Of a DNA stretch of 64,000 nt, positions 1-64,000 are shown one piece after another (positions within the stretch are counted from its first letter, which is position 1; the number at the start of each line of letters is the position of its first letter). The position numbers and the translations under genes were made by a program. The stretch is from Niebla homalea (Eukaryota; Ascomycota; Lecanoromycetes; Lecanorales; Ramalinaceae). The notes under the pieces were generated by a model that worked only from the letters and a program-made list of their open reading frames with translations, ran no database searches and was not told the origin of the DNA. The stretch spans positions 620,001 to 684,000 of the forward strand of contig JAHGAU010000019.1 in assembly GCA_019925105.1 (NCBI GenBank). Reading direction: 5' to 3'.

Positions 1-479
1 TTAAAAGTTTTATTAATTTTTTTAAATCGGAGCCGCTTTATTTAAATTATTTATAAGAGATAAAAAAATTTTTTTAGTTTTTTAATTTTGATAAAAAAGT
101 TAATTTATTACAGTGAAAACCTTAAATAATAAAAAGGTTAAGAAAGAATTTAATTAAATAAAATTAAAATAAAATCTTTTAAAGATATTAAATATAAATT
201 ATTTAAAAAATATTATAAATTTTTTAACGTCTTTAATTATATAAAAACAATATAATTATTATTTAGTTACGATATGAACTATAAAATTAAACTTATTAAT
301 AGCTTTAAGGAGCTATTAAAAAGTTAAATATATTTATTATCTTTATTTAAGCTCCGAATATATAAAGATTATTTTATTAAAAATCTAAAAAAAGATTATA
401 TAGTTTTAAATTAAATATTTTTATTTTGTTTATTTTATTAATATTTAAATAGGATAATAACTTACGATTCTATATAAAT

Positions 480-734
480 TATAAGAAAGGTAATACGTTA
501 ATGGAGAAGGACCGATGTTTATTATTATTAATAAAGAAAACTTTTAGACGGATTATTAATTATAAATATTTAATTAAAATTGATATTATTATAACATTTA
601 ATTTATTATATATAATTTTAAATATAAAATCTTTAATAGTATTTGTTATTAATATAAATATATATAAATATAAAATAATACCGTTCGGATTAATGAATAG
701 TTTTATAATATAAAAATATTATATAAATGATATC
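480..734 (+). pseudogene. Ty3/gypsy reverse transcriptase remnant, first part
   Basis: The open stretch from 501 reads as a worn gypsy RT: FRRI followed by a KYLIKIDIIITFN segment (the family's K-x-D-x-x-x-A-F-N region) and IPFGLMNSF, the family's M-P-F-G-L-x-N-A block, at about 681-705. A YIND block follows just before 735, where a short LTR element interrupts the frame; the next residues resume at 1915. No catalytic YxDD box survives. Only about 70 codons are free of stops, the longest protein-coding trace in the first 6.8 kb. Confidence 0.8.
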
Positions 735-888
735 TGTTACGTGCAAGCAGTACAATAGTCATAGCGCAAGGGCATAGGGCTATGAATGCTTGGCGCGCAC
801 CCACATAATTAGCAATACCATTCATAGTTGTAATCCAGGCAGTTACTACTTTACCCTTAATATTTATACTTCGTCTTTTTCCCTGATA
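735..888. repeat. 5' LTR of TRIM-like copy A
   Basis: Pairs with 1761-1914 over its full 154 bp. The core contains GCTTGGCGCGCACCC, a motif shared with the LTRs of related elements at 3476, 43.7 kb and 48.1 kb. Differences between the two LTRs are mostly C/T and G/A, as RIP would give. Confidence 0.75.
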
Positions 889-1760
889 AATAAAAATAAT
901 AGCTAAGTTCCGATCTTACTTATATCGTTATATATAAGAGGGATTATAAATATACCCTTACCGATACCGTCTTACCGATACAAGCGGTAAACTATAATAC
1001 GTAGAGTATTAAATACGACTTCTTAGTACCCCTTAACTTAATAGACCGTAATTATACCTGGCGTAATAAACCAATAGATAAAATACTCTCCTTTTAATAG
1101 CGGCTCTTTACTTTCAAAGTTCGGTGGATACGGTAATCGAGTTATTAACCTTACCTCCGGACCATAATACTCATAATAAGTAATAAAGACTTTATATTGA
1201 AGGTCAATAAGGACGTAAGCTAAACATAATAGGAAGAAAAGGATATTCTACTATATATTATAAAGTCGGTATAAAGACCTTAAAACTATATATTAAAGGG
1301 TCGGCTTAAAGACTTTACTATACTTATATACCTTATGGTCGGCATAAAGATTATACAGGGAGTATACCCTATCGTAACGATAATTATTAAGTTATTATTT
1401 AATTTATAGTATATAATAATTACGGCTTTAATTAATTAAGCTATAAAAGCACAAGTACAATATAAATAAGGGAAAAAACCAGGACGTATACTTACTTAAT
1501 AAAACCACGGAGATTACGTTTTTAAACGATTTAGCTCAAATTTAATCGCTTAAAATCCACGATTATTTCCCGGGTTACAGTCCCGTTTAATTCTCGTTAA
1601 TACTTTACCTTATTGCTTATTAACCACATATTTAGATAATGTTATTTATACGCTTAAAGTTTGCTTTTAATCACCTTTATTATTGAGTTAATTAATATCT
1701 ACAGTATTTTATAATGGATATTACGACGTAAGCGTCGCTTTTTTCTTTTTTATGGGTACT

Positions 1761-1914
1761 TATTACGTATAAGCAGTAGAATAGGCATAGCGCAAGGGTA
1801 TAGGGCTATAAATGCTTGGCGCGTACCCATATAACTAGCAATACCCTTCATAGTTGCAATCCAGGCAGTTACCACTCCACCCTCAATACCTGCACTTCGT
1901 CTTTTTCCCTGACA
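1761..1914. repeat. 3' LTR of TRIM-like copy A
   Basis: Second terminal repeat of copy A. It is preceded by a T-rich stretch (about 1736-1751) and a GACGTAAGCGTCGC block that also precedes the related LTR in the second island (about 47968-48003). Its last 60 bp keep more C and G than the 5' LTR. Confidence 0.75.
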
Positions 1915-3475
1915 AAATCCTTTTTAAGTATCCAAATAAAGTATTTGAGTATATATAAATAATATTTTTATTTATAATAGCTCTTTAAGAGAAAATATAT
2001 ATAAAATATATTATTAAAATTATAAGAAATTAACTTATTTACAATTATTAATAAATATAAAGTTTTCGTATACAAAAATTATTTTCCTTAATATTCTTAT
2101 CTTTGTTAAAACTATTAAAATAAACTTATAAAGAATATAAACCCTATAAAATTAAACTTAACTTATAATATTAAAGTAAATATAGTTTTTTTTATTTAAA
2201 TTCTATAACTTTTATAAACGGTTTATTGAGAATTTTTTATATATTATAAAGTTATTACGTTAATTAACTTAAAAAGATTTTGAATTTAAATAAAAATCTT
2301 ATTTAACGGTTTTTAATAAGTTAAAAACAACAATTGTATTAGTATTAATATTAAAATATTTTAATGAAGAAAAAAAGTGATTTTTAAACCGGATTCCTTA
2401 AATCACGTTAATATAAAAATATCCTCTTAATATAATAATAATAATATACTTTACTTTATTATATTTTATAATAAGAATTTTATATTAATATAATATAATT
2501 ATAAGATTTATAACAAGGAACTCCTAATTATTATTGACGGGCTTAAATCTTAAAAAATAAACTCTAAAAATAGAAATATTCTTATTAAAATCTTTATAAA
2601 TTATAAAAGTCTAAGATATTTTATAGAAATAAAGTAGTTAATAAGAAAATAAATATAATAAATAAACCTTTTTATTAATTATAACTCTAAGACTATTTAT
2701 ATTATCGTAAAAAAAATTAGAAAATAAACGCTTTAATAAAAATAATAAACTTAAAAATTTATATTTTTATTAATAATAATTATAAGAAGTATATATATTA
2801 AATAATATTATTATTAAAATAAAAATAATTAAAATTAATTAAGGACCCCGGAAAGTCCGAAATTAAAAAGTCAAAAGAAAACTTCCTTATAGAGATTAAA
2901 TATATAAACTTTATTAATAAAGAATATATAAGAATCCGGATTAAAATAATTAGTAATAATTATCTTAATAAATACTTTACTAAAAACGGAATCCTATGTT
3001 ATTAGAATAGAATATATATATTAATAAATATAATAATTAAAGTTCTTAAAGAGGTTTACTTCTAATTATATTCTATTTGTTTAAGAATTAAATAAATTAT
3101 AGAATTTATTTAATAATATTATTATATCTTCTAACTGCGTATCATAATTAAAAAATATCTTTATCATTATTAAATCTATAAACGGATTAAAGCCTTAAGG
3201 GATAAGAAGAATAATTTACTCTATTTATTATTAATACCAAATTAATAACAAAAAGATTTATGTATAAATTTAATTACTGGATTATAAAAATTTAAGGAAT
3301 ATAACGTTATTTTTATAATTTATTATAATTTATTTAAATATCGTTTTTATATACTTATTTTAAATAAGAATAAAAGAAAATTAATAAAATTACTTACGGA
3401 CGTTTTCCTATAAAAGGTATATTAATATTACGGGCTTTTTATTTTGATTATTTTAAATTAAGGGTGTAAATATAT
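1915..3475 (+). pseudogene. Ty3/gypsy pol remnant: RT end, RNase H, integrase core
   Basis: After copy A the RT frame resumes (IL-F-K-Y-P, about 1918-1935, then traces of the region after the YxDD box). Around 3255-3400 the plus frame reads INLITGL, KFKEYNVIFIIYYNLFKYRF and LLTDVF, which match the spacing of the gypsy integrase core (M-D-F-I-T-G-L-P ... Y-N-A-I-L-V-I-V-D-R ... E-L-A-D-L-F). Stops are frequent. The RNase H assignment of the middle is by position only. Confidence 0.65.
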
Positions 3476-3639
3476 TGTTACGTGCAAGCAGTGCAGGCAC
3501 ATACCATGATAGGCATAGCGCAAGGGTTAGGGCCATAGATGCTTGGCGCACCCATATAATTAGTAATACCGTCCATAGTTGTAATCCAGGCAGTTACCAC
3601 TTTACCCTCAATACCTATACTTCGTTTTTTTCCCTGATA
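3476..3639. repeat. 5' LTR of TRIM-like copy B
   Basis: Matches 4549-4712 at full length (164 bp each). It has a roughly 10-bp insertion relative to copy A after the GCAAGCAGTGCA start, so A and B are diverged lineages and not the products of one event. Confidence 0.75.
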
Positions 3640-4548
3640 AATGGTAGCAATAGCTGTTTTTCAATTTTACTTATATCATTATACATAAGAGGGACCATGG
3701 ATATACCCTTATTAATACTGTTTTACCGATATTAGCGGCAGACAGTAATACGTAAAGTACCTAGCTTAATAAATTACCGACTTCCAGGCTCCCTTTAAAT
3801 AAGGGACTATATACTGTACGTAATACCTATACCTGGAGTAATAACCTAGTAAATAATTCGCTCTCCTATAGTAACTCCTTACTTTCAAAGACCTATAGAC
3901 ACGGCCGTTAGCTATTAACCTACTTCCGGAATCAGTGCTTATAACGTTAGTGCTTATAACGAGCAATAAAGACTTTATATTCGAAGGTCGACAAGGACGT
4001 AAGTCAGGCATAACGGGCAGAGCAGGATACTTTAAACCACATACTACAGGGTCGGCACAAAGACCTTACTACACTACACGCCACAAGGTCGGCACAAAGA
4101 CCTCACACCCACATGCCTTACGGTCGGCATAAAGGCTATATAGGGAGTATATATTATCGTAACGGCAAGAATAAGTCATTATTTAGTCTATAATACATAA
4201 TAATTACGGCTTTAATTGATTAACTAATAAAAGCAAAAACAAAGGATATAAGCAAGGGTAATAAGGACGTATATTTACTCGGTAAAACCACGGAGATCTC
4301 GTTTTTAAACGATTTAGCTTAAATCCAATCGCTTAATTTATAACTATTTCCCGGGTTATAGTCCCATTCGGTTCTCGTTAATATTACTATTTATTTTACT
4401 TTACTTGTTAATAATTATATATTTAGACAATATTATTTATATATTTAAAACTTACTTTTAATTACCTTTATTATTAATATATATATATATATTATTTTAT
4501 AATGAATAGTTTAACGTAGGCGTTAACTTTTTCTTTTTTATAGGTACT

Positions 4549-4712
4549 TATTACGTATAAGCAGTATAAACATATATTATAATAGGCATAACGTAAGGGT
4601 TAAGGCCATAGATACTTAGCGCACCCATATAACTAGCAATACCGTCCATAGTTGCAATCCAGGCAGTTACCACTCCACCCTCAATACCTGCACTTCGTCT
4701 TTTTCCCTGATA
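4549..4712. repeat. 3' LTR of TRIM-like copy B
   Basis: Second 164-bp terminal repeat of copy B, ending in CCCTGATA directly before the TATAT target duplication. Confidence 0.75.
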
Positions 4713-5808
4713 TATATATTTACCTTATAAAAGTATCTTTATAAAAGACTAGATATTATAGCTATATATTTAACAATTTATTATCTAAAAAATAAATAGA
4801 TAAACCGAATAAACTATTTAACATATTAAGATAAAGTCTAAAGATATTATAGTAAATAATAAGATAATTAAATAGACTATATTAATATAATAGAATTTAT
4901 TGATAATAATTAAGAATTAACCTTTATAAAAATATTTTTTTTCTTTTTGAATTACGGTTATTATCCTTATATGAATTTTACTCCGGATAATATCGTTTAT
5001 ATTATAATACAAAAGCAAATTATAAGCCGTATTATTAAAAATATTATTAACTATATATAGAAAGTATTTAAGTACGAAAAGAATAATTTAAGAGCGGTAT
5101 AAATATTTATAATAACTTAAGTCAACCGTTATTAAAAGGATATTATTTATAAAATCAATAATTAAGTTTATTTATTTATTAAAAATATTAAGATTATTAA
5201 ACTATATAAAAATTTAAACTATAAAATAATTAATCCCTATAAGATTATGAATAAAAAAAGGATATTTATATAAATTTAAATTTTTTAAAAGCTCTTATTA
5301 AAAAACGTATTTTATACCGGTCTTTTAAAGATAATAATAAAAAACGTATTATTTAAATAAGAATTTATTTTAATAATTATTATTATTATCAACGATTAAA
5401 AGGATTAAACAGTAAATAATATCTTGAATTCTTAATTCTTAAACGGACGTTTATAATATAAAGTTAATTAAGCCGCATATAATTTAAATCCTAAATAATA
5501 TAATACCGATAAAAACGAATTTAAGTATATAGTTAACGTAATTATTAAATTATACCGTTATTATTTATATAAGCCGGGTCCTTATAATCGATTATAAAGG
5601 TAAAAATGACTTAAGCGTTAAATTATTAAGGGAAAAAGTATACGATCTAACTGTTTATCGGATATTACGTTAATCTTTTAATTCTTATAACCTTATGTCT
5701 TTTTTTACTCGTTACTTATAACGGTATTCTTTTACCTATATTCCTTAGCTTTTATAATATTTAACATATATTTATATATCACGGCTAATTTTTAGGAAAA
5801 AAAGGGGA
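4713..5808 (+). pseudogene. Ty3/gypsy integrase C-terminus and chromodomain remnant
   Basis: The plus frame resumes with integrase traces: a K-I-N-R-stop-T-E block standing for D-G-Q-T-E-R, then YGYYPYMNFTPDN-like residues (about 4960-5000) and LFIKNIKIIK ... INPYKIM (about 5170-5250), the family's W-L-S-T-K-N-I-K ... G-P-Y-x-I segment. A chromodomain-like stretch follows (VNNILNS ... GRL-x-YKVN, about 5415-5480) and a terminal YKPGP block near 5570-5590. Multiple stops, no function. Confidence 0.75.
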
Positions 5809-6062
5809 TAATATTATAAGTATATTAACTTACAAAGGCTATTAAGTAACATACCTGGTAGTTAAGTTATAAGTATTACGGTAATAATATATAAGCGAGA
5901 TATTCAAGTTATCTATCCCGGTTATTAATTATAAGGGGTAAGGTAACTTAACGTATATTAATAAAAGGCCTTTTTAATCAATATTTATACTTTTACTCTT
6001 TATAGTTATTCTTTCGATTAATACATACCCTTGTAATCTCATTCTAAGCACGGCCCTTATCA
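5809..6062 (+). repeat. 3' LTR of the plus-strand gypsy element
   Basis: This 254-bp stretch follows a purine tract (AGGAAAAAAAGGGG, 5794-5807) and ends CTTATCA. Its reverse complement matches 17023-17280, the LTR of the minus-strand copy of the same family; shared blocks include CCCGGTTATTAA and CACGGCCCTTAT. The LTR boundaries are inferred from this alignment and from the tract; the TG start has become TA. Confidence 0.75.
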
Positions 6063-6844
6063 ATTATAATATCTATAATAAAGAAATTTTCACGATTATC
6101 CGGTATCCTAAAAATTAACGGCTTAAATTAAAAACAATAAAGATTTCTTTTAAATTTTCAAGAATAATTAAGCTTTAAAGTACCTTATTAAGAATTAAAA
6201 GCTTATAAAACGTTAAATAAAAACCTTAAATATCTTTCTTAAATTTTTTTTCAAGGTCTACTACCGGTTAAATTAAAAGAACTAGAAAATTAATATCCTT
6301 ACTACAATATTAAACTATTAATTATAAAACGATAATAATAATAAGCTTAAAGATTAAATTTAATCAGCGATTAAGGTAATATAATAATTATTATTTATAT
6401 TGAATATTGATAAAAATTTAAAACATTGATATTATAATAAAAAGAAAGTTAATATATAATTAATATACTCATCCCTTACTTAGTTCAAAGAAAGGCTTTT
6501 ACTTAACGTATAAGAATAATAAAACAATTAAGATATAGTCTTATATAAATATCTAATTGAATATTAATAATTAAGATATAATATATTACGGAAAATTTAT
6601 ATACGTTATGAATTAAAAGAAAAGTAAGACCGGATAAAACCTTAAAAATATATAATAGATATAACTTACCGCCGGTAAATAAAAATAAACCTTTTATGTT
6701 ATTTTCATTAAAAGAATAATTATTGTTAAAGGATTTTAATTTATACTATAAAAAATAAAAAAATGTCGAAACAAGGAGTATACATTATACGGAGGTAAAA
6801 CAGTTATTTAAGGTAATAACTTAAGCTACAGACGAACCACAGTT
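6063..6844. other. RIP-degraded AT-rich DNA, unassigned
   Basis: About 780 bp of very AT-rich DNA between the gypsy LTR and the first gene island. Stops occur in all frames and I recognise no family. Base composition rises sharply at about 6780-6850, the left border of the island. Confidence 0.6.
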
Positions 6845-7141
6845 ATGACCGCGCCTAATTTCGATAGGCAAATTGAGCAACTCCTCAGTCCTTTCTCACC
6901 CAAATCTCTACCAGTGACAAAGAAGACTCTGCGAGTCAGCTTTGATCCCGCAAAGACGAAGGTTCTCTTCCTCATCTCACTTCTTTAATCACCGGCAACA
7001 TCGTCCCGGAACAGATCCATCAATACCTTCAAAGCATAATCGTCGATTTAGAATATACGAGCTTGCGAGAAGTAGAGAGAGTGGGTATCAGCACCAGGAC
7101 AGATCCCTGGCCATATGCGCTTGAGAAACGGTCCAAGCAAG
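6845..7141 (+). pseudogene. Decayed N-terminal fragment of a zinc-finger or gag-like ORF
   Basis: An ATG at 6845 opens a frame starting MTAPNFDRQIEQLL that meets a stop at about 6986. A second frame in the same region reads TGNIVPEQIHQYLQS and ends ALEKRSKQEIVGKAFVQR-stop at about 7139. A one-base shift near 6945 would join them, so this looks like one frameshifted ORF of about 98 codons. The last 80 bp are similar to 42786-42865 in the second island, where the same LEKR-x-K-x-E ... GKA-x-VQR block runs into C2H2-type zinc fingers. I do not know the protein; a retrotransposon gag or polyprotein start is one possibility. Confidence 0.45.
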
Positions 7142-7597
7142 AAATAGTTGGGAAAGCCTTTGTCCAACGATAAACGAATTCATCATGACAATGACAAGGG
7201 TTTGCCCGGGGAAGTGGTGAGCCTGTGCAGCGGGTCTCGACCGTCATCGCTTTGCCCGAACTTCCAATATCGACGTTGCTTTGGTCAGTCCAACCTCTAC
7301 ACAAGGAAAGGATGGTCGTCGGCGGAGACTGGGAGAGGGTATGAAGCCCATCGGCCACGGTCTAGAGAGGTTGGCAGCGAACATGATGGTCATCTTATGC
7401 CGAGATTGCCATGGGACTGCTGGAGATAATCTGTACATGTAATTTGACAAGCTGGTATTGTCTCTTGTCTCTTGTTTCTTATCTTTTGGGAGAATTGATT
7501 ACGAAGAATTGCCGAGGTGCCGCCGTAAGCGCAATGTACGGAATCTCAGCGTCCCTCGGTCCCTCATCTTTTTGTCTTTTTGTGGAGGCGCTGTAAT
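7142..7597. other. Intergenic DNA upstream of the SPOK-like gene
   Basis: Normal base composition. Short overlapping open frames on both strands (60-109 codons) share no family features and look like shadows. The likely promoter and 5' leader of the gene at 7755 lie here and just downstream; I see no clear TATA box. Confidence 0.4.
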
Positions 7598-7641
7598 TCC
7601 GGCATTTCCGCGGCATTTCCACGGCATTTCCGCGGCATGCC
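7598..7641. repeat. 11-bp tandem repeat in the presumed 5' leader
   Basis: GGCATTTCCGC-type units start at 7601, 7612, 7623 and (partial) 7634. They lie about 115-155 bp upstream of the chosen start codon of the SPOK-like gene, so they may be in its promoter or leader. Confidence 0.7.
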
Positions 7642-7754
7642 CGCCACCCTTTGTCCTCAACTCCTTCACCTCAGCACAACACCATATCCTCTTATCCTCT
7701 CTCCTTGACCTGGGCTCCTCTTCCAACTCTGGATTTTCTTCCGACTTACCTGCC

Positions 7755-9971
7755 ATGGATTTTGCGGCCAACAGCGATGCTGCAAAGGAAATACTGGAGA
7801 AGAAGGTGGCCGAGCTGCAAAAGGCTCTGGACGATCGGGACCGTAGACCCTCCCTCGTCGAAGTGTTCAAGTATTATGATGACACTGCTCCCAAATTGTT
7901 CGAGGTTGAACCGGAGCCCGCTCGTCGGACTACCGGATCGATCCAGGATCCAGCCAACAAGCTGCATCCCAAGGAATTGAAAGAATGGGACGATTGCCCG
8001 TCTGAGTTACGAAACATCTATGGAGAGCTTCAAGCATTGTTAGATGAGCCGGACTGTGACCCACAATTCGAAAGCTTCGAATACATGTGGGGTCTTGCGG
8101 AACATGCCAGCCCTGGTCGCATTGGGACGGAAGCAGACTTCGCAACCTTTCAAGGGCGTTTCTTCGAAATGATATTAATGGCTCTTTACAGAAGTATGGC
8201 GGCCGTCCCCAAGTTGAAGGACCACTTCAGGCTGAAAGATCGGCTCTCCATTGACAGCAGCGGGAACTCGCATCTAGCGGATCAGAGGGCAACGCGACCA
8301 GACTCGGGCAATGAGGCGCGTTCAGAGAAAGTGTGCGCGGATCGCTTTTACTACGAGGCGGAAGGCAACCAGAAGCGGCTCATTCTCACTACGGAGCTCA
8401 AACCACCACACAAGATGCCAATGTCGGTCTGGAGCCACGGCCTTGGGGAGATGGAGCTTGACCCGATCATTCACGTGTCCACATCACCGACGGATCCCCA
8501 GCTTCGAGAGCAACAGTCAGCGTTTCGGAAAGTTGCCTCGGTACTTACGCAGGAATTCGATTATATGATCAGAGGTGGCATGCTATACGGTTGTGTTGAC
8601 TCTGGAGAAGCCGCCGTCTTTCTCAAGATTACGTCTGATAACCCAGCAACTCTATATTACCACTTCTTAGGAGGAATAGAGAAGAATGCCCCAACCGAGT
8701 CTTTTGATCCTTACAGGAGTGATTTGGCAAGGCGCTTTCTCTTTACTCTTCTTGCTGCTCGGGGTGAAAGAATGGACAGGGATTGGATTGCGAACCAAGG
8801 AAAGGCATTGCCCGAATGGCGTTTTGATCCCTGGATGGACCATGGGCCATGGCCAGACCGGATGGATCATCCGGATAATATCAGGCCCTTTACGCCTTCG
8901 ATTTCGATTTCGAAAATACAAGATAAACAGCATCAAACACGCAGTCCCACCAAGGGCGGCTCAAAATCATGTAAACCTGATCAACAGAGACCCAATCCTG
9001 ACGATGAAGAGGACCCGGATGACAAACCTCCTTCCACTTTCGGACCTCCGAACCCATCAAGCCAGAATCTCCAGACAGCCAATAAGCAGCGTACGATAGG
9101 AGGAGGAGGCAATACTTCGGTGGAGGGTTCTTACTCCAAGAACAATACGCTAAATCTTGCATATTGTACCCAGGAATGCTTAAAGGGACTTCGGAATGGT
9201 ACGGCTTTGCATGAAAGCTGTCCTAATGTTGAGTTACATTGTCCCAGCACGCAGAAATCGAGATCCCATCCCTTTCCGGCTCAACAACTGCCTTCACGCG
9301 TCCAAACGCAGCTCGCCGAGAGTCTTGTCCAAGGTGTTACTGACTTAGGCCTTCAGGGCGCCCGTGGTAAGATATTCAAGATATCCCTCGTTTCACATGG
9401 TTATACCTTCATCGCTAAAGGGACTAGTCTGGCCTATAAGCCAGATCTAGAGCATGAAGCTCGAGTCTACCAGCGCCTTAAACAACTTCAAGGCGAGATC
9501 ATCCCCTTCTGGCTCGGAAGCATTAACTTAGTCCGTCCATGGATAGACTTGAACGCTTGGATCACCTACATGCTTTTACTCTCCTATGGCGGGGAGGAGA
9601 TCGGGTCCGGCGGACTGCGAGAGCGGGACAGACAGGAACAAGAGTCGATTGTCAGCCAGCTCACAAAGTGGGGTGTAAAGCACAAAGACCTGAGCGTTTA
9701 CAATCTTCTGCGGAATATGGATACTGGCCACCTGATGATTGTCGACTTTGAGCGCTCCGAGTTGGATCCTCTGCCTTCTGGATGGCCCCCGGAGGGCCCC
9801 TCGAGGGGAAAGCTGCGGGGTACCATGCCCTTGAGTGAGATGTCAGGGAACGCGTCACCATCCAGACAGCCATCACAGGAGCGATCGATGCATTACTTGC
9901 CCACCAAAGCTTCTAAAAGAAGTAAAAATCGATCCGGTCCTAAGGATGATCCGCTTCATTTCGTGCAATGA
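7755..9971 (+). CDS. SPOK-like protein: coiled coil, PD-(D/E)XK nuclease-like domain, Cys cluster, kinase-like domain
   Basis: A single 738-codon frame without introns. I chose the ATG at 7755 (context TGCCATGG, start MDFAANSD); an ATG at 7458 is in frame but adds a 99-residue leader unlike a protein. From the N-terminus: a short coiled coil (EILEKKVAELQKALDD, about 11-30); a TGSIQDPANKLHPKELKEW block (about 57-76); a nuclease-like domain with D196, E214-L-K216 (TELKPPHK), YMIRGGMLYG and FLKI ... LYYHF (about 190-305); a Pro/Asp-rich linker; a Cys cluster (C471, C475, C489, H495, C496, in YCTQECLKGL ... CPNVELHC); and a kinase-like domain with K555, E566 or E568, HKDLSVYNLL (H643, D645, N650) and DFE at 664-666. 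This order and length are those of the SPOK proteins of Podospora, where, as published, the nuclease-like domain is needed for spore killing and the kinase-like domain for resistance. Relatives occur widely in fungi, mostly of unknown role. No stop or RIP damage is visible. Whether it drives cannot be read from sequence. Confidence 0.85.
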   Translation: MDFAANSDAAKEILEKKVAELQKALDDRDRRPSLVEVFKYYDDTAPKLFEVEPEPARRTTGSIQDPANKLHPKELKEWDDCPSELRNIYGELQALLDEPDCDPQFESFEYMWGLAEHASPGRIGTEADFATFQGRFFEMILMALYRSMAAVPKLKDHFRLKDRLSIDSSGNSHLADQRATRPDSGNEARSEKVCADRFYYEAEGNQKRLILTTELKPPHKMPMSVWSHGLGEMELDPIIHVSTSPTDPQLREQQSAFRKVASVLTQEFDYMIRGGMLYGCVDSGEAAVFLKITSDNPATLYYHFLGGIEKNAPTESFDPYRSDLARRFLFTLLAARGERMDRDWIANQGKALPEWRFDPWMDHGPWPDRMDHPDNIRPFTPSISISKIQDKQHQTRSPTKGGSKSCKPDQQRPNPDDEEDPDDKPPSTFGPPNPSSQNLQTANKQRTIGGGGNTSVEGSYSKNNTLNLAYCTQECLKGLRNGTALHESCPNVELHCPSTQKSRSHPFPAQQLPSRVQTQLAESLVQGVTDLGLQGARGKIFKISLVSHGYTFIAKGTSLAYKPDLEHEARVYQRLKQLQGEIIPFWLGSINLVRPWIDLNAWITYMLLLSYGGEEIGSGGLRERDRQEQESIVSQLTKWGVKHKDLSVYNLLRNMDTGHLMIVDFERSELDPLPSGWPPEGPSRGKLRGTMPLSEMSGNASPSRQPSQERSMHYLPTKASKRSKNRSGPKDDPLHFVQ

Positions 9972-10480
9972 GGCATCAGGATCCATACGTAAGAATGGAA
10001 CACAGGAATACGACGGAATTCTGGGCAAGCGGAAGGAAGTGACAAGCCGGAGCAAGCGGCTTGATTGAATGCGCACCGAATACTGAATACCAATTTCTTA
10101 CTGCTGGGCGGCATCTGCATGCGGCTTCAGGTCATGAGCCATTGTAGCTCTCTCTGCGAGAATTGTTATCAGCAATGCGTTGGGTTAAAGAAGGCATTCT
10201 TAGTGATAGAAACCTGAAGCACAATCGCACATGCTCTACTAGGCTTACGTTGACGAATTACTTTCTTATGCAATTGATTCTTGTTTACTTGTTTCACAGT
10301 AGAATCCTACACAAGCGCTTTGAAGCGCTCAACGAAGATGCGCAAGCTACCTATGCGGAGGCTGAAAGCACTACACCGTAACAAGACAGCCGTAAAGAAG
10401 AAGAAAATTGAGGTTCATTTTAATATGATATCGAACAATATCAAGTGTTTGTTTGATAAGTGGGGAAACAATTAAAAGCA
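9972..10480. other. Intergenic region downstream of the SPOK-like gene
   Basis: About 500 bp of moderate GC. Open frames at 10163-10381 and 10281-10475 (64-72 codons) have no recognisable motif. A small palindrome AGCGCTTTGAAGCGCT lies at about 10315-10330. Probably holds the 3' end of the upstream transcript. No gene that I can support. Confidence 0.35.
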
Positions 10481-11094
10481 TCAGCAGCCATCGAGTATCC
10501 TCGCCTTTGAACAGAAATCCAATGACAGCTTTTTCAGAGCTCCGTCTACCAACTTTCTTGAGCCCAGGTAGATGCTGCGAAAACAGTCCTCGTCGCGGGC
10601 AAGGTCGCCAATCTTAAAGAGAACCTTAGAGACCAACCCCACAGAAGACAGCGACAGCTTGTCAGACTGGTACGCTATCCCAAACGTGCTTTGGCGAACC
10701 TGGACGTTGTCTTGCCGTAGGGATTCGGAACAAACCGCAGAGGAAGATCGGATGAAAAGTCTAGCTTCACTTTGTACCTGCATCCGAGCGCCGCTGGTCT
10801 GTCGTTAGTATGAGGGTGACAAAGTGTCTACCCGTACATTGCTGCTGCCGCACTGCATCACGAGGGCAAGTCGCAGCTGGTCTGGTTGCTGGCGCTGTAA
10901 AGCAAGTCCATTCCAGGCAGGCGGGCTTTCTTCTCCGAGTTAATCGATTTATTCCAGTGCCCGTCCAAACTGCCCCTCACAGCTGGGCGTCGGGGGAAGG
11001 TCCATAGAACGCCCTCTTCATTCTTCGTCGGGCCTCTTTCCTCCTGTAATACTGGGCATTCTGCTTCTGTGATTCCAATGCTATACTCTTTCAC
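10481..11094 (-). CDS. Possible two-exon hypothetical protein (weak)
   Basis: On the minus strand, 10798-10481 reads as a plausible final exon ending LGSRKLVDGALKKLSLDF ... ILDGC-stop. Directly upstream is a good fungal intron end: branch-like TACTAAC (10810-10804) followed by GACAG, with the acceptor AG at 10800-10799. A possible first exon begins at an ATG at 11094 (MKEYSIGITEAECPVLQEE) and stays open to 10858; its donor site is unclear (GTGATG or GTACGG). Another minus frame over 10800-10680 also reads protein-like (RYKVKLDFSSDLPLRFVPN), which could mean a frameshift and a decaying gene. I do not recognise the family. Confidence 0.25.
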
Positions 11095-11247
11095 TCTCTT
11101 TCTCTCACTCCAATACCGACTTCACATTGACCTGACTCTCAACATTTAACTAGATCATTACACTCAATACACTCAATCCATCCCTAACCCATCCACACTC
11201 ATGCATCCTCACGTCTGACAGCTTCTGATAGAGCTTCACCTTCAAAG

Positions 11248-12268
11248 ATGCTCCTCTTAACGAGGCGATCAGAGAGTGAGACTGACGATGCCTTCCAAGA
11301 GAGCAATTACAGTTCTGAAGACCAGGAGCAAGAGCAACCTCCCTCATCGCCCTGCACCGTACGTTTATAACGCGGCCGTGGCGCACACATTGCAATGGCC
11401 CCTCTCTGGCTTTTGATGGATAGCATCCATCGTTGTGGGCGCCACGGCATCTGTCATGGGCAGGTCATCAGTATCGGTGCGAAATAGCAGCAATATGTCT
11501 AACAGGCATGTCATTGTGCGGTGCCTGCCAAGAGAATGATGAAAGCATCAGAGTATTGACGGCTGAGCGTGAGAAGGATGTTCTGCAGCTCATGCACACG
11601 ATTGGCCATGACAATACAGCGCAGCAGCCACAGCCACGGCCACGGAAAAAGATCAGTAAGAAGGGCAACAAGGCTCCCGGATCGAGCAGGGTGTCTCTTC
11701 ATCGATGGCATTTCGGCAAGGCCAGGGAAAAGACTATCGCACCTGTCTCATCACCAGCGCCGACTGAATCTGGCGCTGGAGCACGCCGCTCCCCTCGCCT
11801 TGTTACTGACAACCTTGAAAATGACACGGGTCCGATGGAGGAGGCTACTGGCTTGGAACCAAAGCACAAGGCCCAACACCCTCCCATTGTTGGAGCCGGC
11901 CGCGCTCTTTCCTCCAAAGAGTCTGACAAGACATCCTATTCCGCGATTCAGTCTTGCGAGCCTCCTATTCCTGCCGCCATCGGACCGACTCATGTCGCTC
12001 CCACTCCTTTCTTCAGCGACGCCATTGCTATCCCTACTGCTGAACCTGGCAAGCTCGACGGTGGTCAGTTCAAACCCCGACCCAAAGCAGCATCCGCCAC
12101 GCCCTTCTCCACCGATGACGGCGCAGCTTCTTGTCCCTCTCAGACTCAAGAGCCGGACAATGGCGGACTTCTCAATTTCAAAACCCTCGCCCCGAAAGGA
12201 TCCGAGACCTCCTCGCCACCGTCGTCGCCGGCAATCGAGATACCCACTAAAGCCGCTGCTGTCACGGA

Positions 12269-12299
<31 letters not shown>

Positions 12300-12626
12300 A
12301 GAAGAAGAAGAAGAAGAAAAGGGAGGAGGAGGAGGAGAAGGTGAAGGCAGTCGAGGCCACGCCTTATGATGAGGAGTTGCAGTAGGTCCTCGCGCAGGTG
12401 GCGGCATGTCAGCGTTGGATGGAGATGTACAGTATTGGTCCCGCTGCTGTCGCGAATGATGGTGGGAGAAGGCAAGGAAGGGGAGAGATTTTGGCAGGAA
12501 TGTAAATGAGACTAAGAAGAGCCGAGGGAAGAGGAGCAAGGCTTGCGTTGGTGATGATGATGAGTCGTCCAATAATGCGCCAGAGGCGAGTGAGTGGGCA
12601 GAGGACGATGGAGGTTGTTGCTTGTG
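11248..12626 (+). pseudogene. Charged low-complexity protein gene with GAA tract, probably decayed
   Basis: A start at 11248 gives 37 codons (MLLLTRRSESETDDAFQES...) up to a consensus donor GTACGT at 11359. A CTAAC branch-like site lies at 11499 and phase-matched acceptors at 11471 and 11534 lead into a long frame rich in Pro, Ser, Lys and Glu that is open to about 12340. It then enters the GAA tract, where all three frames are open. The most protein-like continuation (EEEEKVKAVEATPYDEELQ) lies in a different frame, ends in TAG where CAG is likely (12382), and further protein-like pieces (about 12385-12500 and 12505-12626, DDDESSNN ... WAEDDGG) need more shifts. I read this as one gene of about 420 codons broken by repeat-length change and at least two further lesions. 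No family recognised; the first 300 codons may still be expressed. Confidence 0.4.
12267..12342 (+). repeat. GAA/AAG microsatellite and purine-only tract
   Basis: An almost pure (GAA)n run (about 12276-12318) followed by (GGA)n. It is coding in one of three open frames of the surrounding gene and is the likely place of a frame change. The minus strand of the tract gives poly-Ser and poly-Leu frames that I regard as shadows. Confidence 0.85.
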
Positions 12627-12639
12627 ACATGCTGTCAAC

Positions 12640-14580
12640 GGTGAGAGGGATGACTCTTGCGAAATGATGAAAATAATAATGAGGATGTTGCAGATAGGAT
12701 AGATTATGTTTGGATGATGGTTATTAAGCGTTAACGCTAAATGGTCTGACTGATGCTTAGACTTATAAATGCCTTTGAGTATTATACCTTCGGTGCCTCG
12801 TCGTTATTTCTCAGCCTGGGAGCGATCGGATACGTATTATTCTAAGCGATAAAAGATATCGTTAAGTATATAGGAAGTAAAAAATATATTTAATAACTTT
12901 AATACCTGGACGCTTCTTTAGCTGCTTATTAATCTAATTCCTTTATATTATATACCGTTAATAAAAGATCCACCCTTTATAAATTGTAAGCCATAATTTA
13001 TGGAGTATATTAATTGGATTTATACTTATACCATGAACTTAACTATATTAATTTTAATATTCTTTAACGTATAACTTATTAAAAGTATTAATAACCGTAA
13101 AACCTAACTTCATAAAATAAAATAATATTTATAATTTTCATTATTCTTTGATCCTTTTGTCGGGGAGTAAGTATTACAAGTTACCTTATAAATAATTATG
13201 CTGTTGTTATAATATTAATTTGTATTTTATATATCATTATAATTTAGTTTCCTATAGAACTTTATCCTGGAATTTTTTTGAATAAGTTTACTTTATCCGG
13301 TTTCCTTAATTACGGGGAAAAATACGTTATTAATCTGTTATTATTAAATACTATAAGAGTATTTAAAAAGTAAATCAACTAAAATTTTCATATAACCTTG
13401 AGTTTAAAGGCGTACCAATTTTTATCGTAAAATAAACGAATAGCTTTTTAAAAAATAGAGTAATAATAATTAACTTCGGTTGAACGGATAATAATAGAAG
13501 AGTAGTTATAATAAGTATAATCTAAAGATTATTTGTTTCACCGGCATTATTCTTATTTTTTAACGGACCCTTAATAAAAGAATTAATGGTATTAAAGTAA
13601 AAGAATTTAAACTAAAACTTTATAAACGATATGTATTTGAATGTATATAATTAACTTATCAAAATTAATTACTTAAAGCTTAAATAAATATATTAAGTTT
13701 TTTAAAATAAATAAGAATTTACGGAATAAAATTTATATTTCATAAAGAACAATCAATATACATAATAAAATACCCGAAATATTACAATATATCGGTTACG
13801 AAAAACCTTAATAACGTTATTATAAAGCCGGAAGTAAATGTTAAAGTCCTAAAGTTTTAAATAAATAATCAGTTAAATTAAAAAGTATATATAATAAAAA
13901 TCGAAAAAAAATGGTTTTATTAAAAAACTTAATAGAAATAATAATATTTATTTAAAATATGATCTTCCTGGCAATGGAAAATAATACATTAAGTAATTAT
14001 AAAACTTATAATAATGTATATTATTAGTATTTAATATTCCCCGAAGGAATATTCTAAGGTTAATTAAATTAAGATTGAATAATTAAAAAAGGTTTAAATT
14101 AATATTTATATATAGTTTCCGGGGTATATAAGTTTATACCGATTTTAATTTTAAAGTCGGAAGTAGATCTCCCGTTAACTAATTATACTTTAAATTAAAT
14201 AATTTTATACTTTAGATTAATTGAAAACTTATCAAAGAAAATAATCGGAAAATCAAGGTTAATTTAAACATGTAAAAGAAGTAAAACCGTTCCCGTCATT
14301 TTTTATAGAATTAAAGATAAAATAAATTATAAATAAATTATTAAAATTAATTAAATAGATGTATACAGTTAAAGAAAAAACTAAAATTCAGATAAAAAGG
14401 ATTTAATTTTTATATTAATATTGTTAAAACGGGTAAAACGCCCTAGTACCCGGTAATTATCCGCCCTAGTACCCCGTAAAAACAGAAATAAAAATAAATT
14501 CAAGATTAAATGATAAAATGCCTTCCGCAATTCTATTTTAAAACACCGGGAATGATTTATAATAACAAAAAAGATGTTAT
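12640..14580. other. Right border of island 1 and RIP-degraded DNA, unassigned
   Basis: Composition falls from normal to extremely AT-rich between about 12720 and 12850. Beyond that, stops occur in all frames. A minus-strand open stretch at 14381-14602 lacks any motif and I consider it chance. No element ends could be assigned. Confidence 0.5.
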
Positions 14581-14582
14581 GG

Positions 14583-14708
14583 CAGTACCTACCCTGGAGC
14601 AAGGGCTCCGGGGTAGGGCCTACCCCTGGGGGTGATCCCCGGGTAGACTACCTTCTCATATATATATGGTAATAGCGGCTTACCCCTAAGCGCTATTACC
14701 TACCCCAG
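14583..14708. repeat. Un-RIPped GC-rich hairpin cluster
   Basis: A GC-rich patch of about 125 bp in AT-rich DNA containing three consecutive inverted repeats: TACCCTGGAGC/GCTCCGGGGTA (14589-14614), CTACCCCTGGGG/TCCCCGGGTAG (about 14620-14646) and GGTAATAGCGGCTTA/TAAGCGCTATTACC (about 14668-14701). It may be a small MITE or a structured RNA remnant. I do not recognise a family. Confidence 0.5.
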
Positions 14709-14723
14709 ATAGCTACTTTTGTC

Positions 14724-14780
14724 CATGAGATGGCCGAGTGGTTATTACCCTAACAAAAGATATCTCCGTTAAGAACTCTT
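14724..14780 (+). pseudogene. tRNA-like 5' half with A box (Leu/Ser type), degraded
   Basis: TGGCCGAGTGG at 14731-14741 is a perfect Pol III A box and D-arm of the tRNA-Leu/Ser kind, preceded by 7 nt in acceptor-stem position. GTTAAGAACTC at 14768-14778 could be a damaged B box (37 nt away). D-stem pairing fails on its 3' side and there is no anticodon arm, so this is at most a tRNA relic or the head of a SINE. Confidence 0.25.
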
Positions 14781-14789
14781 TATAAAATA

Positions 14790-15470
14790 AAAATATAAGG
14801 AGAAAGGATAATATTATTACAATTTAATTTTAGATAAAAGGAATGACTTGATATATCTCTTTTATATCGTAAAACCGTCAGAACTAATAAATATAAATCA
14901 TAGGTAAAAGTAATTAAAATAAAAAGTTTATTATATATTTTTATTATGATGAAACTATTTAAATATTAAGATAATTATAATTCAAAAAACCGGTTTATTT
15001 AACTTTAAAAAGATCCTATTCGATTAGAAAGGTATCCGGGTAACCGTTTAATTATAATAAGTATAAATTTCTATAACAATTTAACGTTATAATTAGAAAA
15101 AAGGGGATTATTAAACTTAAAAAGATTAAAATTATAACGTTATTATCCTCAGAATAATAAAGCTAAAAAAAAAAAAGAAAAAAGATCTACGCTTGATAGA
15201 ATCCGGAAAGGAGCATTTTTATATAAGTAACGGCCTTCATTAAAGATAAGGGATTAAGAATTAACGAATTATAATTAGGGTTAAAGGAATACATACGTTA
15301 AATAAAAAGCGCATAAAATAAAAGATAAAATAAATATGATAACGGTTATAATAATAAAAATAACCGATTATTTATAGAACATATAAAATATGTCCGTTAA
15401 GGCACCGGTAAAAAAGGTATAAAATGATTTTCCCTTGAGTCAGGTTTTATGTTGGTGTATGGACCAAAAA
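14790..15470. other. RIP-degraded AT-rich DNA, unassigned
   Basis: AT-rich, no open frames and no repeat ends recognised. A slightly less mutated stretch begins near 15425 and leads into the small inverted-repeat element. Confidence 0.5.
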
Positions 15471-15606
15471 GTGTTATAAGGTATGAATTATGATTCTACT
15501 TGCAAGATTGGGATCCTAAGGATCCGCTGTCCTCTACGTACAAAAGGGTGTCCTACACCTATCAATGCTCCCGCGTATCCCCCATGCACATAACATTTTA
15601 TAACAC
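15471..15606. mobile_element. Small un-RIPped inverted-repeat element (136 bp)
   Basis: The ends are GTGTTATAA (15471-15479) and TTATAACAC (15598-15606), an exact 9-bp inverted repeat, around a body of normal composition containing GGATCCTAAGGATCC near 15511. Surrounding DNA is heavily AT-rich. Either a MITE or a solo LTR of the TGTTATAA...TTATAACA type; no target duplication could be seen. Confidence 0.45.
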
Positions 15607-16095
15607 CCGGTAAACCCAAGAATAAAGAATAGCCATATAATACCGAAATAGCCTAGCTAAATTCATAGTATAAATATAAATATATAATTATATATTTATA
15701 TATTCTTTATATAGTTTAACGTATAAAGTATTTAATATAACCTTAAAGGATTGAACTTATTTAATGTTTAAGTCTTTATTTATTATTTAAGTATTATATA
15801 TAAGATTTGGTTATTCCTACTATTTATAAGTATAAACCTATGGATAGTTTCAGAACATATATAACTATAAGTAGGCTTTGATTCTAAAAGCGCGACTTTA
15901 TATGTGGTTAGAATTCTCTATCTATTTATTAATAGTTTATTAATGGCCTATTAATACTCTATTAACGGCTTTTTAATAACTAGTAAATATATCGTTATAA
16001 TCTGTTCGTATTGAATTATTATACGATTCTATTACTAGCTTTATAGTAACTATTTATATAATGAGATATTGTTAAAAAGTTAAAGAGTTTTTTAA
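15607..16095. other. RIP-degraded AT-rich DNA, unassigned
   Basis: AT-rich with repeated TATTAA words (about 15930-15985). No coding trace and no element ends. Confidence 0.5.
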
Positions 16096-16106
16096 AAAAT
16101 AATTAT

Positions 16107-16835
16107 TGATTGATCGATTTATTTATATACGAGTCTAGCTACTTTAAGCTAATTTCAGCGTTCCATAATACTGGTGGCTAAGCTACGGTTATTTTAATAT
16201 TTATATTTATTTTAAACTTATCGCTTTAATTTAAAAGGGAAAAGGAAACCGTAATCGGTTAACTTAGCCTTAACTTACCTTAAATATTAACCTGATTTAA
16301 ATAAAAACCTCTTTTCCGTAATTACTTACCTTAATATTACGACCGAGTTTTTATAATAACTTAATTAAGATTAATAATTACTTTAAATCCTTAATTTATT
16401 ATTTTTATTAAGAATCCTTTATTTTTTAACGTTATAATCCGTAATAAAGATTTAATAATAATATTAAATTTAATCGGAAGGAAACGACCTTAATTATATA
16501 AATTTTTTTTTTAATATTAAGATTTCGTTTTAAGTATTTTATTACGTAACTTTTCGGATTAACCTTATTTATTTTTAACTTTAACTTTTTAACGTTAAAT
16601 CTTTATAATTTTTTTTACCGGTTTTACGTAGTAATTAAGCTTATTTAAGGTTAACTACGGGTATCGGCGAATCGTTAAATATTTATTATTATTTTATTTA
16701 TATTAATTATATAATTTACCGGATAGGGCTTAAGGGCTTTTAATAAAATCGTCCCCCACCCTTAAAATATTCGATTATTCTATAATTTATCTTCTATACG
16801 TAAAGATACCATTTCGCCGCGCTCGCCCTATTATT
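16107..16835 (-). mobile_element. SINE-like element, copy 1 (729 bp)
   Basis: Flanked by an 11-bp duplication AAAATAATTAT (16096-16106 and 16836-16846). The left end has TTGATTGAT tail repeats followed by a stretch resembling the 3' end of the LINE family here (CTAGCTA...AAGCTAATTTCAGCGTTCC), so the element's 3' end points left. The right end (TACGTAAAGATACCATTTCGCC...CTCGCCC) matches that of copy 2 at 20269-20315. Both copies stop at the same point and have no RT trace, which suggests a defined non-autonomous element and not two random LINE truncations. Confidence 0.6.
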
Positions 16836-16847
16836 AAAATAATTATA

Positions 16848-17022
16848 TTTATTAATAAACTAACGTATATCTAAAATTATATACGTTTTCTAGAAAGCTA
16901 TTAAACATAAGGTAGAGGTATACGTCATAGGCAGTTCTTAAAGCTTTTCTATTAATATACTTTAAATGGTTTTTTTAAAGCTTGTTAATATACATTTAAT
17001 ATTAATAAAATGCTTAGTTTAG
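16848..17022. other. AT-rich DNA between elements
   Basis: Short unassigned RIP-degraded stretch next to the gypsy LTR, containing a partial inverted repeat AAAGCTTTT / AAAGCTTGT near 16948-16985. Confidence 0.4.
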
Positions 17023-17280
17023 TGATAATAAGGGCCGTGCCTGGAATAAGATCACAAGGGTATATATAGATCGAAAGAATAACTATAAAGAGTAAAAGTA
17101 TAACTATCAGTCAAAAAGGCCTTCTATTAATATATGTTAAGCCACTTTACCCCTTATAGTTAATAACCGGGATAGACGACCTGGATAACTTACTTATATA
17201 TTATTACCGTAATACTTATAGTCTATCCACCAGGTATATTACTTAACAGCCCTTATAAGTTAATATACTTATAATAATAA
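17023..17280 (-). repeat. 3' LTR of the minus-strand gypsy element
   Basis: 258 bp, reverse-complement match to 5809-6062. It starts TGATAATAAGGGCCGTGC in plus orientation and is followed by a pyrimidine run CCCCCCTTTTTTTT (17281-17294), the complement of a polypurine tract. Confidence 0.75.
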
Positions 17281-19561
17281 CCCCCCTTTTTTTTAAGATA
17301 TTAACCGTAACATATAAAAGTATAATAACCGTTATGAGAACTAAAGAATATAAGCGAAATAATACCATTATAATTAACGAATAAAAATAAACATGGGATT
17401 ATAGAAATCAAGAATATTAATATAATATTTAATAAACTATCAAGTTATATTTTTTCTTTTTATCGTTTACGTCTAAATTATTTACGCCTTTATAATCGGT
17501 TATAAACATTTAACTTATATAGGTATTATTAATAAAATTTAGTGATTACGTTAATTATATATTTAAATTCGTTTTAATTAATATTATATTATTCAAAATT
17601 TAAATTGTATTTAACTTAATTTACTTTATAGTATAAGCGTTTATTTAAGAATTAACAATTTAGAATATTATTTATTGTTTTTTGCTTTTAATTATCAATA
17701 ATAATTATATTTATTAAAATAACTTCTTGTTTAAATAATAAATCCTTTATTATTATCTTTAAGAAACTGGTATAAAATAGGTTCTTAATATAAGAGCTTT
17801 CGGGTAACTTTAATCTATATAAATATCCTTTTTTACTTATAATTTTGTAAAGGTTAATTATCTTAGAATTTAATTTCTTACATAATTTAATAATCCCAAT
17901 ACTTTTAATAAATAAATAAATTTAATTATTGATTTTATAAATAATATCCTTCCGGTAACGGTTTATTTAAATTATGATAAATATTTATATTACTTTTAAG
18001 TTATTTTTTCCGCATTTAAGAGTTTTCTATCTAGAATTAATAATATCCTTAATAATACGGCTTGTAAGTCGCTTTTTTATTATAATATGAATAATATTAT
18101 CCGGGGTAAAATTTATATAAAAATAATAGTTAAAGTTAAAAAAGAAAAATAATATTTTTATAAAAGTTAATTCTTAATTATTATTTAAGAAATTCCATTA
18201 TGTTAATATAGTCCGATTAGTTATTTTATTATCTATTATAGTATACCTTAAGTTTAATCTTAATATTTTAATTAATTTATTTAACTATCCGTTTATTTTT
18301 AAATAATAAATTATTAAGTATATAAATTTAATATTTAGTCTTCTAAAGAAATACTTCTATAAAATAATTATAAAATAAAGTCCTTAATCTAAAAAAATCA
18401 AAGTAAAAACACCGCGATATTTATATATTTCTTATAAAAAGATATTCATAAATCATTTTATTAATAATTTTCCATTTTTATTTCAAATGAATATATAGAA
18501 GTAATACTTGAATAATTCATAGTAAATTATAAAAATAAAATTGAATTCTTTAGATTTTAATAACCCGGTAATTAGATCTATAAATACATCGTTTTACTGT
18601 TAATTCGGTATATATAATATATAAAGTAAATTATTCTTTTTATTTTTTAAAGCTTTAATCCGGTTATAGATTTAATAATTACGGGAATATTTTTTAATTA
18701 TAGTATAAAGTCAAAAGATATAATAATAACGTTAAGTAAGTTTTATAGTTTATTTAATACTTTAATAAATAAATAGTAATTAAAAGTAAACTCTTTTTAA
18801 AACTTCGGTAATTATATTTATTAACATATAGATTTTATTATAATAATATAGCATTCCGTTTTTATTAGAAATATTTATTAAAATAATTACCGTTAGTTAT
18901 TTTTCTCTAGATTCTTATATATTTTTGATTAATAAAGTTTATTTATTTGATATTTATAAAAAAGGTTTATTTTACCTTTTTAATCTCGGGTCCTTTAAGG
19001 TTTTTAATTAATTTTAATTATATAAGTTTTAATAATAATATTACTTAATATATATGTATTTTACCATTGGTATTAATTAAAGTAATTATTAAAATTAATT
19101 TTTTTTTCTATATTTTTTTACGGTAATATAAATAATTCTTACGTTATAAATAAGAAAAAAGTTTACTTATCAGATTTAATTTTCTATTAATTTCTTCGAT
19201 TTTATAAAACACTTAAGACTTTTATAATTTAGAAAGACTTTAATAAAAATATCTTTACTTCCAAGGTACGTTTTTTTAGCGTTTTAAACCTATTAATAAT
19301 AATTAAGAGCTTCTTATTAAAAAACCTTATAATTATATTTTCTTAATATAAGATTTTTACTATAGGATATATTGGAATAAAATATATTATTATGATTATA
19401 TTAAGAGAATATTTTTATGTTAACGTAATTTAAGGAGTTTATTTTAAGGATAACCTTTCTTTCCCTATTAAAATAATCTAATATTATTATTAATATAATT
19501 TTTTTAATATTTTAAAAGCCATTTAATAAGCTTTATTTTATTTAATGTTAAAATCTTTTTA
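17281..19561 (-). pseudogene. Gypsy chromodomain, integrase and RNase H remnants
   Basis: Distances from the LTR match those in the plus copy: the block before the chromodomain lies about 530 bp from the LTR in both, and the integrase core about 1.3 kb away. RIP has replaced most CAA and CAG codons with stops. No intact frame. Confidence 0.65.
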
Positions 19562-19574
19562 AATTAATTAATAT

Positions 19575-20315
19575 TGATTGATTGATTGATTTATACACGA
19601 ATTTAGCTAAGCTAATTTCGGCGTTCTATATCGTTAATAGCTTGGCCACCGTATTCACTCCCGCGTAGGAGCGAGACTTAATTTACTTTTAATATTATTA
19701 TATTTACGGGAAGGGGAAACCGTAACCGGGCTAATTTTAACTTACCTTAATATATATTAACCCGATTTAGATGAAAACCTTACCTTATAGTTACTTACTA
19801 TATTATTATAACCGAAATCCGTTTTATTTTTAACTATTAATTATTTTAATTCATTATCTTGAACCGGAAATTCACTATTAAAATAACGTAACTTTTAAGT
19901 ATGGAGAACTTATTAAACCTAATCGGAGGATGAGTCCGACCACGGATCTACTCCTTTTAACGGTGGTAAAGTAACGTAATTACGTTACCTTTTTACCTTA
20001 ATTACCCCCTTAAATTTTCTTTTATAACTAATTTAATTACTTAAATAAAAGAAATTATTTACTTTTAACGTTAAAATCCCGTAACCCCTTTCTACCGGCC
20101 TTAAGACGGCAATTAGGCTTAAATAAGTTAACTATTTAATATTAATAAATTATCGGCTCTTATTACTATGTTATATGTTATCTATATTAATTATATAATT
20201 TACCGGATAGGGTTTAGGGGCTTTTAACGAAAGTCGTCCCTTACCCTTAAAATATTCAATTATTCTATAGTTTATCTTCTGTACGTAAAAATGCCATTTC
20301 ATCACGCTCGCCCCT
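19575..20315 (-). mobile_element. SINE-like element, copy 2 (741 bp)
   Basis: Flanked by an exact 13-bp duplication AATTAATTAATAT (19562-19574 and 20316-20328). It has the same left end (TTGATTGATTGATTGATTTAT, LINE-like 3' tail) and the same right end (CTGTACGTAAAAATGCCATTT...CTCGCCCC) as copy 1. The middle, about 19905-19960, has a GC-richer hairpin GTCCG-ACCA-CGGAT. It inserted into the minus-strand gypsy element. Confidence 0.65.
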
Positions 20316-20342
20316 AATTAATTAATATAATAGCTAATAATA

Positions 20343-20515
20343 TAGGATAAGATCTTAGAATGCAGGCATGGCGGACAGCCAAAACAGGCTTTATGGGTAG
20401 GACATAATATATATACGTATAGGACATAGCTTACATAGCCGTTTGTCCTTCGGGACAGACGATTATTCATCTTATATACCGTATACCTATTACTCAGAAC
20501 GTGCAGTTCTTATCA
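20343..20515 (-). repeat. Solo LTR, little RIPped (173 bp)
   Basis: Read on the minus strand it begins TGATAAGAACTGCACG and ends GATCTTATCCTA, with imperfect inverted termini TGATAAGA / TCTTATC. Composition is near normal while both flanks are gypsy relics. The form suggests a solo LTR, perhaps Copia-like; no matching internal region is present. Confidence 0.45.
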
Positions 20516-21202
20516 TTATATAAGAAGTTCGTAATAAATTACTTATAAAAGTTATAAAATTTAATAAAGGATTTTTTTTTTAATATTATAAGTTAAGCTT
20601 ATTTTTATACGGTTTAAACGTTACGTAAATCCATTTTAATACCCTTAATAAAGACGATAATATTAAGGAAAGTAAATTTTTATATATGAAATATATATTG
20701 ATTAATATTTATAAACAAGTAATTTCTTACAACTTTAATTTTTTTTTTTTAATATATATTCTTAATATTCTCTAAGGAAATTATTATAAATAAGAATATT
20801 ATTTAAATATACTTAAGTAAATTTATTTAAATATATAAAAAGGATATTATTAATATAATACTATTATATGATAAATTATTTATTGATTAAACGATATAAC
20901 TTTATGTTTATATATATTTATATTAAGAAAAAACGTTTTTGAAGATTTATTCTTTAAAGATATATATAATAAGTTAAAAGCTATAATAATATTAACCTTA
21001 ATTCAATATTTATACTTAATAATCCATATAAAAGTCTTTCTATTGATAATGATAAGTATCCGTTTTCTTTATTAATATATTAAGACTTTTTTTAATTTAT
21101 ATAGAATTATAAACTATTATCTTTTTTAAATATAAATAAAATAAATAAAGAAAAAAATATCTAACTTATGATTATATAGTTTTTCTTTAAATTCTTAATA
21201 AG
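20516..21202 (-). pseudogene. Gypsy reverse transcriptase remnant, minus strand
   Basis: Minus-strand reading near 20880-20930 gives NINIYKHKVISFN, the worn equivalent of the gypsy Y-x-x-M-P-F-G-L block, at the distance from the integrase predicted from the plus copy after subtracting the insertions. Interrupted at 21203 by the 20-kb element. Confidence 0.55.
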
Positions 21203-21400
21203 TACTCCGGGAAGCGGGACGGAATATATCCCATGGGATAGGGATAAGATAGGGATGGGATAGGGATAGGATGGGATAAAGTCGTTTCCATCCTATCCCG
21301 TATTAACTTAAAATAAAATAAAATGGGATCGGGATGTATTAAGATTCCAGTAACGGATTAAATAAAATATATCGTAAATAAAGTAAGAAGTTCTCGAGTT

Positions 21401-21740
21401 AATAATTATAAAAATAATTATAAAAATAATTATAAAAATAATTATAAAAATAATTATAAAAATAATTATAAAAATAATTATAAAAATAATTATAAAAATA
21501 ATTATAAAAATAATTATAAAAATAATTATAAAAATAATTATAAAAATAATTATAAAAATAATTATAAAAATAATTATAAAAATAATTATAAAAATAATTA
21601 TAAAAATAATTATAAAAATAATTATAAAAATAATTATAAAAATAATTATAAAAATAATTATAAAAATAATTATAAAAACAATTATAAAAATAATTATAAA
21701 AATAATTATAAAAATAATTATAAAAATAATTATAAAAATA
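21401..21740. repeat. 12-bp minisatellite, about 28 units
   Basis: The unit AAAAATAATTAT repeats almost perfectly for 340 bp. One unit (about 21674-21685) reads AAAAACAATTAT, which may be the un-RIPped parent. No spacers, so not CRISPR. It lies about 200 bp inside the left end of the 20-kb element. Confidence 0.95.
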
Positions 21741-23943
21741 CTTTAAATTTCTTTACCTTTAATTTTTCGTTAATACTTAATTTATATATTTTATTCCTTA
21801 AACTTATTACTTTAAATTATACTTAAAGAGGTTAATAAAAATAAATCCGCTTTAAAATTAAATATATCTTAAATCTGAAAAAGGATACCGTCTTAAAGTT
21901 AAATTATTTAAATTAATAAAAATATTATTCTTTTATTAATTTAAAGAGTTATAAACTAAAATATTAACGTTACTTAAAGTAAAATATAATATTATATATA
22001 TTAATAAGATATCCTTTAAATTATTATTATTATTATTATTGTTATTATTATTATTATCGTTATCGTTAATATATTTTATAATTATATTTACGTTATATAT
22101 TCGTTTCTTTTATTTTTTATCCTTTTAATCCTTAACATTTTTATTATTAACGTTTAATTCTGTATTTAATTAACCTAACTCGTTTTCTCTTTATTTATAA
22201 TAATAAATTAATATTTTTACGCAAAAATTAAAAAAAATAAAGTATTTTTAATTCCTATAATAACGCTTAATAATAAAAAAGCAATATTTATATTTAACGC
22301 CGGCGGAAGCGTTATAAAAGATATATTAAATTACTTATAATAAAATAGATAACATATAAAATAAGTACTTTTATGAAGTTAAGATTTTATTATTTATTTT
22401 AAATAATAACGTTATTTTATTTTAATAAGTTTAATAAGTATAAAGATAAATATAAATTTATTATTATTCTTATATTATTAAAGTTTATTAATAATAGGAT
22501 TATTTAATAAGCTTTTTTCATTTAATAAAGTATTTAAGTCCTTTATAGTTTACGTTTATTTATTTAATTTTTAATTCGTTAATAAGTTGAAATAAAAGCG
22601 TAAAACGTACTTATTAAAGGTTTCATAAAAGGTAACCTAATAAACTTCCGTTTATAAAGTCTTACTTATTATTATATATTAATTTTAACCTTTAAAAACC
22701 TTATTATTACCTTATAAAAATAATAGAGCCGTTTATTTATAGAGCGAGTTAATTTAAGCTTTAGGTTTTATTATAGTATTTAATTAACTTAATATACGTT
22801 ATATTTAACCCTTAAATAAACTCCTTCTTTTAAGTAACTTATTTATATTATAGATAATTATTTTACTTTTTAATATAATTAAAAAGCTTACTATATATTA
22901 TAAAAATAAAATAAAAAGTTAACAATTTAATAATATTTATTACTTTAATAACTTTATAAAATAATTAAATTAATTCCATTAAGTATTTAATATGGCTTTA
23001 TTCTTTAAAGTTAAGTTTTAAAAACTTATTTTTTCCCTTATTTTTCTTAAAAACGTATTAATATCTTTATAAAGTATTAAGGTATAGGTTATTATATAAA
23101 AAGATAAGTCTTAATAAATCGTTATATCTTAAAATAACTTTAAAAATATTTCTTTACGCTTTTTACTTTAATTTAAAATCAAGGGATTTATAATATTATA
23201 AGTATTAATTCTTCTTTATTTAAACGATTATAAAGGTTTCTTTATGCTTTTTATTAACGTTAATATAAACTGTAGTTTTTTGAATATATAATTTATTAAA
23301 TAAATATAAAGACTATTAAAAGTTTATCTTATTTTTATTGATATCTTAAAGATATTTATAGCTTAACCGTTAATTAATTCAATTTATTCTTTATTAAATC
23401 AATATTTTGTATTATTATTTATTATATTACCTTTAAGGTAACTTAAGAAAGCTTTAAGTAAAAGCTAAATAATATAAATTAAATATAATAAATATTCTGT
23501 TTTCTATTACATTTTTATAATAATAATAAACGAATTTTAATACGTTTTAGTTTTTTCACGTAATATAGCCGTTATAATATTATCATTATTTATATTATTA
23601 ATAATAACGGTTAAAATACGATCCTTTAACTTATAGTTCTTAATTATTTTTATTATCATAAATATAAGCCGTTTATTATTATAAATACTTTTTATATATT
23701 TAAAGTTAAATAATGTATTATAATACTCTGAATTTTAATTAATTTAATATATTATAATCGTTATATAAGACTATTTATTATTAGCGGATTAATTATTCAT
23801 GGCTAATAAAACCTTATTACCGTTATTAAAAAGATTTTTTAATAAGAATAACTTAATCTCTTTTAGTCGTTTTATTATATAATTCTTAATCGTTATTAAG
23901 GATAATAATATACGGTTTTAATTAAGATAAATAAAAAGTTAAT
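21741..23943. other. RIP-degraded body of the 20-kb element, left part
   Basis: AT-rich, stops in all frames, a (TTA)n stretch near 22021-22060. No protein family recognised on either strand. Confidence 0.45.
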
Positions 23944-23955
23944 ACGTCTTAATAT

Positions 23956-24344
23956 TGATTGATTGATTTATTTATACTACGGATTTAGCTAAGCTAGTTC
24001 CGGCGTTCCTTAATACGCGGCCTTTTAACCTTTTTAATAACCGTAAAAACCTGATACTTATAACGTTAAGGTGAAAAAACAGTATCCATTAAACCTTTAC
24101 TTATTACCCCTTAAAGTAGAAAACATTAACGGTTATTTAAGGGGTAACGATTAATTTATATAACTCTTACGTTTTAACTTTATTAAGGAAATCCATAATA
24201 TTACGACCTTATTATTATAGGGGTTGCCCCCGGACCTATAGCTCTTCCGTATTTTCACCAATTTACCCAATACCAACATCAGGTTGCACCCTCGAATGCC
24301 CTCACCGGTATGTGTGCCTTCTACCCCTCCGCCATCATCGCTGC
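23956..24344 (-). mobile_element. 5'-truncated LINE fragment, partly un-RIPped
   Basis: Flanked by a 12-bp duplication ACGTCTTAATAT (23944-23955 and 24345-24356). The left end has the LINE 3' tail (TTGATTGATTGATT, ACGGATTTAGCTAAGC, GGCGTTCCTTAATACGCGG). From about 24225 the sequence has normal composition (GCCCCCGGACC, TGCACCCTCGAATGCC, CCGCCATCATCGCTGC) and lines up with AT-rich sequence at the same distance in the full-length copies, so it preserves the family's pre-RIP sequence. Confidence 0.75.
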
Positions 24345-24356
24345 ACGTCTTAATAT

Positions 24357-27300
24357 ACTTAATAATAATAAATAATAAAGGAATAATAATAATTTATTAT
24401 TGTAATTATTTTAAGAAATCTTCTTATATTAAAATTTTTATTATGAAGTAAAAGTTTTACTTATTAATTAATAAAATTCTATAAAATTAATTAAAAAAAG
24501 ATTTATAATTATTTTTATAATAATTTGATTAAAAAAGAGATTTAATTACCTTATTAATTATATTAATTTAAGTTAATATTTATCTTAAGTTCTTAATATG
24601 ATCAACTTTTTTATAGTTTTTAATCTTTATATAATTTTTTTTTTAATATTTGATTTTTTTCGGGTATTATAAACCTTTATTACATCTCTTATATATAAGA
24701 CAAGGTAATCCTATATTATTATTGATACGTATAGTATTTTCTTTAAAGTACTTTTAAGCGTCGGACTTCTTTTTAATACCCTATATTAGGTATTCGGTTA
24801 AATATATTTATACTTATAAAGTATTTCCTTACTATATTAGAAACTTATTTTTAATAATTACTTTATATATATAATATTTAGACTTACGCTTTAATCCTAA
24901 TATTAAAAGGTTTATATAGATTAAGCTTATATTATTAAGCATATTAAAAGATATAATAATATAAGAAAATTAATTATAAATAAGGTCTTTAAATAAAGTA
25001 AAATAATAATTAAATTAAATATTTTTTTAATAATAATTAATTAATAAATATAATATTCTATTTACTATAATTAAGGTAACTATAGAAACAATATAAATAT
25101 ATAGGCTTATAATAAAATTAATAATTATCCTTTATATAAACCCTTTTGAAGAAAATAATAGGATTTAATTTAAAATCTTTATAAATAAAAAAAACCTTAA
25201 AATATAGTAAAACTATATAGGTCCCAGAAAAGTATTTTATAATTAAAAGGTAAATAAGAATACTTTATATAATTTTTATAAAGTAACCTTTAAAAGCTTA
25301 TCTTAAAAGGTTATTCTTAAAGAATTATTTTTTCTTTATTAAATTAAAGTAATTTTTATATTATATATAATAAAGGTTTATCCTTTATTTTTATTATAAT
25401 GTTTATATTACTAAGCTCCTTAATATTTATATAAAAAAATAACCTTAAAGAAAATAATTTATATTTTAAAAAGTATAATATTAAGAAATTAAAAAAGTTA
25501 TAACGGGATTACGTAAAAAATCTTTTTAAAAAATAATTTTAATATAAAGTATTATTTATAAATTAAAAATTAAATGTACGTTTTATTAATAATCCTTAAC
25601 GTTTTAATAATTAATAAAAGGTAAATACCGTATTGAATAAAATTTATTAATTTTAAAAATCTATAATATTAATAATATTAAAATTAAGCCTTAAAAAATT
25701 ACTTAAGGAAATAATCGGGAAAATAAAGGGTAAAAAAATATATAAGTTTTATTTTATAGGCTTTAAAGCGTTATAAGAAACTATAAAAACTTATCTTATT
25801 AATAAATTTTAACATAAAATAATTTATAATAAGCCTTTAATATATAATTAATCTATATATTTTAATAACCTTATTTACTTATATATATATAAAATGAGTT
25901 ATATTAATATAAAAGGATATAAAATTAATTTAAATACTTAAAAAATAAGTAACTTTTATTCGGAATTTAAATATTATTCTAAAATTTCAATTTTAATTAA
26001 TAAATTAAATTTAATAACCTTTTAAATTTATTAAATAATGAAAGATTTAACTTCTACTATAATATTACAAAAAGAAATTTTATTGAATATATTAAGATTA
26101 ATTATAATAATCTTTTTATTAATCTTAATTTTAATTTAAAAAAATTAAATTCCGCTATATTCTTTAATTAAATTTCTAGTTAAATTATAAGTTTTTTAAT
26201 TAAAAAAAAGTAATTTTATAAAAATAACATTATATTTAATTATATTCCTTAAATTAAGGATTCTTTATTAAGTTAAATATATCCTTTTTAATTAAGGTTA
26301 TAATAGAAATTATTACTTTTAAGAATTATAATTAATTTATTAATAACCATAATAATACGTTAATAATTAATAAAAATCTTATCCTTAAAGCCGTTTATAA
26401 TTAATGTTTAAACTTCTTTTATCTTTATTACGTTTATTATAAGGTCTTAATTCCACTTTTTAAAGTTATAATTTTCCTATTAAGATATATATTTAAATAA
26501 TATTACTTATTTATTTTTTTTATAATCCTTATTATATAAAAATAGCTTATAAATATAAATAACTTTATTACGTTAAACTATTTACTTTTACTTAAAGAAA
26601 TATTTATATAATAACGGTAAATCCTTATATAAACGGTTAATGTTATATTTAATTAATATAATAATAATTATAAAACTTTAATTCTAATATATTTCCTTAA
26701 AAATGCGTATAAAAGTTAAAAAATCAGGTATTTAATTTATTTATAATCTTTATATCTTATATTATATAGATTTAATAAAGTTATATTATAAACGTTTAAT
26801 TCCTTCAAATTAAATTATTTTATAGTTATATAATTAAGTATTTTATACTTTAATTACGTTTATTTAAAGCTTTTTAATATTAAGCTTATTTAAATTAATT
26901 TTCTTAATTTCCGTTTATATTAAAGCGTTATAAATCTTAAGTTTACTAAAATTAAATTAATTTTATATATATTATAATAAAGGCTTATATTTATTTTTAC
27001 TTATTATGACTCAAATCCTCTTATAAAGGAAGATTTTTTTTTTAACTTTAACTTTCGCGTTTTATTTAATTTAAAACCGTTATTTAAGGTAAAAACGTTA
27101 ATGAATTAATTATTAAGAATATTAAGAATTATAAACGTAATAAATATAAAGATAATTATATTAATATACCGGTTATTTATAATATTCTTCCTGGTTTATA
27201 CCTTTAATAGAATCCGGTCTTTAATAATAACCTTTTTTTATTTATTAATTTTCTTTAATTTAAATAAATAATAACTTAAAGCGGTCTAATTTATATACTT

Positions 27301-28340
27301 TACCTTTTTTAATTATTATTTTAAAGGATAAAATTGGGTAATATAATTACGTAATTTTATTATATTTAAGTTTTATAAACATTTTTCTTCTATTTTACGT
27401 TTCTTTTACGGATTAAGCTTTTTATTACGTAACTTATAAAGTAAGTTATCTTAAAGAATAATATCGTTAATTACAAAAGATTTATCCTTTAAATAATTAA
27501 TATATACAAAAAAAAAAAGCGTTTAAGCTTTAAACTTTTAAAGCTTTTTATTTATAATAGTTATTTTCTTTAAATCTTATTTTAAGTAAGAAATCTATAA
27601 AAAAGTTCTTAAGGTTCTTAATATAATTTATAATTATAAGGCTTAAAACGATAATATTATAAGAATATTAAAATAAAAGATTACTTAATAAGTTACTTAA
27701 TAATAGAAAAAGAAAATAAAAAATTAAGAATTTAAAATTAAGAATCTTAATAAGTATATTAATAAATAAAATATACGTTAAACTTAATTTCTTAAAATTT
27801 CTGAGGTTAAATTTTAAGGTTAAGAATTTATAAAAAATTATATTTTGATTATTATAGAGATTAATATAAATAATCCGGTTATAAATTAAAATATTAATAT
27901 TATTAAAATAATATATATTACGTATATTGTTGAATTTTTAAAGTATTTTAAAACCTTTTTTTTAAGTTGATTAAAATTAAGGTTAACGTTATATAAGCCC
28001 CGTAAGAATTAAATAATATTATATTTAATAGCTTTAATTATTAAAAAAATGGATAAAAAGGTTATTAATTAAAATATTAAGTAATAACGAGATAATACTT
28101 ATTACTTTATATTATCTGACTTTTTTTTTTAAGTGAATTTAAAGTATTTACTTTTTTAACCTTAGGCTTAAATAAATATTAATCTTAACGGTATTAAGAT
28201 TCACTATAAATCTATATTAATTAATAGTTTTACCTTAAGAATCTTTTACTTTATACTTAATTATATTTATATTTTATACTTGTTTAATATCTATTTTTTA
28301 TATCCTTTTCATGAGTAAATAATTAATAAATATTACTTTT
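24357..28340. other. RIP-degraded body of the 20-kb element, central part
   Basis: 4 kb of AT-rich DNA with no open frame of 60 codons and no recognised repeat ends. Nothing can be assigned by eye. Confidence 0.45.
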
Positions 28341-28383
28341 ATATTATTATATAGATTAAATTAAATTAGGAAAAATTTTTGGG

Positions 28384-30265
28384 ATGGCGACGAACAAAGG
28401 GACCCCAGAGGTCCAAAACGATACGTATACGTATAGCTCTCGTAATAATAAAGAAAGTATATTAAGTACGATAAGTAGAAGTAATATAATGGTTAAGAAT
28501 AAGGTAATAAACGGGTAACTAACCTATATTAATAAAAACGGCAACGACGTATACGGGTAATATAATAATAATAAGCCGGATAACGCTTAAAATTAATAAG
28601 GAAATTAAGGTTAATAAAATATATATATTAAAGCGTATAAAATATATAATAATAATACGGAAATAATAAGTAAATAAAGGGGTAAAAAGGCCGGTACGAT
28701 ATTAATAACGAAAAATACGGGCGGGAGGAAAAAATAAAAAGACTATAATAAAAGTATTATTAAGGATATATAAAGGAAATAAAATTAATAAAAAGGATAA
28801 AACTTTAAGGGATTAAAGATAAAAACCGGAAACGGTATATTGCTTAATAAATAAGGGTAAAAAAGTGGTAAAGGAGGCAATAAAGGCTTTAAAAGGATTC
28901 TTTACGATAAAGTAAAAAAATATTACGTTAAAGACTTAATTAATACTATAGATTAAATTAAAAAGCATAAAGGACTTTTATATAAAGATAAAAGTAAAGT
29001 TAAAGGAAACGGAGTATTTATAAAGCTTTTAAAAAACGGGAATAAGGACGTTAATAAAAAATAAAAACGGCAGCTTAAGGTTAAAAGTATAAAGTAAGGA
29101 TATAAAAACAATAACCTTTTAAGTAAAAAAGAGCTAGGCGATAAAAGTAATAAAGGGGGCATTTATAATAGAAAATAAAGGGATAATAAAGAAAAAAGCA
29201 ACCGTATTAAAAAAGGCGAAAATAATAATAATCCGCTTATTTAATAATGAGAAAAACGTAATTACGGAAATAAACCCGTTATAATTAATAAAGGATTTTA
29301 AGGTAACGACGGAATTATTAATAAAATAAATTATTATAATATATAAACTATAAAATAAAAATATCCTTTTTAATATAGTATTTTTAAAAATAAAAAAAAA
29401 CTTAAAAAAATTTAAAGCTTAAATTAATAAAAAGAATATAAATTAATAAAAATTTTAAAATAATTATTTACCATTATAATAAATAAGATATATTTATTAT
29501 ATTTTATAAAAGTTAAAAAAGAAACCACGTTAAAAATTATAAAAAAAAAAAAGAATACGGTTCTTTATTTAAAACTTAAAATCATTAACTATAAACTTCC
29601 TCCAATAATAAGGAGATTTAATTCCTTAAAATACGTAAAAAAATACTTTATTATTATATTAAATATAACGTTAATAAAGATATATAATAACGTTTTAAAT
29701 AAAAGGATTATTAAAAAAGATTTCTTAAAATAACCTAATTATAAAATAAAACGGCGGATATTTATTAATATTTTAAGTATTAAAATTATAAATATATTAT
29801 TATAAAATACTTTAATATTATAAAATATACGGTTTACGTTAAGGATTATAATACTTATAAGTATATAAAGTTAATAATTAAAAAACTTATAAAAAATACG
29901 TTTAAATACGTTATATATAATAAGGAAGAATATTTAATATAGGATTTTAAATATATAATAAAAATTAAAGAGATTAAACGTAAAAAGACCCGGATAATTA
30001 TGAAAATTTAACGGTATAATATATATAAAACTGGTTTAACGGGTTAATTAAAGGTAACTTTAAAACGTAAATTTAATTAATTAAATAATAAAAAATAAAT
30101 AATAATAATAAATAAAATAAAGAAAAGGAAGCTCTTTATAATTTTAACTTTAAAGGCCGGCCGTTTTACGTCTTTAATAATAATTAAGAAGGTATTAAGT
30201 TAAAAAACGTTTAACTTTAATAAAAAGTCCGTAATTTAAACGGGTATAAATAAAGGAGCTTTTAT
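28384..30265 (+). pseudogene. LINE ORF1 remnant
   Basis: It opens with MATNKGTPEVQNDTYTYSSR and is soon broken by stops. Its place before RT and after a short leader is that of a LINE first ORF (RNA-binding). The minus-strand frame at 28953-29162 inside it is a shadow. Confidence 0.55.
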
Positions 30266-33200
30266 TGATTGATTGATTGATTGATTTATACTACGGGTCT
30301 AGTTAAGTTAATTCCGGCGTTCCTTAATACGCGGCCTTTTAACCTTATTAATAACCGTAAAAACCTGATACTTATAACGTTAAGGCAAAAACCGGCATTT
30401 ATTAGGCCTCCACCCTTTATCCTTTAAGGTAAAGGATATTAACGGCCGTCCAGAAAGTAATAATTTATTTATATACTTTTTATATTTTAATTCTTTTAAG
30501 AAAATCCGTAATATTATAACCGTATCCTTATAAAGGTTATTTTTAAGCTCGTTATTCTTCCGCTCCTTTATATATTTATATTACTTTAATTTTATATAAT
30601 ATTTTTAAATATCTTTATTAATATTTATACGCTTAATATATATTTTTCTTATATTATTATCGTTATTAATTTTTTAAGGATTTTTAGTAAGCGTTTATTA
30701 TTATATTTTTATAGTTATAAAAGATACTTTCCGGTTTATATAATTAACGTAACCGGTTTCCGCTCCTCCTTTTCTTCCTTAGCCGGTAATAAGCCTTCTT
30801 TATAAGGTCTTTAATAACCTTATTTATTTTTATAACGAAGTTAAACTATAATAATAATCCGGTAAATATTATAAATTTAATAGTTACCCGGATACCCCGC
30901 TTTATAAATAATATTTAACGATAATTATAAATATTAATTTTTACGATAAATTTTAACTTAATTTTTATAAATAAGGGATAAGAAATAAGGACGTATATAG
31001 TATTTTACTTTTTTATCCGTATTTATATCCGGCGTTTATCCAACCCCGGTATATATAGTAAATAAAAAGTAAGTTAAACCGTTTTTATCCATCCGGAGTT
31101 AAATCGTTAATACGCTATTATTTTTCCTTATAATATTATAATAACGGAAATACTTATTAATAATCTTTTTATTATTAAGGGTTAAATAATAATAACTTTA
31201 AGGTATAAAGTCTTTATACCTCCGTTAATGCTTAATTTACTTTATTGTAACTTATAAGGTAATTATTATAGCTTTTATTTTTTAAATCCCCTTAATCTCA
31301 GTCTTTCTTACGTTTAGCGGGAATTCGTACCCGCTTAAGCTAGTTTCCGGGATACTGATAAGGTTAACCTTTTTCTCCGTTTATTTTTACTTTATCTTAA
31401 TAAAAAAGGAGATAAATATTTTTAATTTATTCTTTTTAACTTTAAGCTTATTAAGATTCTGGCGGATCCGCTTATTTCTTATTATTATAATTAAGTATAT
31501 ATATCTTTTCAGTTTTATTTAAATAACTATTTAATTTAATAAAACCTCGATTGGCGGTAGAAAGATTTTAAACTTTAATACCGGGATAAAGGTTACTTTA
31601 TAGATATTATTAATTACTTTTAAATACCGATTCTAGACTTTCTATAATATTTAAATAAACTTTTTTTATATCCCAGAGTACTTTTAAGTATATATTAAAT
31701 AACCGTAATATATATTATAATTAACTTTATTATAACTTAATAAATAGTCCGGGCCTTTTATAACGTAGTTTTCCATATTAATACGGCGAAATAAGTAAAA
31801 CTTTTTTCCTATAAAGTTATTTTCTTTTAAATTTTTCTTATATAGTCTTTTTAATTGAATTTCTTATTTATTTAAAAATTAAAAACTTTAATATTAATAC
31901 CCGGCTTTATTATAACTTTATTTAAATTTATTATAACTATTATATTATATAACCTTAAGCTCTTAATTATATAGATAAGTTTATATTTATACGGTATAAA
32001 TTGGGCCCCATAAGTTCTTATTTATTAAAGATAAACTTTATAAACTTATTTTAATTTTAAATAGTTTATACGTATAAAAGTATTATAAGTTAAAAAGTAA
32101 ATATTATTAATAAAGTTTTTAATTTAGACCTTTTATTTTAATTTAATGAGCTCTTTAATTAATAAACCGTTAAAGAATAGGAATAATATAGAAGAAATAA
32201 ATAATCTTTAAGGAATCCCCGTTATAGTAAGCTTTATTAAGTTTATCTTTTATCCTAAGTTAATTAATATGGCTTAATTACTTAAAAAACTCTTTATTTA
32301 CTTAATTAAAAAGGGTAATATCCTTTTTTTCTTTAAGTTATATAATAACCTTTAATAATTTACTTTATTAAAAGTACCTATAATATCGAGAAAAAGAAAA
32401 TTTATAATATATTTCTTCCCGTAACCTTATACCGTATATATGCCGTCGATTAATTTTTTAAGGGCTATTTCTATTAACCGATTTCTTTTTATTTTTATTT
32501 ATTAATCGGAAAAAAAGTCCATAATTCTTTATATAATTATTAAGGATCCTCGTTATTATTATCTTTAAGGCCTTCTTTAACGTATATAGGAGTATAATAA
32601 ATTTATAAGACTTTATTTTAGAGTAATCCGGCTTAATAAACTTTTTAAGGATAATTATCTTTATTTCCTTAAATTTACGTAGGTAATAATTAAAGTTAAG
32701 ATATACTTAAAAAAGGTAAATAAAGACCTTTTTAAAAGGCAAGATTACTATTATTAAGAATTTATTAAGAATCTTATTTAATTTTAAGGCTTTATCCTTC
32801 TTCGGTCTATTAATTACTTTAATTATTATATCTTATATTATTACCTTATTTATTAATATAAGGTCAGGATATAAAGTACCGTTAATATTATTTAAATTAG
32901 TTTTTAATGGAAAGGGGAAAAATGCTTTTTTAAGGACCTTAATTTTACCGTTAAAGGTATTAATTAATATATTATTGGGTCTTTTAAGGGGCGGGAATTT
33001 AAGGATAAACTTTAATTTCCTATTTTATTCTTTATTATACTTCGTTAACTTCTAAATATTATAAAATAAAATTATTAAGTTATATATTATAAATTAAAAA
33101 TATATTTACTTAATTTTCTTAATAATCCTCTTTTTTTCCTTTTAAATAACTTTTAATTAATTAAGTATTTCTTAATTCCTATACTTAAAGGTTTATTTAA

Positions 33201-36075
33201 TTAACCTTTTCACTTTTATAATATCGGTTATATATTTTTTATTTTAATAGGTTTTAATTTTTTAAGAAAGTTTTATTATTAGGATAATCTTATTAATTAC
33301 TTTATTTAATACCTTTATTATTCACTTTATAAAGAAATCGATCCGGTTTTTATTATCCAATTAAAGGAAGTCCGTAAATTATATTATTATTTCCCCCGTT
33401 TTTATATAAATCTTTATTTCCTTAACCGTCTTTTACGTCCTTTTTACCGGTAATAATATAGACGTATTAATAATTTAATTTAAAGTTATTTATATTAATA
33501 TATAATCCGAATTATATTTTAAGTCCTTTTATAGTTTATATATTATAACCGTATTAATAATCCTTTCCGTATTAAAGGTTAAATTAATCGTTATTTTAAA
33601 CTTATGACTTTCTTACGTAATAATCCCTTATAATATTAATAATAAGAAATTAACTTAAGCGGTAATTAATAATAGATTATTTAATTTAGCGTAATTTATT
33701 ATATACTTTTCTTTATTTTATATATAATAATATAAGTTAAAGTCTTTAAATAATATATATTTACTTAAAGTAATTAAGACCTCTTTAAGTAATAATATTA
33801 TAAAAGGTCCTTTTTTATTAACCGGTAGCGGATTATATACGTTATAAATATTAAAATCGTTTTTAAGTCCTTTTTTTTTTATAATATAGAATATATAAAG
33901 ATTTCTATTATAATAAATAATATCTTAATTATTTACGTTAAGCCACTTATTTATAAAAAGTATATTCTAATTATCTTATTTCCCTTAAAGGTTAAATAAA
34001 ATCTTTTTCTTAGGTTAATAAATAAATATATATATAAGTTATATAATAATTCTTATATTATTATAACGTCGACGTCTTTAACTTCTTTAAACTTAAATAT
34101 TAATATTATAATTTTAATTCTTTTATTACGGACGTTATATTATATTATTCTTAAAAACGTTAATATATTATATATTAACCTTTATAAAGGCTCCCTTTTT
34201 TATATTTATTTAAATTACGGACTTCTTATTAAAGCCGAACGTTTTTTAACTTAATACCTTCCCGGCTATTATTAAAGACGTAAAACGGCCGGCCTTTAAG
34301 GTTGGGATTATAAGGAGCTTTCTCTTTTTTACCGTTATTTATTTTTTATTGTTTAATTAATTAAGCTTACGTTTTAAGGCTACTTTTAATTAACTTATTA
34401 AATTAATTTCGTATATATTATACTATTAGATTTTCACGGTTATCCGGGTTTTCTTACGTTTAATTTCCCTAATTTTTATTATATACCTGGAATCTTATAC
34501 TAGGTATCCTTCCTTATTATACGTAATATATTTAAACGTACCCTTTATAAGCCCCTTAATTACCAGCTTTATATATTTATAGGTATTATAGCCTTTAATA
34601 TAAACTATATATTTTATAATATTAAAATATTTTATAATAATATATTTATAGCTTTAATATTTAAAATATTAATAAATATTAGCCGCCTTATTTTATAGCC
34701 AAGTTATCTTAAGAGATCCCTTTTTAGTAATCTTTTTATTTAAGACGTTATTATATATCTTTATTAACGTTACGCTTAATATAACGGTAAAGTATTTCTT
34801 TATACGTTTTAAGGAGTTAAATCTTTTTATTATTAACAGAAACTTTAATTAACGATTTTAAGCCTTAAATAAAAAACCATATTCTCTTTTTTTATATTCC
34901 TTAACGTAGTTTTTTTCTTAATTTCCTTAAAACGTAATAAGTATATTTTATTTATTATAACGATAAATAATTACTTTAAAACCTTAATTGATTTATATTT
35001 TCTTTTATTAATTTAAGCCTTAAACCTCTTTAAGTTTTCTTTCGTTTTTAAAGACGTTATATTAAGGAAAATATCTTTACTTTATAGCTTACGTATCGTA
35101 ATAATTTATTTTATTAATAGTTTTATTATTACCTTAAAAGTTTTTATTAATTATAATAAGTTTATTTTTACCGCCGTATTCCTTTTTTTATTATTAAATA
35201 AGCGGATTATTATTATTTTTATTTTCCTTAATACGGCCGCTTTTTCCTCCGTTATTTTTTTATTCTTTACCGCGGGTACCCTTTTTATTATTTTTATCGC
35301 TTAACTTTCTTTCGTTTAAGGGGCCGCCGTTTTTATATTTTCGCTTTATATATTTAATTTTAAACCGCCGTTTTTACCTTTTATTAACGTTTTTACTTTT
35401 ACCTTTTAAGAGCCCTATAGGCGCTCCGCCTCCCTTAATTTTACCTTTATTTTTATATAGAAGTTTTTACGTTTTTTAATCCAATTTATAATATCGGTTA
35501 GGTCTTTAACGTAATATCCTTCCACTCTACCGTAAAAAGTCCTTTTAAAGCCTTTACTATTTCCCCTACCGCCCTTTCGCCCTCTTTTATTTCGCGACGT
35601 ATTATCTTTGCCTTTTATTTTTAATCCTTTAAGGTCCCGTCCTTTTTATTAATTTTATTTCCTTTTTATATACCCTTAATAGTACTTTTATTATAATCTT
35701 TTTACCTTTTCCCCCCGTTTATACCCTTTATTATTAATACCGTACCGGCCTTTTTACCCCCTTATTTACCTATTACCTCCATATTATTATTATGTATTTT
35801 ACGTGCTTTAATACGTATATTCTATTAACCTTAATTCCCTTATTTATTTTAAGCGTTATCCGGCTTATTATTATTATATTATCCGTACGCGTCGCTACCG
35901 TTTCTATTAATATAAGCTACTTACCCGTTTATTACCTTATTTTTAACCATTACGTTATTTCTACTTATCGCACTTAATATACTCCCCTTATTGTCGTTAA
36001 AGCTATGCATATACGCATCGTTTTGGATCTCTGGGGTCCCTTTGTTCGTCGCCATCTTATTCCATTTAATATATT
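30266..36075 (-). mobile_element. Full-length Tad1-like LINE, minus strand, nested
   Basis: Flanked by an exact 13-bp duplication AAGGAGCTTTTAT (30253-30265 and 36076-36088), both parts being sequence of the interrupted plus-strand LINE. The 3' tail is at the left (TTGATTGATTGATTGATTGATT, 30264-30285) and the 5' head at the right (complement of ATGGCGACGAACAAAGGGACC, near 36053). Length 5.8 kb. Parts such as 31250-31380 and 35260-35760 are less mutated than the host LINE. Open frames such as 35792-35977 on the plus strand are shadows. Confidence 0.85.
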
Positions 36076-36088
36076 AAGGAGCTTTTAT

Positions 36089-39000
36089 AAAAATTAATAT
36101 ATAATATATTAATACTTTTAAAAATAATATAATATAACGTTTATAATAAGGGAATTAAAGTAATAATACCGATATTTAAGTTTAAAGAAATTAAAAATTT
36201 TAATATTATAATAATATAAAAATTATCATATAATTTATATATATATTTATTTATTAACCCGGAAAAGGGGTTTTATTTAACCTTTAAGGGGGATAAGATA
36301 ATTAAAATATATTTTTTTATAAATAAATAACTTAATATAAATAATTAAGATATAACTTATTACGGTAAAAATCTTTATATATTCCATATTATAAAGGAAA
36401 AGGACTTAAAAGACGACCTTAATATTTATAACGTATATAATCCGCCGCTAATTAATAAAAAAAGACCGTTTATAATATTATTATTTAAAGAGGTTTTAAT
36501 TACCTTAAGTAAATATATATTACTTAAAGACTTTAATTTATATTATTAAATATAAAACGAAGAAAAACGTATAATAAATTAAATTAAATTGGATGACCTA
36601 TTAATAGTTACCGCTTAAGTTAATTTTTTATTATTAATATTATAAAAAATTATTATATAAAAAAGTTATAAATTTAAAATAATAATTAATTTAATTTTTA
36701 ATATGGAAAAGGTTATTAACGCGGTTATAATATATAAGCTATAAAAGGACTTAAAATATAACTTAAACTATATATTAATATAAATAACTTTAAATTAAAC
36801 CGTTAATATAACCTTATTGTTATTAATAAAGAAAACGTAAAAAACGGTTAAGGAAATAAAAATTTATATAAACGCGGAGGAGATAATAATATAATTTATA
36901 GACCTCTTTTAATTAAATAATAAAAACCGGATCGATTTTTTTATAAAATAAATAATAAAGGTATTAAATAAAATAATTAATAAAATAATCTTAATAATCA
37001 AACCTTCTTAAAGAGTTAAAATTTATTAAAATAAAAAATATATAACTACGATTATAAAAATAAAAAAATTAATAAAGTAAACTTTTAAATATAGAAATTA
37101 AGAAATACTTAATTAATTGAGGGCTATTTAAGAAAAAAAGGAAAAAATTATTAAGAAAGTTAAATAAATATATTTTTAGTTTATAATATATAATTTAACG
37201 GTTTTATTTTATAATATTTAAAAGTTAATAAAGTATAATAAGAAATAAAGAAAAAAATCAAAGTTTATCCTTAAATTCCTGTTTTTAAAAGACTTAATAA
37301 TATATTAATTAATACCTTAATAATAAGATTAAAACTTTTAAAAAGTATTTTTCCCCCTTCCGTTAAAGGTTAATTTAAATAATATTGATAATATTATATA
37401 TTTTAACCTTATATTAATAAATAAAGTGGTAATATAAGATATAATAATTAAGGCGATTAATAAATTAAAGAAGGATAAAGCCCCGGGATTGAATAACATC
37501 TTTAATAGATTCCTATTAATAATAAGATTATTATTTAAGAAAGTCTTTATTTACCTTTTTTAAGTATATTTTAACGTTAATTATTATTTATATAAATTTA
37601 AAAAAACGAAAACGATTATCCTTAAGAAGTTTATTAAGCCGGATTATTTTAAGGTAAAGTCTTATAAATTTATTATACTTTTTTATACGTTAAAAAATCC
37701 TTAAAAACGGTAATAATAAAGATTCTTAATAATTATATAAAGAATTACGGACTTCTCCCCGATTAATAAATAAAAATAAAGAAAAATTAATTAATAAAAA
37801 TAGCTTTTAAAAGATTAATTAACGACGTATATATAATATAAAGTTACGGGAAAAAGTATATTATAATTTTTTTTTTCTTTTAATATTATAAACATCTTTA
37901 ATAAAATAAATTATTAAAAATTATTATATAATTTAAGGAAGAAAAAAATTTTTTTTTAATTAAATAAATAAACAATTTCTTAAACAATTAAATTACGTTA
38001 ATTAACCTAGGATAAAAAATAAGCTTAATAAAGTTCATTATAACGGGGATTCTTTAAGGATTGTTTATTTTTTTCATATTATTTTTATTCTTTAACGGTT
38101 TATTAATCAAAAAGCTTATTCAGTTAAAATAAAAAAATTTAAGTTAAAAACTTTATTAATAACGTTTACCTTTTAACTTATAATACTTTTATATGTATAA
38201 ATTATTTAGAGTTAAAATAGGCCTATAAAGTTTATTTTTAATAAGTGAAAACTTATAAGGTTTAATATATATTATAATTGTATAAATATAAGTTTATTTA
38301 TATAATTAAAAGCTTAAAACTATATAATATAATAATTATAGTAAATTTAAGTAAAATTATAATAAAACCGGATACCAATATTAAAGTCCTTAACCTTTAA
38401 GTAAATGAGAAACTTAATTAAAAAAATTATATAAAAAAAGTTTAAAAAATATAACTTTATAGGAAAAAAACCTTATTTATTTTATTACGTTAATATAAGG
38501 AATTACGTTATAAAAAACCCGGACTATTTACCAAGTTATAATAAAGTTAACTATAATATACATTATAGCCATTTAATATATACTTAAAGGTATTCCGGGA
38601 TATAAAAAAAAGCTTATTTAAATATTATAGAAAGTTTAAAACCGGTATTTAAGAATAATAAATAGTATTTATAAAGTAATCCTTATCCCGGTATTAAAGT
38701 TTAAGGTTTTTATATTATTAATTAAGGTTTTATTAAATTAAATAATCGTTTAAATAAAATTAAAAAGATATATATACTTAATTACGATAATAGGAAACGG
38801 GCGGATCCGCTAGAATCTTAATAAGCCTTAAATTAAAAGGAATAAATTAAAAATATTTATCCTTTTTTTTATTAAGATAAAATAGGAATAAATTAAAAGG
38901 AAAATTAATTTTATTAATATCCTAAAGGTTAATTTAAGTATATATAAACTTCCGTTAAATATAAAAAAATTAAGATTAAAAAAATTTAAAGAATAAAAAT

Positions 39001-40003
39001 TATAACGATTACTTTATAGGTTATAATAAAATAAATTAAGCGCTAACGGAGGTATAAAGACTTTATACCTTAAGGTTATCGTTATTTAATTCTTAACGAT
39101 AAAAAAATTATTAATAAATATCTTTATTATTATAACGTTATAAAGAAAAGTAATAATATATTAATAATTTAACTCCGGACGGATAAGAATAATATAACTT
39201 ACTTTTTATTTATTATATATACCGGAAATCGGATAAACGCCGGATATAAATATAAATAAAGAAAATAGGACGCCGTATATATCTTTATTTTTAATTCCTT
39301 ATTTATAAAGGTTAAGTTAAAACTTATTATAAAAGTTAATATTTATAATTACCGTTAAATATTATTTATAAAGTGAAACATTTAAATAATTATTAAATTT
39401 ATAATATTTATTAGATTATTATTATAATTTAATTTTATTATAAAAATAAATAAGGTTATTAAAAACCTTACGGAAAAGGCCCGTTATTAATTAAGGAAGA
39501 AAAAGAGAAACGGAAACTGGTTATATTAATTATATAAACCGGAAAGTATCTTTTATAACTGTAAAAATATAATAATAAACGTTTATTAAAAATCCTTAAA
39601 AAAGTTAACGGCGATAATAATATAAAAGGAATATATATTAAGTACGTAAATATTAATAAGGATATTTAAAGGTATTACGTAAAATTAAGGTAATATAAAT
39701 ATATAAAAGAGCGGAAGAGTAATAAATTTAAAAATAATCCTTATAAGGATATAATCGTAATATTATGGATATTCTTAAGGGAATTAAAATACAGGAAGTA
39801 TACGAATAAATTATTATTTTTTAAACGGTTATTAATATCCTTTACCTTAAGGGATAAAGGGTAAAAACTTAATAAATACCGGTTTTTACTTTAATATTAT
39901 AAGTATTAAGTTTTTACGGTTATTAATAAAGCTAAAAAACCGCGTATTAAAGAACGCCGGAATTAACTTAACTAGATCCGTAGTATAAATCAACCAACCA
40001 ACC
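36089..40003 (+). pseudogene. LINE ORF2 remnant: RT and presumed RNase H
   Basis: Second half of the split plus-strand LINE. The DKAPG block is at about 37470-37490, followed at the proper spacing by worn family blocks (FKKTKTIILKK-like, about 37590-37620). The region near 39000-39060 is where an RNase H domain would lie in Tad1-type elements, but I cannot confirm it. Confidence 0.6.
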
Positions 40004-40016
40004 ATATTATTATATA

Positions 40017-40650
40017 TATATTAAACCGCGTATAATAACTTATATTAAATAAATTATAAAGAAATTAATTAAAAAGAAAGCTTAATTATTATTACGATAA
40101 GTATATAATATAAAGACTTTAAAAGGTTAAGCAATATTAATTGTTAAAAAGAAATATAAAGTATAATTAAGGAGTAAATCCTTATTATAATTATTATTAT
40201 AATTATTAAGATTAATATAATTAATTTAATAAGAATATTACGTAAAATTAAACGTTATTAAAAGTTAATTAACCCTTAATTCCCCTTTACGTTAATTATA
40301 TATTTATATAAAATGATTATTTATAATTAAATTAATAAAAATTATTTCCGGTTTTAATAAGTAATTATTTATATAATTTAAAAAACAATAAAAATATTTT
40401 TTATTTTTTATTTTAAAAATAAAATTATTAATATAATTCTTTATACTTTATTAATTTTACGTTAAAAGTATATAATTTTATTTATATTTATATTAAGCGC
40501 GTTATTATTTAGGTTAAAGATAATTAATTAATTAAGGCAATAATATAAACCGGTAAAACTTTCTTTTTCCTTATGTTTTTAAGTTAATTAAGCTTTACGT
40601 TATTATCTATAAATATATGGCCGTTAAGCGGTTTAACTTATTAATTTAAA
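40017..40650. other. RIP-degraded body of the 20-kb element, right part
   Basis: AT-rich and without coding trace until the Gly/Asn-rich remnant. Confidence 0.4.
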
Positions 40651-40851
40651 CGCGGTAATAAATCCCGGGGTGGTAAATCCAGGGGTGGTAATACCCGGGG
40701 TATTCTGCGTGGTGGTGGTGGTGGTGGTGGTAAACCTTATTATGGTAATGGCGGTAATAATAATAACGATAATAAGAACGGTAATAACGGGGGTAATAAA
40801 GATATTAATAACGATAATAATAATACTTATACGGATATTATAGATACTTAA
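40651..40851 (+). pseudogene. Gly/Asn/RGG-rich C-terminal ORF remnant
   Basis: A 66-codon stretch free of stops reads RGNKSRGGKSRGG, then a run of seven Gly, then Asn/Asp/Gly repeats, ending YTDIIDT-stop. GGT and CGG codons survived RIP, as would be expected since they lack CpA contexts. RGG boxes are typical of RNA-binding and some gag-like proteins. It lies about 380 bp from the right end of the 20-kb element, so it may be the tail of an ORF carried by that element. No start found. Confidence 0.4.
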
Positions 40852-41239
40852 AGGGAAGGTATTAATGCTTAAAAAATATAAATACTTAAAGGGATATAAA
40901 TACTTAAAGGGAGAATAATATTAATATTAATATAAATATAAATATAAATATATAAATAATTAAGATTATTATTATAAGAATTATTATAATTATTATTATA
41001 TTTATCGTAATCTTTAAAGAATATAATTAATAAATAGTTTTTTCCTTAATTTTAATTAATTAATCTTTATTAAATAATTCTTTAGTAATAAATATAAAAA
41101 TTTTAATATATCTTTATTTTATCTTAACGGGATAAGGATAAGATAGGATAGGATATAGCTTTATTTTATCCTATACGGGATAGGATATATATTGCCAAAT
41201 CCCGTCCTATCCCGTCCCGCTTCCCGGAGTATTAATAAG

Positions 41240-42740
41240 ATGCTCCATATATAACCGGAGCTTAAGTAAGAATAATAAATATATCTAACTCTTTAATAAA
41301 TCCTTAAAGTTATTAATAAGTTTAATCTTAAAATTTATATCGCAATAAAGTAATAAATATATTACCTTTATATAATTAAAAAAGTCGAGAAATTTATACT
41401 AATTTTTAAATAATTTATATTTAATATTTTAAGGGATTTTACTTTAATTCTTTTAATCAAATATCTTCATAACCTTATTATCGTTTAAGGTTTTTGATTT
41501 AATTGATTAACTTTTTTATTGTAGTTAAAAATGTAATAATTTTTTATCCTTTCTAAATAATTTAAATAAAAAAAATTCCCAGTCAAAAATAGATTAATAA
41601 AGCTTTTAACTTTTTTAAATGATTTTTATAATATAGTTATTTTAGGTAATTTCTTTTTTTTTTTTTTTCGGTTAACCATTTATTAAGTTTCTAAGGAATC
41701 TATTTAAAATCTACGGAGGATCCGTGTTGGGCTCATTTAATAAGCTTTAACAACTTATTAAAGAACAACTTTTTTTTAAGTTTGTATAATTTATCGGGAA
41801 TAAATAAAAAAAATTAAAAAACGTAAAAAAATTATCCTTTAAAATAAAACGTTTTTCTTTAATCTTGATTTAAAATTAATTTAAGTAATGCATATTCAAA
41901 ATAATTTACTAGAAGTTTGGCTTAATAATAAGTATAAAAATATTAAATTAAATATTTAAACTTACTTTTATTATTAAGTAAATCATATGAAAAATAACCC
42001 ACTATATATTAATATTAAAACCGTTTACGTTTTCTTTCCTGTAAAGGGTATTATATTAACATGATTATGCAGGGAATATATAGAAATAATATTAATAAAG
42101 GGATAACCTATAGTTTCTATATCGATAAAAGTAAAGTAAATTTAACTTTTTTTATTTATGATTAAAGTGTATAATATTATAAAAGCTTTCCTTATAAAAC
42201 AATTCTTAATTAAGTTAATTAATATTAATAATTATACGTTTTTCTTTTTAAAAACGTTAATAATAAAAGGAATTAAATTTTTAATTTAATATCCATTTCT
42301 GAAATCTTATTAACTTATGTTTTATCTTTACTGAAATAATTATTAAGATTTAATTAAGTTATTTATAATGATAATAAAGTTTAAACCGATATTTATTCTT
42401 AAAACGTTTTACTTTCTTATTATCTTTATTAAAGAAATAAACCATATATATATATTTTTTTTTTGCTTTATAACTTTAATAAAAAAATTTATTTTATTAA
42501 TAAGTAATTATTTTCTTTTTGTTTTTAATATTTATAATTGAATTATTATTTAATTATTTAAAGTTAATTATTAAAATTAATTATCAAAGTTAATTATTAA
42601 AGTTAATTATATATAGTTTTTATTATATTAAAATAATATATTTAAAGGTTTATTTAAAATATCTTTTTTAAGTTATGATACTATTTAATTATATAGATTA
42701 TTTTATACCTAATTATTACGGTATTTAAGGATATTAATAA
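41240..42740 (-). pseudogene. Gypsy remnant beyond the 20-kb element
   Basis: Continuation of the minus-strand gypsy element after the target duplication; 41240-41265 matches about 340-360 of the plus copy. The rest, up to the island border, should hold the start of pol and gag but is unreadable. Confidence 0.45.
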
Positions 42741-42785
42741 GTCGGAACTGGTATTAGTACGAGTAAAGAGCTATGGATATAAGAG

Positions 42786-43330
42786 CTTGAGAAACGGTTC
42801 AAAAAAGAGACAGCTGGGAAGGCCCCTGTCCAACGACAAATCCATCATAACGACAAGCGTGTCTCCACCCATGATACACCAAAACCATCACCAGGATCAC
42901 TGAAGCAATGCCGAATCTGTAAGGACAAATTCCCATCCAGCAACAAGCTTCACGATCACCTCAAAATCTCTCATCACTTCCGTGATGTTACCACCACGAA
43001 GAACAACTCTTCACAACTACCAGCCACGAAGAGCTACTCTTCAAGACCACCACCCGCTCGGGGAGCAACTCTCCGACCAAACCCCAGCCCAATCACCCGC
43101 ACAAGCCTTGAAGCAATGCAACGTCTGTCAAGCACGTTTTGCGTCTGGGAACCAGCTGTATAATCATCTACGGACCCGTCATTTCAGCAAGACCAAACAA
43201 GAGCAGATACTCCAGTGATCTCTCAACCAAAACCACCCTTACCAGCTTTGATAGCGCTGCCGCAGCTGTTAAAGCGGACTTCAGCTTCCAACAATGAGCT
43301 TCACAGCCAACCTGCGCACCTACCACGAAT
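42786..43330 (+). pseudogene. C2H2-type zinc-finger ORF remnant, frameshifted
   Basis: A frame from about 42786 reads LEKRFKKETAGKAPVQRQ, then a finger CRICKDKFPSSNKLHDHLK ... H (about 42912-42980). A second finger, CNVCQARFASGNQLYNHLR ... H, lies in another frame that is open from 42982 to 43215. A third, worn one (CRSC ... ADFSF, NNELHS) is seen at about 43258-43310 with further frame breaks. A stop (TAA) upstream at about 42783 lies where island 1 has TAT-GCG, so RIP touched the 5' edge. Such fingers occur in fungal retrotransposon polyproteins and in host proteins; I cannot decide which. Confidence 0.5.
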
Positions 43331-43870
43331 TTGAGTGACTGCAGCGGCCTCACCCCTGGAGATCCACGTCCACAGTACACTTACCTTGCTCGGCCGTCAC
43401 CCCGCAGCCTTCGTTTTTTTTTTTTTAATTCTCGCCTAGCTTACGGCACTCGACTCGGCAATACCTCGGAGATATCGTTTTTGGGGCAATTCAGAGCTCG
43501 AAAAACCCACGACTATCTCCCGGGTGCGATTGCGATAATTGCCCGGGTCGATTTTTTTTCGAATTTTCACCATGCGCTTCTCAGCAACAACCACCTTTAC
43601 ACCATCACCCCTTCACATGCTCGGCGCTGAGATGGGCCCATATGAGGCTCCGGAACCCCCTGGTATACACGCTTTTCGTGGTTGTTATTGGTTATGGGGT
43701 ATGAGCCTTTTTTCATAAGTGGCAAATGGTTAAGGGCTGATCCTTACCGCGGAACGGGTTCCGTATTGCTTGGCGCCCGCACTCACTGTACATAGCTCAC
43801 CACCATGCACCCAGATAGATCATCATTCATATACATTATCCATACTTTTACCAGGGCTCTCACACGGCCG
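43331..43870. mobile_element. Un-RIPped debris of a TRIM-family element
   Basis: 43465-43530 (CTCGGCAATACCTCGGAGATATC, CACGACTATCTCCCGGGT) matches the internal block of copies A and B and 47700-47780. GCTTGGCGCCCGCACTCAC at 43769-43787 and GATCATCATTCATA at 43819-43832 match LTR cores, the latter the complement of the LTR at 55689. The 99-codon frame 43331-43630 is a chance reading of this repeat. Confidence 0.5.
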
Positions 43871-44107
43871 GATTTAAACCTGTATCGTAAAAAAACCTAT
43901 AGGTGGCTGCTTAGTATATATGTACTGTATTTTGACTGTATTTCAAGCTTATTTAATATACTTTTGAGTAAAATACACTGTCAATAAAATGCACGCAGCC
44001 TGTTCTCAATTCGGCTACCCCCTCTAAGGAAGCTACTCTGCCAGGCATCTCCTGGTACTTAAGCGCCTGGTGCTGCTGCTCTTCAGCACTTCATCCGCGC
44101 TCAGTCG
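43871..44107. other. Intergenic DNA, 3' flank of the nuclease-like gene
   Basis: No gene. Likely contains the 3' untranslated region of the minus-strand gene that ends at 44108. Confidence 0.35.
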
Positions 44108-46658
44108 TTAATTTCCAGGCGTACCGGGCGTACTACTGCTCTTTACCTTGGCCCACTCCAAGACTTCCTCGTCAAACCACTGCTTATACTCCGTTGTTCC
44201 CCAATCCAGAATCGCATCTATCTTGTACGCGATCTCCCATAGCCCCTTCTCATCCCGCGTGTGCCCCATGGGCATCGGCCCCATCATTAACTGTGTCCAC
44301 GTTCCCACGGTCAGCTTTCGCTCTTCAATCGCTGTTCCCAAACGCAGCCATCGGTCCCCTGAGTTGCCAGAGAATCCATACACAAGCCACCCATCAGGGC
44401 AAGAAAAGGAAAGGACTTACCAAGGCATCCGCCCCAATGGGAAACGTGATGAAGAAATGCCACTCATGGCCATTGATAGTGATGCCCGGCATCGGCATAT
44501 GCGTCCACCTGTGCATTCGACGCTTCTTGAACCCAGCCGCCTGCCAGATGGCCAGCTGCACCTCGGGCGCACGATCCGTGTGCTGTTTCTTGGCTTCGAT
44601 GTCCAGGAATATTGGCACGATATCTTGGTAGGATAGCGCTTGGTTGAGGGACTTGGCGTTGTCGGGGAGGTTCTTGAAGGCGTTATGGATGGTGTCTTCG
44701 TCTGCCCAGGAGAGGTCAAGGCCGACGGCGTAGTCGATCATCCGGGACGAGGTGGGCTGCCTGTTCGTGTTGGCGGTATTTGCGGAGCCGCCTTCGGAGA
44801 CTTGGGAGGCACTTTCGACGTCTTCGAGGGGTTGGCCGCCGAAGCGGGTGGGGCGGATCTCGACGGGTTGGATGGAGCAGGATTCGCTGAAATGGTGGTT
44901 AGTGTGCTTGGGGAGGGTTGTGATGCAAGATGGGGGGTTGGTGGGTGCGTACAGGTTCAGAAGCATGGTATTTTTGTCGCTGCGGAGTTGCCATATACTG
45001 TTGAGGAAGGGGTGGATGGTCGTCATGCCCCATTGTCGCTCATGGGCATGTTTGCGGTGGTTCCAGGCAGCGGTGTATAAGGCATGGTCGATCGCTTTCC
45101 TTACGGAGGTGGCGTCGCTGGCATCGATGGCGAAAGTGTCTTGGAAGGATTGATCGTACAGTTCGCCGCGACGCTTGTTTGGGGTGTCGAAAAGGGTCTC
45201 ATAATGGCTCTAGATCTCATGCGAACAGCGATCAGAAATCTTTCTCACGACAACGCGGAGGGGGCATGGGGTGACGTGTGACTATACCTGAAGAGTGCGA
45301 GATATGTACCCTGGTTTGCCCACAAGTCTGTTGCGGAGCGCCGTCACAGACGCTGGCAGTTTGCCGAGTTTGTTGATGGCTGCGTTGAGATCGAGCTCTA
45401 TGACGCTAGGACTGCAGCTTGCAAGGTCGTTCATAGAGAGAGCTGCCTCAGGCTTCTTCTTCTCCATCGTTCTCCCGCCTTTGACAGGAGAGCAAGAGCC
45501 AGACTGTCTGGCGGCAGTCCCTGACCGTATTGATAGCTTGGATTTGCCTCCCCCGCGCTTGGTCGGGGAGCCGAAGGGTGTGTAAATCTCATCTGCATTG
45601 GGCAAGTCGGCGATACTTGAGGGTTGATGTGAAGGCGGTCGCATTGTAAGATCAGGACGTAGCTCAATGTCGCTTGAAGTGGGGTGAATGCCGTACATAA
45701 GAGATCTCTCGTCTCTCGCGTCCGGTGAAGCAGGAGCAGGCTGACCTGGTCGATGGCTGATGTAGCCACCTCGGCCGCGAAAGGTGGGAGTTGTGGGAGG
45801 ATAGCATGGTGCGGAGCTTCTCGCACGTTGTACCATCTCTCTCTCTCGCTCCATCTCTTGCTGTTCGCGTACTTTCTGTGAGGGTATCGGGGTGCGGCGC
45901 GTGTTCCTACGACCATATATCTCCTCTGGCTCTTGCGAATCCACGTTTCTGTCTGCCATGTTGATGTTGCTTCTCCTTCTCTGGGTAGATGTATGTTGGT
46001 ACTGAGCAGATGCTTCTTCCTGTTTCTGTGCTTCGCTTGGAGGCTTAACGCTTTGCTGGAGAGGATCTGCAGAGGTGGAGGCGAGCGAGGAGAGCGAGGA
46101 GAGCGAGTGAAGCGGTGAGATGTTGATGGTTTGACTTCTGAGACCAGATCTTCTTTGTGGGAGGCTGAAGGCCCTGGGTCTACGTTTGAGAATTGATGGT
46201 GGCTGAGCTTGAAGTGAAGTGTCACGATTCAGTCTCTTCCTCTTCGATTTGGGGAACTCCTTCGGGTGAAGGAGAGGTTGTCGAATACGTGGTTGAGGTG
46301 TCTTTGCTTCCTCTTCGCATGTTATCTGACGCGTACTTGTACTTGCTCTGGCTTTAGCTGACGTGATAACGAGGGGGACGAGGGGTTCAGTGCTCGGCTT
46401 GCTCTTTCTCAAGCTTGCTGCACAAGCACGCTTTGACGATCCTTCTCCTGCCTTTGCTTTTTCCTCTTCGTCGAGATCACGCTTCGAGCTGAACTTCCGA
46501 GAGTTTGTTGAGGCCAGGGTGAGAGGCTGCCGCGAGGAAAGCTTCGGCTGTGGTGACTTGCTTTTGCTCGAATGCTGTTGTCGTTGCTGAGCTGAAGCGA
46601 CTTCCTCTTTCCAGGATGTAATACGAAAGATGGGATCGGTATGTATATGGAATGACAT
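44108..46658 (-). CDS. Fungal PD-(D/E)XK nuclease-like domain protein, three exons
   Basis: Exon 1, 46658-45288 (457 codons), is a disordered Ser/Arg/Pro-rich N-terminus with basic patches (KSKRKRLNR, LKRRPR). Intron 1, 45287-45210, has donor GTATAGT and acceptor CTAG. Exon 2, 45209-44421 (263 codons), continues SHYETLFDTPNKRRGELYD and holds the domain: MIDYAVGLDLSWADE, then IFLDIEAKKQ with E-A-K as the E-x-K of the fold, QLAIWQAAGF and WHFFITFPIGAD. Intron 2 has donor GTAAGT (44420-44415) and acceptor CAG (44361-44359). Exon 3 ends LEWAKVKSSSTPGTPGN. This fits the fungal PD-(D/E)XK nuclease-like family (Pfam PDDEXK_12, from memory). Biochemical role unknown. Oddity: the frame after the acceptor (GDRWLRLGTAIEE) is off by one base in a G run (44359-44356), so either an indel has damaged the gene or splicing differs. 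Confidence 0.7.
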
Positions 46659-47136
46659 GACAGGACCTGGGGGATTGTTGATTTGTGAAGCAAAGTGAAG
46701 ATGAGACGTGAATGTTTACGCGACGCTCGGACGCTTTCAGGTCGACGTTGCCCGAGGTTATCCCGCCAAGCCCCTCGATATCTGAGGTATCAAGGGTATT
46801 TCCAGGCTTGGCCGGCCTTGGCGTCTTGATAACTTCAAGCAAGAGGTAACGCGCCATGCCCGCATGCCCCCACCGCAACAGACCCAAAAACACCGTGATG
46901 TGATGGAGAACCCGACAAAGCCCCTTACCTGCCACCCTCAACTGCACCATCAACTGCTGTCAGCCTAGGTGCAGGCATGGTGGTAGGTGGTATCTCATGA
47001 CACTGTAGATATCATCACCTGGCCGTACATTCCAGACCACCTGTGTATTTCATGCAGACTGGACCTGCCTTCCTTCATATACTTAGATAGTCCACTCAAT
47101 CAAGGCATATATATGCACCCACGTCCAGTCTCACAA
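46659..47136. other. Intergenic DNA upstream of the nuclease-like gene
   Basis: Normal composition; presumed promoter of the minus-strand gene. Short frames on both strands without features. TTACCTGCC and similar words occur but I see no defined element. Confidence 0.4.
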
Positions 47137-47232
47137 CTGCACCCTCAACTGCACCCTCAACTGCACCCTCAACTGCACCCTCAACTGCACCCTCAACTGG
47201 CACCCTTACTTGCACCCTTACTTGCACCCTTA
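47137..47232. repeat. 12-bp minisatellite CTGCACCCTCAA
   Basis: Five near-perfect units followed by three variant units (TTGCACCCTTAC). Its complement, TTGAGGGTGCAG, differs by one base from the GTGAGGGTGCAG unit of the array at 58011-58098. Confidence 0.9.
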
Positions 47233-47395
47233 GCAAGGCCTTCACTCAGTGTTAGGCTGGTCCGCGGGCTCACAGCTGGCGGGACATATCAAAGGGGTTT
47301 TGGGAAGACGTGGAGTGTACAGGGGTATCTGATAGATTCGATAGTATAATTCTTAAGGAATATAAAAAGGATTAGCCATTAAACTCTACTATATT

Positions 47396-48117
47396 GTCAC
47401 GGACATGCATAAAGCATATGAAGTGAGTGGGTGTAATATGTATCAGAAATATGGGTATACGCGCCAAGCACCGGAACAAGGTAAGCCCGCTCCGTGCCAA
47501 GGGATCCTCCCCTGGTCCATACCGTGACAACATGTGTTGTCACGGATACGAGCCAGGCAAGCCATGCGCGGCCATGCACCAACCTTGAGACAGTGGTAAT
47601 ACCGACGAGGACGTCGCTTTTTCCTGTTCTTTGTGGGCATGTTGTCCCGGATACGAGCCAGGCAAGCCATGCGCGGCCATGCACCAGCCTTGAGACACGA
47701 CTCGGGAATACCTCGGAGATCACGTTTTTGAGCGATTCAGCTCAATCGCAATCCTCAAATCCACGACTATTTCCCGGGTAGATCACGATAATTGCTCGGC
47801 TTGTACCCTTTTTCGGTTTTCGCTTTTTCAACATGCGCATTGCCCACGGCTTTATTTCTCAACAACCACACATCCAATCAACATCATTCATGCACTCGGA
47901 GCTTCCCTTCGATCACCTCTACCACCGAGTATGTCAAAATCCATGGTGTTTCGTGTGGGTATACAGCGACGTAGACGTCGCTTTTTTCTCTTTTTTGTGG
48001 GCATGTTGTCACGGTATGGATTGTTACGGTATGGACCATGGGAGGATTCCTTGGCACGGAGCGGGCTTACCTTCTTCCGTATGCTTGGCGCGTACACTTA
48101 TATTGCGCACCTTCATA
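47396..48117. mobile_element. Un-RIPped TRIM-family debris with head-to-head LTR ends
   Basis: 47452-47532 is the reverse complement of 48004-48100 (shared words CCTTGGCACGGAGCGGGC and GCTTGGCGCGTA); the right copy has a 15-bp internal duplication. At 47522-47545 two LTR starts face each other (CCGTGACAACA-TG-TGTTGTCACGG). A 56-bp repeat, TGTTGTCACGGATACGAGCC...CTTGAGACA, occurs at 47535-47590 and 47640-47696, separated by the same GACGTCGC...TGTGGGCA block that precedes the LTR at 48004. 47700-47780 is the conserved internal block of copies A and B. Short frames here (60-108 codons) are repeat readings. Confidence 0.6.
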
Positions 48118-48250
48118 GCTAGATAGCTACTCAAATTCCTTTATAATACATTATTAAACTTTCTTTATTACCTGAAAAACTCTTAATCTTAAGTAATTTA
48201 AATTAAGTAATTTGTTTTTTATATTAATATATCGAAATACGTCCTTTACT
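48118..48250. other. Right border of island 2
   Basis: Composition drops to AT-rich within about 30 bp after 48120. Confidence 0.5.
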
Positions 48251-48265
48251 TTAACGTTTTATATT

Positions 48266-51200
48266 GATTGATTGATTTATACTACGGATTTAACTAAGCT
48301 AATTCCGGCGTTCTTTAATACTTGGCCATTTAACCTTATTAATAACCGTAAAAAACCCGATATCTATAACGTTAAGAATAAAAACCGGTATTTACCCAGC
48401 CTTTACTTACGTCTTAAGGGTTAAAAGCATTTACGGTTATTTAAAGAATAAGAATTTATTTATATACTTTTTTTAAGAAAACCTATAATATTATAATTAA
48501 ATTTATTTAAAGGTTAATTTTAAATTTATTATTTTTCCGTTACCTTATAAGTTTATTTAATATTAAAATTTCAAAATTTTAATTATATTATTAAATATCC
48601 TTACCGATATATATATTATTATTACCTTATTTATATAACTTTATTAACCGATATAATATCGTTTCTTATGCCGCTTTAATATTTATAGCCTTTTTAACCC
48701 TTTATTGGGTATAATTTTTCCGCCGTTACTTTTTATCCCCGGGTCGGCGGCGAAATTTTTTAGTTAAATCTTTAATTACTTTATTTATTTTTTTAATTAA
48801 GTTAAATTATAGTAATAAGCCTATAGTTATTATAAATCTAATAACCACTTTAATACTTTTTTTATTAATAAATATTTAATAATAATTGTTAATCCCTACT
48901 TTTTTAATTAGTTTTAATTTAAGCTCCTTAAATAATAAATAAGAAATTAATATATATATAGCGTTTTACTTTTATTATTTATATTTATAATTAACGTTAA
49001 TCCGGTTATTAATATATATAATAAAAAGGAAATAAGTTAAGCCGTTTTTATTTATCCGGAGTTAAATTATTAACGCGTTATTACCTTTCTTTATAATCCC
49101 GTAATGCCGGAGATACTTATTAATAACCTCGTTATTATTTAACGTTAGATATTATTGCCCTTAAGGGATTAATTCTTTATATTTACGTTAACGCTTTATT
49201 TACCTTTTTATAATCCATAAAGTAATTATTATTAACTTCGCCTTTACGGCCTTTTTTTCCTCCGTTGCTTTTACTTTAAATAAAAGTTTATATACTTTTA
49301 AATTAACTTTTTAAACGTAAGTTAAATCGATTTCTTTTTTAACTTATTTTAGTTTGACTTCCGTAAGGGGAATAAATACCGTTTTTTTATATTTATTTAT
49401 TTAAGGTTTTTTATAGTTCTAATAAATACGTTCGTTTTTTATTAATATAATTAAGTTTATATTTTTTTAAGCTTCGCTTAAGCGACTATTTAATTCAAGG
49501 CCAGCTTTATTAATAATATAAAGACTTTAAATTCTAATACCGGGACGGGAGTTACTTTATATACTTTACTTATTACTCTTAAATATTGGTTTTAAACTTT
49601 TTATAGTTACCGGACGGGCTTTTTCTTATATTTAAGTATACTTTTAAATACGTATTAAATAATTACCGCGTATATTATTATAAACTTTATAATTACCTAA
49701 TAAACGGTTTTAACTTTTTATAAAATAGCTTTTTACGTCGACATTATAAGGTAAATAAGGCCTTTTTCCTATAAAACTATTTTCTTTTGGACCTTTTTTA
49801 TATGGTTTTTCCAGTTTAATTTCTTATTAATTTATAGGTTAAGTACCTTAATATTAACTTCCGGTTTTACCGTTATATTATTTAAATTTATTATAATTAT
49901 TATATTATATAGCTTTAAACTTTTTATTATATAAATAAGCTTATATTTATACGGGGTAAATTAAGCTTTATATATTTTTATTTATTATAGGTAGACTTTA
50001 TAAGCTTATTTTAACTTTAAATAATTTATACGAATAAATATATTATAGGCTAAAAGGTAAATATCGTTAATAAAGCCTTTTATTTAAACTTTTTATTTTA
50101 ACTTTATTAAATCTTTAATAAACGGGCCGTTAAAGAATAAGAATAAGATTAAGGAAATAAATAACCCTTAAGGAATCCCTATTATTGCGGGCTTTATCGT
50201 ATTTATTTTTTATTTTAAGTTAATTAACGTTACTTAATTACTTAAGAAACTCTTTATTTAATTTATAAAAAAAAGTAAAACCCTTTTTTTTCCGTAAATT
50301 ATATAGTAATTTTTAATAATTTATTTTATCGAACGCCTTTATAATACTTAAAGAAAAAAAACTTATAATATACTTTTTCTTATAGCTTTATACCGTATAT
50401 ACGTTATTAATTAAGCCTTTAAAAGCCGTCTCCGTTAACCGTCTTTTTCTTACCCTTATTTATTAATTAAAAAGCAGCCTATATTCTTCTATATAATTAC
50501 TTAAGATCTTTACGATTACCGTTTTTAAAGCCTTTTTTAACGTATAGAAAAATATTATAAATTTATATAACTTTACCTTTAAGTAATTTAACTTAATTAA
50601 CTTCTTAAGGATAATCGTTTTAATCTCCTTAAATTTATAAGGGTAATATCCTATATTAAAATAAACTTAAAATAAATAAGTAAAGACTTTTTTAAATAAT
50701 AACGTTATTATAAATAAAAACTTATTTAATATACCGTTAAATTTAAAAACCTTATTTTTCTTTAATTTATTAATTGTTTTAATTATTATTTTTTAAGTTA
50801 TTATTTTACTTATTATTATTAATTTAGGATATACTGTACCGTCGATATTTATTAAATTAACTTTTAATAATAAGGGAAAGAACGCCCCTTTAAAAGCCTT
50901 AATCTTATTATTAAAGGTATTTATTACCGTACTATCTGGTCTTTTTTAAAGGTAAAAATTTAAGAATAAGTTTAAGTTTTTTACTTTATTTTTTACCGTA
51001 TTTTATTAACTTTTAAATATTATAAAAGGAAACCGTTAAGTTATATATTATAGCCCGGAAATACATTTATTTAGCCTTCCGGATAATTCTCTTTTTTTTT
51101 TAAGCTTCCTTTAATTATTAAAGCGTTTCCCGGTTCTTATATTTAATAGTTTACTTTATAAGCGCTTTTATTTTTATAATTACCTTTATATACTTTTTAT

Positions 51201-54032
51201 TCTAGTAAATTTTAACTTTTTAAGACGGCTTTATTATTAAAATTATAACGTTAATTATTTTATTTAAAGTTTTTATTACCCGTTTTATAAAATAATTAAT
51301 CTATTCCTTATTATTAAGTTAAGGGAGCTTTATTAATTAAAATATTATTTTTACCGTTTTTATAAATACCTTAACTTCCTTAACCGTTTTTTATATTCGT
51401 TTAAATAATAAAAACGGAGTTATATTAACGGATTAATTTAAGGTTATTTATATCGGGATATAATTTAAACCGTATTTTAGGTCCTCTTAAGATCCGTATA
51501 CTATAACCGAGTTAATAATACCTTCTAAACTGAATATTAAGCCAATTATAGTTTTAAATTTACGGCTTTTTTATATAATAGTTTTTTTCGGCGTTAATAA
51601 CGTAAAATTAAACTATATAATAATTATTAATAGCTTTTCAGATTCAATATAACTGGTTATATAACCGTTTTCGTTCTATTAAATATAATAAAGATTAAAG
51701 TCCTTTATTAAAAGGTATTTATTAAATACGGTTATAATATCCTTAAGTAACGGGATTATAAAGGATCCCTTTTTATTAACCAATAACGGATTATACGTAT
51801 TATAAATATTTAAATTATTTTTAATATCCTTTTCTTATACGATCCGGAATATATATAAATTCTTTTTATAATAAATAACGTCTTAATTATTTATATTTAA
51901 CCTCTTATTAATAAAGAAGTATATCCGTATTATTTTATTGTTTTTAAAGGTTAAATAAAAACTATTTCTTAAATTAATTAAAAAGTAAATATATAAATTA
52001 TATAATAATTTTTATATCATTATAATATCGATATTTTTTATTTTTTATTTTTTATTTTTTTAAATTTAAATATTAATATTATAACTTTAATTATTTCCCC
52101 GCGTACGTTATATTATATTACTTTTAAAAGCGTAAATATATTAAATATTAACGTCCGTTAGGCTTTCTTTATTAACTTTTATTTATATAAACGGTTTCTT
52201 TTTAAAATTAAACTTTATTTATTTTAATCTTTTTATTATAATAATAATCCCGATTAAACGGCCGGCCTTAAAGGTTAATATTATTATAAGCTTCCTTTTC
52301 TTTACGTTATTAATTACCGCGTTTTATTTTTCTTTATTTAATAAACTTTATTTATATCTTAAGACCGTTTTTAATTATTTTACCAATTTAAGTTTATATA
52401 AATTATAACGTTAAATTTTAATTATTATCTTAATTTTTTTACGCTAGGTCTCCTTCGCTTTTATTATATATTATAAGTTTACCGTTAAATAATTATTATT
52501 ACCGTACGTTATATATTTTAACGCGTTTTTTATTAAACCCTTTATTATTAAGTTAACGTATTTATACGTATTATACCCTTTAATATATATTATATACTTC
52601 GTATTATTAAGGTACCTCGTAATAATATATTTATACCTTTAATATTTAAAGTATTAATAAATATCCATTACCCGGTCTTAAAATCTCGTTAATTTAAAAG
52701 ACTTACCCTTTATTACCCCTTTATTGAAAATATCATTATATATTTTTATTAACGTTACGCTTAAGATAATCGTAAAATATCTTTTTATATAATTAAAGGC
52801 GTTTAACCTTTTTATTATAAAGGGAAGACTATAATCGATAATCTTTAATTTAAAGTAAAAGACCGTATTCTTTTTCTTTATCCGCCTTAAGGTAATTTCC
52901 CTTTTTTCTTTTATAAACTTTATTAAATATATCCCGTTTACCGCGATAATAAAGGATTATCTTAATATCTTTACCGTTTTATATCCCTTTTTACTGGCTT
53001 ATCTTTTTGACTTTTTTAACCCTTTTTTCGTTTTTAATAAGGCTATATTAAAAAGGATATTTCCGCTTTATAGTTTACGTATTATAATAATTTATTTTAT
53101 TAATAACTTTCTTATTACCTTAAATACCTTTATTAATTATAATGGGTTTATTTTTACCATTATATTCCTTTCTTTTTTATTTATTAATTATACGGTTATT
53201 ATTTTTATTTTCTTTAATACCGCTGTTTTCTCTTCTGCTTTTATTTCTTTTATTATTAACGTTAACGTTATCCTTATAGCTTTTATTATTTAATTTATCC
53301 CCGCTTTTTTTTAAAAAATTTCCCTTATTACTCTTTTATTTTATATATATTTTCTTTATTTTTTTTTATTTCCATCCGCCGGCGTTTTTATTACCGTTTT
53401 TTAAGCTCCGTATAGCTTCTTTAATTCCCTTAAATTTTTCCCCGTATTTACATAAAAATTTTTTACTCCCCGTAATTTAATTTATAATATTAATTAAGTT
53501 TTTAACGTAATATCCTTCTATATAATTATAAGGAAACCTTTTAACGTTTTTACCGTTTTCTCCTTTTTTACTTTTTCCCCGCGTATTTAACGATTATTTC
53601 TTTTTATAATTTATTTAATATCTTTTTATTTTTACTTAGCTTTTTCCCAGTTTATATATACTTAATAAGGCTTTTTACGCCTCCGCTTATTTTCTATCCG
53701 TCCTTATGTACCGTCCTTGTCCCCTCCGCCCTTTATTTATTATCCTTTATAATAATATCTTTATACGTATATGTATCCCTTTATACGTATCTTATTAATT
53801 ATAAGCTCCTTATTCAATTTAAAGCCTTTTTATCTCGTATTTATTGCGTTATTTATATAACTTATTACCGTTCCTATTAATTTAAGCTATTTACTTTTCC
53901 TTCCCTTTTATTTTTATTATTATTCCGCTTCCGCTTATTATATTTAAAATATTATCCTTACTATTACTTAAGCTATACATATATATATCGTTTCTGACCT
54001 CTGGGGTCCCGTTGTTCGTCGCCATTTGCCTC
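48266..54032 (-). mobile_element. Full-length Tad1-like LINE, minus strand
   Basis: Flanked by an exact 15-bp duplication TTAACGTTTTATATT (48251-48265 and 54033-54047). The 3' tail at the left is TTGATTGATTGATTTATACTACGG; the 5' head at the right is the complement of ATGGCGACGAACAACGGGACC near 54025. Length 5.77 kb. Aligns along its length with 30266-36075. RIP-degraded; no intact frame. Confidence 0.85.
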
Positions 54033-54047
54033 TTAACGTTTTATATT

Positions 54048-54356
54048 TTAATTAAAATATTAAGCTTTATTATTATATTTAAAATACTAAACTTTCAATC
54101 ATTAAGGTTTATTTGAAATAAAATAACGTAGCAATTAAAAGGTTTAACCTTTTAATCTATCGAAAATAGCTTAAGCGGTTGAATAATTAAGGAATTTTTC
54201 TCTTATAAAAAAACCGGTTATAAAAATTATTTAAAAATTATTAATTTAGTTATTTATATTAAAAAAATATTAAATATAATTCTTATAAATAATGTAATTA
54301 AATAAATAGAATTTTAATTAAAAGTAATCCGTTTATTCTCAAAATAAAGCTTTATT
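54048..54356. other. AT-rich DNA between LINEs
   Basis: About 300 bp of RIP-degraded sequence, the former insertion target of the LINE. Nothing recognised. Confidence 0.45.
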
Positions 54357-55688
54357 TATTGATTAATTGATTGATTAATTTCTACTACGGATTTAGCTAA
54401 GTTAATTCCGGCGTTCCTTAATAGTCGGTTATTAAGCCTTATTAATAACCGTAAAAACCTAATATTTATAATATTAAAATTAAAAACCGGTGTTTACCTA
54501 GCTTTTATTCTTATCCTAAAGGATAAAAATCGTCCCCGGCTATTTAAAAAATAATAATTTATTTATATGCTTCTTTAAAGAAAACCCATAATATTACGAT
54601 TAAGTCCTTTTAAGGGTTATCCTTAAACTTATTATTCTTTTATTTCTTTACGGGTCCGCTTTATATTAACCTTTTGAATAATACCTTAAAATACCCTTAC
54701 CGGTATACACGTTATTATTATCTTAATTATAATTACCTTTTTATTTTATTATCATAACCGTTTTCTTTAGGGACTTTTAATAAATATTTATTATTATATT
54801 TCTTTAATTATAAAAGATGCTTTCTGGTTTATATAATTATTATAGCCGGTATTTACTTTTCTTTTTCGCCTTTAATTAATAGCGGATCTTCTTAATAAGG
54901 TTTTCGGTAACTTTATTTGTTTTATTAATAAGGTTAAATTAAAATAATAAGTTTATAAATAGTAAAAACCTTACGGCCGTTTAAATAATTTATTTTATAA
55001 AAAGTATTTTACGGTAATCGCTTATCCCGGTTTTTCTGAATAATCCCGTCTTAAGCTCCATAAAAAATAAATATAAAATAAATACGTAAGTTAAGTTTTA
55101 CTTTTTTTATCCGTATCCGTAATTAACGTCCGTCCGGTTATTAACGTATATAATAAAAAGGAAATAAATTAACCCGTTTTGGCCCGTTTAAAGTTAAATT
55201 ATTAATATATTATTGTTTTTCCTTATAATCCCGTAACGGCGGAGGTACTTATTAATAATCTTTTTATTAATTTAAACCAGGTACCGTTACCCTTAAAAAA
55301 TTAATCTTTTATATTTACGTTAATATTTAATTTATCGCGATATAATTTATAAGGTAATCGTTTCCGTTTTCGCTTTTATAATTTATTTAACTTCCGCCTT
55401 TTTCGTATTAAATATAAATTTAAAACAACCATTTAAATATAAGTTAAATTAACTTCTTTCTTAGCTTATTTTAATTTTATTCCAATAAAAAGGGTAAAAA
55501 CTTTATTTTTACCCTTTTTTATTTGGGATTTTTTAAGGTTTAATCGGATTTATCCGTTCCCTATAATTATAAGTAAATATATACCTTTTTTAAGCTTTAT
55601 TTGAATAATTATTTAATTAAGAAATGGTTTAATCAGAGGTATAAAAACTTCGGATTTGAGGACCGGGATAAAAGTTGCCTTGTATACG

Positions 55689-55872
55689 TGTTATGCACCA
55701 GGTGGTAATAAGTAAATGCACTGTAAAAGTGGGTGGTAAGTGTATGAATGATGATCTATGTAAGTGCTATGTAGGAGTAATAAGTAGGTACGCATGTTAA
55801 GCATTAAGCCCGCTATACCTTATTAAGCGTTAATGCCCGTAAATTGCTTAATAGTAGCCTTTATATATAATA
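55689..55872. repeat. LTR 1 of the 2.1-kb element
   Basis: 184 bp, same length as LTR 2. Here GCATGTTAAGCATTAAGCCCGC stands where LTR 2 keeps GCATGCCAAGCACCAAGCCC, a G/C to A/T difference as RIP gives. Confidence 0.8.
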
Positions 55873-57602
55873 AATATATTAAAAAAGGAAAAATGTTACG
55901 CTTACGTAACGACGGCGAGGTTAATAACCTTATGGATAAAAGCGGCTCCGGGGTTAAAGAATAAATATATCCAGCGTTAAGGAGGTTAAAGAAGTAGAAA
56001 TAATACGTAATAACGGCGTATTAAAAGGGTATGGTAATAGCAAGTCGAAAAACCGAAAAACCGTAAGCCGGGTAGTTATTATAATCTTACTTAGGAAATA
56101 ATCATAGATTTAAGTATTTTAAGAAAGCTAAATTACTTAAATCCGTAATATCCGTAATTTAACCGGGTAAATATCCTGATTTCTTAATGGCTATAATAAT
56201 GGTATTATTCCAGTATAAATTATAAGAGGATTATATATTATTTTTCTTATTATAAAAATAAGCTTAATTATTTATTTAATATATATTAATATATTTATTT
56301 TATAGTAAAAGCTTAATTTTATTATCGGACTCAAAAGTAAGGTCCGTATTATTATTATTACTACGTAGGTAGTAAACCTTTAAGGGGTCCGGTACGGGGA
56401 GTACTTTATAAGTAGCTTTATTAACGGAGCGGTATTTATCGTTTTACTTAAACTTACTTTCGTTAACTTTATAACCGCCGGTAAATTAACGCGGTTAAAC
56501 GTATTATAATAATATTTCTTTACTATATTAAGATTTCATTTTATTATAATATTATTACTGCTTATATTAACCGGGTTACCGTATATAGATATTATTAATA
56601 AGGTTTTTTAAGCTATTAATAGGCCGTTATAGTATATTTCTTAAAAACTTTTTAAAGCGGTTAAAAACCATTTATAAAGATTACTTTTAAGAGTATTAAT
56701 TATTAATTCGGTAATAAAGTATTATTACTTATTTAATAAAGGCCGTTATATTAATTTAATTAATTACGTTTTTATGAATATACTTTATACGTATTAATTA
56801 TTTTAAGAGCTAATTCTTTAAGGTCTTAAAGCGCTTTTTAAATTCTAAAATAAAAGGATTTAAACCCTTAACTTATTAAAGTATTTTCCGGGTAATAAAG
56901 TGGAGCTCGGACGTTTATTAATTATAGGTTTCCTTTAAGAAATCCTTATTATCCTTTAAAAAGTAAATAACGATATATTTTAATATTAAAGTTAATAACT
57001 TAATTAATTCAATAATAATAAGTTTATCGATAAATTTATAAACGTTATTAATATTATTAAAATATCCGACTTTATTAATATATTAACGGTTTATCTTAAA
57101 GGTATAAGAGGTTTAAGAGTTTTATTAAGGGCCGTAGGTTTTTAAGGTTTATAATATATCCCTTTTTCTTTTTAATATAGGTAACTCATTAATTAAATAA
57201 GGGTTACGTTATTATTATTATATTAATAACTTACGGCGAGTCTTAAATACGTTTATACGGTTTATTAAGGACTTAACGTTATTAATAAGGAATTATTAAC
57301 TTATAATTAACCGCTTTGTTACTTCGTAAAAGAACGTAAAATCTTATTATTACGGTAAAGATGCCGGAGCTTAAGTTAAAGCTAAAGCTGAAGGAGAACC
57401 TCCTTTTCCGCGTATCTTTAATATAGTAACGATTAAGTAATAGGTGGATTTAATAATTTATCGAATAATTAATAAAGGGATTAACGTTAAATAAGCGATA
57501 TTATACTTAATACTTTAGTAAAGTAATTAAAAGGCAAAGGTATAATAATTAAAAGCTTTATATTAATTATTAAGTAATAGAACTCGTACTATTATTACCA
57601 TT

Positions 57603-57786
57603 TATTATGTACCAGGTGGTAATAAGTAAATGCACTGTAAAAATGGGTAATAAGTATATGAATAATAATCTATATAAGTGCTATACAGGAGTAATAAATA
57701 GGTGCGCATGCCAAGCACCAAGCCCGCTATACCTTATTAAGCGTTAGTGCCCGCAAATTGCTTGGCAGTGGCCTTTGCACATAATA
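57603..57786. repeat. LTR 2 of the 2.1-kb element
   Basis: Keeps TGCTTGGCAGTGGCCTTTGCAC where LTR 1 has TGCTTAATAGTAGCCTTTATAT. Confidence 0.8.
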
Positions 57787-58010
57787 AAACGTTATTAATT
57801 ATTCTTAAATATTGGTTTTAAATCTTTTATAATTATTAAATAAACTTTTTCCTATACTTAAAAGTACTGCGGGAAGCGGGACGGGATGGGACGGTTTTTC
57901 GATTCACTTATCCCATCCCATCCCATCCTTATCCCGGCGGGATGGGATCGGGATATGCCAAGATCCCGCTAAGACGCGGGGTAAAAGTGAATTAATAAGG
58001 GTAATAATAA

Positions 58011-58098
58011 GGGTGCAGGTGAGGGTGCAGGTGAGGGTGCAGGTAAGGGTACAGGTGAGGGTGCAGGTGAGGGTGCAGGTGAGGGTGCAGGTGAGGGT
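58011..58098. repeat. 12-bp minisatellite GGGTGCAGGTGA
   Basis: Seven units, almost perfect, inside the MITE and directly before the fold-back element. Confidence 0.9.
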
Positions 58099-58253
58099 GA
58101 ATTAAGGGGTAGATTATCATAAAGATGGTCGCAAATTTTTTCTTGGTGGTTTATCGATAACCGGATTATGGGTTTTCCGGTTATCGATAAACCACCAAGA
58201 AAAGGTTTACGATTATCTTTCTGATAATTATTTTTTTTTACCCCTTAATTCAC
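58097..58253. mobile_element. Fold-back element with a perfect 28-bp stem
   Basis: The outer inverted ends GTGAATTAAGGGGTA (58097-58111) and TACCCCTTAATTCAC (58239-58253) enclose imperfect arms. The inner arms 58138-58165 and 58176-58203 are exact complements over 28 bp (centre TTATCGATAACC), with a 10-nt loop. Most of the 157 bp can therefore fold into one hairpin. Looks like a MITE within the MITE. Confidence 0.8.
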
Positions 58254-58436
58254 TGTTTTGGTTAGGTTTTTCCTTATCTTATCCGCCACTGGGATCTTGG
58301 TCTATCCCTATCCTATCCCGTCCCATCCCGTATTAATACGGGATGGGATTCTATTCACTTTATCCCGTCCTATCCCTATCCCATCCCTATCCTGTCCCTA
58401 TCCCATGGGATATATCCCGTCCCGCTTCCCGGAGTA

Positions 58437-60606
58437 TAAAGGGGGAATTAACTTTATAATAGCGGGAATAATTTATCGGAATCCGGACCCTTTAAAACCT
58501 CTTATTCTGGTAGGGGGTTTAAAGGAAATAATACGGGTTCTCGTGGTTTCCTTGGTTTCCTTAATAAGGGCCTTATTAAACTTGAAAGATTTTTATTAAC
58601 GGTAATATTCCGAACGTTAAAAACGGTTTATCCTTTCTAAATATACCCGGGTCTTTTTTAGGCTATTTAGGTTATAGCTTCCTTAAAGAAGATTTTTATA
58701 AAACCGATTAAGAAATTAAGTAATTAATTTACGGATTATAATTCTTAGGTTCCTCTTAAGATCTATATTATGTATACTTAAGAATTTTAATCAAGTAATT
58801 AAAATTGAAATAAAAAATTATAAATTTATCCTTATTAAAATTTAAATATTCTTAAATCCTAGAGATTATTAATTTAATCTTTTTTTAATTAATATTTTTA
58901 AAGATTTAATCTAAAAAAGTTTAAAATTCCTTAAAAGTTTCAAAACTTAATAAGGTATTTTCGTTATATTTCATTTTCAATTATTTAAACACTTTTAAGC
59001 TTAATAATACCGAAATATAATCGATTTAAGCCTATATAATTGGATATTAATCTTTATTAATACGGAGTTTAACAATAATACGGTATTTAAAGAAACGATA
59101 TTAATTATAGTCTTCCTTTATAAAGGGTTCTAGGTCCTTAATTTTAATAAACTTAAACTTTTTAAAGGGGATTAAAAAGACCGTAAATCGGTAAAATAAA
59201 AAAGTTAAATTATTCCGTTAAAGATTTTTAAGCTTGTTAATAAGGTTTATATTTTAACCTTTTAATTTATAATTATAGATTTTTAATACCTTAAAACGGA
59301 TTATATCTTCTGGGAAAAAGGAACCTTTAAAGCTTTATTATTATAAACGGGTATTTTAATTAATTTCTAATTATAGGTCCCTTTTAATATCGTTTGATAT
59401 TATTTAAAAAACTTATGTCTTATCGTTTACGTCCTTGAAATATTATATATTAACGTTAAGTTCTTAACGTAGAAAATCCAATTATTTTAAGAATTCCTTA
59501 AATTTCTTAAATATTATGGATTAAGAAATAAAATAGTTCAAAGTCTTTATAAGGTACGGAGTATATTCGATTAAGTTTTTTTTTAAAATAATACCTTTTG
59601 AAGTATAACGAAACCGGTAAATAACGTATTCTTTATATCTTCTATAATAATTATCGGATACTAGGTTCCCGGTTATTAAGTAATCTATTGGGTCTTTATC
59701 TTTTTTATTCAACCGGGAAAAAGCCTTATTTTCAATAGATTATATTGATTAATTAGGGTTACCTTGGGAACCGCTTTATAATTTATATTCAAAACCCGAA
59801 AAGGCCTTTAATTAAGAGGGTTATTAAGGTTTGTTATCAAGGTTTATTATCTATAATTACGGTAAATAAGGTATAAATAAAAGGTAAATTAAAATTAAAA
59901 AAAGGATCGAAATAAGTAAAAGAAAAGTAAGGAAAAAGGAAAAGGACGGGTTTATTAACCCTTCCGTTAAACGGCTTCAGTATTATAAAGGCAATGTTAT
60001 AAGGTAAAATAATGAAATTTATATTATAATAAAGTTAATATTACTCCTTTATATTATAAAAAATTCCTTAAAGTGTTTTCCTTCCGGGTATTTAATACCC
60101 TATATTATAATAAAAGTACGAAACTAAATGTTTTAATTAAAGGTTCTAAGGAATAAAAGAGTAAATAATAAATAAGGACTCTATAGGCTTTTATAAATTT
60201 ATTCTTAATTAAATTTATAATAGTTTTTTTAAGGTTTACTTTATTTATAGCCTTTAAATCACTTTATTGAAACTTAACTTTTAAATCGATTTTTATATAA
60301 CCCAATAGAATCAGTATTTATTTGTTTAAAGTTATTATAACCTTCCGTTTTGATTATCGACGTTCTCCTACGGCCCGTCCGATACTAATTGACGTACGTT
60401 TTAATTATAGTTGCCGCCCGTTTAATACCGTTCTTTACTATCGGCTTACCGTCCACTATTAATAAGTATTATTAATAAAAGCCTTTACTTTACCTCGCTA
60501 CTCCTTATAAAAACGTAAACAAGTTAATTTTAATATAATATTAAAGTATAAGCCCTTCTGGGGTGGTTGGAAGGTAAAGGATATATTACGTATAATTAAA
60601 GATATT
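58437..60606. other. RIP-degraded DNA, unassigned
   Basis: Somewhat less mutated at 58437-58600 and 60350-60560. A minus-strand open stretch at 59521-59712 (ending ILKKNLIEYTPYLIKTLNYFIS) is the only frame above 60 codons and may be a trace of an old protein, but I cannot name it. Confidence 0.4.
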
Positions 60607-60613
60607 AAAGTAT

Positions 60614-63600
60614 TGATTGATTGATTGATTGATTCATACTACGGATCTAGCTAAACTAATTCCGGCGTTCCTTAATACGCGGCCTTTTAACCTTATTAAT
60701 AACCATAAAAACCTGATACTTATAATATTAAAGCAAAAACCGGTATTTATTAAGTTTTTACCTTTTATCCTTTAAGGTAAAGGATATTAATAATTATTTA
60801 AAAAGTAATAATCTATTTATATACTTCCTATATTCTAATTCCCTTAAGAAAATCCATAATATTATAATTATATCCTTATAAAGGTTACTTTTAAACTTAT
60901 TATTTTTTTGCTTTTTTATATATTTATATTTTTTTAATTTTATATTGTATTTTTAAATTTTTTTATTAATATTTACGCGCTTAATATATACCCCTTCTAT
61001 ACTATTATCGCTATTAATTCTTTTAAGGACTTTTAATAAGCGTTTATTATTATATCTTTATAATTATAAAAGATGTTTTCCGGTTTATATAATTAATATA
61101 ATTAATTTCCGCTTCTCTTTTTCTTCCTTAACCGGTAATAAGCCTTCTTTATAAGGTTTTTAATAACCTTATTTATCTTTATAGTAAAGTTAAACTATAA
61201 TAGTAATCCGGTAAATATTATAAATTTAATAATTACCCGGATACTTTACTTTATAAATAATATTTAACGATAATTATAAATATTAACTTTTATTATAAGT
61301 TTTAATTTAACTTCCGTAAATAAAAAATAAAAAATAAGGATATATATAGCGTCTTACTTTCTTTATTTAAATTTATATTTAATATTTATTTAATTTTTAA
61401 TATATATAATAAATAAAAAATAAGCTAAACCGTTTTTATCCGTCCAGAATTAAATCGTTAATATATTATTACCCTTTTTTATAATATTGTAGTAATAAAA
61501 ATACTTATTAATAATCTTTTTATTATTAAAAGTGAAATAATAATAACTTTAAAATATAAAGTTTTTATATTTCCGTTAACGTTTAATTTACTTTATTATA
61601 ACTTATAAGGCGATCGTTATAGTTTTTATTCTTTGAATCCCCTTAATTTTAATTTTTTTTATATTTAATAGAAAAATTATATACGCTTAAATTAACCTCC
61701 GGGGTATTAATAAAATTATTTTTTTCTTAATTTATTTTTATTTTATCTTAATAAGAAAAAGGATAACTATCCTTAACTTACTTTTTTTAACTTAAAACTT
61801 ATTAAAATTCTAGCGGATTTATCCGTTTTTTATTATCGTAATTAAATATATATATTTCTTTAATTTTATTTAAGTAATTATTTAATTTAATAAAACTTTA
61901 ATTAACAATATAAAGATTTTAAACTTTAATACCGGGATAAAGGTTATTTTATAAATACCGTTAATTATTCTTAAATATTAATTTTGGACTTTTTATAATA
62001 TTTAAATAAACTCTTTCTTATATCCCGAAATACTTTTAAATATATATTAAATAATTATAACGTATATTATAATTAATTTTATTACGGCTTAATAGATAGT
62101 CCGGGCCTTTTATAACGTAACTCTCTATATAAATATAACGAGATAAATAAGGTTTTTTTCCTATAAAGTTATTTTCTTTTAAACCTTTTTTATATAATCT
62201 TTTTAATTAAGTTTTTTATTTATTTAAAAATTAAGGATTTCAATATTAATATACGGTTTTATTATAGTTTTACTTAAGTTTATTATAATTATTATATTAT
62301 ATAACTTTAAGCTTTTAATTATATAAATAAACTTATATTTATATAATAAAAATTAAGCTTTATAGGTTTTTACTTATTAAAGATAAACTTTATAAGCTTA
62401 TTTTAATTTTAAATAATTTATACGTATAAAAATATTATAAATTAAAAAGTAAATATTATTAATAAAGCTTTTAATTTAAACCTTTTATTTTAATTTAATA
62501 AATTCCTTAATTAATAAACCGTTAAAGAATAAAAATAATATAGGAAAAATAAGCAATCTTTAAAGAATCCTTATTATAGTAAGCTTTATTAAGCTTATTT
62601 TTTATCTTAAATTAATTAACGTAATTTAATTACTTAAAAAACTTTTTATTTATTTAATTAAGAAAAATAATATCCTTTTCTTCTTTAAGTTATATAGTAA
62701 CCTTTAATAATTTACTTTATTGGAAATACTTATAATATTAAAAAAAAGAAAATTTATAATATACTTCTTCCCGTAATTTTATACCGTCTATATACCGTTA
62801 ATTAATTTTTTAAGGGTTATTTTTGTTAATTAATTTTTATTTATTTTTATTTATTAATCGGGAAGAAGTCCGTAATTTTTTATATAGTTCTTAAGGATCT
62901 TCGTTATTATTATTTTTAAGGCTTTTTTTAACGTATAAAAAAGTATAATAACTTTATAAAACTTTACTTTAAAGTAATCCGGCTTAATAAACTTCTGAAA
63001 GATAATCGTTTTTATTTCTTTAAACTTATATAAATAATAACCGATATTAAAGTCTACTTAAAAGAAATAAATAAAGATTTTCTTAAACGGTAAAATTATT
63101 ATTAATAGGAATCTATTAAGAATTTTATTTAGTTTTAAGGCTTTATTTTTCTTTAATTTATTAATTGCTTTAATTATTATATTTTATATTATTATTTTAT
63201 TTATTAATACGGGGTTAAAATACGTAATGCCGTTAATATTATTTAAGTTAACTTTTAATAAAAAAGCGAAAAATACTTTTTTAAGGTCCTTAATCTTACC
63301 GTTAAAGATATTAATTAATATATTATTGGGTTTTTTAAAAAGTAAGAATTTAAGGATAAACTTTAATTTTTTATTTTATTCTTAATTATACTTTATTAAC
63401 TTTTAAATATTATAAAGTAAAACCGTTAAGTTATATATTATAAATTAAAAGTATATTTACTTAACCTTTTTAATAATTTTCTCCTTTTCTTTTTAAATAA
63501 CCCTTAATTAATTAAGCATCTCTTAATTTTTATATTTAAAAATTTACTTAATTAATTTTTTTACCTATATAATTACGGTTATATACTTTTTATTTTAATA

Positions 63601-64000
63601 GGTTTTAACTCTTTAAAAAGTTTTTATTAATAAGATTATCTTATTAATTACTTCGTTTAATACCTTTATTACTTATTTTATAAAAAAATCGATCTGGTTT
63701 TTATTATTTAATTAAGGGAGGTCTATGAATTATATAACCGTTTTTTCCGTTTTTATATAAACCTTTATTTCCTTAACTGTTTTTTACGCTTTTTTTACCG
63801 GTAATAATAAGGTCGTATTAACGGTCTAATTTAAGGTTATTTATATTAATATATAATACGAGCTATATTTTAAGTTTTTTTATAACCTATATATTATAAC
63901 TACGCCGGTAATTCTTTTCGTATTAAAATTTAAATTAATTATCGTTTTAAATTTATAACTTTCTTATATAATAATTTTTTATAATATTAATAATAAAAAG
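60614..64000 (-). mobile_element. Tad1-like LINE, minus strand, runs off the window
   Basis: The 3' tail TTGATTGATTGATTGATTGATT at 60614-60635 is followed by ACGGATCTAGCTAAACTAATTCC and a body that aligns with 30266-33660. 3.4 kb are visible; the 5' part lies beyond the window. RIP-degraded. Confidence 0.8.

What the first reader, a model, noticed from the sequence alone, without database searches (positions are those of the whole stretch)
7755..9971. An intact SPOK-like (spore-killer family) gene in a RIP-ruined region
Seen: one open frame of 738 codons with coiled coil, nuclease-like D196 and E214-x-K216, a five-ligand Cys/His cluster, and a kinase-like domain with K555, HKD(643-645), N650 and D664-F-E. 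Known: this order is that of the SPOK meiotic drivers of Podospora, in which killing and resistance lie in one protein. Inference: a lone, undamaged copy amid nested transposons is what a horizontally or transposon-moved selfish gene might look like. All apparent catalytic residues are kept, so it may be functional in both senses.
Basis: partly seen in the sequence, partly recalled or inferred. Interest (0 to 1): 0.92.

Follow-up and report, generated by a model that had tools for sequence, protein, structure and literature searches.

The report
Intact SPOK-family toxin-antidote gene
In a stretch of fungal DNA otherwise ruined by the fungus's own repeat-mutating defence lies an intact gene of the SPOK spore-killer family, one of two intact copies found in this genome, whose presumed antidote half is strongly preserved while its presumed killer half has changed fast.

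Summary
It fits the published SPOK3 landmarks: D196...E214-x-K216, QxxxY, C-x3-C-x13-C-x5-H, and 174 residues from first Cys to catalytic Asp, as in SPOK3. AlphaFold gives a kinase fold (Foldseek/VIA) and a PD-(D/E)XK-like topology. Relatives of the same layout occur in Penicillium, Aspergillus, Fusarium and others. So: a new member of a known kind. 'Lone copy' is wrong: a second intact copy (54% identical) sits in its own RIP-free island on contig C4, and at least four broken relatives exist. No Starship captain match lies on either contig. Between the two intact copies the Cys/kinase half is under clear purifying selection (dN/dS 0.21, 0.14-0.32), while the nuclease half is near 1 (0.85, 0.58-1.19) although its catalytic motifs are kept; 0.4% of comparable pairs of relatives show so strong an imbalance. 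The gene is maintained; drive, horizontal transfer and presence/absence could not be tested. No Podospora SPOK was among the hits listed, so direct comparison is missing.

The parts
7755..9971 (+). SPOK-family coding sequence, 738 aa, one uninterrupted frame
7767..7841 (+). N-terminal long helix (residues 5-29), coiled-coil-like; shorter than in the C4 copy
7854..8234 (+). domain 1 (about residues 34-160), mostly helical, function unknown as in SPOK3
   Evidence: layout from PMC6660238
8235..8834 (+). PD-(D/E)XK-like nuclease domain (about residues 161-360): D196 at the start of a strand, E214-x-K216 at the end of the next, Q266-x3-Y270 in the following helix
   Evidence: motifs from PMC6660238
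8835..9149 (+). linker (about residues 361-465), largely disordered
   Evidence: pLDDT under 50 in 363-367, 369-373 and 384-459
9165..9269 (+). Cys/His cluster C471-x3-C475-x13-C489-x5-H495-x9-H505
   Evidence: C-x3-C-x13-C-x5-H in 122 of 125 proteins held
9276..9794 (+). kinase-like domain (about residues 508-680): K555, E568, H643-K-D645, N650, D664-F-E
6856..7201 (+). conserved upstream block (554-899 bases before the ATG), 73% identical to the block at nearly the same distance (553-890) upstream of the C4 copy; begins at the RIP edge of both islands; probable promoter/5' leader (inferred)
6801..12750 (.). RIP-free island that holds the gene
3001..6067 (.). RIPed dispersed repeats of the left flank; about 3470-4712 is a second repeat family inserted in the first

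Best explanation
This is an intact SPOK-family single-gene toxin-antidote. Shown: the architecture, the catalytic and Cys/His residues, a second intact copy, freedom from RIP, and purifying selection on the Cys/kinase half. Inferred: the protein pairs up by its N-terminal coiled coil, the PD-(D/E)XK-like domain damages DNA in cells that received protein but not the gene, and the Cys cluster plus kinase-like domain neutralise it in cells that carry the gene, as the Podospora SPOK3 and SPOK1 work indicates. It survives in a RIP desert because the gene is different enough from its nearest copy (67-73% DNA identity in the aligned pieces) not to be taken for a duplicate and because selection removes damaged versions. 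Whether it drives at present is open.
Against: No Podospora SPOK was among the hits listed, so kinship to SPOK1-4 rests on landmarks. P0001 alone has no Pfam match. The nuclease part as a whole is not distinguishable from neutral (0.85, 0.58-1.19), so killing may be lost or relaxed. The P of the PD motif is A195, and D to E is 18 residues, against 19 in 93 of 106 proteins with the ExK motif. The D196 register differs between alignments (one search puts it opposite H, in the PD column), and pLDDT round it is only 68. Of 6 Fusarium homologues in one yeast assay 4 showed no effect (PMC12693581).
Confidence: 0.66

Rival explanations
1. Antidote-only survivor: the gene is kept for its kinase half (protection against the C4 copy, or against copies in other strains), while the killer half is relaxed and perhaps dead.
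For: dN/dS 0.21 in the Cys/kinase part against 0.85 in the nuclease part; the nuclease:kinase divergence ratio of the two copies is 2.84 against a median of 1.43-1.44 among relatives; 0.39% of 4825 pairs matched for kinase identity and 2.3% of all 5772 pairs reach it. Absence of stops in the nuclease is no proof, since a stop there would also remove the kinase downstream. PMC6660238 (passages) describes a natural Spok2 allele with resistance but impaired killing.
Against: All predicted catalytic positions and the runs ADRFY, ELKPPHK and LTQEFDYMIRGG are the same in both copies; family-conserved nuclease columns are constrained (0.47, 0.27-0.91).
Confidence: 0.2
2. A host-useful or fixed family member without drive (for example in self/non-self recognition); PMC6660238 proposes absence of drive for the usually single-copy clade I homologues.
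For: Constrained kinase half; long separate clade (100/100); conserved upstream block.
Against: Two diverged intact copies plus at least four broken relatives look like birth and death of a selfish family; transposons in the neighbourhood are what PMC4022471 reports for the Spok-like genes of Podospora (passages).
Confidence: 0.12
3. Passenger of a mobile element (Starship or other) that arrived by horizontal transfer.
For: Spoks ride Starships in Podospora and Fusarium (PMC12693581, section read; PMC12941216, passages); flanks hold transposon-like repeats.
Against: 34 DUF3435 matches in the genome, none on C19 or C4 (RIPed remnants could be missed); only the 5' side and the gene itself are alike between the two islands, so no shared element with two ends is seen.
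Confidence: 0.1

Closest known systems
Podospora SPOK1-4 (PMC4022471, PMC6660238, PMC9972908; passages read)
   Same: Length (734 aa for Spok1), order coiled coil, domain 1, PD-(D/E)XK, linker, Cys/His cluster, kinase; motif set; first Cys to catalytic Asp 174; one uninterrupted coding frame; transposons nearby; more than one copy per genome
   Different: The two intact copies here are 54% identical, while Spok1 and Spok2 are 87% identical; D-E spacing 18; A instead of P before the Asp; last His step x9 (x7 in SPOK3); drive not shown
FuSpoks of Fusarium (PMC12693581; two sections read)
   Same: Family, several copies per genome, association with repeat-rich or accessory DNA, catalytic residues kept
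   Different: No accessory-chromosome or Starship evidence here; no toxicity test
PF27653-labelled fungal proteins of Penicillium, Aspergillus and others
   Same: Same domain order and motifs; those aligned are 25-29% identical to the window protein apart from P0002 at 49%
   Different: The window clade is set apart by a branch of about 1.8 (1.41 + 0.39 across the midpoint root; long branches, so the place is unsure); it has Y in QxxxY where 96 of 108 relatives have V; the window protein itself has no Pfam match (PF27653 is not in the library held)

Membership tests
SPOK family | N-terminal coiled coil | tested here: met
   predicted helix 5-29, pLDDT 92 in residues 11-20, hydrophobic 4-3-4 spacing L14, V18, L21, L25; longer Q/E-rich version in the C4 copy. 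No coiled-coil program was run and no dimer modelled
SPOK family | PD-(D/E)XK motif in the central domain | tested here: met
   D196, E214-x-K216; D at the start and ExK at the end of successive strands; P replaced by A; spacing one residue short; register of D196 differs between alignments
SPOK family | nuclease fold confirmed by structure comparison or profile | tested here: inconclusive
   Foldseek and VIA lists shown are filled by kinases; the nuclease profile finds no nuclease in the PDB or Pfam; the domain alone was not modelled
SPOK family | QxxxY motif after ExK | tested here: met
   Q266-E-F-D-Y270; 50 residues after K216 against 54 in SPOK3
SPOK family | C-x3-C-x13-C-x5-H-x7-H cluster | tested here: met
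   C-x3-C-x13-C-x5-H exact, last step x9; among 125 proteins held the last step is 7, 8 or 9 in 117
SPOK family | kinase-like domain with catalytic Asp | tested here: met
   174 residues from first Cys to D645, as in SPOK3
SPOK family | tree placement with SPOK1-4 | not testable with these tools
   no Podospora sequence among the hits listed (one search lists 120 of 364)
SPOK family | intron in the 5' UTR | not tested
   no RNA data
meiotic driver | segregation distortion / spore killing | not testable with these tools
   needs crosses
Starship cargo | DUF3435 captain and element borders around the gene | tested here: inconclusive
   no DUF3435 match on C19 or C4; RIP could hide a remnant

The most novel reading that the evidence does not exclude
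The window copy, the C4 copy and the metagenome relative P0002 form a separate, deep SPOK clade in which the killer (nuclease) half diversifies at or above the neutral rate round a fixed active site, while the antidote (Cys/kinase) half is held constant. This would be the mark of two single-gene drivers in one genome that have split into separate killing specificities while sharing one antidote chemistry, preserved for a long time in RIP deserts.
Probability: 0.22. Interest if true: 0.68.

Novelty: new member of a known kind. Interest (0 to 1): 0.47.

Why it matters
It adds two intact, well-diverged SPOK genes with a measured contrast between the killer and antidote halves. How SPOK killing and resistance specificities part is called unresolved in PMC6660238 (passage); a diverged intact pair in one genome can be tested for cross-protection, which very similar copies allow less well. 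It also shows a clear case of single genes kept intact inside RIP-ruined repeats, with the intact stretch starting at the same upstream block in both copies.

Tried and rejected
Nuclease fold by database: the profile of the nuclease part against the PDB and Pfam gave no nuclease; the whole-model fold lists are filled by kinases, so absence there means nothing. The full profile A3 against the PDB showed kinases in the best 60 of 120 matches. The first AlphaFold model, on 5 rows, was poor (pLDDT 41.1) and was not used. Paper searches gave nothing used beyond papers already known. Starship search: no match on either contig. Mating-type alpha box: no match, and nothing rang in the controls, so no conclusion. 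Gene conversion as the cause of the alike kinase halves: rejected, dS there is not lower than in the nuclease part by NG86. A chance open frame: rejected. tRNA genes or Rfam matches in the window: none found. Tandem repeat in the coiled-coil coding part: only a weak 3.3-copy 6-mer in the C4 copy, none in the window. The rest of the island (10-12.7 kb) stayed unexplained.

Rows left out: A3 uses 109 of the 125 proteins held (fragments, over-long ones and P0006 left out); one search uses 111 of 125 (lengths 600-850); the tree uses 27 rows, 26 of the 125 proteins and one broken copy's open stretch; one search uses 5772 of 5778 pairs of relatives. Pairs are not independent.

Full report
What is there. 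window:7755-9971 (+) is a single open frame of 738 codons; the stop-free frame reaches back to 7443 (842 codons), far beyond the 296 codons reached at most in 500 simulations. The start at 7755 is supported by the C4 copy, which shares MDxAAN at its start. The gene lies in a RIP-free island of about 6.8-12.7 kb with 51% GC. Left and right, GC is about 20%, and both RIP indices are in the range that repeat-induced point mutation gives (the ranges are recalled). AT-rich DNA continues over the part of the contig read, 600-704 kb (500-base GC of 12-42% outside the window), apart from this island and a second one at 42.7-48.1 kb of the window. The left flank 3001-6067 is dispersed repeats, and one repeat family sits inside another: copies elsewhere join query 1-461 to 1712-3067, while 470-1712 is a family of its own. 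The right flank has a many-copy repeat only at about 16.1-16.9 kb. Two places with DNA methyltransferase matches (C1, C17) fit a RIP-capable fungus, and 34 DUF3435 matches fit Pezizomycotina (Starships as elements of that group: PMC12134995, start of abstract seen). The species is not known.

Family. One sequence search gave four relatives; a search with an alignment that held those four returned the same four. A search drawn from the Cys/kinase part of relative P0003 gave 364, P0003 itself included, of which 120 were listed: Penicillium, Aspergillus, Paecilomyces, Acidomyces, Fusarium and unnamed metagenome proteins, mostly of 600-850 residues. The 108 aligned with the window protein are 25-29% identical to it, P0002 excepted (49%). 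The landmarks published for SPOK3 were read in passages of PMC6660238. Against them the window protein has D196...E214-x-K216 (D219...K240 in SPOK3), Q266-x3-Y270 (294-298), C471-x3-C475-x13-C489-x5-H495-x9-H505 (C-x3-C-x13-C-x5-H-x7-H from C493) and D645, 174 residues after the first Cys, exactly as D667 after C493. Across the 125 proteins held, C-x3-C-x13-C-x5-H is found in 122; first Cys to Asp is 173 in 65 and 174 in 45 of the 120 in which both were found. The register of D196 is a caveat: in the large alignment it falls opposite H in 97 of 108 relatives; in the trimmed one it falls in the PD column. The shared string [P/A/S]-D-[R/Q]-[F/Y] and the spacing favour the second. No Podospora sequence was among the listed hits, so direct kinship with SPOK1-4 is untested.

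Not alone. The own genome holds matches at the window, at C4:511.6-513.8 kb (intact, 790 codons, 54% identical), at C4:754.9 kb (30%, one stop), at C29:13 kb (two pieces in different frames), at C4:1281 kb and C4:1528 kb (with stops), and a weak one at C4:764 kb. The C4 copy sits in its own RIP-free island between AT-rich stretches. The two islands share a 5' block (window 6856-7201, 73%) at nearly the same distance from the ATG. It begins where RIP begins at both places. In the genome search it is otherwise found only as a 118-base piece at the second island's left edge; a more sensitive comparison also found 126 bases at 70% near C4:622.4 kb and 36 bases in C22, both copies of the repeat that starts the second island. 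Past the gene (to about 155 bases after the stop) the islands are not alike apart from short pieces of about 40 bases in a low-complexity stretch. The simplest reading is that selection keeps promoter and gene while all round decays; a mobile unit with a fixed left end is not excluded. In the tree window and C4 copy are sisters (91/76, not starred), joined by P0002 (100/100), and a branch of about 1.8 (1.41 + 0.39 across the midpoint root) parts them from all other rows; the program warns that long branches meet there.

Selection. Between window and C4 copy NG86 dS is 0.59-0.82 in the four parts and 0.63-1.07 in those, the C-terminal tail apart (1.14, unstable by ML). By NG86 dN/dS is 0.21 (0.14-0.32) for the Cys/kinase part, 0.85 (0.58-1.19) for the nuclease part, 0.47 (0.27-0.91) for nuclease columns conserved in relatives and 1.17 (0.76-1.86) for the others, on a pairwise alignment, NG86 gives 0.21 and 0.75, and YN00 and ML give 0.30-0.33 and 0.97-1.02 for the two parts. 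Identity is 76% in the kinase part and 46% in the nuclease part; the ratio of log distances, 2.84, is reached by 0.39% of 4825 pairs of relatives matched for kinase identity and by 2.3% of all 5772 pairs (medians 1.43 and 1.44); for the pairs with P0002 it is 2.15-2.19, reached by 3.1-3.6% of matched pairs (pairs not independent). So the antidote half is preserved. The killer half keeps its catalytic core but changes fast, which fits either relaxed killing or diversification of killing; present data do not decide. Podospora SPOK pairs have whole-gene dN/dS of 0.66-0.98 (PMC6660238, table seen); the whole-gene value here is 0.51-0.60.

Mechanism. From Podospora work read in passages: K240 in the nuclease is needed for killing but not for resistance, the Cys cluster and D667 for resistance (PMC6660238); toxicity acts on DNA in E. 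coli and yeast (PMC9972908). Of six Fusarium homologues two were toxic in yeast in the assay form and four showed no effect (PMC12693581, sections 15 and 17). By architecture the window gene should work likewise. Shown here: anatomy and constraint. Inferred: activity, direction of killing, drive.

Known or new. [quoted passage not shown] The finding fits that picture closely: a new member of a known kind. What is less expected is the split in constraint between the two halves and the deep separate clade.

Noticed in passing
window 42750-48100: A second RIP-free island. It holds a minus-strand frame (44397-45026) with a PF20516 PD-(D/E)XK nuclease match (E 5e-19) between many-copy repeats at both island ends. 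Its left edge shares about 118 bases (73%) with the upstream block of the SPOK gene.
   Followed up: partly
window 10000-12700: Rest of the SPOK island: frames at 11433-12638 with low-complexity tails and no Pfam match above cut-off; about 11233-11611 is 69-71% like C4:741.7 kb and C33:49.2 kb, and a stretch of about 60 bases at 11159-11226 recurs at 8 other places at 83-92%. No tRNA or Rfam match.
   Followed up: partly
P0005: A SPOK-family relative labelled Lipomyces kononenkoae, which is Saccharomycotina; the passages read in PMC4022471 speak of Pezizomycotina. One paper search with Lipomyces, Spok and spore killer listed 10 of 37 papers; of those ten only one, a fission-yeast genome paper, has both Lipomyces and Spok, and it was not opened. 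Contamination or a wrong label was not excluded.
   Followed up: partly
G000:C8:1732540-1732823: An HMG box split in two frames, perhaps by an intron; it might be a MAT1-2 gene. No alpha-box match, but that control was silent too.
   Followed up: no
G000:C4: Five of the six SPOK-family loci found outside the window lie on contig C4 (511, 755, 764, 1281 and 1528 kb; the first intact, the others broken); the sixth is on C29.
   Followed up: no
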